64,000 bases of DNA. It comes from Arctopsyche grandis (lineage: Eukaryota > Arthropoda > Insecta > Trichoptera > Hydropsychidae). A model generated the notes under the pieces. That model was not told the origin of the DNA. It was given only the letters and a program-made list of their open reading frames with translations, and did not search any database. The stretch spans positions 15,690,501-15,754,500 of the forward strand of contig NC_135360.1 of assembly GCF_051622035.1 (NCBI RefSeq). Reading direction: 5' to 3'. Positions 1 to 64,000 of the stretch are shown here, one piece after another. The stretch's first letter is position 1. Every line of letters starts with the position of its first letter. A program made the position numbers and the translations under genes.

Positions 1-633
1 ATTCTAATGTTTTGTCTTAATTTTTCATGCCAATAAATACAATTGAATATTTATATTTGTTTGCATATATTACAATATACTTCTATTACTATATATACAA
101 TATATGAAAGTAAACCAAGCATTTTACGTGAACTCATTAAATTCATGATAAAGAACAAAATGATTTGCTTAATTTCAAACTCTGATACGTCTATAATTCC
201 CCCTTCATGAGAAACAATAATTTTTATGTAAATTAACTTTTAGCGTTTGTACATATGTATATATGTAATATCGTCGCATCCCATATAATTCGATCGAAAC
301 ATGTGATTATTTAACTGATTGTGTAGAGAAATTGAAAAATATTTTTACAGCTTGGCTTTGTTCTAAAAACATCATTATACAAGAAAAATACTGATCTACT
401 GATCATTTTCTAATTTACAATTTTATTTTATTTGGTTAGTAATCATAGTACTATATTATTCTAATGTTAATGCACAGCATAATAGGAAAAAGAGCTCAAA
501 AACCTATTTACAATTGAATATATATTATAATATATAGAAAATGTTATACAATGTAACAAAGATAAACAAATAATGTTACCGACGATTTATTTATGTAGAT
601 GAGTTCATTATAAAATGACGAATTCACTTTTAG
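1..633. other. AT-rich sequence before a terminal exon
   Basis: No gene or repeat is recognised. The stretch is AT-rich and stop-dense in all frames. If the exon at 634 is real, this is the end of the last intron of a + strand gene that begins outside the window. Confidence 0.4.
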
Positions 634-722
634 ATACCGTCCATATTAAAGATGAAGACGATGTCAACGTCCCATTGGCTCCGAAGCTGAGAAACGAAAA
701 CGACCTTCTTTTTTACATATAA
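634..722 (+). CDS. Putative last coding exon of an unidentified upstream gene
   Basis: A plausible 3' splice site (TTCACTTTTAG) ends at 633. It is followed by a frame open for 28 codons plus a split codon, ending in TAA at 720-722. The C-terminus it encodes is acidic, then polar and basic, and ends in LLFYI. A canonical AATAAA lies at 747-752, 25 bases past the stop, as expected of a short 3' UTR. The rest of the gene would lie left of the window. An ATG at 615 could instead start a 35-residue ORF, but a splice-delimited terminal exon fits better. I do not recognise the family from so short a piece. Confidence 0.45.
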
Positions 723-746
723 TTACTATTGTAACAAGTGAACATA

Positions 747-752
747 AATAAA
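747..752 (+). terminator. Poly(A) signal AATAAA
   Basis: Canonical hexamer 25 bases after the TAA of the putative terminal exon. It supports transcript termination before GLRX5. Confidence 0.45.
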
Positions 753-796
753 GGATCCTCTTAGTGTTAGTACGCAATCAGTATTTTCATAGACCT

Positions 797-985
797 CCCC
801 GCGGTACATTTACCGCGGTGAATTAAGATTTGTGATTTGACATACGAACTGTCAAAGTGAAATGAACTTAAAAGCGATTGCCAACCTTCTCGGCGTGGCT
901 AGAGGCTAAAGAGCGTCAGATGCGCTGACAGATGCCCGCGAACTCTTCGCGAAGACCACAAACAACGGCCACGAAGGCCTTTGGC
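797..985. other. GC-rich island with short hairpins, unexplained
   Basis: A perfect 8-bp stem (CCGCGGTA / TACCGCGG, loop CATT) lies at 799-818. It is followed by about 110 bases of unusually GC-rich sequence with further short inverted repeats, for example around GCGAACTCTTCGCGAAG. No reading frame or RNA family is recognised. It may be a transposon remnant or a structured regulatory segment. Confidence 0.3.
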
Positions 986-1053
986 TCGAACATATGTCTA
1001 GTCGATAATAATAAAAATTTCGTAAATAAAAAGTATTTGAGAATATTTTTGTT

Positions 1054-1256
1054 TGTGTGACCAATTTTAAATTTTCGGGTGTGACCAGTTTTCTCGTGAC
1101 CAGTTTTAGCGTGTGACCAGTTTTCTCGTGACCAGTTTTAGCGTGTGACCAATTTTCTCGTGTGACCAGTTTTCTCGTGACCAGTTTTAGCGTGTGACCA
1201 GTTTTCTCGTGACCAGTTTTAGCGTGTGACTAGTTTTCTCGTGACCAGTTTTAGCG
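1054..1256. repeat. 32-bp minisatellite upstream of GLRX5
   Basis: About five to six tandem copies of a 32-base unit. The unit is itself a doublet of GTGACCAGTTTTCTC-like and GTGACCAGTTTTAGC-like halves. Copies differ by point changes and by loss of half-units. It lies 210 bases upstream of the GLRX5 start codon, so it falls in the promoter or 5' UTR region. Confidence 0.85.
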
Positions 1257-1465
1257 TGACGGACGATCACGAGTGACCGATCTAGAGCGACCAGTTGTCC
1301 TGTGACAGGTTCACATTTGACTACTAATAACTGAACCATATAAACATATGTTTGTACTCGTAATTTAAGGTACTTGGTCGATTTTCTCGAGTTTATGGTA
1401 CTTGTCAGTGTCATCTGCGAATAAGTAAGTAAGGTTAGGTAAGTGACGACTTGCGGCCTGCGACG

Positions 1466-2138
1466 ATGAGTGTTTTGGCAAGCTTGCGATGCGTGGCCAG
1501 GAGAGGTCTGTGGAGTGCTGCTTCCACTGGAACAACGAGATGCTTTTCGAGCGATGCATCTTCACCTGACGTGGGCGCTTTGGTCCGCGCGGCGCCTGTC
1601 GTCGTATTCATGAAGGGTGAACCAGCGGCCCCCCGCTGTGGCTTCAGCAATGCCGTAGTTCAGGTCTTCAGGTTGCACGACGTCAAATACGACAGTCACG
1701 ACGTACTTAAAGATGAAAATCTCAGACAAGGTTACTATTACGATTGTATTAATCTACTTGAATGTTGTCACCACACGAAGACATTTTAAAAATTATATCA
1801 ATTCGGTTTTAGTTTTACCTGTATTAGTGGCCAATACTTGTAGTTATCTGATATGTATTTGTGGATCAAATATGGCCCTTTGACTAGTACCTCTACGTGA
1901 TATAACAGTGTATGTACATTTACTCAAAATGATAGTTATATCTTCAATTTTTATTTCAGGTATTAAAGATTTCTCAAATTGGCCGACGATACCGCAAGTT
2001 TTTATAAATGGAGAGTTTGTTGGTGGGTGTGATATTATGCTCCAATTACACCAGTCTGGCGAATTAATTGAGGAATTAAAAAAAGCTGGTATCACAAGCG
2101 CGTTGCTCAAGAAAGATAACGAAAAGAAAGAAGAGTGA
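1466..2138 (+). CDS. GLRX5: Mitochondrial monothiol glutaredoxin 5 (CGFS type)
   Basis: Two exons, 1466-1730 and 1960-2138, join in frame as CAA G|gttact ... tttcag|GT ATT and encode 147 residues, the usual length for this family. Residues 1-30 are rich in Arg, Ser and Ala with no acid until D30, as in a mitochondrial presequence. The active site K50 ... C58-G-F-S is intact, followed by the WPTIPQV glutathione-binding loop and the GGCD motif, all encoded across the junction. In known homologues GLRX5 binds a [2Fe-2S] cluster with glutathione and hands clusters from the ISCU scaffold to mitochondrial acceptors. The start is the first in-frame ATG (1466). An AATAAA lies at 2339-2344. The gene converges on the unknown - strand gene, leaving about 330 bases between stop codons. 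Confidence 0.97.
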
Positions 2139-2338
2139 TTGTTTGGTTCAAAATATACTCTAAGACTCCACTATTTGTCTGTCAGAAAATGTCTGTTCAC
2201 TAGCAATTTTCTTTTTAAATGTGCTTTGTGAATAATATTTTGAATTATTTTATTGCAAACATATGTATTACATATTATGGTGTGCAAACTTTAGTAAAAT
2301 TACTTTATAATATTGTTATTTAGGTTTGTTATTAATTA

Positions 2339-2344
2339 AATAAA
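2339..2344 (+). terminator. GLRX5 poly(A) signal
   Basis: AATAAA 200 bases after the GLRX5 stop codon, in an AT-rich 3' UTR. It is the first canonical hexamer seen after the stop. Confidence 0.6.
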
Positions 2345-2467
2345 TTATAAAAAAAACGCATTTGTTTTATCTGTAATAGTAAAGAGGAATATTCCATATC
2401 GTTTATGTATGTATGAACATATGTATATATTAAGAGAAAAAAGGTTTCATTTTTTATTTGCTACTCT

Positions 2468-3138
2468 TCATTTTTTTATATCACTTAATTTCCTATTGAT
2501 TAATTCTCTTATTGTAAGTCCATCTGTAGTTTCTTTCCCCAGTAAAGCGTAGCATCTTTTCCTAAACTCAGTATTAAAACTGTAGGTGACAACGTTTGCT
2601 ATAGATTCAGCCACACTCTTGCAGTGTTTATCAATTTCTGTTATAGATGCAGTCGCAATCTTGTCGCAATTTACATTTGTGTGAAACGTTACTATGAACG
2701 CATTACATGGATTTGTATTCTTGAAATTTAAAATTGCTTCTTGAATTATGTCGTAAGTCTCATTTACATCAAAAAGCAAGTGAATTTCTTCTATTTCATT
2801 CACATAAGTCAACAATTCTTTTTTGTAACTTTTAATACAGTTTTCAACTATTGTAGTACTAGTTGTTGTGCTTTGTAAAAATACTTTTATTGACATTTTC
2901 AAAGGAGGTAATGTGAGAACGAAAATGTCAGTATTTATATTTCCAATTGATTTCCCACTAACTGAAAATCAAAATTCAATATTATTTGATTATTTTCAAT
3001 GAAATATTTGCAAAGCAAAAATAAATACTTGCCTTTAATCGATATTGTGGAAGTGTTTTCAATAGAAATTATTATAGTCTGTGGTATAAATGAACCATCT
3101 AGAAGCGAATACAGAGAATTAAGCACTATATCTGTCAT
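2468..3138 (-). CDS. Unknown 199-residue protein with a GC-AG intron
   Basis: Exon 1 (3138-3033) begins at the first ATG after an in-frame upstream TGA. Exon 2 (2961-2468) ends in TAA. Joining ATT AAA G|gcaagt to ttttcag|TT AGT keeps one frame for 199 codons and removes a 71-base intron with a GC donor. No GT donor gives an equally clean join. The protein has alternating beta-like (TIIISIENT, DIFVLTLPPL, AFIVTFHTN) and helical segments, and a basic C-terminal tail (RELINRKLSDIKK). It has no signal peptide, membrane span or zinc motif. I do not recognise the family, and no function is proposed. A TTTATT on the + strand at 2453-2458 could be its poly(A) signal. Confidence 0.75.
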
Positions 3139-5322
3139 CTTGATGAATTTCCCGCAACACAGGGCTGCCAATTGTTGCTGTCAAAGACAATACTTTCTAC
3201 AGTGCAACCAACATTGAGATTTATAATTATTTATCTCATTTGAGGTGTATATTTGTACGTCATCACAATTAATAATATCAAATGTGTATATAATTAAACA
3301 GTGGCATCCTTAGAGTTGGTGTCACCTGGTGCAGAAAGTCACAGTGCCCCCCCCCCCCTCCCCAGTCATAAATTCACAAAGAAAAAAAAAATTCTTTTCA
3401 ATGGCAGATATGAGATTCTTGGCTTGGATAGGCTGAAACATGCCTGCTACTTCCTAAACGGTTCTTGATATGATCTGGAGTTCAGAACAAAATCGGTCAA
3501 TTCATTCAAACATTGTCATCTTATTTTCTTCTTGTAAAATGAGTACAGCGTTCCTCGTTTGCTCCCCCGCCAACCTCTTTTTATGTGTTAACTCTGGAGT
3601 CTAGATATTCTCTATTGCGATCATGACCATCTGATTTTAAAAGCGCCTGTTCAACTGCGTTCTCCACTAAGTGAGGGGATTCTCTAGTTATCTTCTAGCT
3701 TACAGTAATGATAATAATTGCACCTCTAGCCACCCTAGAATTGGAATATCATTTTCATGTTTTTTTTTTGCATTGTGTTGGGAGATATTTCTACAAAATT
3801 CAGGTAAACAAACAAGTTTTATTCATTGTCACCCCCCACACCTGCCTTGTGACGCCACTTAATTATAAGAAACTATTTATTTCTGATTATAAATATGCTT
3901 GTAGGGAAGGGCTGCTGTAGATGTTTAGTCTTACTAACTCGGGAAGTTAAAAACATGTAAACAAGAGATTTCTTGATTTTAATTGAAATCTTGAGTTGTG
4001 TACCTTCTATTATTCAATTATAGCAGTTCTATTGTAGGGAATCATCACCCACATGTACAATTATACATGTATGGAGACACAACCGACAATGACCAAATGC
4101 AACGAGTGCTCCCTACAAAAAAATTAGGAACAAAGGACGACCTTCACACCTAGCCCAACAGATATTCTCCTCACAGAAGAGTTCCTATTCAGTCATTCAG
4201 TCAGTCACACAGTTATGCAACAGAAGTTGAACTATCTATTCTCGCTATTCTCCATCGTTCAGTATTTGTTTATCTGTAAAACTTATCTAGATATCAATAA
4301 TGTTTCATCAATATTACAAAGTTTATCATCCTCTTCAGTACACATATACACACTACTACAAAGATCATGAAAACGTGATCAGTGATCGATTCTAAGTTCG
4401 AATCAGTAAAATCTCGAGTTCGAATTTTCGCATGATCACAAAACTTTATCTATCGTTACTACGTACATACATAGATAAAGTAAAAATATTATTTATTGTT
4501 TTCAAAATAATGGATTATTTAGAAATGCGTAATTGATTGATTTTATTTTTAAAATATTATTGGCTACCCGCATGTCAATAAAGTAAGTACAAGTAAGTAA
4601 TAAAAAATACGAATCTAAATACATATGTACTACACTAGTTTTACTAGTCAAGTCGAATAAATCATAAAAAATAAAACAAATACTAGTTATTAAATATTTT
4701 ATTACGTTTCAAAGAACGCATAGCAAGTAATTGAGTAGAAGCAAATAATATTTTTTAGTACATAGTATTGAAAAAATAATCGATATGACAAAATAAATAT
4801 TGATACGTCATAAGCTTATACATAATTTTATGTAAACCCTAATAAAAAACTAACAAATATGAAACATACTACAATTAATTTCAAAATGTAAACAGATTTT
4901 TACCCAATGAACAAACTTATCAAAACACATTGGTGTAATTAACTTATTATCATATATGTATATTCAATTAGGAAACCCACTTAACATTTTAATTGAAAAG
5001 TATAACATAAAAGCGTATGATACCAAATAATAATAACTAATAAATGCTTAAAATTAAGATATGTGAATAGCCTATATTTTTAAACAATTTTATAAACAGA
5101 GTAACCAAAAAGTTTTGGAATATATGTACATACATATAATATGGATAATTAATAATCATAGTAATGTTTGAAATTACAATATAACTGAAAGAGCAAAATA
5201 TAAGAATAAGTAAATGCATTAGTGTTTTAATATTAACATAAAATAAATATGGTAATAAGCTGAAAAAATAAAATTAAAACATAAAGCTATATTATTAAAT
5301 AAAAAGCAATGATGTTAACTGA
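3139..5322. other. Intergenic region between two - strand genes
   Basis: It holds the promoter side of the unknown gene, a poly(C) run near 3349, AT-rich sequence from 3400 to 4360, one dispersed repeat (4366-4481) and an AT-rich block that must include the 3' UTR of RacGAP1. No coding exon is recognised on either strand. Confidence 0.5.
4366..4481. repeat. Dispersed repeat ending in a TTTATCTAT hairpin
   Basis: The segment contains ACGTGATCAGTGATC-like sequence, a CTCGAG(T/A)TCGAATTT motif and a terminal imperfect palindrome (CTTTATCTAT ... ATAGATAAAG, 4444-4481). Related pieces occur at 35407-35470, 46965, 52470-52505, 55240-55290 and 63745-63825. The family is abundant here, but its class is not recognised. 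Confidence 0.6.
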
Positions 5323-8300
5323 TTAAATGCCATCAGGAGTTCCATAAAACTTGCGTTGTCTCGATGACATATTACTGCGAAAAGAAAATAAAGCCAATGA
5401 AAGTATTATTTTTGAAGTATTAATACGTTTAAAGAGAAAAGTATGATCCGACATGATAAAGAATGTTAAATACAACTATGAGATTAACCTTCCATTGACA
5501 GGCGTGTAGAAAAATCCTCGCCGACCCGTTTGACTCGCACTTGACTTTGAGCTCGACGTCAAACTAGGTGTAGATAACAACATGTCTTTGGAAGCCAATG
5601 TCGATGAATGCGGCATTGATTGAGGCATTGTATTAATACGAGGCCGCAGAGAGGGTGTTCGGTGCAAAGGCGGTGTCGCTACCACACTAGATCCATCGGA
5701 ATAAGACACGGCGGCAAAACGCGCCCAATAATCAGACGATATCTCCAACAGTCTTTCCATCACCTATAATAAAATTAAATTTCTTGGTAATTGGGTAATT
5801 ACTTGGTACGTATGTACATATATTTGGTAATATATTTACTGCAAATTGTTGCGCAGTTTGTTGATACATGTAACTAGGATCGGGGTCATTGTCAGAGTAT
5901 CCGATAATCGTCGGTCCGAATACTTTGGATAAGTTTTCAACAGGCATTTTGCATTCCACGCATTCTGCTACTCTATTTGAGATAAAATATATTTGAGTTG
6001 AAATATTATATGTAAATATAAAACAAATGATAAATATTCATTAACATTCAGCTACCTTTGTAAATGAAGCATCATAAAGGCAAGTGTGTCCCTATTCGGT
6101 TGTGGCAATTCACTAATGGCTTGATATAGGGCAGCTTCACTATCATTTCTGTCGGACAGTTCCGTAGCCGACACAAAGTCTATAATAAGAAATAAAAATT
6201 CGAATTTTTGCTTTACAACAAATTAATTCTATTCGTACTAGTGCTAGTCCACGACTTACCAGACCATAGCGAATATGTAATCAACGGTTCCCGCAACGAT
6301 CTTAAGAAATCTTTAATACAGCCACATATTACATTAATGTCAATATTGTTCAGTGGTGGGGCTCCTTTGTGTTTCATGAAACGATCCTAAAAATAACAAA
6401 TATATTTACATACAAAAAAATAAATAAATTTCATAAATATAAAAAAAAACACATACTTTGAGTGCTTTCACTTCTTTTTCGGAGCCAGGAACACGATACA
6501 ATCCAACTTCAACTAGTCCTCTAGCTTCGACTTCATTCACACAATGGATTATAAGTGCTGGTACCATGGGACTCACATTTGGAGTGTAATCAGCAATAGT
6601 GCCCTATAAAATGAATTCAATCAACATTTTCTTGTTTTCAAATAAAAACTACGAAGAAGAACATTGTAGAAACAAACCATTTGGTTGGCACCATTAGAGC
6701 TTGGTGTTCCATTGCAAGGTACACATGGTAGGGGTAAATTATTTTTGCAATCCATATGACAAATGGCACGACAATCTGTGCATTTGACAACGGCTCTTGC
6801 AAATCGTATCCTAAATTACAACAAAAATAGTTATAATTATTCTGCAAGCTTTTTTGCATTATACATACATATGTATATTTAAAGCAATGGTATTACCTGG
6901 TGCCACAAGTTGTGCATGGTTCAGGTCTTATAACAGTTTTATTGGTGAATGTGTGTTGTCGCAATCTAGCAGTGCCACGAGGACTACCGACTCCACCAGT
7001 TCCACCAACAGTATATCCATTATCAGATTCTTTTGCTTTATAAAAAAACAAACAGATTTAATTATAATTAAATAAAATTGGATTATTAAAATGAGTTTAA
7101 TTACAATTAAATTACTTTTTATTGGTATTGGAGGTGGGCAATTTTTGATGTTTGTTGTATAATGTCCATTTTTGTCACCTTTGGATGTTATTTTAATATT
7201 ATATTGAGTTTTTGTCGATTTGGGTGTTGTTTGAGAATTCAAATTGACAGGTAGTTCATCACTATCGTTCTCATTGTTTACAACTCCCTGTAATTATATA
7301 AACATATATGAGTTTTTGATAGTACATATAAATTGTTTTGCATAGAAACGTGTTTCACAAGCTTATATTTAATATTTCATTTGCTAGATTAGGATAGATA
7401 TTTTGTACTAAGGATAAAATAGTATATATGTACAGTAGAAAATTAAAATGAAACGTTAACATGAAATGAAAAGAAATATACCTCGATGACAGAGGAAGCA
7501 ATGATTTTCCCATTTCCAGAGCATTCACCGCATCTATCAACAGTTACTGTTGTAGTAGCAATTAATTTGTTAGTATTAACAGTGCTCACAGTATTGCTTT
7601 CCACCTTTCGAAAAAGCAAAGTAATATAGTCAAAAAATGCAAATAGTTCATAAACATGCTTTGAGGAATAATAATGAGCGTGAATTAGAAAACATGCAAT
7701 GCATTTGTTACAGTCCAAGTGTACATTTAGTTTGTTCATACATGAATCAATCTGGCCAGTTGTGTTGTACACAAAAGAACAAACAAGCGAATTTGTTCAT
7801 GCACAAACTACTCCATTATCCGTCTTCTATGCATGCTTACCCTGGGTTGCAATATAGAATTACCTTTTTCAAAATACTAAGCATTTTGAAAGCTAAAAGT
7901 CTCATGCGATATCTGATGGGAGTCTTTGACTGTTAACACTTTAGTTTGTGTAATGAACAAACTATAATAGTATGCTCTTGAAAGAACCAGGGTGAACACT
8001 TGGACTGTAGCACATATGCTACTTAAATAAAAATCAAGATAGTATTCAATTACTTTGCTGCCACCGGATGAGCATCTCTTCTTTGCCGAAGAATGGCCAT
8101 CACTTGCAGGCATTGAAGGTGGCACAGGGGCAGAGGGCCGGTGTCGTTTCCACGATTTTCTCCGATTCACGAGAGATTCATCCAAATCATCTTCAGAACG
8201 AGAAAAACTTTGGTCGGATAATAAAGTACCTAAAAATGCTCGGTAAGTTACGACAAAGATGGATTTGAATAAAATTCTGGCGAAGAAGAAAGAGTAAAAT

Positions 8301-8939
8301 ACCTGTTGAGTTAAGTTCTGTAATAGTATTGAGTCGAGGGTGCATTAATGGTTCTAGCCCCACGTTAGTCGATCGACTATAAGTCGTATTATTTAAAAAC
8401 GCAAATTTTTCCAAAGTTTCATTATTGATCCGTCCTTTATTTTCGTTGAAAAGTAAATCACGAGCGAGAGCCATTTGTTTTTCCTGAAACATATTTCATA
8501 TTAAAAATAATGATTGCATTATGTTTACAATGTTTGTAAGCAAGTTTAAATATAAACCAAAGCGTCTCGGTCTTGTTCAGCCCTCAATCGTTTTTTTTTC
8601 TCGGAATCGAGCAGTTTACGAGCGTGAATAAATTTCGCTTCCCAAGCTGATATCGCCTTAAGTGATTCTTGTAAATCCTTTTGTAGTCGACCGGTCTCAG
8701 TCAAAGCTCCAGATAACTGCTGTTGCCAATGCGATTGTAACTCCAAAAATTGTAAGAAATCTGAAATCACAAATCGTGGCAATTAATAAAAAGTAAAGTT
8801 ATGATTCATAAATGTAAATGTGACAAGATTTTAGTTTACATTCTTCGGCTGCACCATCGTTCAGAATTGAATTGCAGCGGTTCAGATCGTCAAATTCAGC
8901 CAACAGCGACAAACCAGAAAGTTGGGCGACTTCTGCCAT
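5323..8939 (-). CDS. RacGAP1: Rac GTPase-activating protein 1 (MgcRacGAP/tumbleweed)
   Basis: Fourteen exons read on the - strand: 8939-8840, 8760-8558, 8483-8303, 8229-8054, 7604-7482, 7287-7116, 7035-6897, 6810-6678, 6603-6457, 6386-6260, 6179-6056, 5972-5840, 5763-5489, 5374-5323. All introns are GT-AG and all phases agree, giving 694 residues, slightly longer than the usual 620-640. The N-terminus (about 34-115) is a coiled coil rich in Glu, Lys and Gln. A C1 zinc finger spans about 346-394 with the His-Cys pattern intact (HTF, CTTC, CTDC, HMDC, CVPC). The RhoGAP domain spans about 420-600 and keeps the arginine finger in GLYRVPG (R446). The Ser-rich tail ends [13 protein letters not shown]. 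In known animals this protein pairs with kinesin-6 MKLP1 to form centralspindlin and controls RhoA via Ect2 in cytokinesis. The extra length is mainly in the low-complexity linker encoded by exons 4-6. Confidence 0.96.
7711..8007. mobile_element. Tc1/mariner-type MITE in RacGAP1 intron 4
   Basis: A 297-base element flanked by TA on both sides (7709-7710 and 8008-8009). Its ends are inverted (CAGTCCAAGTGTACA and TGAACACTTGGACTG), and the identity decays inward. It fills most of RacGAP1 intron 4 (7605-8053), the longest intron of the gene. About 85 bases of the same left end recur at 19250-19336. Class is inferred from the TA duplication only. Confidence 0.7.
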
Positions 8940-9470
8940 GATGACGCTTCTGTAGAATAATTTCCATAGTAAAACATATAAGAATAAAGAATCATACAAT
9001 TTTGTCACAAGTAGGTAGAAAAAAATCAATAATGGATATCCAATATGTGCAATAATTCATCAAAGCTAAAGCAAATCAAAGATATTGCACACTTCTGCAA
9101 CGCAAATCGAACGTTACAAAAACCGTTACAACATTTGCTTTTAATGAATACGAATTAAGAATTAGAATGCTAAGCTCAAAAGTGAGTTGAATCAAACGAA
9201 TCAAACTTGAGACATGGTTACAACATTTATAAAGAATCAGTGAGTAACGGATATTTAGTGAATGCGCTAAGTTTGGAGGAAGCTTTTGAAAACATTGTGA
9301 GGAAGGAAGGAATTGAAAAAATTCGTACTGCAGGCGGGGGAGGGGTGAGCGGCGAGCGGTGAGCGGAGAGCAGAAAGAAGGCGGCGAGGGGGGCGCGCGG
9401 TCGATGGGGGCGCACGCCTTTCGGAACTCGACGGCCGACCACACGCACTATCCAACCGAACGCGAATGGC
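8940..9470 (-). promoter_or_regulatory. RacGAP1 promoter / 5' UTR region
   Basis: On the - strand a good 3' splice site (TTATTCTACAG) ends 10 bases before the RacGAP1 ATG, so a non-coding first exon further upstream is likely. A strongly GC-rich, purine-rich segment at 9330-9450 stands out from AT-rich surroundings and is the best candidate for that exon and its promoter. Open frames there are composition artefacts. No TATA box was assigned. Confidence 0.45.
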
Positions 9471-10019
9471 AGTTATCCCCAGTTTGAATCGACAGCTACC
9501 GGTTACGGCCGTAACACTTCATATTACCCCCATTTTAAATATACTTACTAATTGTGTAAACGTGCATACAATAATTGTAATTTTTTTATTTTGCGTGTTT
9601 TGTAGATGAAAATAAGATTTTTTTGCACTACATTTACTTTTTTAAAATTGGTGATCATTTTTGACAGCAGTACGGAACAATTCAATTGAAATTATTTTAT
9701 ATCACTGTCTCAGTACTTTTAATCATAATATAACTATCTATAAAATTACATACATTTGTTTTTTCTGATTCCAATGCTAATCTGTGTTTAAAAAATAATG
9801 AATAATCAAAAATTTAATATAATATTGTGTTTATGTTGGTACTCATGTAAATAAAAAGAAAAAAAACAAGCTTCATAATCATAAATAGCAGTCCACTTGC
9901 ACATGAATCGTTAATAAGATAATGTTTTAATTTCGTGTCTTTTTATTTTTTTATATCCATCACAAATTGACACAAATAAAAAATCGAAAAGAAATGTTTT
10001 AATTTTATCTATCGATCAA
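9471..10019. other. AT-rich intergenic sequence
   Basis: Part of the head-to-head RacGAP1/PKC spacer. No gene, RNA or repeat is recognised. Confidence 0.4.
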
Positions 10020-10173
10020 TGCGTCGTCCACACACACGGTATCTACACCCGATATTTACGAAATTTTACATGTCCAGTTCCCATATTGCAACCTGTGGTT
10101 GCTATTTAGGAACTGGTTATTAATTATTATAAACTAAATATCGGGTGTAGATTCCGTGTGTGTGGACGAAGCC
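10020..10173. mobile_element. Short fold-back MITE, copy 1
   Basis: A 154-base element with about 36-base inverted ends that contain GTCCACACACACGG and ATCTACACCCGATATT. The centre holds a second inverted pair (CCAGTTCC ... GGAACTGG). A second copy of the same family lies 390 bases to the right. No target duplication could be fixed, so the superfamily is unknown. Confidence 0.8.
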
Positions 10174-10559
10174 AGTGAGTATTGATCAGTCTTCATGTTT
10201 ATCGATGAATCAACGGATTGATCGTATTTTGTATTTACTTACCAATCAACAAGTGTTCTATTTATTGATCTATTTAGAGTTTTCAAGTAAAAAAATTTCA
10301 TAATTGTCAATTGTGGTTGACGGTCAACTTGCTATATAAAAAGTAGTCAACATGCTGTGGTTGTGGATATTTTATTTTGATGAAAGCAATCATAATCAAT
10401 AGATAACATTGAAGCCTCCAGTCGACGTTGGTATAATTTTATGCACACAAAATATGCGCACGTGGGAGCAGGCTGCGAATTGCTCAAACATTTGTGACGG
10501 CAGCTTCTATATTTTATTTTTTTCAAAACTTTAAACCAGGACGTATAAAATAGCTCAAT

Positions 10560-10709
10560 GGCTACGTCCACACTACCGATATCTACACCCGATATTCTCG
10601 AATTTTCCATATCCAGTTCCCATATTGCAACCTGTGGTTGCTATTTAGGAACTGGTTATGGAACAATTCGTAAATATCGGGTGTAGATATCGGTAGTGTG
10701 GACATAGCC
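10560..10709. mobile_element. Short fold-back MITE, copy 2
   Basis: Same family as 10020-10173. The central 47 bases, from CCAGTTCCCATATTGCAACC on, are practically identical. Ends are GGCTACGTCCACAC / GTGTGGACATAGCC, and the inverted match continues a few bases outward (GCTCAATGGC / GCCAATGAGC). The inverted arms match better than in copy 1, so this copy is probably younger. Confidence 0.85.
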
Positions 10710-11013
10710 AATGAGCAGGAGTACTACGTCGCTATCATATATACATATTATATATTGCAGAGTATGTTTATTTTTTTCTTGAAGTGAAAGAGAATATTTT
10801 TTTTTCATTTATTTATATTGTAATGTAAAGTTTACATTATATTATGAGGAGGGGGGGAGGGACTTTTTAATATGACTGGCTGGAAGTAAAGTAGCTCCAC
10901 CCACATGGCCGAATCGGTCCCAACTCACAGGGTGGTGACCCAAACTTGACCATGTCATAGAGCCCTTACGATATATTGTGAAAGTAATTTTTGTAAAAAA
11001 ATATTGATAGAGT

Positions 11014-11294
11014 CAGTGCCGGTCTTACACCCTATGGCGCCCTCGGGCAATTTTTTCTTAGCGCCCCTAGAAAATTGTGACAATTTTTTTTTGTGACATT
11101 GTAGACAGGAGATAAGTTTCAATTTCAAATAATCAATTTAAGTTTCGCCTTTGGCACTCTAATCTAAAATTTTTAGGGTCTTTGGGGCCATAATTTTAAA
11201 TTTTAAAGCCCCTTCGGTGCATGCAGTGGCGCCCCAACATACTCGGCGCCCTCGGACGCCGCCCAACCCAGCCCCCCCCCCAAAACCGGCAATG
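11014..11294. mobile_element. hAT-type non-autonomous element
   Basis: A 281-base element with short inverted ends (CAGTGCCGGTCTTA and AAAACCGGCAATG). It is flanked by an 8-base target duplication, GATAGAGT (11006-11013) and GATAGAGC (11295-11302), with one mismatch. Eight-base duplications and CAGTG-type ends are typical of hAT. The interior has repeated GGCGCCCTCGG motifs and no open frame. Confidence 0.75.
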
Positions 11295-11459
11295 GATAGA
11301 GCAGATGTTTAAAATAAAACGTAAAATGGTATAAATTAATAAAATTCATTTGAGACTGATTTTTCAGAGATTGATATTCTCGATCTCTTGATACACGATT
11401 TTTTGTAGTAACGACTAACCAGACCGATGTCCAAAAACAGTACTTGAAGAGAAGGCGTG

Positions 11460-11822
11460 AGAATGGACGGAAAATAGGACAGTAAGAATGGGGGGGGCAT
11501 GGTCGCGAACGAGGACGTTTGTAGCAGAACGGTCCGTAGCAGCGACAGGAGCAGGGCGGGGGCAGAGAGGCGAAGGTGAGGGGTCGCGAAGTCGCGAAGT
11601 AAACACAGTGTGTGTGTCAGTCGGGGCCAGCGGGCGGCCGGTGTCGGCGGTGTTGGCAGCGGTCGCTTGCTTCGGATCCACTCACTAGCGGTCCCGAGTC
11701 GAAGTCGCACTCTCCACGGACAGAGCGAGCGAGTAGGCGAGTGGGCGAGTGGGCGAGTAGGCGAGTAGGCGAGTAGGCTAGTAGGCGAGTAGGCGAGTCG
11801 AGTGATCGTTTGTCGCGTTGAG
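11460..11822 (+). promoter_or_regulatory. PKC promoter / 5' UTR, GC-rich
   Basis: A CpG- and G-rich block directly upstream of the PKC start codon, contrasting with AT-rich flanks. It contains TCGCGAAG direct repeats at 11584-11600 and an 8-bp minisatellite at 11731-11799. The transcription start cannot be fixed from sequence. Frames open through it on both strands are a composition effect. Confidence 0.5.
11731..11799. repeat. 8-bp minisatellite in PKC 5' UTR
   Basis: Eight to nine tandem copies of GAGTAGGC with GAGTGGGC and TAGTAGGC variants, ending 24 bases before the PKC ATG. Length change here could affect translation of the long-intron PKC mRNA; that is inference. Confidence 0.85.
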
Positions 11823-12004
11823 ATGGGCGAAGACGAGGCGTGCGAGGAGGGGTCGGGGCTGGAGGTGGCGCCGTTCGGGCTGCGGCTGCGCGGCCGAAAA
11901 GGCGCCCTCAAGAAGAAGAATGTCTACAACATCAAAGACCACAAGTTTATGCCGCGCTTCTTCAAGCAGCCCACCTTCTGCTCCCACTGCAAGGACTTTA
12001 TCTG
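11823..12004 (+). CDS. Pkc: Conventional protein kinase C, first coding exon
   Basis: Encodes residues 1-60 plus two bases of W61. Residues 21-32 ([12 protein letters not shown]) are the autoinhibitory pseudosubstrate with Ala28 at the phospho-acceptor site. The first half of the C1A finger follows: H40 K F ... RFFKQPTFC53SHC56KDFIW, nearly the family consensus. The exon ends ATC TG|gtcagt, which is the exon 1 boundary of vertebrate conventional PKC genes as I recall it. Known role: diacylglycerol/Ca2+-activated Ser/Thr kinase recruited to membranes. The rest of the C1A/C1B, C2 and kinase domains are not found in the following 52 kb. It is head to head with RacGAP1. Which paralogue (Pkc53E- or inaC-like) cannot be decided from this exon. 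Confidence 0.93.
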
Positions 12005-12934
12005 GTCAGTTTCATTCATCACTCGCACTTTCACACTTTCATTCATTTCACCCCCACCCCCCTCCTCCGCCGCTCTTCTCCTACCCGTCTATATATTACC
12101 CCGCACCCGCCCCCTTCATTCAACTTTTTTCCAACTAAATTTTGGCTCGTTTTCATTTATGAAAATTCATATGAAACGGTTTATGTAGTTTGAATTTTTA
12201 TTATTTCTTCGATGCTTTTGTTTTTTTTCTACACCTATGTATGTATACAAATTAGCGTTCAACTTTTGAATTGTTCGATTGTAATAAGTAGTCGTTTGTT
12301 TTTATTCTTATTTAATTCTAATTGGAATCTAATTTTAAATGTGCATTTTGTTCCGATGAAATTTGTTTGAGATAACTTTTTTACGTACATAATATTAAAT
12401 TTTGCAAATAATATGTATGTATTTACTGTGAGGCGTCCATTAATACTGAAATTGAAAAATATCAAATTTTCGAAGAAATTCAAATTTTGACAGGCTTCGT
12501 AAAATATATATATGTATATGTATATTATACAGTTAAATTATATTTTCATATTTTTGGCATAAAATCGAATTTATCAGGAATACATTCACAGTTTTAAGGT
12601 AAAAAAAAAATGAAACATATTTTAACATTTTGTACAACGCAATTTTTTTCAGTTTTCAATTGTTTTATTAAGATTTGAATTATTAAATGATTAATTTATA
12701 GGTATCTATTTCATGAATTTTTTTTATTCATAGGCAATATAAAGACAAGCACGTTTTCCGAATATTCTTAATTTGATTTTAATTTTTAAAATCTTTTTAT
12801 TGTTTATTGATATATTTTTATAGATAATATACATACATTATGTTAATAATACAACTTAAAGTACAGATCCATTAACTGTTCTACGCTAATTTTCTTGTTA
12901 GACATTAATGTTTAAGGCATCATAGGAAAAAAGC

Positions 12935-13215
12935 TCAATAACCTACATATGTACTCCAACGCAGTCATTGGGTATAGTGGAGAAGGTGAAGAGATTGAAT
13001 TGGCAATAGGCGGATCACATAGTTAGAAGAATCTACGAAAGATGAACAAAATAAAAGCTGAAATGGTACCCGAGATAGTGTAAATGTGTAGGAAGGCAAC
13101 AAGGTAGATGAATGGATGAAAAAAAAAGAGTGGGTGAGATGGATGAGGTTGCGCAAAACAGATACGAATGGAAGCGTGTTGGAGAGACCTTCATCCAGCA
13201 GTGGATGCTGAATGG
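12935..13215 (+). mobile_element. Decayed RTE-type non-LTR retrotransposon 3' end
   Basis: Only broken frames remain, but the end reads RVGETFIQQWMLNGCK (13164-13215), the characteristic C-terminal tail of RTE-like reverse transcriptase polyproteins in insects. The same tail occurs at 24231 (- strand) and 50880 (+ strand). Stops and frameshifts show the copy is dead. Confidence 0.6.
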
Positions 13216-15721
13216 CTGTAAATGTTCTTAAAATATAATATTATACATAATATGTACATACATATTTAGTTGTAAAATTTTCTTCGTAAGAGTTGGTAAG
13301 TATTGTAAATATTTTTAGCTTTTGCAGTTTTCGATCTGTAATAGGTACATACTTTGGTAATTAGATCAAAGACAATCCCACTGAATTTTTTAAAGTGTGG
13401 ATAGATTTTTTCGATGCGTTTGTCTTTTTTAGGTGAACTCGACCCCCATAAAATCCGTACATAACCGGTCGAGTTTGGGGGGCCGATCGTCTTCTTTTTC
13501 TTTTTTTTCTTCGATCGAATGAAAAGATTTATACTGCGAATTTATCAGCGGAACGAAACCGAGGAATTTTCCGAGCTCGAGATTTAATGTATATCTACGT
13601 ACAATCGATCAAAGGGGTTGGAAGGAAAATGCAAATAAAGTCACACCAATTCTACCGTTTTGTATCCGAGAGCCGTTTTGCCATGATAAATTACAATATC
13701 GTCCTGATTTATGACACCGTCACTTAATACCAACAATTTCTCGAGAAAAATTACAGCTGTATCGAACAAAAGAAACTTTCATATAAATATAATAAAATAA
13801 AATAAAAAATTACAACACACCGTATCAATAAGTGATTGTTTGCGTGTGTAACATGTGTGCATATACATATGTATGTTTGCCCATTTTCAACAAAGAATGA
13901 ATTGTACGTTATCAAAACGTTTACGCATGAAAATTCGAATAGTTCAACTTAACTCGACATTAAAATAGTAAGCAAATATGCTTTAACCCTTTGAGTGCTG
14001 CGTCTTTAATGTTGAAAACCCGCCACGCTGTAAATTTCGCCAAAATTTCCAATTAGAATTATTTAGAAATCCAATAGAAAGGAAGTATAAAAATGGTAGC
14101 TAATCGAAACAAAACCTAGATAACTACCGCCGTTGATTTCCAGCTTTTTAAAGGTGTGTTTAGACTCTAATATATCTTGCAACAATAATTAATAAACAAA
14201 AGAAGTCTATTAATGAATGTATTTTTCCAAAACTAGTTCCATCTTCTTCATTGTTGTTAAAATGTAATGCTCACAATCTAAATGCCAAGCAATAGGGATT
14301 TCCATCGAGAAATTCTGCTATGGTTATAAATTCATAAATTCCGTTGTAAACCAGTCTTTATAAACATTCACACGGATTAGTCTAGTGAGCGGATCGGAAG
14401 CGTGCCGGTTATTGTTAATTGTTTGCGGTGCTTTGTTAAAGGTTCGCCGAACCTTTTTTTTAGACCCAAAACGTCCTGATTCCTGGAAAAAGCTCCCTAT
14501 CCGCCCTTTACGGATTACACGACCCATGTTCAATTCATTTTTTTTTTCAATGCTACCTGGAAAGTCTTAGCAGGTAGTTTGTTTATTTTTTACATACTCA
14601 AAATACAACGCCTATCGGCGTATTTCAGGCTCATGGACTTGTTGGCAAAACGCCGGTCGGCGTTGGTCAGCATTCAAAGCGATAAGGTAATTTATATGTA
14701 CTTTAAAAAAAAATCTTATCTTGTAGTACGATGTTTGTACAAATGTTCGATTCTTAGGAAAATAAAGCAAAAAATGCGACCACAATACAAAAGTCCATTC
14801 ATTCATCGTAAAATTATTTCAGGTGTTTGACATCGAATTTTAAACCAATACACAAAGCTGGCACATATTGTGCTGTTTTAAATAATTAGCACTGCATGTA
14901 CATATATGTATACGTATGTATGTATAACAGATCGCCTCGGTTTTAATTAAATTTCCACCGAGTAATCGAAAGTTACGTTACGACTCATTGTCGACAAACA
15001 CTGACGCTGAATATGAATATTCATCTTACGATATGAATATTCCGTTTGATAATAATCGATTTTCGCGTACGTGGATCGGTCTTGACCTCGTATCGGCCCG
15101 TCATCGAACGATTCGCATACATTATCATCGAGCTTGTGCGATTAGCGGTGCTCGACCTTTTTCGATTTCGACCCACTCGAAATTTTTCGACGACCGGTCG
15201 GCTTACGTATACGGAGTGTTCGATCGTCGTTCACACACATTTGTATCTTTTATTATTATATAATAGTTGTCGTTTGGTGGACGCTTTCGTTGATCGCTCG
15301 GTCAACATTAGCGGGTTCAGAGGCAAACATCACAAATCGACTGATGATGTCATCGTCGTATCTTCGGAATCGCATTTCGAATCACTCGATACGATCGTCC
15401 TTGGCTTGCGTCTGAGAAGATTTTTGTTTTTTTTTTTTAGCTTCTCGTTGCAAATCCGGGTTTAAAAGCTTCTTGCAATGGAAAATTTTCGCTTAGCTTC
15501 GCGGGATTTTTATTTTTTTATTCGAAATCTATTGATTTATTTGCGTATTGTGAGCTATTCTTATTGGTAAACCGGTATTTCTATAGTGTTGGAATTAGTT
15601 ATTATGTTTTTTAAAGAACCCTTATTTTGAATATCGATTTAGGAAGTTAAAAAAAGGGATAATATTTTATGGCACGGCTGTAAAATAAATTACACGGCAT
15701 ATAATGTCAAATTAACATCTC
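13216..15721. other. Unique intronic sequence
   Basis: Mostly AT-rich single-copy-looking sequence. Small palindromes occur at 14441-14458 (AGGTTCG/CGAACCT followed by a T run) and 14653-14668 (AACGCCGG/TCGGCGTT). Clustered GAATATTCAT-like dyads lie at 15008-15045. No coding potential is recognised. Confidence 0.4.
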
Positions 15722-16172
15722 TAAAATAGCTCGCACGACAGAATTGGCGTTCGCCCGGAAAATCAAACGTCAAACGGGTTGCCAGTAAAAAAAATTTTTT
15801 TGACGTTTCAGTGTTATCATAACCAGTTACATTTTCACTGGGTATAGTTCAGTGAAATCATATCCAATTACATTTTCACTGGCCCCTATCAGGGAAATTA
15901 TAATTTTTGGCAGTTGGATGATAGCGCGTCGCCCCGCTCCTGTCCATTCTCACTCTCCACACATCGTAATATCTTAACAGCCAAAACTTATTTATTTAAG
16001 GGTTAGGTTAGGTTAGGCTAGGCTAAGGTAGTGTTGGTCCTATTCATTTAAGATTAGGTTATTAGTTAGCGTCGGTATTTATTTTTGTCAAATTTTATTT
16101 TTGTTACTGGCAACCCATTTGACGTTTGATTTGCCGGGCGAACACTGAATCTATCGTGCGAGCTACTTTAGA
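15722..16172. mobile_element. Fold-back transposon with about 70-base arms
   Basis: The left arm (15722-15792) and right arm (about 16100-16172) are inverted copies with the blocks TAGCTCGCACGA, GTTCGCCCGG, AATCAAACGTCAAA and GGGTTGCCAGTAA. The interior holds two direct copies of a CCA(G/A)TTACATTTTCACTGG motif at about 15820-15880 and a short GGTTA-rich run at 16002. There is no transposase frame. Superfamily not determined. Confidence 0.8.
16002..16025 (+). repeat. Short TTAGG-like run
   Basis: Reads GGTTAGGTTAGG then GCTAGG variants, about three units of the insect telomere repeat plus diverged ones. It sits inside the fold-back element, so it is more likely part of that element than a true interstitial telomere. 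Confidence 0.4.
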
Positions 16173-16401
16173 AAGGGGCACTCTTTGCTGGGCGAAATGT
16201 TTTAAAGATGGGCATTCGCATATAATGTCGTGATAAATACCCAATTTGTCTGGAAATAGGGCTATTTTGCCGGACCGATAGATGGTACCCTTAAAAAAAT
16301 CTGGCCAGGCAAAGCCCATACCTGTTGGTTATCGGAATATCATTTAAAGTTGATGTAAAGCTTTGGATTAAAGCAGTGTTATCGTGTAAAAGCCCGGCCA
16401 C

Positions 16402-16742
16402 ACCGGGTGGGTGACTGTTGCGCGACTAGATCAAATGTATGCAGTTGTATGGAATATGCCACACCAGGCAACTCATTGGTTTCCCAAATTGGCGGAATTG
16501 GTAGCCCACGTTGGATCTGGTCATGGTGATTTTATTTCTTGAGCAACAAAGCAATAAAAACAAATTTTATAGATCGTGCTGGTCACCCGAGCAATACAAT
16601 CACCATGACCAGACCGAACGCTGAACCGATCTCGCTGGCCGGATGTTTTATCACCCAGACAACTAGTGAGTTGTCCGGTGTGGCATGCTCCGCACAACTG
16701 TATACTTATAATCTGGTCGCGCAACAAAGTCACTCGGGTTCA
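16402..16742. mobile_element. Large hairpin-forming element
   Basis: The outer arms (about 16402-16485 and 16660-16742) are inverted copies sharing GTTGCGCGAC, GCCACACC and CAACTCA blocks. An inner inverted pair follows (GATCTGGTCATGGTGAT at 16513-16530 and CAATCACCATGACCAGA at 16597-16613). Almost the whole 340 bases can fold on itself. It lies only 230 bases from the previous fold-back element but is unrelated in sequence. Confidence 0.8.
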
Positions 16743-18997
16743 AGGGAGATTCATTATGATTAGTAATTCAATAAATGCACTAGTAATTCAATAAATTGAC
16801 AAATAAAACAATTTCCATTTTTGTGCATTTTTATCTAAAATTTGATTTTATTAGATTTGAGATTTAGTCGTTTCTTTAAGCTATTTTAAATATTCCACTA
16901 ACCCAAATAACCATCCAGAAAAATATTTCATTTTGGCAAAATTTCTCAACGCTTTAAGGATTTTGCTCTGCCAGCATACATATGTATGGGTAATTGGATT
17001 ATTAGTCCCATCACGATCGCCCAAAATACAATTTTTGCCATGAAAATCGCGAATACGGAATATTTGGCACTCGAGTTCTCGTTAGTATGATGGACTTTTC
17101 GGCTGCCAGATGTTCCGTTATAAGAGATTTTAGTGACTTTTGGGCGAGCGCTTTGTGACCAATAATCATCGAACCGTTTGTATGTATATATGTATGTACA
17201 TACATATTATGTAGGTACTTTTTGAAGTTTCGCTTATTTACAAATTTTTATCTATAAAAGGTTGTAAATCGTTTAAAAAAGTTCGACTTGGACTTATTCC
17301 AACTGCCTTTTTTATAATCATGCCGATTTAAAGCGATTCATCTCTAGTTCGTGATACGAAAAAAGTTTAAAATACATATGTCCTTGTAGTCGTTATAATT
17401 ATATCCGGAATCCATTTTTCAAAACAATTTCGTAGTCACATAAATTTCCGAAGCACTTTGTCGATATTGATATCGTAGCATCTATGTGGAGGGGCTAATA
17501 AAGGAAATTGCCTTTATGTTTACTTGTAATTTTTCGCCCATGATATATTGAAGGCTTTTAAGGGCACTATTAAATATCGTTCAAAGCGTTTGGCCACACT
17601 ATTATTGTGTTGAAATTGATGATAGATACGAACCCGCACATTGTATCTATTGCGATTATTATTAGCTATTGGAAAATTTGCACTTTATATACATATATAG
17701 AGCCACTTTCATTATTCATTCTCAAACGAGTGTTCTTCGTAATCGTAGTTGTCGTCATTTGACTATATGTATGTCGTATGACTATAGATTCATATGCTTC
17801 ACCACCCTTTTTGTTTACCTTTCAAGAAAATAGTCCAAAAGCTGAGGTCATTACTTCGTCATTTGTCAGTATTTTTGGCAAAAAAAAAAATCCAGATTTA
17901 TTTTCATCTCTAAAACGCTGTTGTTATTATGTGAGATCCAATTAGCATCTGCGCGGGCATCTCGCGGGGTTCACACCGTTAGAACCACCTACATAATATA
18001 CATACATATGTACATACATACATACATATACAGTTTAGCTGAAGTAGTGTCCATAGTTGATTTAGACTCGTCCAAGTTTACAACAGGAATCGGTCGGATC
18101 GTTTTGAGCATACTTAATCTGGATCCGTAGACGTAGACCGAGTTGCGGTCTACGTTCGGGGCGCTGACCACACCATCCCTCCTTCGCTCTCTCCACCTCT
18201 TCTAATTCGATTAAAGAGGGACCTCAAGAGTACTGGGGGAGGAGCAGGGGGTGGCTTAAGTTGGCCGTAAGCTCCTTCGAAGGGGCTTCTTCGCAAATGG
18301 GGTCGCCCCTAATATGTAAGCCACATTTATGACAAGGCTGTAACTGCCGCATCACGCAAACTATCCTAAACGTTGTCGCTTCTATTGACTTTCATCGTAC
18401 GTTGGACCGATTTCGAGACCCGTGTCTGAACAGACTCCTGCGTGTGCCACAGCCAGCCAGAGGGGCTGATCGTATTTTATTTTATAATAAGAGAGACAGT
18501 CTGTAGCCCCAGTGTATGTACATATGTATGTGTGTAGATACATATATGTACATGTGTTTGCGCGCACAGATAGCTTACGTACGTATTATACAATTCAGCG
18601 TAAATATTGAACCCTCATGTACAATAAAAGGTTATGCAATCCAAAAAGGTTGAATATATTATGCATGGTTGGCGGGACTGTTGAGTGGAGACGTGACCGA
18701 AACCTTCCGGTGTGACCGTACTTGTTCTGAATGCGTATGATATTTTAGAAGGTTTATTGTGTTGGATATTTTTCAGGCTTGAATCTCTGGGTTCGTTCGT
18801 ACTGCTTTTGAATCTAAACAGTCGGCGGTTCGCTTATTGGATGGTTAAATTTTCACTACGATCGCGGAAAAAATTGTCTTGTGGGGTGGTTTCCATTCGT
18901 TATTTGCGTGGCTGGGCGAGCACCTCTAGAGATATTGTTGTTTTAAATTGAAAATTGTAAAATTGCATACTGACAAATATTCATCTTTATATCTACA
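16743..18997. other. Intronic sequence, mostly unique
   Basis: It contains a segment at 17040-17080 (AATATTTGGCACTCGAG) that recurs near 43030-43065, and a 10-bp stem (ACGTAGACCG / CGGTCTACGT) at 18132-18156 in a GC-richer patch (18100-18320). No gene is recognised. Confidence 0.4.
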
Positions 18998-19240
18998 CTA
19001 GTGGTTTTACCCAGCTTCGCTCGGTATTTGTAATATAAACAGCTTAAAGATGGCTAATCTAATAGTAAACATTCCGTTGTTTGTAAACATAAATTTATTT
19101 GAATCGAAAAAAAATAACCTTCAACGATATCAATATCGTCGTCATAGAAACTTTGATTTGTTTTCGATGCTCCCACCCAAACCTTTAAATCTTATATATG
19201 TACATACAAAGTCTCTTTTGAAATTAGTACACATTAAAGA
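18998..19240 (-). mobile_element. Short Helitron-like element
   Basis: Read on the - strand it begins with TC (19240), then AATTTCAAAAGAGACTTTG, and ends in a hairpin-like GAGCGAAGCTGGGT block followed by CACTAG (CTAG at 19001-18998). TC...CTAR ends without a target duplication define Helitrons. Related copies: 36091-36326, 50581-50808, 56717-57478. Confidence 0.7.
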
Positions 19241-19249
19241 TATATGTTA

Positions 19250-19336
19250 CAGTCCAATTGTACATTTCGTTCGTTCATGAACATTCTAGTTAGTTCATAC
19301 ACGAACCAATCTGGCCAGTTTTAGTGAACTTTCTAC
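19250..19336. mobile_element. Fragment of the TA-flanked MITE family
   Basis: About 85 bases similar to the left end of the element at 7711-8007, including CAGTCCAA(G/T)TGTACATTT, TTCATACA(T/C)GAA and CAATCTGGCCAGTT. The right half is not seen. Confidence 0.65.
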
Positions 19337-21120
19337 ATACATACATATATGTATGTATGTAGGTACATATTATGGGCGATGTTCGCAACTTACATACAGT
19401 TGCAAGTATTTACATACAGGTAGAAGGATCCGTGCACTTATTACCGTTTTATTGCAGGTTTATTATATTTTATATAATGCTGTCGGTTGTTTGAAGTTGA
19501 CTATTTTCTCTCCTTATCCGCAATTTGCCCCCCCTTAACTTAAGATATATGTCTGAAGTTTGGCGTGTACAAGAAAAGTATATTGCTTCGGACGCTTTCG
19601 GCCCCGGAATACGCTTAACGCTATTTATTTCTATCCAATTTCTGTGAAATATTTGAGATTTATAGTTGTTTCCGGAGAAGTTTTAGCGCAAGGTGTTCTT
19701 CCCCTTTTATAAAAGTTTCATTCACCGATTTCCTAACAAAACCCCTCCAGGGCAATTCGGCAAAGCATTGCGCCCTTTCCGTTTTATATTCGTTTATTTA
19801 TCGGGAATAATGTTAAAAAAAAGAAAAAAAGGAATCGTAAGAATGGAAATAGTGCCGATTTAAAATTTTCCACGAGAGAGCAGGCTTTTCCTCGATTGAC
19901 GAGAGATTGTAATGCGGACGTTCTCAAGGATAATGCAAGCGCCTAATGAAAATCCTTTCAAATTTTCCTCGTCGTTAGGAATTCGACGACTATGTACATA
20001 TTTTATTTGTTTTAAATGTATGTAGGTAGTTCGAGTACAATACTTTCGCAGTGTGATGTATGATTTAGTAGGTGAGGTTTAGTACTTTCATCCCTGACGT
20101 TATCTGTGTGTAGGATGTGTCCATTTTCAGGGGATTAGTGACGCCATTCAACTGATCGATTTTTTCCCCCATTAAATGCCCAAGGGGAAGGACGTGCTTC
20201 TCATTCTGTTGATCTTAAATTTCTTTGAAACGTGTAAAATACATTGTATGTACATATCATCGGTAATGTTTGCTTTTAAAACGTATACGTTCAAATGTTC
20301 ATTTCTATTTGCAATTAAATATATGAAGTGTTTTCGTATCATAATATTTTAGCAGCCAACAGTTATTTTTTTAAGGCTAGCTTAGGTTATGTAAAGTTAG
20401 GGTTGGTAGTACGACGTGCAATATCGCATGGTGCATTATGCGTTACGAGGATGCGTTATCGAAGTTTTCAAAAAATATAAAAAAATACATCATAATTTCA
20501 ACAAGTAAGAATATTTGTTAATTATTATTTTAGGATACAACTACCAATATTAGGATACAACTTTTTTTTAGTAAGGAAGCGGGGGGGTTCATAAAAATTA
20601 AACACCGACCTGGTTCTGTTTTATTTGGCACTACACACACCACTGTTTATATAATACATACATAAAAATAATAATATACGGGTAATACTCCCGGATGCAA
20701 GTTATCTTACTTTTTTTTTGTTCATACATATATATAAAGAAACTTTACGACATTATAATGCGATTTTTTTAGAAATAATTACCATTTTTTCGTAGTAATT
20801 TTGTATATTTTTTTAACACGCCGAAAATAATAGCGACTCTATAGATGAGCCATTTTGAATGCCCTACATATTATATACATATGTACTTATCTAGGTATTT
20901 GTTTTTTAATCTACCTTATCTATTTGCGATCAAATTAAAATTTCATCGGTAGCATTCTTCATTTTTTTATAGTGAGGGCAATCAATTTCTAATTATCGCA
21001 TTTCGCCCTAATGCTTAGCCAATTAACGGATTAGTTTTTTTTTATTCCTATTAGGCATTATCGTGACTGCCGTGTGTCTATTTTAGTCTGTGACGTTGAA
21101 CCGAAATTCAGATCGGTCTT
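19337..21120. other. Intronic sequence, nothing recognised
   Basis: AT-rich unique sequence with scattered ATGTACATAC simple repeats and a G run at 20580-20587. No feature assigned. Confidence 0.35.
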
Positions 21121-21885
<765 letters not shown>

Positions 21886-22043
21886 ATAAGCAGACTTCGG
21901 CAGCCAGGATGCTTTTACCCACAAAAAATGGTTCACTATTGTCAACCTTTTTCTTTGCTCTCTTGCTTTGTAGGACAATAGTTATTGTCAATAGTGAACT
22001 ATTTTTGTGGTTAAAAGCATCCTGGCCGCCGAAGTCTGCTTAT
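21886..22043. mobile_element. 158-base palindromic fold-back element
   Basis: Two 55-base arms (21886-21940 and 21989-22043) are inverted with about 95% identity (blocks ATAAGCAGACTTCGGC, CCAGGATGCTTTTA, CACAAAAA, GTTCACTATTG) around a 48-base loop. Outward the flanks are unrelated. Typical of a MITE or an inverted duplication; superfamily unknown. Confidence 0.8.
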
Positions 22044-23535
22044 AAGTTGTCGTTAAAAAAAATTACGTCTATCTATATACAAATAAAGGTCTATTCATAT
22101 TAGCACCGCACGTACCGGCACGTAACCAACTAGTACGGAAAGTATTCTTTGGTACGTTCTGTATACATTAATATGTATATACATATGTATGTATGATGTC
22201 CTCTCAAAATACATACATATGTATGTATGTATGTCAGTATAATAATTTATTAAGTAAATTTTTATATGGCACGATTAATTTATGTATGTATGCAAACACA
22301 CACATGTATATTTGTGCATATATTATTATATGCCTATTCATATTATATATTATATAATATACCTACTTATTTTTTTTTGTTCACCTAATGAATTTTATAT
22401 TTTCATGTACATTATTTTTTGATTTACTTTTCATGGATTGCTGCTAATTTAATTTTTAATTAATTTGAAAGCTTCGATTAAGTTTCGTGGCTTGAATTTC
22501 ACAACGATTAATTTAGCGCATTTTTTATTCATTTCAATTTATTTTTATACTTGTATGTTGGTTTTACTTTTATCGTTTTGATATGTTCGCCTTTTTCTCT
22601 CTCCATTGGCACATCAATCGTCCAAAAATAATTTTTTTTTCAGTAAAACTGAAGTACCGCTTTCACTCTTATTTTTTCCTGAAATTTTGCCTTTAAAAAA
22701 TAGAATCCTACTACATAATAGTTTTTTGCGATTAACGGTTTATCGACGATCGTTAATCTTTGCCAATTTCGTTTTATTTCTCGCGTTACGTCTGGATCAA
22801 GTCTATTAGACATTTAATGGACGGAACAATTAATAGGACGCGAATTATCTCTGTAACGCTTTGCACGTCCTACTCAAGCTTTTTTTTTTCTTTTTTTTGG
22901 TTCGAATCAGCAAACTATTTCACTGTCGATCGAGCAACTAGGGGTTAACTGTATCCTCTCGATTGGCAATCTATTGCGCCTCATTGACGATAATTACCCT
23001 AATCACTCCCGTAGTAAAATATTGCGTCCATTAGGAAACTGTGTCGGCGTAAGCGTGGTGTATATTTAATAATACCGTTTAGATGTGAACGTTTAAGTGA
23101 GGGTAGATTAAGAATCTTATGTAGGTTTGTGAAAGTTATAGTGTCGCGGTTTTATAGTCCTCTACCCTCTGCGGGAGATTTATTGCTGCGGCCGTAAGAG
23201 GAAGTTTCCATCCCTTTTAGATTCATGGACGTTTGAAATTGTATTAAGTTTTTCTGAGGCAACGCTATTGTATTCTTTCTACATACGAAAGTTTTATTAT
23301 GAGATGAATTACAATCGAAGGGAGGGATATAATTCATCTTGTGGGATTTTTAAGTTTGAGTTGATCTAAGTGAAGTTGTTTAATGTTTATTTCTCTATTA
23401 AACAGTTGAATGTACAATGTTTGTCAAATTATTTTAAAATATCGAAGATAAGTCTATGCTAAATTTTATCAATTGTATATTAGATTACTATTTACTTATT
23501 TTATTTTTATTTTTTTTATTTTTTTATTTAATTTA
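22044..23535. other. Intronic sequence, nothing recognised
   Basis: AT-rich with many ATGTATGT runs. A CGCACGTACCGGCACGTAAC segment at 22107-22126 resembles transposon termini but has no partner that I can see. Confidence 0.35.
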
Positions 23536-23590
23536 CACCAAGAAGGCCTAACAGGTAAACCCAATGCGCCTTCCTGGCCAAAGACAATTA
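23536..23590 (-). mobile_element. SINE tail fragment
   Basis: Matches in reverse the GGAAGGCGCATTGGGGTTTA ... CTGTTAGACCTTCTTGGT end of the SINE at 28119-28362. The rest of the element is replaced by a simple-repeat tract. Confidence 0.7.
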
Positions 23591-23710
23591 TATAAACATA
23601 TATGTACACCATTCATATATACACAAATACTTCCTCGTATACACAAATACACATTCATACATACATAAATATAAAAATACACATATATACATATACATAC
23701 ATATACACCT

Positions 23711-23783
<73 letters not shown>

Positions 23784-23865
23784 CATATACATACATATAC
23801 ATATACATATACACATACAATACATACATCCATATACATACAAACATTATACATGCATATACACA
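23591..23865. repeat. (CATA)n and (TA)n microsatellite
   Basis: A compound ACATACATAT / TATATA tract of about 270 bases with a 67-base pure TA core at 23714-23780. Frames open on both strands are artefacts. Confidence 0.95.
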
Positions 23866-24050
23866 TAAACACATAAATCATTACAATTCGTTATTGAGTT
23901 CAATTGACTCATATTAAATAGTTCTGACATAAAAATTAATTCATTAGGAACAAAATTCAAACTCCTAGGATTAAAATCACCCAAGATCATGACTTTCCTG
24001 CCAGCCAAAACATTAAAATTATTTTGCAAATTTGAAAAAACTGAATTTAT
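23866..24050 (-). pseudogene. Non-LTR retrotransposon endonuclease fragment
   Basis: Translated on the - strand it reads INSVFSNLQNNFNVLAGRKV followed by MILGDFNPRS. LGDFN is the conserved catalytic-loop motif of the AP-type endonuclease domain of Jockey/CR1-like LINEs, and the preceding LQNNF...GRKV matches the usual helix before it. About 60 residues remain, cut by simple repeats on both sides. Confidence 0.7.
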
Positions 24051-24230
24051 AACATACATACATACATATATGTATTTTATCAAGCTATGATAACTATATA
24101 TAACTTTGACTAGGCATTTGCAATGTAATTGTTTATCTCAAATGATTCGATTTCTTCACTCTCGTTTTTCTGGTGGGATTAAATTTTTCTACATATCTAT
24201 ATTTTAATTTTTTATTGTAATTAATTTTTG

Positions 24231-24640
24231 AATCACCATCCACTGCTGAATGAAGGCCTCTCCATCACGTTTCCAATCGTCTCGGTTTTGGGCACCTCTC
24301 ATCTACATATCTTATCCCACACATTTTCCTAATTTCACCTACCGATTTTCCTTGTGGTCTTCCTTTTACCCTTTAACATTCTCTCGGTAACCATTCTAGT
24401 ACTTATTTTGTCCACCTTTCGTCCATTCTTCTAGCTACGCGACCCGCTCATTGCCATTTCAATATCTTTACTCAATCCACTGTATCCATAACCCTTATCA
24501 TACTTCTCACCCACGTATTCTGCTTCCTGTCTTTCCTCGTTATGCCAAGCATACAGCGTTCCACACTTCTTTGAGTGCATGTGAATTTGTGTAGCATCTT
24601 GGCGTTTAATGTGCAAGTTTCACATCCTTACTTACTTAGT
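24231..24640 (-). pseudogene. RTE-type reverse transcriptase C-terminal remnant
   Basis: The - strand reads, across stops and shifts, pieces such as KILKWQxAGRVARRMDERxT, EDHKENR and EAFIQQWM. These correspond to the family's LKWRWAGHVAR...W and GEAFVQQW C-terminal region. The reading frame is broken several times. Distinct from the LGDFN fragment just upstream. Confidence 0.7.
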
Positions 24641-27600
24641 TTCACGTCTTCACTGGCAAAAACATTGATCTTTTTCTTCAGGCAAAGTGGCAAATTTTTG
24701 AATATACATACACATATAATTCATATATTGTATAATAATATGTAAATAAATACATACATACGTACTTTTTTTTCATTAATTGAGAAAGTTTTTAAAAGTG
24801 GTGCAAATTTTGCAGCTTTTGATATATGTATGTATGTAATTTATACGAGATAACTTTACCGGGGATAGAGGATTTAGCTCATTGATTTTTCAGCTCTTTA
24901 GATTGAATGGAAAGAGTTTTTTTTTTCACCAAATTTCCTGCAAGCTTGCTCTTTCGCCACTTCAATATTTTGCTATTAGACCTTGGGCTTTTTCAAAAAT
25001 TTGGAAATTATTCCGCGTTCGACTAGCACGTTCCGCATTTTGGCCCATCCGTGATCGTACGTGTACGAGACTACATACTCGTACCTTCCAAGCTCACGGA
25101 ACCTGGCAGACTCCCTCAGATAATAGCCTTTGTTATCTCCGTGAGAAAGTCGACCCGGCCTTGAGCTATCCCCACACTTATCCATCAACCGATGTGCGAA
25201 AGCTCTCTCTTTCTCTCGGCGGCGAAAAAGAGGTCCAGGGGGTTGGGTGTAGAAAAAAAAGAGGTCGAACCGCAGGGGAGTAATTTGCCGTTAACGCGGT
25301 CGAATCCACTTACGTTTCGACGGCGGAATGTCAGTTCGTCACCAACGTAGTTTTGACGACCGGGCTCGATGTGGTCGTGATGACAAACCATCAACGTTTA
25401 TGTCAGCGGTCACTTGGAATCACTCGTACAACGCTGGGCGATATAATCCCCCTCGTCTCGTCCCCAAAGTCGATTTTGTTCGCCCGCGACGATAATAGTC
25501 TCATCCGAATGGTCGATTTCGTCATTAATACACGTCCGAACGGAAGAAAAGGCCTTCGACCGAAATTGAACCGGGCTTAATGCTGGATCTGTAGGTGAAT
25601 ATTGTCGATATAGTATGTACATAGGTACATACATACATAGTACAGTGTAGGGTAGTTAGAGCTCACTGAGGTTGCCAGCTGCGAGATATCGAGATGTGGA
25701 ATGTGATGGTGAGTCGGAGGAGGATGACAATGTTCCGAAATATGTTAATGTTCTATTGTTGTAAAGGCGCAGACACACAGAGTGGTACGCGGCACGTGTT
25801 TTTTTTAAAGATAGTTGTGTACATGCAAAAGAAACGCTAGCACGCCTAATCTATACCGTCGCGATTCTTGGCAAAACTCACCCCCTGGAGTGTTTTCGGT
25901 GATATTTTATCCTTGTGTTGACATAGGTTTGACAGTGGTCGATAACGGTGGTTCCCATATTTGAATAAATGTTGGAGAAACTTGTAGAAATAATAAGATC
26001 GTACTAATTAACAATGACAGGAAAATGCGAAGATTCAGTGTATCGCTTTAATGTGCATTGAGACAAACGATACGTAAAAGTATGTATTAATTGTGGTTTT
26101 GGAACATTGTAAGTGTAGCATCTTTGATGCATTTGAATTTTCGTCTTATGTTGAATGTGCTGTTTGTGAATTTTAGTCAAATGTAAAAGGTAATACTTGA
26201 TGAAATAATGAAATCATATAAATAAGCTGCTTTAATATAGCTAGAGGAGATTCTAAGGTGAAAACTTTTATGAGACGTAAGTGAAAATGGGATATACATA
26301 TGTATTTATAGCTAGATGAATGGATGATTGAAAACAGTATTTAAATGGTTGCAAAATAAGAAAAGTAGACGGCTGAAAACTGGTCATATCGTGGCAAATC
26401 ACTTTATTTAAGTCATTTTCACATGAAATAAATGTCTTCAGTCATATATGTATGTATGTATATACATATAGTATAGTACAATAGGTGTAGATTGTATCTT
26501 CATCTATTGTGAATTTATAGACGTAGATACAATCTCTGAAGTGTTTAGAAACTGCAAATGAGTAGATGGATCATCTTTGTTTAGGTGGATTAAACAAATA
26601 GCATTCATCCGCTTTGGGGTAGTTCTCTGGATGATCCTATTTATAAGGGAGTGACCTTCGATACACCTGCCTGTGTGTATTTTAAGCTCAGGTCCCATAG
26701 ATGAGTGTTTTGTAGAAAGCGATCGCGTTGTATTCTCAATCGGACGCTGGGAAAATTAATTACGAATTAATACGTATCAAAATATAATACGTACAAACAT
26801 CGCCACTTTCCACTCAAAAGCGGGAAGTGGATTTATCGTCTAATACGTTTTGACGTTTTGCTTCGAGTTATCGGATCTCGCCTTGCTTAATTATTGATAA
26901 AGCTTTCGCACACTTTTGGGATGCTGAAGTTTACTTTATCTTTCGAGCAGGGTTTTCTCGTATGATATAATAAATATTATAACACTACAAGTTTTTTTTC
27001 CATTGTGTCACTTTTGTGATTTATCACTCAGTATAAAGATTGTCATTAAACGATCATACATCCAGCCGTTTGTTTCGTTGATTGCTAGATATAATCTTAC
27101 AGTGTTGCTTTTAATTAAAAACGTTTACGTGTGTTTTTCAATTAACGCGATCAATTGCTATGTTGGATGCGAACTTCAGAAACTATTGTAGTTTTTTTTT
27201 TTGCTTTTGATATGACATAAAATCTGTAAAAGCTCTACCTACTGCCATTTGATGATATATACACAGTGTCAGTTTTACGCCGACTGGCAAACAGCCAATG
27301 ATTGTTTCTGACTTTGCACATTCTATCCCAACATTATGACGGCAAATTTCGCATCGATCGATCGAATCCGCAAAAGAATGGTACTCGCTAATGGTGTTAT
27401 TTTTTGCATTTATATATAATAATAAATCTTTATTCTCAAATATTTTTTTATTGTTATTTTTTTTATTATTTCTGCCAAACGTTGGTTCATTAGCGTCGGC
27501 ATTTTAAAAGTTCTCCGCCGGTTTTTGAGCTTTTGTTTCGCGTTGGGGGAGGCAAGCCGTGAAAAATTGTCAAGCATTTGTACAATATGTGTGTAAGGGA

Positions 27601-28118
27601 AAGTCAGACGGGAAAAGTGCGAAAAACGAACCACCCCCTACCTCCGTGTGGTTTGTAATTTTGTCGACGGTTTCGGGAGTTTGCGAAATTGCGAATGTCG
27701 TTTTTCGACGTTTGTACATGACAAAACACGTGTGATCCGGTATTTTTTTTAACGCGTATAGGGTTAATAAATATTTATTTACATTGCGCGACCTTTTTCC
27801 CCTTGTGTGTGTATGTGGTGATTAATATTTATGTAAAGACTTTATTGAGCGTGTAACGCTCCTTACGCTCGCCAAAGTATGAATTCTCGCGCTTGTAACC
27901 CACAAATTCGACTCTATTAATGCGATTTTAATTGTTATAATATCACGCAAACCTTATGGTTAACTCGTTTTTTTTTAATTTTATTTATTATTTACATTCG
28001 GTTTTAAGTGTTGTAAATATGCCCAAACAATTTCGGGTTCATTTCAAGATTTAAAAATAAATTAGTAGGTACTGGATTTAATTACGGTACTTAGCGTTTC
28101 TGTTTTATTTTTATTAAC
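24641..28118. other. Intronic sequence, mostly unique
   Basis: A GC-richer patch at 25000-25560 has long open frames on both strands but no protein similarity I recognise. An unpaired GCGCAGACACACAGAG segment at 25768 may be a transposon end. No exon was supported. Confidence 0.4.
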
Positions 28119-28362
28119 CAGCATAGATCAATGGTTAGCGTGTAATGCTTTCTATGGTGTGGTCACGGGTTCAATCCTTGGCTTTACTGCTGGCCTGACC
28201 TTTTATATGTGGCAAATATCTAGTTTTTCAGCATATCGGATTATGAAAATATGCAGATGTCTCTATGATGATCTGTAAAATTCCTCTATAGATTATTGTT
28301 TATTGGTGTTTGTAATTGTGCAGGAAGGCGCATTGGGGTTTACCTGTTAGACCTTCTTGGTA
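28119..28362 (+). mobile_element. tRNA-derived SINE, near full length
   Basis: The head (28119-28185) is tRNA-like, with an A-box-like CAATGGTTAGCG and a B-box-like GGGTTCAATCC, as needed for RNA polymerase III. A body follows, then the conserved tail AGGAAGGCGCATTGGGG ... TTAGACCTTCTTGGTATA. Related copies: 39931-40320 (-), 45576-45935 (+), 47270-47598 (-), tail only at 23536. Confidence 0.8.
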
Positions 28363-28424
28363 TATGTATGTAAACAAATAGGGGCTGTTTGTTCTACATT
28401 CATATGTATGTATCTTTCGTATGT

Positions 28425-28545
28425 ATGATACATACGGGTCTACCTCACGGGCACGAATGTGAAACGCCCGAAAACGCAAATATCGGAAGGCAAAGATCGA
28501 AAATCGAAAGATAAAAAAATGGTGCATGGTAATCGGTACATACTC
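28425..28545. repeat. Dispersed repeat, copy 1
   Basis: Contains ACGGGTCTACCTCACGGG ... AAAGATCGAAAATCGAAAG ... TGGTGCATGGTAA. The same sequence lies in inverted orientation at 59755-59882. Class not recognised. Confidence 0.75.
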
Positions 28546-31500
28546 ACTTAATTTGCGCGAGCAGGATACAACAGGAACAAGAGGAACAGGCTTTTCCTCC
28601 CGTATTCTGCGCGCGCACATTAATGTACACTCAATTGTAAGCTCCTCGTGTTATTCGAGGCAGACATTGTTAAGGTAAAAGACATTAAGGTTTAATAATA
28701 ATAGTATTTTAACTCGTACCACGTCTTCCGGGCTGATTTATTATACATAGGTACTCGGTTTTACATTCGTATTAGACAGGGACGGAGACCTGTGGTTTTG
28801 TGCCGCGAATTCATCTAAAATAAATCGGGATTAGGACCATTATCTAACGGGTTTTGTGTTATATAATTAAATTGCACAATCCCGAAAATTATCTTTGTGG
28901 GAATTTTATAGTCGCGTGAAATATGTAGATAAAGTTTAGCGCCAGCTTTGCTTAACCGTGCTTGAACCGTTTGTTTCATTCGCTGGAAGTTTCATCTGGC
29001 TAGATTATAATTATATGTTATTTTGATTGATTGCGTATACATAGGCATATGTGCGTTTTCGTGTAATTTATTTCTTATTCTCACCGATTGCTTAATTAAC
29101 CCTTTTACATTGTTTCGTCAAATGGGGTTCGTAAACAACCTTGCTTAACCCTGTTTGGGGTCGTCGAAACCGCAACTCATTTACTTTACAGATTCGACCG
29201 CGTCGCGTGGGTGCGAATCCGAATAAAATTTCACCTTTGCTCTTTGCTCTCGCTGTAGAGATGTTTCTGCTATTGTGGGTGGTCGTCGAGCTTTTCATCC
29301 ATAGTTCAATTATTCACGGCGAATGTCCTTCGCATTTCCCTGGAAAACCGTAGCAAAACAAATGGATCATCCCTCGTTATTAATTGCTCCCGCTCGGAGT
29401 TACAAAATCTGTGAAAATCCCGTAAATACATTTATTCCCACTTTTTTTTATCTATGTATATCTAATATGAATATTTTTTATGTTTTGTACTTATACTCAA
29501 ATATTGATTAGATTTTCATAATAATTCGGTGAATTTAGCTTGTGTGTAAATTGGCGTACATGGGTGAATTTGTTCAGTTTTCTCGAGAGTTTGTCGAGGG
29601 TGGAGTTTGTTCTGGAGTTAAGCACATTCGTTAGACGCAAATTAGTTCACGTCCCTTTATTTATTCACGCCCAGTGTGCGAAAAATAACCTCTCCCTTAA
29701 CGTCGGTCAATTCATTTATCCAAATAATTGAATTCCGACCTGTCTTGTTTCGGATGGTCGCGTTGCATTGTCAAAGTGTAGATTAGTTGGTCGTTGCTTT
29801 TCAATTGAATTTAACTAGAGTTTATCCTAGTTTCCATCAGGATCGTTGACGCTCAAATTAATCAATTGCATGTGCACTGTGATCGTTTCGTTTTAGGGTT
29901 AGAAGTGTGTCGCCAATGTGATGCAAGCGTTCGGTGCATTTGATTCACCTCAACGAGAAGTAGACTGAAGTGTCACTCTAATCCCGGCCGGAATAAGTAA
30001 TTATTTGATATATGTATGTACATGCTGCTGGCATAATATGGATGGTTATTAAATCTACATCGATCTTACCCTGTTAGAGTTTACCAATTTATCTAGCTTT
30101 ATTGTGATGACGAATCCAATAAAATCGGCAACCCCCCCCCCCTTACGTTTCTCGCAAAATCGTCGCAAATCTGAAGTTTGGTAATCGGTGTCGCTTTCGA
30201 ACATAAAACATATAAAATAAAATTTCAGTAGTCTGCAGTAGGCAAACTCTAAATCTAGATTCCTATTGGTCAGAATTCAGATCATCTGACTTAACCAACA
30301 GGAGTCATATTTAATATTTTTTCGCTGCTGCGAACTGCCGTGAAATGAAATATTTATTTATTTAAAGTTTGGACTATTGTGGCATTACAGGAGTTCCTAA
30401 TGTCTCAAAATGCTCGAAAATGTAACAAAGAAGAAAAAAAATATATTTTATACAGAGATTGCATACAATACATTGAAAAACAAAATAGTAAGAGTTCAAA
30501 CAATAATGGAAGTAGTCACAAAACATCAGGAAAGTCTTGCATCAGCAGTCAGTACCAATATGCATACAATAATGTATATGTTCCAGCAAAGATGGGCAAT
30601 ATTGTATGTAATTATATTGAAATATAATTGCGGTCATCAAAAATTTGGTTGGTTAGAAGCAATTTTTAAAATTTACTTAATGTAACATTTCGTAAAGGTC
30701 GGCCCTTCTCAATATGATTTGAATGCAGAGTTTTTTTTTACCAAAGTGAAATTCCTGGAAAATTTCAATGTACGCTTTAATTAACTCGGGCTTTCGTTTT
30801 CCAACGTTCGTATAATGCGCAATATTTAATTTTTTTTTTCGCTTTCAATTATCTGCGATTTTGAAATGATTACGTTTCGTTCCTCAGCAACACATTGTAG
30901 CAGTTCGAATTTGTCTGTTTTGTTCAATTCGTTATCGAACGTACGAAATTGAGTGGATTTAAAAGGAAAATATTCCGAGACAAGGAATAATGCGAAGGTT
31001 TTTGTTTCGCTTCCTTTATTCCCTTTAGAGAACGCGACAGCTGAAATGATCGGTTTCCATTTTTCATATTACATTTTTCTCTACACGATTTTGTATATTA
31101 TTGTTTTTCTATGTAGTATTTTCCGAGCGTTTCGTTCCCACTCGTGCCGAATTTTCTTCTCCGTGAAAGGTTTTTTTGCGGAAATCTTCGTCGCGTACAA
31201 AAATATACCTCTTCGTTACTTTTCAATTCGAGATCGTTTCATATTTTAAATTAAGTAAAAAAAAAGTCGATTTCGTCCTTGAACGGTTAGTGGGTCTGTG
31301 TACAGATTAATTACCGTGATGAAAAATTAAGTAACGGATGCCTCTTTTGCTTAACTTTTTCGTATTAATTACGCGAAAAGCTGGCTTTATCACGCCGTGT
31401 TAAACTTTCTGTAGGTTAATTAGCCACCTTTTTTAAACCGACCAACCCCTATTTTTATTCCTTTGTTGCGAAATTACAATTTGAATATTATAAATATTCG

Positions 31501-32324
31501 ACACCAAGATTATTCGCCTTAAGTAACTCTAGATAATAATTACACGAAAGTTTGATATACATACACCGGTTTCGTTGTTATTTTTATTATTGTAATGTGA
31601 CCTTTTTACTCGCACAATGACCCCTAATTCAACATGCCGAATCAAATATCATAGCAAAACGCTATAAACATTTCTCATATAACAAGAACATACATATATT
31701 TTCATATAAATATGTATATACATAAATACATGTGTATATGTATATGCATGTACACTGACATATTTATCAGATTTATTTTCTAAATTTGAGCTTGAATTAT
31801 TTGGATTTAAATTCCACCGTTTTTTTATGAAAGGAAAATCTTACCTCCGGCATATGCAATAATATGTATGTAAAAAGCATATGTATAAAGTTTAGTACCC
31901 ACCCGTAGTACGTCTTTGCGACTTCGTGGTGCTTGCTTGTAATCGTGTTTATTGCCGATAAAATACTTGTTTTACTACTTTTTTATATGTATCGGGAAAT
32001 TCCTTTAGTACGAATGAATTTTTAAACAGATCGTTATTTTTAAATAATGTATTATGTACATAAATGAATGTACACAAGTACGAGTATAAACTGGCGACGA
32101 GTATACTCATGTTTTTATGCATTTTTTGATTGATGCATTATTGTACATGTAGCCATAAATTACTTAATCGGCAGTACTGTTCAAACGCATCCATGATTTA
32201 TTAATATCTACCTATGAATGTATTTTGTATAACATACATACATATATGTACATATGTACATATATCACGACCATCCAGACTAGGTTCAAAGGAAATTTGG
32301 CGACATAAAACGATTTATTGTTAA
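28546..32324. other. Intronic sequence, mostly unique
   Basis: Long repeat-poor stretch. Blocks with TAATTA/ATTAAT cores at 31300-31430 look like homeodomain-type sites, a weak hint of an enhancer. A poly(C) run lies at 30133-30142. No exon was supported. Confidence 0.4.
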
Positions 32325-32695
32325 TTTTAGTTCGCCGTGCCTTGTTCACCCTTGTTCGTCGTGTTCGCCTTGGGTTCGGACGTGCAGACGAAGAACAAAG
32401 GGGTCGGCGAACATGACGAACACTACGAACACGCGTTCCTTCATCTGTTGAGGTTCGAGCTAACTATTTTGAGGAGAGTTTGCCATGTTCGCCGACGTGA
32501 ATTTTGTTCTGTGTTCGCCTTGTTTGTCGTGCTCGCAACGTTCGCCATGTTCGTCGTGCTCGCCATGTTCGTTGCTCACGCCTTGTTCATCGTGCTCACC
32601 ATGTTCGATGTGCTCGCCATGTTCGTTGTGCTCGCCATGTTCGTCGTGCTCACCATGTTCGCCTTGCTTGCCTTGTTCGTTATATTTGTTTGTTA
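32325..32695. repeat. 18-bp minisatellite with an inverted segment
   Basis: About ten tandem copies of GTTCGTCGTGCTCGCCAT-like units (32510-32690), preceded at 32330-32365 by similar units and at 32400-32432 by units in the opposite orientation (GGCGAACATGACGAACAC). All three + frames are open because the unit is a multiple of three without stops. The [10 protein letters not shown]-type translation is therefore not evidence of a gene. Confidence 0.9.
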
Positions 32696-33826
32696 ACAGT
32701 TTAATGTATATCTGTTTCTGTTTTTGCTTATTACATTTCTTAGCTCATGCTATAAGAAACCGTTGATTTTTATTACTTATATATACATACATAGTTCATT
32801 TTTTAGGCTCATATGTTTTGATTGAAATGACCGGATTCCCTATTTGATTAAGTTTTTATTATTGCCCCACGTATAAAAAGAGAGACTTGAGAACTGAAAA
32901 GTATGACAACTCTCATGGTTAACTATTTATGAATAGACATATCGTAGGTGCCGACACTAAATTTTCATAAATTAGACATTTGAAATGATCCGTTAATAAA
33001 GCGGATGTCCGTTGAAGTCAGAAACGGTTGAGTTCGCGAAAGATTTCTCCTCTCAGTTATTTATACGCTCTTCAGCTTATTTCCACAAAGCGTTGATAAT
33101 GTATTCAGCCACTTCCGAAGAATGGGAGACGACGATGTCCCTGAATTTGTCACGACACGGATCGCTGCGTGTGTATGCAGATAGATAGATAGATAGATCT
33201 TCGAGAGGCACACAGAGTGAGAGGAACAAAAATACAGTGGTCGTGTGTTTGTGTATAGACACGAAGGACAAATTAACACCGTGCCCGCCTCGTTTATCCG
33301 TCAATTGTTAACGAATAAAACGCTGTAAATCACTTGGTTACGCGCGTCCGATTGCCGTGAATCATCCTTATTTATCGGTGTATATTCAGCTGCGTTTTTT
33401 TCAAGCTTTGTATTTTTTTAATTCATCGTATGAATTGTTAATTACCATGGGTATACATTTGTTAGTTACTCGCTGAAAACATGCCAGATACTGTCAGTGC
33501 TTGGCATGCTTTTTTGACAACGTTAAGGTGAGATTTGTATGGCGACAAATCTAGCAACTTTTTTACCGTAGAAATTTCTCAGGCTATTGCTTAAAACACC
33601 ATATAATCAATCGGTCGAGTGATCAGAGACATGAAGTTATATTCGTCAATGGGAATAGTTTTTGTTATTAGTAAATATGATCGGTTTTAACAAATATTTT
33701 TCCTTTTATGAAGATTCTCCGAAATTAAGTCGAGATCTTCCTTTCTATCTCCAAATGTAGCCAGAAACTGGTCTGCTGACAAATGTATGCAAATGTCCAT
33801 ATTTAGGATCTCTGTCGGTTGAGGGA
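32696..33826. other. Intronic sequence, nothing recognised
   Basis: Apart from a 19-base (GATA)n run at 33180-33198, no repeat or gene is recognised. Confidence 0.35.
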
Positions 33827-35879
<2,053 letters not shown>

Positions 35880-36082
35880 CGGGATTGCCCCCAAGACGAC
35901 ACCTATGGGCAACTTTGTACATATATCCTATTTATATATACACGTATACGAAATTTTAACAATGAAATCAGATAAATTGGCAAACTCTGATAGGAAACGA
36001 TCGACGAGTTAAATATATCCAAAGTCTGGCCAGAAACACTGGATCAGAGCTTCAAACCTGTGACCTCCGTGGTTACAGGTTT
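35880..36082 (-). mobile_element. SINE, second subfamily, 5'-damaged
   Basis: In reverse it shows a tRNA-like B-box region, a body with AACTCGTCGATCGTTTCCTA and TCAGAGTTTGCCAATTTATC, and a tail GTGTCGTCTTGGGGGCAATC. The body and tail match the elements at 60617 and 61119. It ends against a Helitron at 36091. Confidence 0.6.
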
Positions 36083-36090
36083 GAAGTAAA

Positions 36091-36326
36091 CTAGTGGTTT
36101 TACCCGGCTTCGCTCGGTATTTGTAATATAAACCGCTTGAACATGGCTAATCTTATAGTCAATATTCATTTGTTTTTTTTATTAAATTTATTTGAATAAA
36201 AATAAAATAATATTCAACGATATCGATATCTTCTTCAGAGAAACTTTGATTTGTTCAATAACGTCATGGATTCTCCGAACCAAAACTTACATACATACAA
36301 GGTCTCTTTCGAAATTATATATCAGA
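36091..36326 (-). mobile_element. Short Helitron-like element
   Basis: Same family as 18998-19240. On the - strand it starts TCTGATATATAATTTCGAAA and ends GAGCGAAGCCGGGTAAAACC + ACTAG (CTAG 36094-36091). 236 bases, no coding capacity. Confidence 0.75.
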
Positions 36327-37740
36327 CACACATTTCATACATACTTTTTAAACTAAGTACTCTTAATAGATCTGAAGCAGTTTTGAGGAGAATGATTTAC
36401 ACAAGTGGTAGCAAACTGAAGAGTCTTTTCCTCATCTTACATAGACAGAAAGTCTTATATCATAATCCATATTTAATGCAGATATACATACATACATATA
36501 CGTATATTGGATATCTTTGAATGAAGCCTCGATGCCATGTCGCACCTCCGTTTGTTCTGTGTATTCTATAAAGTCGTACTAAACGTTGAACTGTTGTAAA
36601 ATCCAAATCCACTCAAATTTCGGAATGGCGCATTTTGTCGTTCCGCGAATATTCGCAAATTAATTTCGCGAGTACAGTCGGCGAAAAATGTGAAAATTGT
36701 AAGGAAAATTGCGTGCGTACCGCGAATAACTCGCCGTAATTAATGTGTTAGCCGGCAATTGCTTCCGAACGCGTTTGAATACTTCCCACCTTTTGTAAAT
36801 CTAATATACATACATACATAGGTAATATAATGTGCAGATAATTCGCGTAGTATTGTATATCAAATTCGTATTTAATTAAACCATCTCGGGGAGATCTCGC
36901 ACGCTCCCTATCGCGCATTACAACCACATTATCGTGTTTGCGCTGTGTAAAATTTGATTACGCACTTGTATAACCCCATAATCCGTTAGTTTTCGGTTGA
37001 ATATGTATGATAATAAAAACTAATGTTTTGATACGATCGCGTGCCGTTTCGCTACTTTTAGCCCCTTCGTAGATAATGTTAACGTGCTCTCTCGTCTGCG
37101 ATTTTTGCAAGGAAAAAAACATCTCTGTTCCTCCACTTTGTGCATTGTTTGCGATCGTAACTCCAAAGGAGGTTGTTACGTTCGAGAACGAATTTAATGT
37201 TATCCTCGAGCTTTTCAATATAAGAACATAATAACCGGCGTTGCTCTTTGATGTGTTTACGTATATTTTTACCTCTTATTTTTAATCTCGGAACTTAAAT
37301 GCGAATATTGCGGGTCGAATTTACCTCGAAATTGAATTCGGCCGAGATTTGCATTGAATTATGTTTCTGTTTCTGTTCAACGTAATGAAAGTGATATGAT
37401 GGGCAACGTTAATTTGACACACAACACATGACCAAAGATCGCTCGTTGCACGTCTGGGTCGTTATCGTCTGCTATGTGTTATTGCTATTATTGTTATTTC
37501 ATATGAATACAAATGGTATAAATATTATACATATTAAGTCGCCGATTACTGATGTGTTTTTTTTTTTACCGATGAGTCTATTTTTGAAATGTAAATGACG
37601 GAGAGAGGTCACTAAGGTCCCCTTCCCATAATTTTTTTATTGAAATAGTTTTTAATTCGTTTTTTTTTCCATTTTAATATTATATATTATAATCAGACCT
37701 CGGATTTTGATCAGGTCAATATCCTTTTGGGGTTGGACAA
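36327..37740. other. Intronic sequence, unique and CpG-richer
   Basis: The part at 36620-36950 has many CGCGAA/TTCGCG and TAATTAAT motifs and little simple repeat. It is a candidate regulatory block, not a gene. Confidence 0.35.
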
Positions 37741-38360
37741 GTTACCAATAGGCCGTATTGGTAACATATTATATAAATAATAGCAACACAGCTCGAACCC
37801 GTGACACTTCGGTCAACACTGAAGTGTCACGGGCTCGAGACACTTCAGTGATGCTGGCCATACTTTGGATAAATGAGACTCAAGGTTGATTGTTTTCTAT
37901 TGAGTTTGCCAATGTTGACCGGAAAATGCACTCGAGATATGTAGTTACACTCTCGAGACATCCAAACTTTCAAAGATGCTCAAGGAGAACTAACGCAATA
38001 AAATTCCACAAAAAAACGTCAAGGGGTATTTGTATGTTATCCGAGGGTGCTAATCTTTTTTTGTAGAATTCTATTGCGTAAGTTATTTTTGAGCGCCTTT
38101 GAAAATCAGGACTATATTAAGAGCGCCACTATTCAGTGAAATTTAGTGCATTTTTCCTGGGAACCGTTTTCCAATATATCTGATTTAATTGTTAAAACGG
38201 TTCCCACTAAATTGGCCACCATTATTTGAATTTAATTTCAAATTTATAATAATAAGATTATAAATTTCAATGTAGTACATACATATATGTATGTATGTAC
38301 ATATTTACAAAGTTGGCCATAGGTGTCGCCTTGGGGCAATCCCATAATGACACACACCAT
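37741..38360. mobile_element. Rearranged SINE cluster with perfect hairpins
   Basis: A perfect 10-bp stem lies at 37741-37765 (GTTACCAATA / TATTGGTAAC). A 13-bp stem lies at 37799-37834 (CCCGTGACACTTC / GAAGTGTCACGGG), whose two halves look like the B-box regions of SINEs in opposite orientation. SINE body pieces follow, with an inverted GGGAACCGTTTT/AAAACGGTTCCC pair at 38150-38205. A second-subfamily tail (GTGTCGCCTTGGGGCAATCC) lies at 38322-38342. Confidence 0.55.
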
Positions 38361-39930
38361 GGTAAAAAAAACCAAATAGTATCTAAAAGGTAGCGGAAAT
38401 ATAACAAACAACATTCTCTTCTTCCACTATCAACCTAAACATATTATGTAAATCATTGACACAAATGCACAATTTATTTTTAGAGGGAGGATTTTGGTAC
38501 TCGCGGTTCATAGAAAATATTCAACGCTAATATTATTTATCCATTGATTTGGTAATACTAATAATACTAATAATTATAAGCGATATAACGTTTAATTCTT
38601 GTTTTAAAATAATTTTAATTTTATAAATTGTAATAATTCCTTGAAAAATATATACCTCGGGCTCTGAAGTGACCATTTTTTTATTCATACTCTAATTACC
38701 GTTCGACCCATAATTATAATTAATTATAGACATTATTTAGGCACAGCAGCGCAGCTCATCAGAGTTGGTACCGAAGGTAACTTTGACGTAGTATGTTTTA
38801 TCTCATACAATTTTATACAAACAATATTTGGCTGGGCTCCGTCGCTGCAGTGCAGTGGCGCCTAGTGCAGTCTAAGCTTTAGACGCAACGGATTCGGGTA
38901 TTTTGATTATTTCAACATTTTAAAATATAGTAGGCCACTGAAAAAGGATTCGTCTTTTCAAAAAAGTATTTAAGTAACTTTGGATGTAAAATTATGTTTT
39001 CGGGTCAAAATTTAACGATATCTGAAACTTTGTATCGTTGCTTCAAATATAAATTTTTCAGCTTAATTAATATATGTATGTTTCTGAGGTATTGACGAAA
39101 TACTCGAATGTCTAGACAGATCTTGAGATAAATTATTAATTAATTTAACTTTAAAACTACCCTTCAACTGTCAGTGGGGAAAAGTCTACGTAGTAGTAGG
39201 TATTGTAAAAGACGTAGTAGTGTAGGTGAATATTTTTTAATGATTGGCCAATAGTCACATCTCTAACTTATCCATGTCATCATCACCGACCAATGGGATT
39301 CCGCCCCCCCCAGTGCATAATTCTCTAAAATGATTATCTTGCTTAAATGAGTTTTGCTATACATATACATAAATAGTTCTACATATATATTTTCATTTGA
39401 TCAATCGCTAAACGTTGCACAGTCACTGTATACGTACGTATGTACATATGTAAGTATGATCTGGCGGTTCTTATACGCTATGAGATATTTATCTTTTGTA
39501 TGTACCATAAAAATTTTTGTTTTGATGGGCTCCGTATTGATTTATTCATGTATGGGAAACAATGTAATTTTGTTTTCTATCTGTTTTGTTTGGAAATTTT
39601 GTGCGTATCATTGCATGCTCGGTTGGCAACGAGAAAGCCTCAGACTCAGAACATCACTAATCAAATTTTCAGAAAATATTTTCAAATAATTTCAATTCGG
39701 CGTTTATATCCGTTGGATTGTTTTGACCTATAAATATTTACTTATTATGTTTTACACTAATCAATATTTTCGTAGATTTCCTATTATACGTACATATATG
39801 TAATTAATATTACAATGTTTTGAATGGAAAAAGTTAGCGAGAAGCATACTATATGTGCATATGTTCTATAAATAATCAAAATGCATTTTTTTTTATTTAT
39901 TTTACATACATACATATGTATATGTACATA
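38361..39930. other. Intronic sequence, nothing recognised
   Basis: AT-rich. A poly(C) run lies at 39303-39311. No gene or named repeat is recognised. Confidence 0.35.
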
Positions 39931-40320
39931 TATACCAGAAAGGCCAAACAGGTGAACTACAATGCGCATTCCTGGCAAATTACAAACATCGAAATACAAT
40001 TTTTTTTAGAATGAATTTAACAAAGCATCATAGAGACATATATGGACAAGATTGCAGCATTTTTATACGAATCATCAAAATTTGAAATGCTGAAAACTCG
40101 AAAATTACGAGAAATGGGTTAAGGTTGCCAATTTGTTGGAACCCGTTTCAATGAAAATCAGATAAATTGGAAAATTCTGATAGGAAACGATGGACCTGGA
40201 GTCACAAACCAAGGTATCGCCAGCAGCGACCAGTGATCAGGACTCGAACCCGTGACCACTACATACATATGTTCGAAATCATACATATGTATGTATATAT
40301 ATGCTAACCACTGGTTTGCA
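39931..40320 (-). mobile_element. tRNA-derived SINE, full length
   Basis: Read in reverse: tRNA-like head with A box (AACCAGTGGTTAGCAT) and B box (ACGGGTTCGAGTCCTG), body with GACTCCAGGTCCATCGTTTC and TCAGAATTTTCCAATTTATC, and tail CAGGAATGCGCATTG ... CTGTTTGGCCTTTCTGGT. A 36-base ATGTATGT expansion sits inside the head. Confidence 0.75.
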
Positions 40321-40344
40321 TTTGCTAAATGCATTGCTAAATAC

Positions 40345-41266
40345 TAAGGCCGGGATCCCGGTGTTTTATGGTACCGTGAATCCCGGTGCTGAAATTAGTC
40401 TAAATACCGGGATTACGGTGATGACAAAATTTCTTTAAAAATATTATTTTTACAAAAATAATAAGTAAAAATCATAAAAAAACATTATATAATGAACAAT
40501 AGTGGGATGAGCAATGACAATCATAGTCCATTTGTTTTCTCTGACCCGTTTTGACGCCGGCTTGCGAAAAATACTACATACAATAAACCTGAAGTGGGAT
40601 TTTTTTCTCTTAGAAAAGTAAAAAATGTTGTGATCATGATTATTTCCACACCTCTGAACATATTAAGCTGAAAATTTATATGTGTATTCTTTATGTAGAG
40701 TTGATAATGTTTTGATCATAATTCGTAAACCGGAAGTAGACATTTTATCTTGTGTAAGTTTCCCAACATTTTGTGTTCAATTTGTATCGAAAATGCTCAT
40801 AGCCGATATGTGTGATTACATACATAGATAAAGTCGTGGGTTGGTCACATCCGAATTTTTTTACATAAAATCAATTTAATTGCAGTTTTTATATTAGGTG
40901 GATTGTTTCGATGAATAATTACTAGACGGTACAAACTATTTGTAAAAAAGGAATCAATGAATTAAAGTGATGTTTTTTACTTTATTTGATTACATTAAAG
41001 GATGTTTTTTATTTAATCTTAGAAATCTAGAAATGAATGCGAACCGATTTAAAGAATGTAGCCAAACTCTCAAAAAAAGAACGCCAATATGAGGAGTATT
41101 TTTTGCGTGAAACATCGAGAGAGTTTGCAAAATGCAATTGAACGGTTTTGAAATATGCAATTGTTATACATTTGATTTCCCGGTTCTAGCACCGGGATCC
41201 CGGGATCGGAAATTCCTAGCACCGCAATCCCGGTGCTGAAGTAATCTTCCGGGATTGGAAGCACTA
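40345..41266. mobile_element. hAT-type element with a perfect 8-bp duplication
   Basis: A 922-base element flanked by CTAAATAC on both sides (40337-40344 and 41267-41274). Its GC-rich termini carry repeated CCGGGAT and ATCCCGG motifs (left TAAGGCCGGGATCCCGG, right CCGGGATTGGAAGCACTA). The interior is AT-rich, without a transposase frame, and includes a nested copy (about 40556-40860) of the family seen at 46720 and 52005. Confidence 0.75.
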
Positions 41267-42231
41267 CTAAATACAATATTCATTTGCTAAATAAAAAAAA
41301 TACGGTAAAATTTTCTAATAGCAATGTTTTAAAAACTTATTATGTAAAATTGTAGTCTTCAGTTAATTAAATCTCATTATTAGTTTAAATCGCATTTTTT
41401 ATATAATATTTACAAAATTGCTTCAGTTTTGTCGATTACTAGTGGCCATTGTATTTATCTAATGTATAGTATACATATATTTTAATATTATAATTGGTAT
41501 TAGGATTTGCAAGAAAAGAGATTGCGCTTTGCATTTTGCGCGCGCGGGCTAACGTTTGCGGCTTACGTTCGCTTTGCGCAAATATTGGAAAACCATAAAG
41601 TGGACTGATAAAATTACCGGGTAGTCGTTCGCTGTGTATATTCTGTGTGTGCCCTTAACGACCCGATTTTAATTAGCACAATAACATTTTACGGTGAATA
41701 CACCACCTGTACACTAACTAACGAAACTTTGAACCAGGTAGGTGGCTTAACTGAGCTAAACGAAACGTTGCCGCTTCGAAAACACAACATATGTATGCAT
41801 GTACATAGGTACGTGTATTTTCGACGTTCGCTAGCAGCTTTTTTTATTTTTATTGAAAACAGATTACATACGTATGTATATGTACATGAACCAGTGGCGT
41901 GCCGTGGAAATCTCCCCGTTTTTATCGCACAGCCTTACGTGTGCGCGAGCAGAATACAAGGATACATATTTCAACTGACATTTTTGGTCATTCATATGCG
42001 AATACAATTCAACTAGTAAATTATAAATCTACACACGCCAAATACACTTAACGTTGTGCGCCAGCTGAAATATAACAGTTTTGGCAGTTCCGATATTTTT
42101 ACAAATTCTTTAGAATTCAATACTGCGTTAATATTATTACGTATTGAGTATCGTATTATGTTAAGTAACGAATGTGTTCAAAACAAAAATATGACTGTAC
42201 TTATGTACTAGTTGAGTGACGCTTTCACGAA

Positions 42232-43190
42232 AACCTAACCTATCCATCTTACCTGGTACCGATGTATGTATAGTTGAAATGTATTTTCAGTTGTAGTATA
42301 TTTTGACCAGTTGGAATGCAATTCGCCACATGAATCAACTTACGTGGGTTAGACGACATGTATTTCAACTAGTCAAAATGGCTCGGTGATTATTCCCCAA
42401 AAAGCGATCTCACGCACATCACTAAAATCTCGATCACGGAAAATCTGGCACTCAAAAACTGCATCAATCGAAAGCTACCCTCGCGAAATATTGTACTAAC
42501 GAGTAGGTACTAGGGTTTCTGACCCGGGTCGGCCCGGGACAAACTTTTCCGGGAATTCACGAAATTTTTGTTGTCCCGTGTCCCGGGAATTCTTATCTCG
42601 AATCCCGGGAATTGGATTAAAAAAAATCTTGAAAATATACAACATTTTCAAGACTGCACGAAAGAGAAATAATAAATCAAATACACGAAGTATCGTAAAA
42701 TATTCTCAACTTCGACTGAAACTGAAAGAGTTTTTTTCATTGCTGGAAATTTTTGTACCAAATCTAGAAATAGCCTTTCGGATTCTCATTTAAATATTTT
42801 GGTATTCTTAAGAGGCTACTTTAAATAAGTTTACTTTTATAATTACATTTTTTTCCAGTTAATAGATATATTATATTATGTATTGTTTACTTTTTTATAT
42901 TTTGTAAATAGATATTTTTTTTAATAATAAAAAATTATTTTTTTACACGTGTCCCGGGAACCCCGGGAACGATCCCGGGTTCCGTCCCGTGCCCGGGAAT
43001 TGAAAAAGTCCGGGAATACAGAAACCCTACTAGGTACTCGAGTGCCAAATATTACGTATTTGCGATTTTTGTGGCAACGATTGTCGTGCGCGCGATCGCA
43101 ATAATCCGTTTGCCAGTCAAAATATATTAAAACTGAAAATACATTTCAAGTATAATGGTAGTTGGTACCAGGTTAGATGAAGTATAATCC
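42232..43190. mobile_element. Fold-back element split by a hAT insertion
   Basis: The arms 42232-42312 and 43113-43190 are inverted copies (blocks ATCTTACCTGGTACC, TGAAATGTATTTTCAGTT, ATATTTTGAC). The inner part contains TCTGGCACTC and GAGTGCCAAATATTACG, also inverted. The hAT element at 42511-43029 lies inside and is the younger insertion. Confidence 0.7.
42511..43029. mobile_element. hAT-type element nested in a fold-back element
   Basis: A 519-base element with inverted ends TAGGGTTTCTG / CAGAAACCCTA and many CCCGGGA blocks near both ends. It is flanked by an 8-base duplication, GTAGGTAC (42503-42510) and CTAGGTAC (43030-43037), with one mismatch. A 71-codon frame inside (42578-42793) has no recognised motif. 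Confidence 0.75.
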
Positions 43191-43444
43191 AAATAGTCAA
43201 AATATCTTACAAATGGAAGATAAACTTCAACTGTAATATATATGTACATATGTATATGTATACTACTTTGGACATACTTCTTATTCATCTATGTACATAT
43301 AATATTTAATATTAGTTTTAATATTTTATTCAATATTTAATCAAGGATTGATATGTACTTTTCTCTTGCATCCGATTTTCCGTGTCGTTTTTGATCTTGT
43401 TATTATTTTCCAAGATAATGTATATACACGATAGGATTTAGAAC

Positions 43445-43710
43445 TACATACATTTGATACATGGTTCGGTGATTTTTCCGTACAAAATGTTTCCAGATAC
43501 GAACATTGTGGACAAATTTTCCCGTACACGATCTTTCGTACTTTGACTATTCTGGACATTGATTTTGCCGTATATGATATGTGCGAACAGTGTTTATACA
43601 TGGTTCGGTGATTTTTTCTGTGACTTTGTGAACAGATTTTTCCGTACATTGACTATTCCGAACACTGATTTATCCGTACATGATTTTTGCGAATAGTGAT
43701 TTTTCGAATA
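43445..43710. repeat. Degenerate minisatellite of about 30-45 bases
   Basis: Loose repeats built from TGGTTCGGTGATTTTTCCGT, ACATTGACTATTC and GAACA(C/G)TG modules, repeated about six times with variable spacing. It is open on the - strand for about 100 codons by chance. Origin unknown. Confidence 0.6.
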
Positions 43711-45575
43711 TTTTTAAAATTATATTAAAAATAAGAGAAATAACGTATGTAATCGTTTGCATTGTTCAACCTCCGAGCGAGTCAGTTATTAACGGAATAA
43801 TCAGTGTCTGCAAAAGTCATGTATTGAAAAATCAGTGGACGGAACCGTGGCGTCCGCGAAAATCTTTCTGTAAATTTCGTGTACGGAAATATTCTGTAGG
43901 GATCAAAAAAGCGACCACCATGATATGACACCTGTTTTTCCATTGCCAGAATCTTATAATCAACACCATAACTATACATCGGATTTATTGAGTTGAGGAT
44001 CGCCATTCCTCGTCTTCCCTTCACATTATATCCTATTCGAAGTATGCATAGATTCATATAAAAAAACAGATCTCCAGTTTTTTTACACGTACTTACCAAT
44101 TGGACATCCCTGAAATAATATTGAGATCTCCTTTGTGAGGTTTTGTATAGATTTGTTTCAGTATAGACCAGAGGCGTGTATCCGATATTAGGTGCGGTCA
44201 ATCAGTCCTATGCGACGGGACTCGACGTCTTCGCCATTCAATTGCAAATCTGCTGATTGGCATGCACCAGTATGTGTGTTCAAACGCTTCTGTCGTCGGT
44301 TTATTTTCGCGGACTCCCAATAAACAGGTCGACGTGTTTCGGTCGGCTATTTGTCTCCATTGTGCCGTTTTGTTATGTTATGAGGCTGGTGTGCTCTTGA
44401 CGTTACGTTATATGTGTATTTGCGGTCCGCGGTCGATTGCGGTTTCGGCTTCGTAATATGTTTAAAATAAATCGTAATTTAGAATTCTGCTTATTGTTCG
44501 CTGTATGTATGGTGAGTTCAAAACGCAGAAACAATAGGCACCTGTGTAGTGTAATGTGTATGGGTCGCTGCTATAATTTATTCGCCCTGTTGGCTTTAAA
44601 TTGACACGAGTGCGCGGGCCTGTGTGTCATTGTATGTCGAAAGAGGTGGATTTGAATGGAATAAAATGAAAAATTTACGCTGTTTATGCTTACGCTATTT
44701 TTGAAAACGTTTCAAGTGCGGTTGAGGATAAAATTGATTTTAATTTCGGATTTCCCTTTTATATTTTTTCCTTAAATAAAACTGAGAAATATATTACTAC
44801 ATAATTACATGCATTTCCTTTAGATGTGATATTAGGTATTCTAGCAGTTGACCTTTGGATTGAGCCGTGGGGTTTTTCTTGCTGATTCATTATCACTTTC
44901 TAACAAGTGTATGCTATTTTTGTACGGTCATAATCAGTCGATACGAATAATTGTGTTTAAAATATGGATTGTCATTTTTACCATATACATACATATTTAC
45001 TCGATAAGCAATGAGGCAACAAGTGTTACATTTTGTGCTTTAGCATCTTATGTTGTGTTTACAATATGAGATTTTTTCACACGATGATATTACAACCAGG
45101 GCTCGAAATGGAATGCATGGGAACGCCGCTCCCTTTCGTGAAATTCAGAAATGTAGCGCTCCCTCTTGTGAAAAATCCAATATTTCCGTATCCTTCCGTA
45201 AATTTAAAAAAGCGTCCAGTATTGCATGTATTTTTGATGAAAAAACTTGAATTTAGCGAAACCCTGACTGTATATTATATGTACATACATATGTATGTAT
45301 TCATAATATAATACACACAATGTTGTCAATCTATTATGAATACATATAATATATGTATTTACACATGTACATATGAAGACTTTTGAAGATATTCTTCTTC
45401 GTTTGTTACTTTACTTTCTCTACATTATCTATTTGTATTGTATTATATTATGATACAGCAAAAATCTTGCGTATTATACATAAAATAAATTAAAGTCAGC
45501 GTGTCGAAAGAAGCTGATCACCTGCACCGTGTTACATACATACATATGTATAACCCAAAAAAATGTACATATGTG
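43711..45575. other. Intronic sequence, nothing recognised
   Basis: Mostly unique. At 45120-45180 there are two imperfect direct repeats of CGCTCCCT(T/C)TCGTGAAA. No exon was supported. Confidence 0.35.
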
Positions 45576-45935
45576 CAGCAGAATAGACTAGTGGTTAGCA
45601 TATAATGCTTCGAAAAAAGTGGTCACGGGTTCATATCCCACTGGTTTCTTCTGGCTAGACCTTGGATTTATGACTCCAGTTCGATCGTTTCCTATCGGAG
45701 TTTGCCAATTTATCTGATTTTCATTGAAACGGTTCCAACAAATTGGCAACCATACCCATTTTGTCGCAATCTCGGATTTCGCTGAATTGTATTAAATGCT
45801 GCAAATTTACAAATTTAACCGTAAATTTCTCTGTGGAAATAATTGATATGTATTTACTCTGTATAATAATACAAATGTACAATATTTCTAGCCAGGGAGG
45901 CGAATTGGGGTAACCTGTTAGACCTGCCTGGTATA
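45576..45935 (+). mobile_element. tRNA-derived SINE, full length
   Basis: Best-preserved + strand copy, about 360 bases: head with A box (AGACTAGTGGTTAGCA) and B box (ACGGGTTCATATCCC), body (ACTCCAGTTCGATCGTTTCC, then GAGTTTGCCAATTTATC, GAAACGGTTCCAACAAATTG), and tail GGGAGGCGAATTGGGG ... CTGTTAGACCTGCCTGGTAT. Confidence 0.85.
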
Positions 45936-46435
45936 AATAATAACAAAAAAAAATCTAGTCTGCATATGATATGTATGCATGTACATACATATGTATGTAT
46001 AACATGTAGACCAAATAATACGATTTTTGGTTAGACAATAAAACGCCAGAATAGGTATTGGTAAATTCGCTTCTGTTAGTGTGTTTTTCGGTGAGTTTTA
46101 GCTCGCCTTTAAATAGCGCTATAAGCGAATGCGACTGTCGCGGCCCTTTGTGTCGCCTTTGTTCTTTGAACGGGACGAACGCCCTTTTCTTCTTTGACAA
46201 TGAAGTAATACAATCTGAACTGTCTGTTCGCCTTCAAAGGACCATCACTACCTCCGACTTTGATTCGCGTCTCTTTCTCTTCGCGTTTCCGTTCCGCGAC
46301 TTGTGCCACTAGAGAGCGACCCATTTTTAAAATTGTGTGTTTACCGGCTGAAAAATTTAAATATATTTTTATGTACATACATACGCCAACGAAAAAATCC
46401 AAATTCGCATGGGATAAAATCGAATATCTATAAAT

Positions 46436-46501
46436 TGTATGTACGTATGTATGTATGTATATCGTATGTATGTTGCACATATATATGTATATCGCATAGA
46501 T

Positions 46502-46562
<61 letters not shown>
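46436..46562. repeat. (GTAT)n and (TA)n microsatellite
   Basis: A compound simple repeat with about 57 bases of pure TA at 46505-46561. Confidence 0.95.
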
Positions 46563-46565
<3 letters not shown>

Positions 46566-46719
46566 ATATATATCTGTGTGCTCATATATGCGCGGTACAT
46601 ATGTACATACATATATACATACATACATATGTACATTCGGCTGGAGCGAAAAACGCGAATTTTGGATTTTAGTTGAAAACTTTCGACGTATCAAGGAAAC
46701 GTTAAATAAATAAATAAAA

Positions 46720-47000
46720 AATTCGGATGTGACCAACCCATGACTTTATCTATGTATTTGAGGAATATAAGACGGTCACAAAACAAAATTCGATATTGAA
46801 TCGTACAGACACATTCACACATACCTGCAGCATTATGAAATACTAATAGCTATGACAGCATTTTAAATACAAATTGACCGCAAATGTATGGAAACTTGCA
46901 CAAGACGAAAGTTCTACTTCCGGTTGTTAGATTTTGTTCAATTTTTTTTTATTACTTTATCTATTGTTACTACGTATATACATAAAGTAATAATTTTAAA
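46720..47000. repeat. Dispersed repeat with TTTATCTAT ends
   Basis: Contains AATTCGGATGTGACCAACCC ... GACTTTATCTATGTA and, further right, TTCTACTTCCGGTTG and TTTATCTATTGTTACTACG. These modules are shared with 40556-40860 (inverted) and 52005-52510. Class unknown. Confidence 0.65.
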
Positions 47001-47269
47001 TCATATCCTGTGCCACCAACCAATCGATCTATCTGACTTTAGAATTATGAATGTAGTGACACTAATGTTTTTTTTTTTAATAAAATAAAATTAAAAAAAA
47101 GACACATAATGTAAAACCTTTAAAAAGTAGTTTTTTTCCATGTTTTTATTTTTTATATCAATCGAATGCACCCACCTTTAAAGATCGTTCCAAGGCGATG
47201 AGTGTATTAGTACAGATATAATACAATTTCTACAAGCATTTTTACTAACCTCCTTTACATTTCACATAG

Positions 47270-47598
47270 TTTTCGTGTAATTATACAATGCGAATTCATA
47301 CAAACATCATCACAGTGACATCTATGGAGAAATTTTTGCAGAATTTTATTATATATAAATTGGCAAACCTCAAGACGCTGAGTAACTAAAGATTTTCGAG
47401 AGAAATTGAAAAGGAGATGCCAATTTACAGGAACTGTTTCAATGAAGATTATAAAAATTGACGAACTCTGAAAGGAAACGATCGACCTGGAGTCACAAAC
47501 CAAGGCGTGGCCAATTTAGTAAACTAGTGGGAATCGAACCGTGACCACTCCCTTCGAAAGCATAATATTCTAACCACTAGTCCACGCTGCTGGTCTCT
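47270..47598 (-). mobile_element. tRNA-derived SINE, diverged
   Basis: In reverse: head GTGGACTAGTGGTTAGAATA with a B box (ACGGTTCGATTCCC), and body with GACTCCAGGTCGATCGTTTC. The tail is no longer clearly recognisable. Confidence 0.75.
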
Positions 47599-48853
47599 TT
47601 TCCGAAAATAGTTTTGATTTTTTACTATTTAAAAAAAAATAAACACTTCCGAATAGTAATAATTATGTATAAATTTAGTTTAATTTCACCTGCTCATCCA
47701 CAACTAATTTTTCATTTCATACGATTTTTATTAAAATATTGTTTCCTGTACATATCGTCAATTGTTTAGTGACGTTTGTTTAGCTCATTTATTATTATCT
47801 ACTTCAAGTTTGAAGCCCTAGTATATTTTATCGCCCCTCATAGTGATTGCCATTTTTTATATCGTAATACCTCATAAATCATACTTCATTTATTTGAATG
47901 CTTTCTTGTAACACTTTTAATTCGCACTTTTATTAATCGCGTAATCTATTCGATCGATTAATACAAGTAATTTCGGCACTGGAATATTTTTCATTTGTTA
48001 AATAATTTCACACCTGCAGTTTTCGTGCTTACTTACGTTCTCCACATATATTCGCATTCTTAGCGATAGTCTATTGAAAACGTACTATGTATTTGGTCTG
48101 TGTGTGGGTTGTGTATTATACCCAGAAGTGGTTTCCGCCCACCTTTGGGATTTAGCGTAATTAATTAACGACGAAGATGGCCACAGAACGACCATATCGA
48201 CGATACGATTCGTGCTATCCGGTATCAATCATCAATCATCCCCTCACCGGAAGATTTGATTAGTTCGCTAATTTCCCAGAAGAAAAATATCGCAAAGACT
48301 TTTAGGGGATTGGAAATACATATATCACGACGGAATTTTCTTCGGCGCGTGTGTGCTATTATATTTATTTCTTTATCAATGAACAATTTTTTTATTGCTC
48401 TCGTCACTAAATAGAAAACCGATATGGTTCGAACCACTGACAGAAGTCCGACCGTTATAATTCATTACGTAATACATTGTACATATGTGGAGGGAAAAAA
48501 ATAATACAAACCGAACATTACGATATTACAATCGGAAAATAAACGATCGGTCGTTTGTTTTCATTTTTAGCTGTTGTTAGTTTAATTTTTTTCTTTTAAT
48601 TTATCGATGTGTTTCGCGAACCGAACGTTTTCGATCTGTTGCCGTCGCGATAATGAATCAACAGAGGCATTTCGTTGCGGTTTGCGGTTTATTAATCAAA
48701 TTAACACCTTATCAATTCGTTAAGCTGGCGATTCGTTTGTAACTAACATGCTCGAGAGCAAAATGCTCATATAATACTCAGAACGATAGATATTACGTCT
48801 ATATCAATTTATTTAGATGTACTTATTATAGTTTTATCTTTTTATATACCTAC

Positions 48854-48857
<4 letters not shown>
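47599..48857. other. Intronic sequence, unique
   Basis: Repeat-poor, with TTAATTAACG and ATCGATTAAT-type motifs around 47950 and 48160. No gene is recognised. Confidence 0.35.

Positions 48858-48931
<74 letters not shown>
48858..48931. repeat. (TA)n microsatellite
   Basis: About 74 bases of pure AT alternation. Confidence 0.97.
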
Positions 48932-48932
<1 letters not shown>

Positions 48933-49292
48933 TCATTATATACCTACACATATGTGTATATATATGTGATCCGTTAGATTAATAGATTAATCTGAATGAC
49001 ATAATATGATATTTTTGTAGTATTAAATATTCAAATAAATCATTGAATGTGGTTTGTGTGAATCCGATACAATTTAAACAGTGGATTGGCTGTTTATTTC
49101 AAGGCTGAGAATGTGATGTATATACATACGTGTTTATATTTTATAAACGTGTTTTTAATTGCACCGAAATGTATTTTATTATGAAACTGAACGCAAGGTC
49201 ATATGCAGCATATTGTCTCTTCGACAAGGTTGAAGGCATATGTAACTCTCTTGAAAATTGATTAATGTTCTGTAGGAATGATTATTATATCT

Positions 49293-49295
49293 ATT

Positions 49296-49372
<77 letters not shown>
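49293..49372. repeat. (TTA)n then (TA)n microsatellite
   Basis: Five to six ATT units pass directly into about 60 bases of TA. Confidence 0.97.
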
Positions 49373-49378
<6 letters not shown>

Positions 49379-50580
49379 TTGAATACACGTGAAATGGAAT
49401 CGAATGGGTATTGATCATCGTTGACCTAATTGTTCAATCCGATTATACCAAGGCATCCGTTGATGTACATATATACATATGTATTATATGTCCAGTGATC
49501 AGGAAACGTTCAAATCATTCATCATACTTTCGAATGTTTCAATATATCAAATAATATTTTCAAATCCCTCTTATTCGACTTGTCTATAATAATAAAAACC
49601 TGATGTTGTAAAGAGGTCAGAGTGTTGCTAAACCCTTCTTATACGTTTACCGTTCGCGTCACATCTGAACCCTTTTATATTGGATTATTATACTGAAAAA
49701 TGTATAAAATGAAACAAAATGCCTATTGTGTGACATGGTTATATTTAGGTGGATTTTTGAGGAAAACTAGACAGTTTGACTGATTGGTGAATGTTGCTTA
49801 TCAAGGGTAAAGTTTCTCAAAACATTTATGACCTCAAAATTGTTCGTAAAAATAATGTAAAAATGTCTGGTCATTGTTATTAAACACACATTTCAAATAT
49901 GAATCAGATTATCCCCCGTTTGGCATGTTTTCATACCTATGTATAATGAGTCAAGTTTTGACTTAATTTTGTGTATATTTATGTGAAAGTTGACGTTTCG
50001 GTCCTTACAGTGTTATAATTAATTAGCGTCACTGGGTTGATGTACGACTTGGTCTTGGGAATTTTCTCAGGCTGTAAATTCAGCATTGTAAGATTTTCCT
50101 GCGGGGATTTCATTGCGACGAAATCTTTAAGTATTTAATGTTTGAAGTCCGCTATCTTGATTTGTTTTCACATAATATATAACAATAAAAATATTTGGAT
50201 TGAACGAGTGTTCTTAATTTATACAATGTTCTCAAGGCTTTGAAACTATATGTATGTTGATTATTTTGATATTCCTCATAATAAGCAAAGATAGGATGTT
50301 AGTCATAAAGTCTTGATCAGAATTATGTAGTAACTTCTGTAATGAATTGTCGAAAGATATGTATTTTGACTGTAATAATAATGCGTGGGGTTTTCCATTA
50401 CTCTTGTATTCGATTCCAATTCATATTGCTTATTCACGAGATGATTCACGGCATATATGTATACATATAATTCAAATATTATATTTGCTAAGATTTTATA
50501 CAAGTTTGCTAAGAATTTATTATTGACAAATTTCTTTTATAAAAATGATTAGATCCAGTGATTTACATATAATATATATG
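49373..50580. other. Intronic sequence, nothing recognised
   Basis: AT-rich unique sequence; no gene or named repeat. Confidence 0.35.
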
Positions 50581-50808
50581 AACATATGTAATTTCGAAAG
50601 AGACTTTGTAAGTATGTAATGTTGGTTGGTAACATCGAAAACAAATCAAAGTTTCTATGACGACGATTCGATGTGGTTTCCATTCGATATATATTTTTTT
50701 CGATTCAAATAAATTTAATAAAAAAACAAATGCATATTTACTATTAGATTTGCCATGTTTAAGCTGTTTATATTACAAACACTGAGCGAAGCCAGGTAAA
50801 ACAACTAG
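50581..50808 (+). mobile_element. Short Helitron-like element
   Basis: Same family as 18998-19240 and 36091-36326, in the + orientation: AATTTCGAAAGAGACTTTG near the start, ACAAATCAAAGTTTCTATGA inside, and 3' end GAGCGAAGCCAGGTAAAACA + ACTAG (CTAG 50805-50808). The exact 5' TC is uncertain because of simple repeats. Confidence 0.7.
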
Positions 50809-50869
50809 TATCTTATATCTTTGATTTCACACATTTTTTTGCATCATAGATATCTTTAACCTTCGCAAA

Positions 50870-50945
50870 TTCGAGACGTATCCGCATGTTGGGGAGGCCT
50901 TCATCCAGAAGTGGATGGTGAATGGCCGAAAATAATGACGATGAT
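50870..50945 (+). mobile_element. RTE-type 3' end fragment
   Basis: Reads HVGEAFIQKWMVNGRK then a stop and an ATGACGATGAT-like tail. This is the standard C-terminus plus short terminal microsatellite of RTE-like elements. Only about 75 bases remain. Confidence 0.6.
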
Positions 50946-52004
50946 TTAAACTAAAGACTCTTTTAAGTCGACGTACAAAAGCAGATTTTGTTCAGGTAAT
51001 CTTTGTTTATACCTAAAGGAAATAGACACCTTGTTATAACTTTACAATTTACACCATGTTAATGTCACTATGGCAAAATTGTAAAATACATATCATATTC
51101 CGTATGATAATAATAATATTTGCACATAAAATAATTATAATAATATTAAATAATAAATGATAAATAACGCTTATATGATAAATCATATTATAGAAAAAGA
51201 GTCATGTGTCCTAGTTGTTTTATTTGAATTTATTCCGTGTTTCAAGCCAGGTTCGTCGCGCGTACATTTTTCACGCGCTTCGGTGCGCTTTTCTCTGAAT
51301 TTTTCACTCGAGTCGGACACGGAAATCGCGTGTCTGAGGGCACTTGATATACCGGACTTTTAACGACACCCTTTATCGAGCGAACCTCCTACTAAAACCC
51401 CCTTTAAAATGCGGCGGCCTTTAAGTGCTACCTGCTCTCGCCTATAGTATAATAATATTATAATTTCGATGTACATATGTAATTGAATCTCGAAACCGTG
51501 GAAAATGTCCTTGTCCTACGTTTCGGGAAAATTCTTTTGATTCATATTCGACCAGGATGTTAAGGCTTATTTTTCGAGCACGTCTTATGAACGTTGTTTC
51601 TCGTTTATATTTTTACGGTGTCGCGTAACGTTCACAAGCTCACCTGAACGTGTCGTAAAGAGGAGTTATGTTTTCATTTGACGTTTTCTCGTATGTATTG
51701 TCTATAATCTTGCGATATATTTTATGTTGGTGTGCTATGACATGGCGTTCGTCAGGATCAAAAGTTTACTATTTTTGACGGCTGGGATTAATAAGATGAT
51801 TCGTTAGTCAGCATAGTAAAATCGTGTTCTATACATTTTTCTTTTATGTATACATACATGTATGGTTTATTCGACATTGAAAGTTAAATATATATGAATA
51901 TGTTAAATACGATTTTCTCACCTATCTATGTACATATGGACATACATATTCGTTCATTATGAATTCAATTCATACATATGTATGTAGGTACATATACATA
52001 GTAG
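50946..52004. other. Intronic sequence, nothing recognised
   Basis: Contains a weak AG|GT site at 50995/50996 (see rejected items). A somewhat CpG-richer unique block lies at 51240-51420. No gene. Confidence 0.35.
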
Positions 52005-52510
52005 GTACAAAAGTTCTACTTCCGGTTGACGGATTTTGTTCAATTTTTTTGAATTACTTAAAATCTCTATATATATATATATATTATACATATACATTAC
52101 ATATCAAGAAGATAAAAATAATTTAATTGGTCAAAATAAAATAATATAAATATTGCTTAAAAAAAAATTACTACTTCCGGTTTACGAATTCTGACCAAAA
52201 CCTTATCAACTTAAAGTTAGTACATAAAGAAAGTTAATACAAATATAAATTTTCAGCTTGATACTTTCAGGGGTGTGAAAAAAATCGCGTGGTCACATTA
52301 TTTTTAACTTTTCTAAGAGGAAAAAATCCCACATCCGGTTAATTAAATTTAATGATTTTTTTTGTATTTTCGTCGCATTGATACAAGGATTATATTTATA
52401 TAAGAACACACATATTCGAAGGGTCAATAAATAGTGGAAGTAAAATCGAACTAGAGTAAACTGCCACTTCATCCATTGTTACTACGTACATACATAGATA
52501 AAGTAAAAAT
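52005..52510. repeat. Dispersed repeat, long copy
   Basis: Modules TTCTACTTCCGGTTGACG, CTACTTCCGGTTTACGAATT, GGTCACATTA, CCACATCCGG and the terminal TTGTTACTACGTACATACAT plus AGATAAAGT. The order and content are mirrored in inverted orientation at 40556-40860. No protein frame, so a non-autonomous element or the edge of a larger one. Confidence 0.65.
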
Positions 52511-53165
52511 TGAATTTTGAGTATTTTGGATTGAATTCGATTTATCTGAAGTTAAGATACATATTGAAGCTTTTTTTTAGAATGAACTGGTCCAGTCCTA
52601 CTATTTTGCAATGATTTTACATGCAATATATATGAATGTATGACTGTATGAATGTATGAGTGTATGTACACATACATATGAATATATATATAAATTTTTG
52701 CTTATCTGATAGATACTGGAGTTTTGATAACTTTTATGCCTTGAAACACAGAGAAAATTCTTCGAAAAGTTGATAGAATTTCAAACTTTTCACCCCTTTT
52801 TATCCGGAAAAATGTTTATATGACATTAATGTTTAATACACTGTAGGATCCTGTTTTAATATTTCAAAATGTTGTGAATCAGCTGAAACTTTAGTAGCTC
52901 ACGAGATTCACAAAAAAAACTAAATTATTTGAATAATTTACGATAGTATAACATTTACATATGTATGTAGGTGACATTTTTATTAATGTGTGCAGCGATA
53001 AATTTTGTAGTTCTAGTTCTAAAGAATTTTGCTACATTTTAAACCATTCATTTAAACATTTCAATGGCTTCATCCTCATCCTTATAACGATACCCTCTTT
53101 TACAAAAAATGTGCATGTATTTTAAGCTTTGTATTCATTTTTTTTACATGTAACAAAAAAAATAT

Positions 53166-53199
53166 CTAACATATTATTTTTGTTTATTTTCAGGTAAGA
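53166..53199 (+). promoter_or_regulatory. Candidate recursive splice site (ratchet point)
   Basis: TTTTTGTTTATTTTCAG|GTAAGAG, with the junction between 53193 and 53194. A T-rich tract precedes CAG, a branch-point-like CTAAC lies at 53166-53170 (23 bases before the junction), and a near-consensus 5' splice site follows with no exon between. In Drosophila and vertebrate long introns this juxtaposed 3'ss/5'ss is the defining signature of recursive splicing. It lies 41.2 kb downstream of PKC exon 1, in the sense orientation of PKC. It is the only site of this quality I found in the intron. Function is inferred from sequence only. Confidence 0.7.
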
Positions 53200-53265
53200 G
53201 CACAATCAACTGTAACAAAACTAAATTATTCAGCTCACGAACGTGGATCCTCTGATTACATAGAG
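53194..53265 (+). other. Candidate RS-exon / cryptic cassette exon
   Basis: 72 bases between the 3' splice site at 53193 and a second 5' splice site ATAGAG|GTAAAA at 53265/53266. Such a downstream donor is needed for exon definition at recursive sites. Spliced to PKC exon 1 (which ends in TG) it reads TGG TAA, a stop in the first full codon, so inclusion would truncate PKC after the half zinc finger. Read alone in frame 1 it is open for 24 codons, which leaves open a small exon of another transcript. Confidence 0.5.
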
Positions 53266-55448
53266 GTAAAATTGATTGGTGCGTTTCTCATTCCCCACCC
53301 TCTCTTCGCGGTCAATGTTTGTTTACCTTTACATTTCACAACATTATATTGAAATAGTTAATTTTCAATATTATCTCGATTGTCGATCGGAACAATAGTC
53401 AAATTTAACGCGTGAAATTCCACAGTTTTATTCAATGGAACGATATTAAATTTAACCTGAACGAGAGAACCCCTATATTCATCCCAATGGCTCATAGATA
53501 TAGAATATACATAGATATGCCTTTACATACAAATTTCGTTGGAGATGTTGTCGCCATTAACTGAGGGGTGCGGGGGGGTTTAACTAGCGGGGAAGTGGTG
53601 AAAAAAAAGGTCGACGCAGCGATCATCCGTGGTCAGCAACCAGTTTATGTACATATGTACATACACTGAAGTTTTATTTTATTTATAACTTTATTTTATT
53701 GGACACTCCGCGTGACAGTAAACCAAACTAATAAAGCCATATTAAGAAAAAAATATTTAGCTATACACACTATATTAAACTACAAATGTATGTTACTATA
53801 ATAAAACCATCATTAACTATTACAATATTTAAATATTAGTAACTTCCACAAGGATCAATTTTAAAGCTGACACTTTAATATTTAGTTCATTGTTTGTAGT
53901 TTTAAACTTAATGTCGATTTATGAATTTCCTTCAGTGCCAACAAGATATACGTGTGCATTTAGAGACATCTGTGGCAGAGGTTGTCGACCGCTGTTCAAT
54001 CACTGCATACAACACTACATACATCGCGCCGATATTTCATTATATGTTAAAATACTACTATAATTGAAGACATTATATATCAATTCTTACTTATGATATG
54101 TGATGCCATCCGCCTTTTTATGTTTTCTTGAGTAATTGTAACACAATTTCACTGAACACGTTGGCATTTTCGAAAAATGTCAATCGACCTTCCTACTTAG
54201 AAGCTAACTAGCTACTGAGAGAGAGTGTGCATGATCTGTATTTTTTTTTGTTTGTGCATGATCCAACAGGGTGACCGGCTTAGAGCGTCAGGGCGTATCT
54301 ATGGTATTCTATATCTATGCAATGGCTTCAATTCACAGATGTGCACTTCTCTCCCCGCCATACCCACAGATTATACACCGTGGTAGTACCCGTTGGAGCG
54401 TTACTCGGAACCCGGTGCCCATAGTCTGCTTTGTTTGATTCAATTCTAGAATTTCAATACTTAGAAGTGGTGGAAATTTCTCATTACGGGTATAGTATTC
54501 GCATTGTACGCCCTCCTACTAATCTAATCGTACAATATTCAATTAGGTCCTTCGACGAGATATAATCTTCAATAGGTACATTATTGTATTATGGATATTG
54601 CGCAGTATATACATATATATATAAATATACATATGTACATAAAAGTTGATTTTGTGTTACTGTGTGTTAGTTGTTCGACGTTTGTTTCGTAAGCTGATTA
54701 GTCTCTGCGGGACACGACGACGACGACGTTGAGGACACGTCGAACGATGCGGGAAATCTGGTCGATGTTTTCCTCTCCATTTGTTCGTTCGTTCGGTAGT
54801 CTTTTTGAACGACGTCTCATTAGGTTAATTAGCGTTATTTCGTTAGGGAGCGAAATCAGACGGGAAATACATATATTTTCCGGAGCGTAAGCTTGTACGC
54901 ACGGCTTGCTTTGAAATAAACAATCGTTTTTGTATTGTGTACATATGTATGTTTCAATGAAGCATTTGTCTGTACAATGTATGTATGTATGTCTTTCATA
55001 AATACTTATTTGGAGAGTATGTAGACTCGTTTAGAATGTTAAAACGGTCAGAAAAGGTTTTTGTTCAGATTTTCTCAGTTACAGATTATTGGATGCTGGA
55101 GAAATATTCTTTATTAGGAATCGATATCGTTGAATTTCTGTTAAATTCAATGCGTTTGTTCTCTAAGGCTATTTCATATACAAACATACATACATACATA
55201 TATGAAACGTTAACATTTTTAGACGTATTATACATACATATGTAGTAACAATAGATGAAGTTTTGTGATCATGCGAAAATTCGACCTCGTTTTCATTATG
55301 TGGATATATGTATTTTCTGTTTCGAAGTGTAGTGAATTTTTACTGTTTTTTTTTTGTTAATGAAAACGAAATTTATAACTTATCATCCTACAGTAAATCT
55401 TAAAGTTTTTGAAATATTCTAAAATTAGTTTCGCCATATAGACTTGAA
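53266..55448. other. Intronic sequence after the recursive site
   Basis: Unique, repeat-poor, with a G run at 53568-53577 and a CGACGACGACGACGTTG patch at 54716-54732. It ends with a piece of the TTTATCTAT-family repeat at 55240-55290. No PKC exon was found. Confidence 0.4.
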
Positions 55449-55978
55449 TCATATATATAATATCGCTATTCCGTCTGTATGTTTGTCTGTCTGAGATAAC
55501 GCTCCCTGAGATAAACACAGCCGTGGTTCGGGAGCAAGCGGCGACGTGCTGGATGTAGGTTTCAAATTACATTGAGCAACAAAAAAAATTACCAGAGTGG
55601 AGACTAACCAATCTTTACTAAGTTTGACCCACTGAATTCGAATATGATAATGATTTTTGTTTGTTAGTGATTGTTTACGAGATATGAGCGTTTAAAAAAA
55701 TGCGCGATTTTTACAGTTTTTTGGCTTTTGCGGTCTTTAACTCAAAATCTAGTAGTGCTGTGCTCAAAGTGAGTATTGGAATCAATAGTCAGATGTTTTT
55801 CCTATGTGTGTGTGTCCTAACGAAGCCAACGTCAAATTTTCAATTGGCCTTTTTTTTTTTAAACATGCGGGTTCTCGAACTGAACCCCCACTTCTTGCTA
55901 GAGTGGTACGCAGACCAATAGACTATTGTCCCCAATGGAGGAATTGCTCTAAATAACACATGATGTAATTGCGATCTA

Positions 55979-56071
<93 letters not shown>

Positions 56072-56237
56072 AATTGCATTATTATTTTTTATTGCATAAT
56101 TTAATTGGCATAACCGATTCCCGATTTCTGTTTCAGTTCCGATTCCGATTAATTATTACTATTCATAATGTAACTTTACTTTAAATTATGTATCAATCCG
56201 AAAGCACCCGTTGAAATTTCAACGGGCATAACACTAG
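55449..56237 (+). mobile_element. Helitron-like element A of a triple array
   Basis: Starts TCATATATATAATATCGCTA and ends with the 20-base hairpin CCCGTTGAAATTTCAACGGG followed, after CATAACA, by CTAG (56234-56237). This is the textbook Helitron 3' end. It contains a (TA)n tract at 55980-56061. No Rep/helicase coding remains. Element B starts two bases further on. Confidence 0.7.
55980..56061. repeat. (TA)n microsatellite
   Basis: About 82 bases of pure TA inside Helitron A. Confidence 0.97.
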
Positions 56238-56239
56238 CA

Positions 56240-56716
56240 TCTACTATATAAAACACTAATGTTTGTGTCGTCATGGTTGGTCGTCTTTGTTTGTGTGGTC
56301 GTCTTTGTTTGTGTAGTCGTCTTTATTTGTGTGGTCGTAGTTACGTCCATCAACCATCGATCGTTGGTTTTGTGCATCGTTGGGTGGAAATAACACGTTC
56401 GATTTATTTATTTTTCGACACAGTCCCCGCAGTGCCCGCCAAAGGGGGCGCAGGGGGCGCAGCAACTATGGGGCCCCGGCGAAGGGGGCGCAGCCCACAT
56501 GGAGCCCCGCCAAAGGGGGCGCAACCCCCTATGGAGCCCCTGTCGGGGGCATCGTAAGGGGCACAGTCCCATAGAGCCTTTGTCGGGGGCGCAGCCCATA
56601 TTGAAATTAATAAAAATATTTTTTTATATATTTTTTTAAATTTTATTGATTTTTTTTTTTGATTTTTAATTTTTTTTTTTTATATACACCCCGGGCAAAG
56701 CCGAGTAATAAAGCTA
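56240..56716 (+). mobile_element. Helitron-like element B of a triple array
   Basis: Starts TCTACTATATAAAACAC and ends CCCGGGCAAAGCCGAGTAAT plus AAAGCTA. Inside are about three copies of an 18-base TCGTCTTTGTTTGTGTGG unit (56280-56335) and a GGGGGCGCAG/GGAGCCCC-rich degenerate minisatellite (56420-56600). Frames open there are repeat artefacts. It directly abuts element C. Confidence 0.65.
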
Positions 56717-57478
56717 TCTTCTTAATATATAATTTGGAAAGAGACTTTGTATGTATCCTTGGTTCGTTCGTTCGTAGATCCGTGACGTCATCGAACAAAT
56801 GATTTGATTTATTTTTTTTTCGATTCATAGGCGCCGATTCGATTTTGGCGCTGATTCGATTAGGCGTTGATTCGCCTTAGTTCAGGGGGGTGCAGGGGGC
56901 GTAGCCCTAGACGGCAAATTCTCAGGGGGGCGCAGGTGGCGTAGCCCAAGTCGGCAAAGGTTCAGGGGGGTGCAGGGGACGTAGCCCTAGACGGCAAATG
57001 CTCAGGAGGGCGCGGGTGGCGTAGCCCTAGACGGCCAAGGTTTAGGGTGGCGGAGGCCTAGATGGCAAATGCTCAGGGGGGTGCAGGTGGCGTAGCCCTA
57101 GACGGAAAATGCTCAGGGGGGCGCAGGTGGCGTAGCCCTAAACGGAAAATGCTCAGGGGGGGCGCAGAGGGGCGAATCCCTAAACGGCAATTGCTCAGGG
57201 GGGCGCAGAGGGGCGAAGCCCTAAACGGAAATTGCTCAGGAGGGCGCAGGTGGCGTAGCCCTAGACGGAAAATGCCAGGGGGGCGCAGGTGGCGTAGCCC
57301 TAGACGGAAAATGCCAGGGGGGCGCAGGTGGCGTAGCCCTAGACGGTAAAGGTTCAGGAGGGATTTTATCAATTTTTATTTTTTTTGATTTTATTTAAAA
57401 AAAAAATTCTGATTGTTTTTTTAACATTTTTTAAATTTTTTTTTATACATCCCGGGCAAAGCCGGGTAATAAAGCTAG
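56717..57478 (+). mobile_element. Helitron-like element C of a triple array
   Basis: Starts TCTTCTTAATATATAATTTG + GAAAGAGACTTTG, the same start as the short family at 36091 and 50581, and ends CCCGGGCAAAGCCGGGTAAT + AAAGCTAG (CTAG 57475-57478). Most of its length is the GC-rich minisatellite described separately. Confidence 0.7.
56882..57360. repeat. GC-rich minisatellite, about 40-60-bp units
   Basis: About ten copies of a unit containing CAGGGGGGCGCAGGTGGCGT and AGCCCTAGACGGAAAATGCT. The first copies are about 60 bases and the last two about 44. Strong GC contrast with the 30-35% GC around it. Open frames on both strands (RRWRSPRR, LRHLRPPG) are products of the repeat. Confidence 0.9.
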
Positions 57479-59618
57479 TAGAATAAGTATAAAATTCAAC
57501 ATCGTTTTCCGTTATTGTATTAATTTTATTATCCATGTAAATAGTTGGAACAAAATTTTGCATGCATGCTTAAAAGTAGTAAAATCTTATATTTGTCAAT
57601 TATAATCAGTTGAAAATTGGACTTCCACTGAATGGACTTTGCCGAGAGGTTTCTTAATTGCAATTGATTTTAAGGGAATTATTGCGACCGATCTGGTTTT
57701 AGGGCTAGGGTTTTCGGTCTCAGACATATCCCCACACTACCCTCTTGAATCGTCAACCGCAGAATCTATAATGTCAATTTCTACGTCTCAATTTGAACTG
57801 CCTTTGGCACCTTCTCATTTCGCTTTGATAATGAATTCTGTACAAACATGAATGTTTTCACCTACAATGAGTCCTGGATCGTTTTAAGGACACCTTTGTA
57901 CCACCTCCATGATAATAAGAACGTGTTAATGTTATTGTTGGTTGATATTCTAAGGATTTTGTCTACGATTCTCAGTGTAGACGGTTGTAATTTTCAATTT
58001 CAATTTTTTTACTGCATTTCTGACAGTGATATTTGATGGATTAATCCTAAATTTAATTTAAAAAATTGATCGAAGAGTAAAATTATTAAAAAATGTAGAC
58101 GGAATTGTTATTTTAACCTGTAAATATTAAAAACTTTGGATATTTTTTAAATTCGATATTGGTAGATTTTATTTGTGATGTTCTAAGAAATGAGAATTAT
58201 TCAAAAATTTTAAATTCATTTAAAAAAGTTATTTTTATGATATTTAATTAAAAAAATCTTCTTTATAAAAGTAATAAACTAAAATTTTCTCTATGAATAT
58301 TTTAATAACTTAGTTAAACAATTAATTTTTGTGACGATTTACGTCACGGCATACACCTGTTAGATTAGCTAATTTGAACAATTAAATGATTTTTTTTTTT
58401 GAGAAAACCAATGGAGAATAAATTGTTTCATTATTTATTTTATCTTTAAAATTGCATGTTATGCAATTAATTGTACGTACGTTCAATAAGCCATTTTTTA
58501 TAATGCAATTTATTTTTAATTTCGTTACACACTTGATTACATAATATTATTCAATTTGTTTCATAATTAAAAGCTTATATGCTCGTATCATTTTCTAACG
58601 TTCGGTTTAAATAAAGATTTTATTGCTTTTCTGAAGGGCGTTCTTAACGAATATTGGAGTTTAACCAATTTTCTTGGAAAATTTTACGATATCCTTTGTG
58701 CATAGTTAATCTCCACGTAATATCCGTCGTTACGGGTACGAGATAAGCCTTGAAAATGAGGAGTTTTAATGCGTGAAGAATGTATTAAAAAAAAACATAA
58801 TAAAACGGAAAGCGATTTGAAACATGATCGGAGTTCAATAAAAATGAAAAACGATTTCATCGGAAAAGCTATAAGCTATTTTCTTTTAAGCGTTGCGTCG
58901 TGTCGCAATAAAGGAAAATTTAATATATTTAACGGAAATTCCTTGTATTCGAGTAAAAGCAAGAATTTTTCAGGAAAATGATCACCGACGGATTTCATTT
59001 AAAACGGTGAAGAATACTTGCTTTATTTTTAGACATAGCATTGCGAACACCGATCACGCAACATTGAACTATGATCCTAAAGTTCAATCCATATTTAGAC
59101 AATGAAATATATTTACATATATAATATAATATGTAAAAAAATTCTTATTCATCTTCTGTTATTCGTGCTAAATTTTACACTATTCGAGTCACGTAAAAGT
59201 ATTTGTGTTCCGCCAAATTTAATACACATATAAACAGTGTGCTTAATTTGCAATAAAAAGTTGGACATTTTCAATTGCGATGTGTTGAAATTTGTCTCCA
59301 AAATCTGTGACGAAAATTCACTTGGAAAAACAAATAAGCATAATCATTTGTTTTTTCGTATGAAAATTTGTTTGGAAGATTTCAACACTTCCGCAGTGGA
59401 AGAGTTGAGTGTCAGGGGTTGTCGCACAGTGTTTTCAACTCATATTTTGTGTATAATCATTATGTGAAATCATGGTATTTGGTACTTATGTACAAAAGTT
59501 TGATGGTAGATGTCGCCTTGTGCAACCTATAGTGGCACTTATGGTCGGGGCTAATACATAATGGATAAATGTAGACACTTTTTTGGTATCAATGTTTTGA
59601 AAAAATATTGAAATACTG
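57479..59618. other. Intronic sequence, mostly unique
   Basis: AT-rich and repeat-poor. A tail-like fragment of the second SINE subfamily (GATGTCGCCTTGTGCAACC) lies at 59509-59528. No gene is recognised. Confidence 0.35.
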
Positions 59619-59646
59619 TATATATATATATATATATACTTATGCG

Positions 59647-59739
<93 letters not shown>
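59619..59739. repeat. (TA)n microsatellite, interrupted
   Basis: Pure TA from 59619 to 59638 and from 59649 to 59739, interrupted by CTTATGCGCT. Confidence 0.97.
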
Positions 59740-59745
<6 letters not shown>

Positions 59746-59754
59746 CATATGTAG

Positions 59755-59882
59755 TACCGTTTACCATGCACCCTTTTTTTTTGATCTTTCGACTTAAAAT
59801 CTTTCGATTTTCGATCTTTGCTTTCCGATATTTGCTTTTTCGACCTTTTCACTTTCGGTACCGTGAGGTAGACCCGTTTTTC
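59755..59882. repeat. Dispersed repeat, copy 2 (inverted)
   Basis: Reverse-oriented copy of 28425-28545: ACCATGCACCC ... CTTTCGATTTTCGATCTTTG ... ACCGTGAGGTAGACCCGT. It begins right after a (TA)n array, which suggests that simple repeats seed at the element's end. Confidence 0.75.
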
Positions 59883-60616
59883 AGTTTTTTAATAAATAAA
59901 AAATTAAAATCTTACATATACACATGTGACTATACGCATACGCTATACGCATGTGACATGGGAGAATGTTAAGACTCTGTCTACTTATTTTTAGCACACA
60001 AATTTTGCGCTCAATTTGTGAAATATCGCCGCTTTTTTCCGCGATTCGTGCATGGGGTTTGACATTAAGGGAGGTTTACGGTCGCTTTAACGATCCAGTG
60101 CTAAACCGCCAAGGTTGGCTAAAACGGAGTTCAAGTTTGTGTCCCTTGTTCTGATGGACTGTGCGAAAACTACAGGAGATGGGCGAGAAAGAGGCGGGCA
60201 CGAGATGAGGGCCAACTGAGGAACAAGGAGCGGTTAATTTATAATCGAGTCGGTATCATCATTCTCAATGAAACATGTGGTGTCACAGACAAACATTAAA
60301 ATGTACGCTGCAATTTACAACCGTTATTTACCTACGATTCTCGTATTCCTCAATGCTGTCATTTGTATGTATATCGTATTATATTTTGGTTTCAATGTAT
60401 TAATGGTATGGTATATACATATTTAATGGGTTTGATATGTGAAGGTCTGTTGTAATTTATTGTTACTGCGGATCTATGTACATACATATATCGCTTGTAA
60501 GATATATTAGTGAAATTGCTCGGCTTTACTTATACTTTACTTTACTAATCTTAAAATGATCTCGCCCCTTTCAGAACCCATAATTTTTATTTATTTATTT
60601 ATATTTTAACAAAGGT
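59883..60616. other. Intronic sequence, nothing recognised
   Basis: Unique sequence; no gene or named repeat. Confidence 0.35.
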
Positions 60617-60931
60617 TCCAGCAGCGTGGCTCTGTGATTGCGTTAATGCTAAGCACCGAGAAGCACCGGGTTTGATCCCGTGAGCTGACCGAGTGAAAAG
60701 AATTTTCTCTGTGTATGATCTGTAGTGCTGCTTATCAAAATAAGATATTTGTGACTCCTAGTCGGTCGTTTTCTATTAGAGTTTGCTAATTTATCAGATT
60801 TTATAGTTGAAAGGGTTCTAACACCAAATTTGAAATAATCATCCCACATATTATGTCACCGCTATGATTTTAAAAATTTAAAATCTATAATATGTAGATG
60901 TCGCCCAAGGGCGTATTTAATCCGTAATGAC
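60617..60931 (+). mobile_element. tRNA-derived SINE, second subfamily
   Basis: Head CAGCGTGGCTCTGTGATTGC ... CCGGGTTTGATCCCGTG (B box). Body ACTCCTAGTCGGTCGTTTTC and AGAGTTTGCTAATTTATCAG, shared with the first subfamily. Tail GATGTCGCCCAAGGGCG, different from the first subfamily. Confidence 0.75.
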
Positions 60932-61118
60932 AAAAATATAAATTTATTAAAAAAAAAATAGATTTGTGACAAATTTGCGAGAGATAGAGATGGAGGGGGA
61001 GGGGGGGGGGGAGATGCCGATTTTATTGAATCTGTCACAACATTTAAATTAAATAGATAAAATGGTAAAATCTAACAGATTTAATAACAATCCAGACCTT
61101 GCCGTCTGCGTATATAGC

Positions 61119-61485
61119 CTGCAGTATACATAGCTCGGTGTTTGCGTCAATGCCAACCACTGAGAGGTTTCTGGGTTCAAATCATGAGTTGACCCCGGTT
61201 TACACAGGGAAATAATTTGTTCGGTAGTATTTCTGTAGTATTGCTGGTCAGACTTGGATATTTGTGACTTCAAGTCGATCGTTTCTTGTAAGAGTTTGCC
61301 AATTTATTTGGTTTCATTTTTGAAACGGGTCCTCATCAAATTAGCAAAACCATCCTACCTACTATGTCACCACTATTTGAATATGATTTAAAAAATTTAT
61401 AATCATTTAATTTATATTTGTACAAATTAAATTTAGGTATAACAAATATAGGTGTCGCACAGGGGCAACCCGCCATGTTATCATG
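61119..61485 (+). mobile_element. tRNA-derived SINE, second subfamily
   Basis: Head with CTCGGTGTTTGCGTCAATGC and B box CTGGGTTCAAATCATG. Body AAGTCGATCGTTTCTTGTAA and GAGTTTGCCAATTTATTTGG. Tail AGGTGTCGCACAGGGGCAAC. Only 190 bases separate it from the preceding copy, in the same orientation. Confidence 0.8.
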
Positions 61486-61504
61486 GGAAAAATATTTAAA
61501 AAAA

Positions 61505-61583
61505 ATACTCCATTGTGGCCGGGATTTGAACTCTCAGTCTTTACTGGTAAAAAATGGCATAACTAGTGCGCCAAATTTGACTC
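61505..61583 (-). repeat. tRNA-like sequence (pseudogene or SINE head)
   Basis: In reverse: TGGCGCACTAGTTATGCC (A box), then GAGTTCAAATCCCGGCC (B box), about 35 bases apart. I cannot fold a full cloverleaf with a normal acceptor stem, so a tRNA-derived SINE head or tRNA pseudogene is more likely than a working tRNA gene. Confidence 0.45.
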
Positions 61584-64000
61584 ACTGTTCTATATACGTA
61601 TGTACATACATAGTCTAAGTTAGAGTACCATGAGATAGTATATCAAATTTGGCGGTCTTATTGGTCAAACGAATGATGTGAATACATAGGTTTGATGGCG
61701 ACGCTCAGCCTTTATTGTCAGGCGGATAAAGAATCAGACCTCATTTAATACTCGTTCTAAGGTAAGGTAACGTGTGATAGTGGAATTTTGTACTAATACA
61801 CTGTAACATATGTACATACATAAATATGTTTAAAAATATTACATATTTTTTGGCATTATCCTATACTCTTCAGATAAAAATCGTCACAATTTTGGACTCA
61901 ATTTGCAACTGAAATTGGATAACATCGACATTGTAACTTTCATGCAAATTCATTTGAATTTCCACACCATTGGGAGTAAAAAAATCGTTAAACAATTACC
62001 AAACAATTGTGCTGAAGTTCCACTGGGGCTTTTATATTGTTCGTGTTATATTTTTTTTGTCCAGTTTCAATTGTTAATTTTGAGTGAAAATATTCATCTA
62101 CACATACATATAATATGTATTTATGTACATATTTCACACTCGCCACATTTTATTTATACATTGCGCATCGTCAATGGTATTTCACTATAAAGCAAAAATA
62201 ATGTGTAATAACGATTTGCCGACTATATTTCTACCATGAAATGGAAGTATGTATTATAAGGATTTATTTTTACAATATAGCTGTTGTAAGGAATGACGTA
62301 TAGATAAGACGATCCATCCTGGAAGGACAAGGATTAAATTATGGCGGTGGGTATCATCTACTACGTCGTCCCATTCTAACATTCCTGTTTTACGAGTGGA
62401 CTTTATCTTGGGCAAACTTTCGTATCGTTTCCTCGCCGATGTCATTTATCGTAAACTTTGGAATTCGTCAGAGGCTTGTTAAAAGTTTCGAGGAGGTTCC
62501 TGGACCCTTTTTTTTAGATTTATTTTGCGTGTTTTTGCGCGTTCCCAACTTTTAATTGTGCTGTCATTTGTGTTGTTCTCGTTTTCGCCATAATTTAGCT
62601 TGTAATTAAATATTAGAATCATGTTGAAAATTTCGTTGAACTTCTTGCGAGACTTACCGTGCTAAAGGATTTCTCTTTGAGATTTTTTTTATATCATAAT
62701 ATTATGTATGTATGTATACATATATAATCAACATTATTTTTGAAACCTTTCGCATCGATTTAATAGGCTTTGTTTTTTAATGCTTTTGATTACGATTAAA
62801 TTACTTTCATTATATATAATATATATGTTTGAATGTACATATTTTTTAATGAAAACAAACATCAAACGAGGCGAACATGAAAAAAATGGTGAAGATTTGA
62901 TAGTGAAAGTATAAAATTTATGTGGTCTTTGTTTTAATATTTCATAAGTTTTACATCTACCTTACCTGTTGGATATTATTATTTTTTCTTTTATGTAACA
63001 GCATACTTTTCTTTAGACGAAACGACCCAACGCGCCCCTTTTTCACAAATATTTTCCTCGCGAAGAACCTAATTGGAAACTCTTGTTTGCCTCGGCTTCG
63101 AAAAATGTAATTTTTGAGGTAACGTTTTAAATAAATTAACGGCTGTTCATCGTTACAAACTACAGTCGAGCTTTTTTCACTTTTTCATATAAGAATTGTA
63201 TCTTGCATATGTACATACATATGTACATATGTACATACATATATTGCATCTGTATCGTTTCGAATTTAATTTAAAATGTTTGAAAGATTTTTTTCTTAAA
63301 CCTGCTATCCATGGATTAATTAACCATTTGCATTCTAATTTCATAGAAATCAAATAGATAATTGGGATTATTTTATATTATCTTAATGAATACCAAGTGC
63401 ACATACTTGTGAACTCGGTAAAATTCGCAATACAGATCAACGGAAGCCGCCATTTGATCGGCCGACATAAACAAAAGAATACATTTAAAATACGAAGATT
63501 GGCCAAATTGAATTTTTTTCAAAAAATCTGTTTTATATCGGAATAAAAATGGAAAATATTCTTTGCATACACCTTATTGAGTTATAAAATATAAAAAAAT
63601 AAGCTTATTTTTGAAAAAATAATTATTAAAAAATATTATGTAAAAAGCGAAAAAAGCGCCGCAGACGAAAATTTTTTTCCAAAAATCGACCATCAAACTG
63701 AGTCACTAAAAAACTATCAATTAACTTAATTTCTACCGACTGTCTTTTCACTTTATCTATGTACATATGTACATACGTAATAACAATAGCTAAAGTTTTG
63801 TGATCATGCAAATATTCGAACATAATATACAAAAATGTGTGTGGCTTTGTGTGTCTGAGTGTGAGTAAAATTTCGTGAACACCCGTTAACCGAAAGTGAC
63901 AGTTGACTCCTGTTGGCAGTTTACCGGATTTTTCTTCCACTATTTTAATCGACCCTTTAAATATGTGTGCTCTTCACGATTTCATGTTTACTTCCTTGTA
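61584..64000. other. Intronic sequence to the window end
   Basis: Mostly unique AT-rich sequence. A piece of the TTTATCTAT-family repeat (TTTATCTATG ... TTTTGTGATCATGCAAATAT) lies at 63747-63815. No PKC exon or other gene is recognised. Confidence 0.4.

Follow-up and report, generated by a model that had tools for sequence, protein, structure and literature searches.

The DNA analysed here, a stretch of 64 kb referred to as the window, corresponds to C6:15690501-15754500 of a 475.7-Mb assembly (G000) that includes at least 13 contigs of over 11 Mb; set against the fly karyotype, this size and contig number point to an insect that is apparently not a Drosophila. A glutaredoxin gene is found at 1439-1789 on the plus strand (Pfam, 2.7e-9) and a RacGAP1-like gene at 5732-6800 on the minus strand (PDB, E 2e-5), the latter including, at 6788-6723, a weakly C1-like piece (E 0.8). 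Both lie upstream of a protein kinase C (PKC) gene, the coding part of whose exon 1 is located at 11823-12004 on the plus strand, starting with the ATG at 11823 and ending in phase 2 (..CKDFI TG). The protein encoded by this exon matched PKC beta in the PDB set with an E-value of 9e-19 (phmmer), scored 26.6 bits against Pfam C1_1, barely over the cut-off of 26.5, and agreed at 86% over 36 residues with a stretch of fly PKC. Judging from these matches, the host gene looks like a classical (conventional) PKC of the insect type. A search of prokaryote contigs for insect DNA, made with the exon-1 protein, gave 181 pattern matches, none of them a relative. No RNA families at Rfam gathering scores and no tRNAs (ARAGORN) were found in the window, and there was no Pfam match at E 0.1 for seven of its 47 ORFs, six of these seven being inside the PKC intron described below.

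The native donor of exon 1, GTCAGT at 12005-12010 (+), is sub-optimal, having a C at +3, and scored 7.4 in its context CTG/GTCAGT (here and below a slash marks a splice junction). Peptide motifs, a degenerate DNA pattern and tblastn with a PKC query detected no further PKC exons within the window. The downstream DNA was examined to coordinate 183500, coordinates beyond the window being a continuation of its numbering, and a stretch of fly PKC located exon 2, of 32 nt and with a strong acceptor, at 155015-155046 and exon 3 at 168856-168938. Exons 1, 2 and 3 join in one reading frame. Since exon 2 starts at 155015, intron 1 occupies 12005-155014 on the plus strand (C6:15702505-15845514), with 12005-64000 falling within the window, and is 143,010 nt long. 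The preliminary description had given a minimum of 52 kb, which is corrected here to this full length. The intron also carries a GC-rich minisatellite at 56882-57362, made of 12 copies of a 40-nt unit. Further along the same gene there are two distinct tandem C1B exons, at 176394-176505 (L020:2894-3005) and 183427-183538 (L037:427-538). Both are 112 nt, run from phase 0 to phase 1 and are bordered by AG and GT (..HNFKVHTYSSPAFCDHCGS.. and ..HKWETWTYLTPTFCDHCGS..), and they resemble a mutually exclusive pair encoding the second diacylglycerol-binding domain.

At 53166-53199 on the plus strand, intron 1 contains a site, RP1, that reads CTAAC ATATTATTTTTGTTTATTTT CAG/GTAAGA, with a T-rich tract between the CTAAC and the CAG and with the acceptor fused to the donor (0 nt between them). 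The branch-point-like CTAAC is at 53166-53170 (+), its second A being 24 nt from the final G of the AG. The acceptor half scored by matrix, consisting of the T-rich tract and CAG, covers 53176-53193 (+), where the AG closes, and GTAAGAG opens at 53194, with the donor half GTAAGA at 53194-53199 (+). The fused CAG and GTAAGAG, the T-rich tract and the CTAAC motif are exactly as they had been reported in the preliminary description, and its placement of the site in sense orientation some 41 kb into the intron also holds, RP1 being on the plus strand at the end of a first segment of 41,189 nt. Composite scores were calculated with hand-typed acceptor and donor matrices, and by this measure RP1 (about 16.6-16.7) was the top AG/GT of the 64-kb window on both strands, the runner-up scoring 13.3. 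Its acceptor half came 7th among the 1992 AGs that the intron has inside the window, and its donor half only about 45th-52nd in the same region. The closest AG 5' of the RP1 acceptor closes at 53126, that is, 67 nt before it.

A second site, RP2, was found in the same intron and on the same strand, outside the window at coordinate 100311 (C6:15790811, +, L012). It surfaced in a genome search with a pattern of eight pyrimidines, N and CAGGTAAG, as a match at C6:15790800 (window coordinate 100300). This pattern had been set before the extent of the intron was known, is not fitted by RP1, and is expected to match 0.006 times per single strand of 143 kb. The composite score of RP2 was 18.5, higher than that of RP1, and the two are the top two sites of the 183.5-kb stretch on both strands, where the best site on the minus strand scored 13.4. 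Common to RP1 and RP2 are CTAAC, a T tract and CAG/GTAAGA, the branch A lying 24 nt ahead of the AG in RP1 and 26 nt ahead of it in RP2. When the 800-nt surroundings of the two sites were compared, the sole match with an E-value below 0.01 was the splice element itself (41 columns, 85%). Since the likeness is confined to the splice element, the two sites are not copies of one insertion. Together they split intron 1 into segments of 41,189, 47,118 and 54,703 nt, which are near-equal thirds, and when two points were placed at random, the longest segment was this short in 2% of trials (p 0.02).

Several other positions were considered as ratchet points and rejected. The site at 148941 scored 14.9; no branch-point-like motif lies closer to its AG than 53 nt, however, and the first donor above a score of 5 comes only 308 nt downstream. 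The candidates at 20071, 13432, 14153 and 50995 scored 8.8-11.6, which falls short of the median reached by the best sites in simulated sequence.

Both sites are followed by a donor that could close a short exon. After RP1, a candidate cryptic RS-exon of 72 nt (53194-53265, +) ends at GAG/GTAAAA, the GTAAAA of which is at 53266-53271 (+) and which scored 6.2, below the 9.6 of the CTG/GTAAGA that is formed when the RP1 donor half follows exon 1. This regenerated donor also exceeds the native CTG/GTCAGT of exon 1. Inclusion of the 72 nt after exon 1 gives ..DFIW and a TAA stop. At RP2 the candidate RS-exon is 67 nt, its donor AAG/GTAATA likewise scored 6.2, and its inclusion also leads to an immediate stop, with the protein ending in ..DFIW. 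Two alternative donors are present after RP1 on the plus strand, TTG/GTGCGT at 53279 (85 nt, score 6.5) and GGG/GTGCGG at 53568 (374 nt, score 8.1, above that of the 72-nt donor). Donors matching the score of the RS-exon donor are abundant, the 52 kb of intron inside the window containing 62 of them, and a donor at RS-exon distance is common by chance for one site, occurring in 17% of control windows. At both sites the elements, their order, orientation and spacing and the effect on the reading frame can be read directly from the DNA.

We propose that RP1 and RP2 are very probably zero-nucleotide ratchet points and, since there are two of them, that the 143-kb intron 1 is spliced out stepwise, in three pieces. 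Following its transcription, RP1 would offer its branch point, T tract and CAG as the 3' splice site of the 72-nt cryptic exon, which would be defined up to the donor at 53266. The joining of exon 1 to 53194 would then take out 41.2 kb and regenerate CTG/GTAAGA, and this donor would beat the weaker RS-exon donor and be spliced to RP2, taking out a further 47.1 kb. RP2 would repeat the process with its 67-nt cryptic exon, and the second regenerated donor would be spliced to exon 2 with the loss of the final 54.7 kb. The mature mRNA would be left with no trace of ratcheting, while a failure of re-splicing would be expected to add IW and then a stop. Since the native donor is weaker than the regenerated one, the ratchet would give PKC an improved donor at every step. 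That the spliceosome uses RP1 and RP2, and in this order, is what we infer from their sequence features. These features also fit the earlier reading of RP1 as a ratchet site, for which removal in two or more steps had been suggested; with RP2 the number becomes three.

The alternative that survives best, though we consider it unlikely, is that RP1 is a chance AG/GT composite in AT-rich intron DNA that is ignored by the spliceosome, the 143-kb intron being spliced in one step. For RP1 by itself, 0.04 sites of equal or better score were expected per 52 kb on one strand (order-3 Markov model, 150 simulations), and this expectation ranged from 0.01 to 0.11 when the matrices were perturbed in four ways. 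A fifth, strongly flattened version raised it to 0.99, so that RP1 became unexceptional, and a minus-strand site (10.9) then outscored RP1 (10.6). Taken singly, RP1 is therefore suggestive, being moderately beyond chance and no proof by itself, and what makes the case for ratchet points is that this intron has RP2 as well. Over the whole intron, one or more sites reaching the score of RP1 were present in 334 of 2800 simulated 143-kb introns (Markov orders 2 to 5, 700 each; 69-115 per order, or 10-16%), which favours chance. So do the genome-wide counts, which exceeded those of the reversed control by only 1.8 times for the pattern first used (41 matches against 23) and 2.3 times for a version that includes the branch point (16 against 7), the latter composed after RP1 and RP2 were known and counting the PKC pair among its 16 matches. 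Many AG/GTAAG composites in this genome could accordingly be chance-made. What chance does not readily provide is a better-scoring site of like construction in the same intron, on the same strand and at near-even spacing, both positions having a branch-point motif as well as a donor downstream. Among the 2800 simulated introns, 26 had two sites that equalled or bettered RP1, and 3 had two of which one reached the score of RP2.

It is also conceivable, but decidedly improbable, that the RP1 acceptor starts an exon of the ordinary or a regulated kind, running over 53194-53265 or as far as 53278, which would serve as a poison or 5'-UTR exon, for example from an internal promoter, and that the GTAAG at its start is not re-used. 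The 72-nt stretch does possess an acceptor, a donor and one open frame, and at least one such site in the genome, L033 among the 16 branch-point-pattern matches, reads as an ordinary exon beginning with GTAAG, which we take, by eye, to belong to a ribosomal protein gene. Against this, the PKC frame of the 72-nt stretch opens with a stop and has more stops inside, the 24 residues of the open frame found no match in the PDB set, and the regenerated donor outscores the downstream one. An ordinary exon would moreover leave two evenly spaced sites unexplained. That RP1 stems from a transposable element bearing an AG/GT motif can practically be dismissed: repeat-like sequence with a T tract and CAG/GTAAG or CAG/GTTAG does exist in this genome (L030, L031 and positions 84900 and 162186), but the 800 nt around RP1 and RP2 do not match each other outside the element and, save for 26 nt close to RP1, were unmatched in the other DNA examined. 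In this genome, false ratchet-point calls arise from the repeat-like sequences at 84900 (L011) and 162186 (L018) and in L030 and L031.

The mechanism of recursive splicing itself is already known from fruit flies, where it has been extensively catalogued (PMC8605326), and the PKC pair would add a candidate case to it. In Drosophila S2 cells a high-confidence recursive site is reported in 63% of introns over 40 kb, and the fly sites are described as enriched in first introns, tending toward even division of the intron and generally having motif scores above 0.85 with fly matrices (PMC6110457); the normalised score of RP1, obtained with our hand-typed matrices, was 0.92. In the account of Joseph and colleagues, cryptic RS-exons measure about 50 nt and donors compete with one another, a ratchet donor above the RS-exon donor going with skipping of the RS-exon in Drosophila (PMC8605326). 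The PKC sites resemble the Drosophila ratchet points, such as those of Ubx, kuz and Bx, in the fused acceptor and donor, the very long and often first intron, the cryptic RS-exon with a weaker donor, the stop or out-of-frame result of inclusion and the even subdivision. They differ in the size of the segments, which at 41-55 kb are roughly 3-6 times the 9-15 kb typical of the fly (PMC6110457), a departure in a usual rather than a defining feature, and in lying in a genome of 476 Mb. An intron cut in thirds on this scale would raise the question of whether it is the number of ratchet points or the size of the bite that stays fixed as genomes grow.

In vertebrates, recursive sites are associated with a cryptic exon that carries a premature stop and with donor competition (PMC5126111), and in mammals few fully suppressed sites are described in long introns, nine being noted (PMC8605326). 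The PKC sites share the stop-bearing cryptic exon and the donor competition with these vertebrate RS-exons, which act as a binary splicing switch of long genes, but two evenly spaced sites whose exons are predicted to be suppressed would be closer to the fly than to the vertebrate type. One paper on the bee brings up recursive splicing solely as a process excluded for a single exon (PMC8553928). Among the matches listed there was no report of recursive splicing in an insect other than Drosophila, which is not a claim of absence. No PKC example of recursive splicing was met in the literature searched, nor any mention of it alongside Pkc53E, though supplementary tables may list the fly PKC intron, and the papers that combine protein kinase C and recursive splicing with Drosophila and introns look unrelated judging from their titles and the start of their abstracts. 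PKC is not known to be among the vertebrate genes that are recursively spliced.

Elsewhere in this genome, early donors accompany AG/GTAAG composites more often than they do control windows. The composites comprised 8 of the 41 first-pattern matches and all 16 branch-point-pattern matches, one being common to both, which gives 23. A donor scoring at least 5.5 at 30-110 nt was present in 16 of these, compared with 94 of 552 control windows, and the difference persisted when the PKC pair was left out (14/21 versus 87/504, p 7e-7). Threshold, distance and the choice of rows were varied in 18 combinations, and p was below 6e-4 in each. Ordinary exons that begin with GTAAG would inflate this count, and two of the 16 branch-point-pattern matches look like one repeat. 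It may be that recursive splicing is general in this insect, with many of the AG/GTAAG composites being exon-defined ratchet points and the bites having grown to 40-55 kb along with its larger genome; we regard this tentatively, as a little less probable than its opposite. If true, it would separate the number of sites per intron from the size of the bite as the quantity kept by selection. Within 150 kb of each other, the 41 matches formed two same-strand pairs (0.26 expected) and no opposite-strand pair, an excess that is suggestive and too small in number to use. The same-strand pairs are located at C9:14345617 and 14384443 (minus strand, 39 kb apart) and at C13:28235000 and 28350196 (plus strand, 115 kb apart), and they are possibly multi-step introns of other genes.
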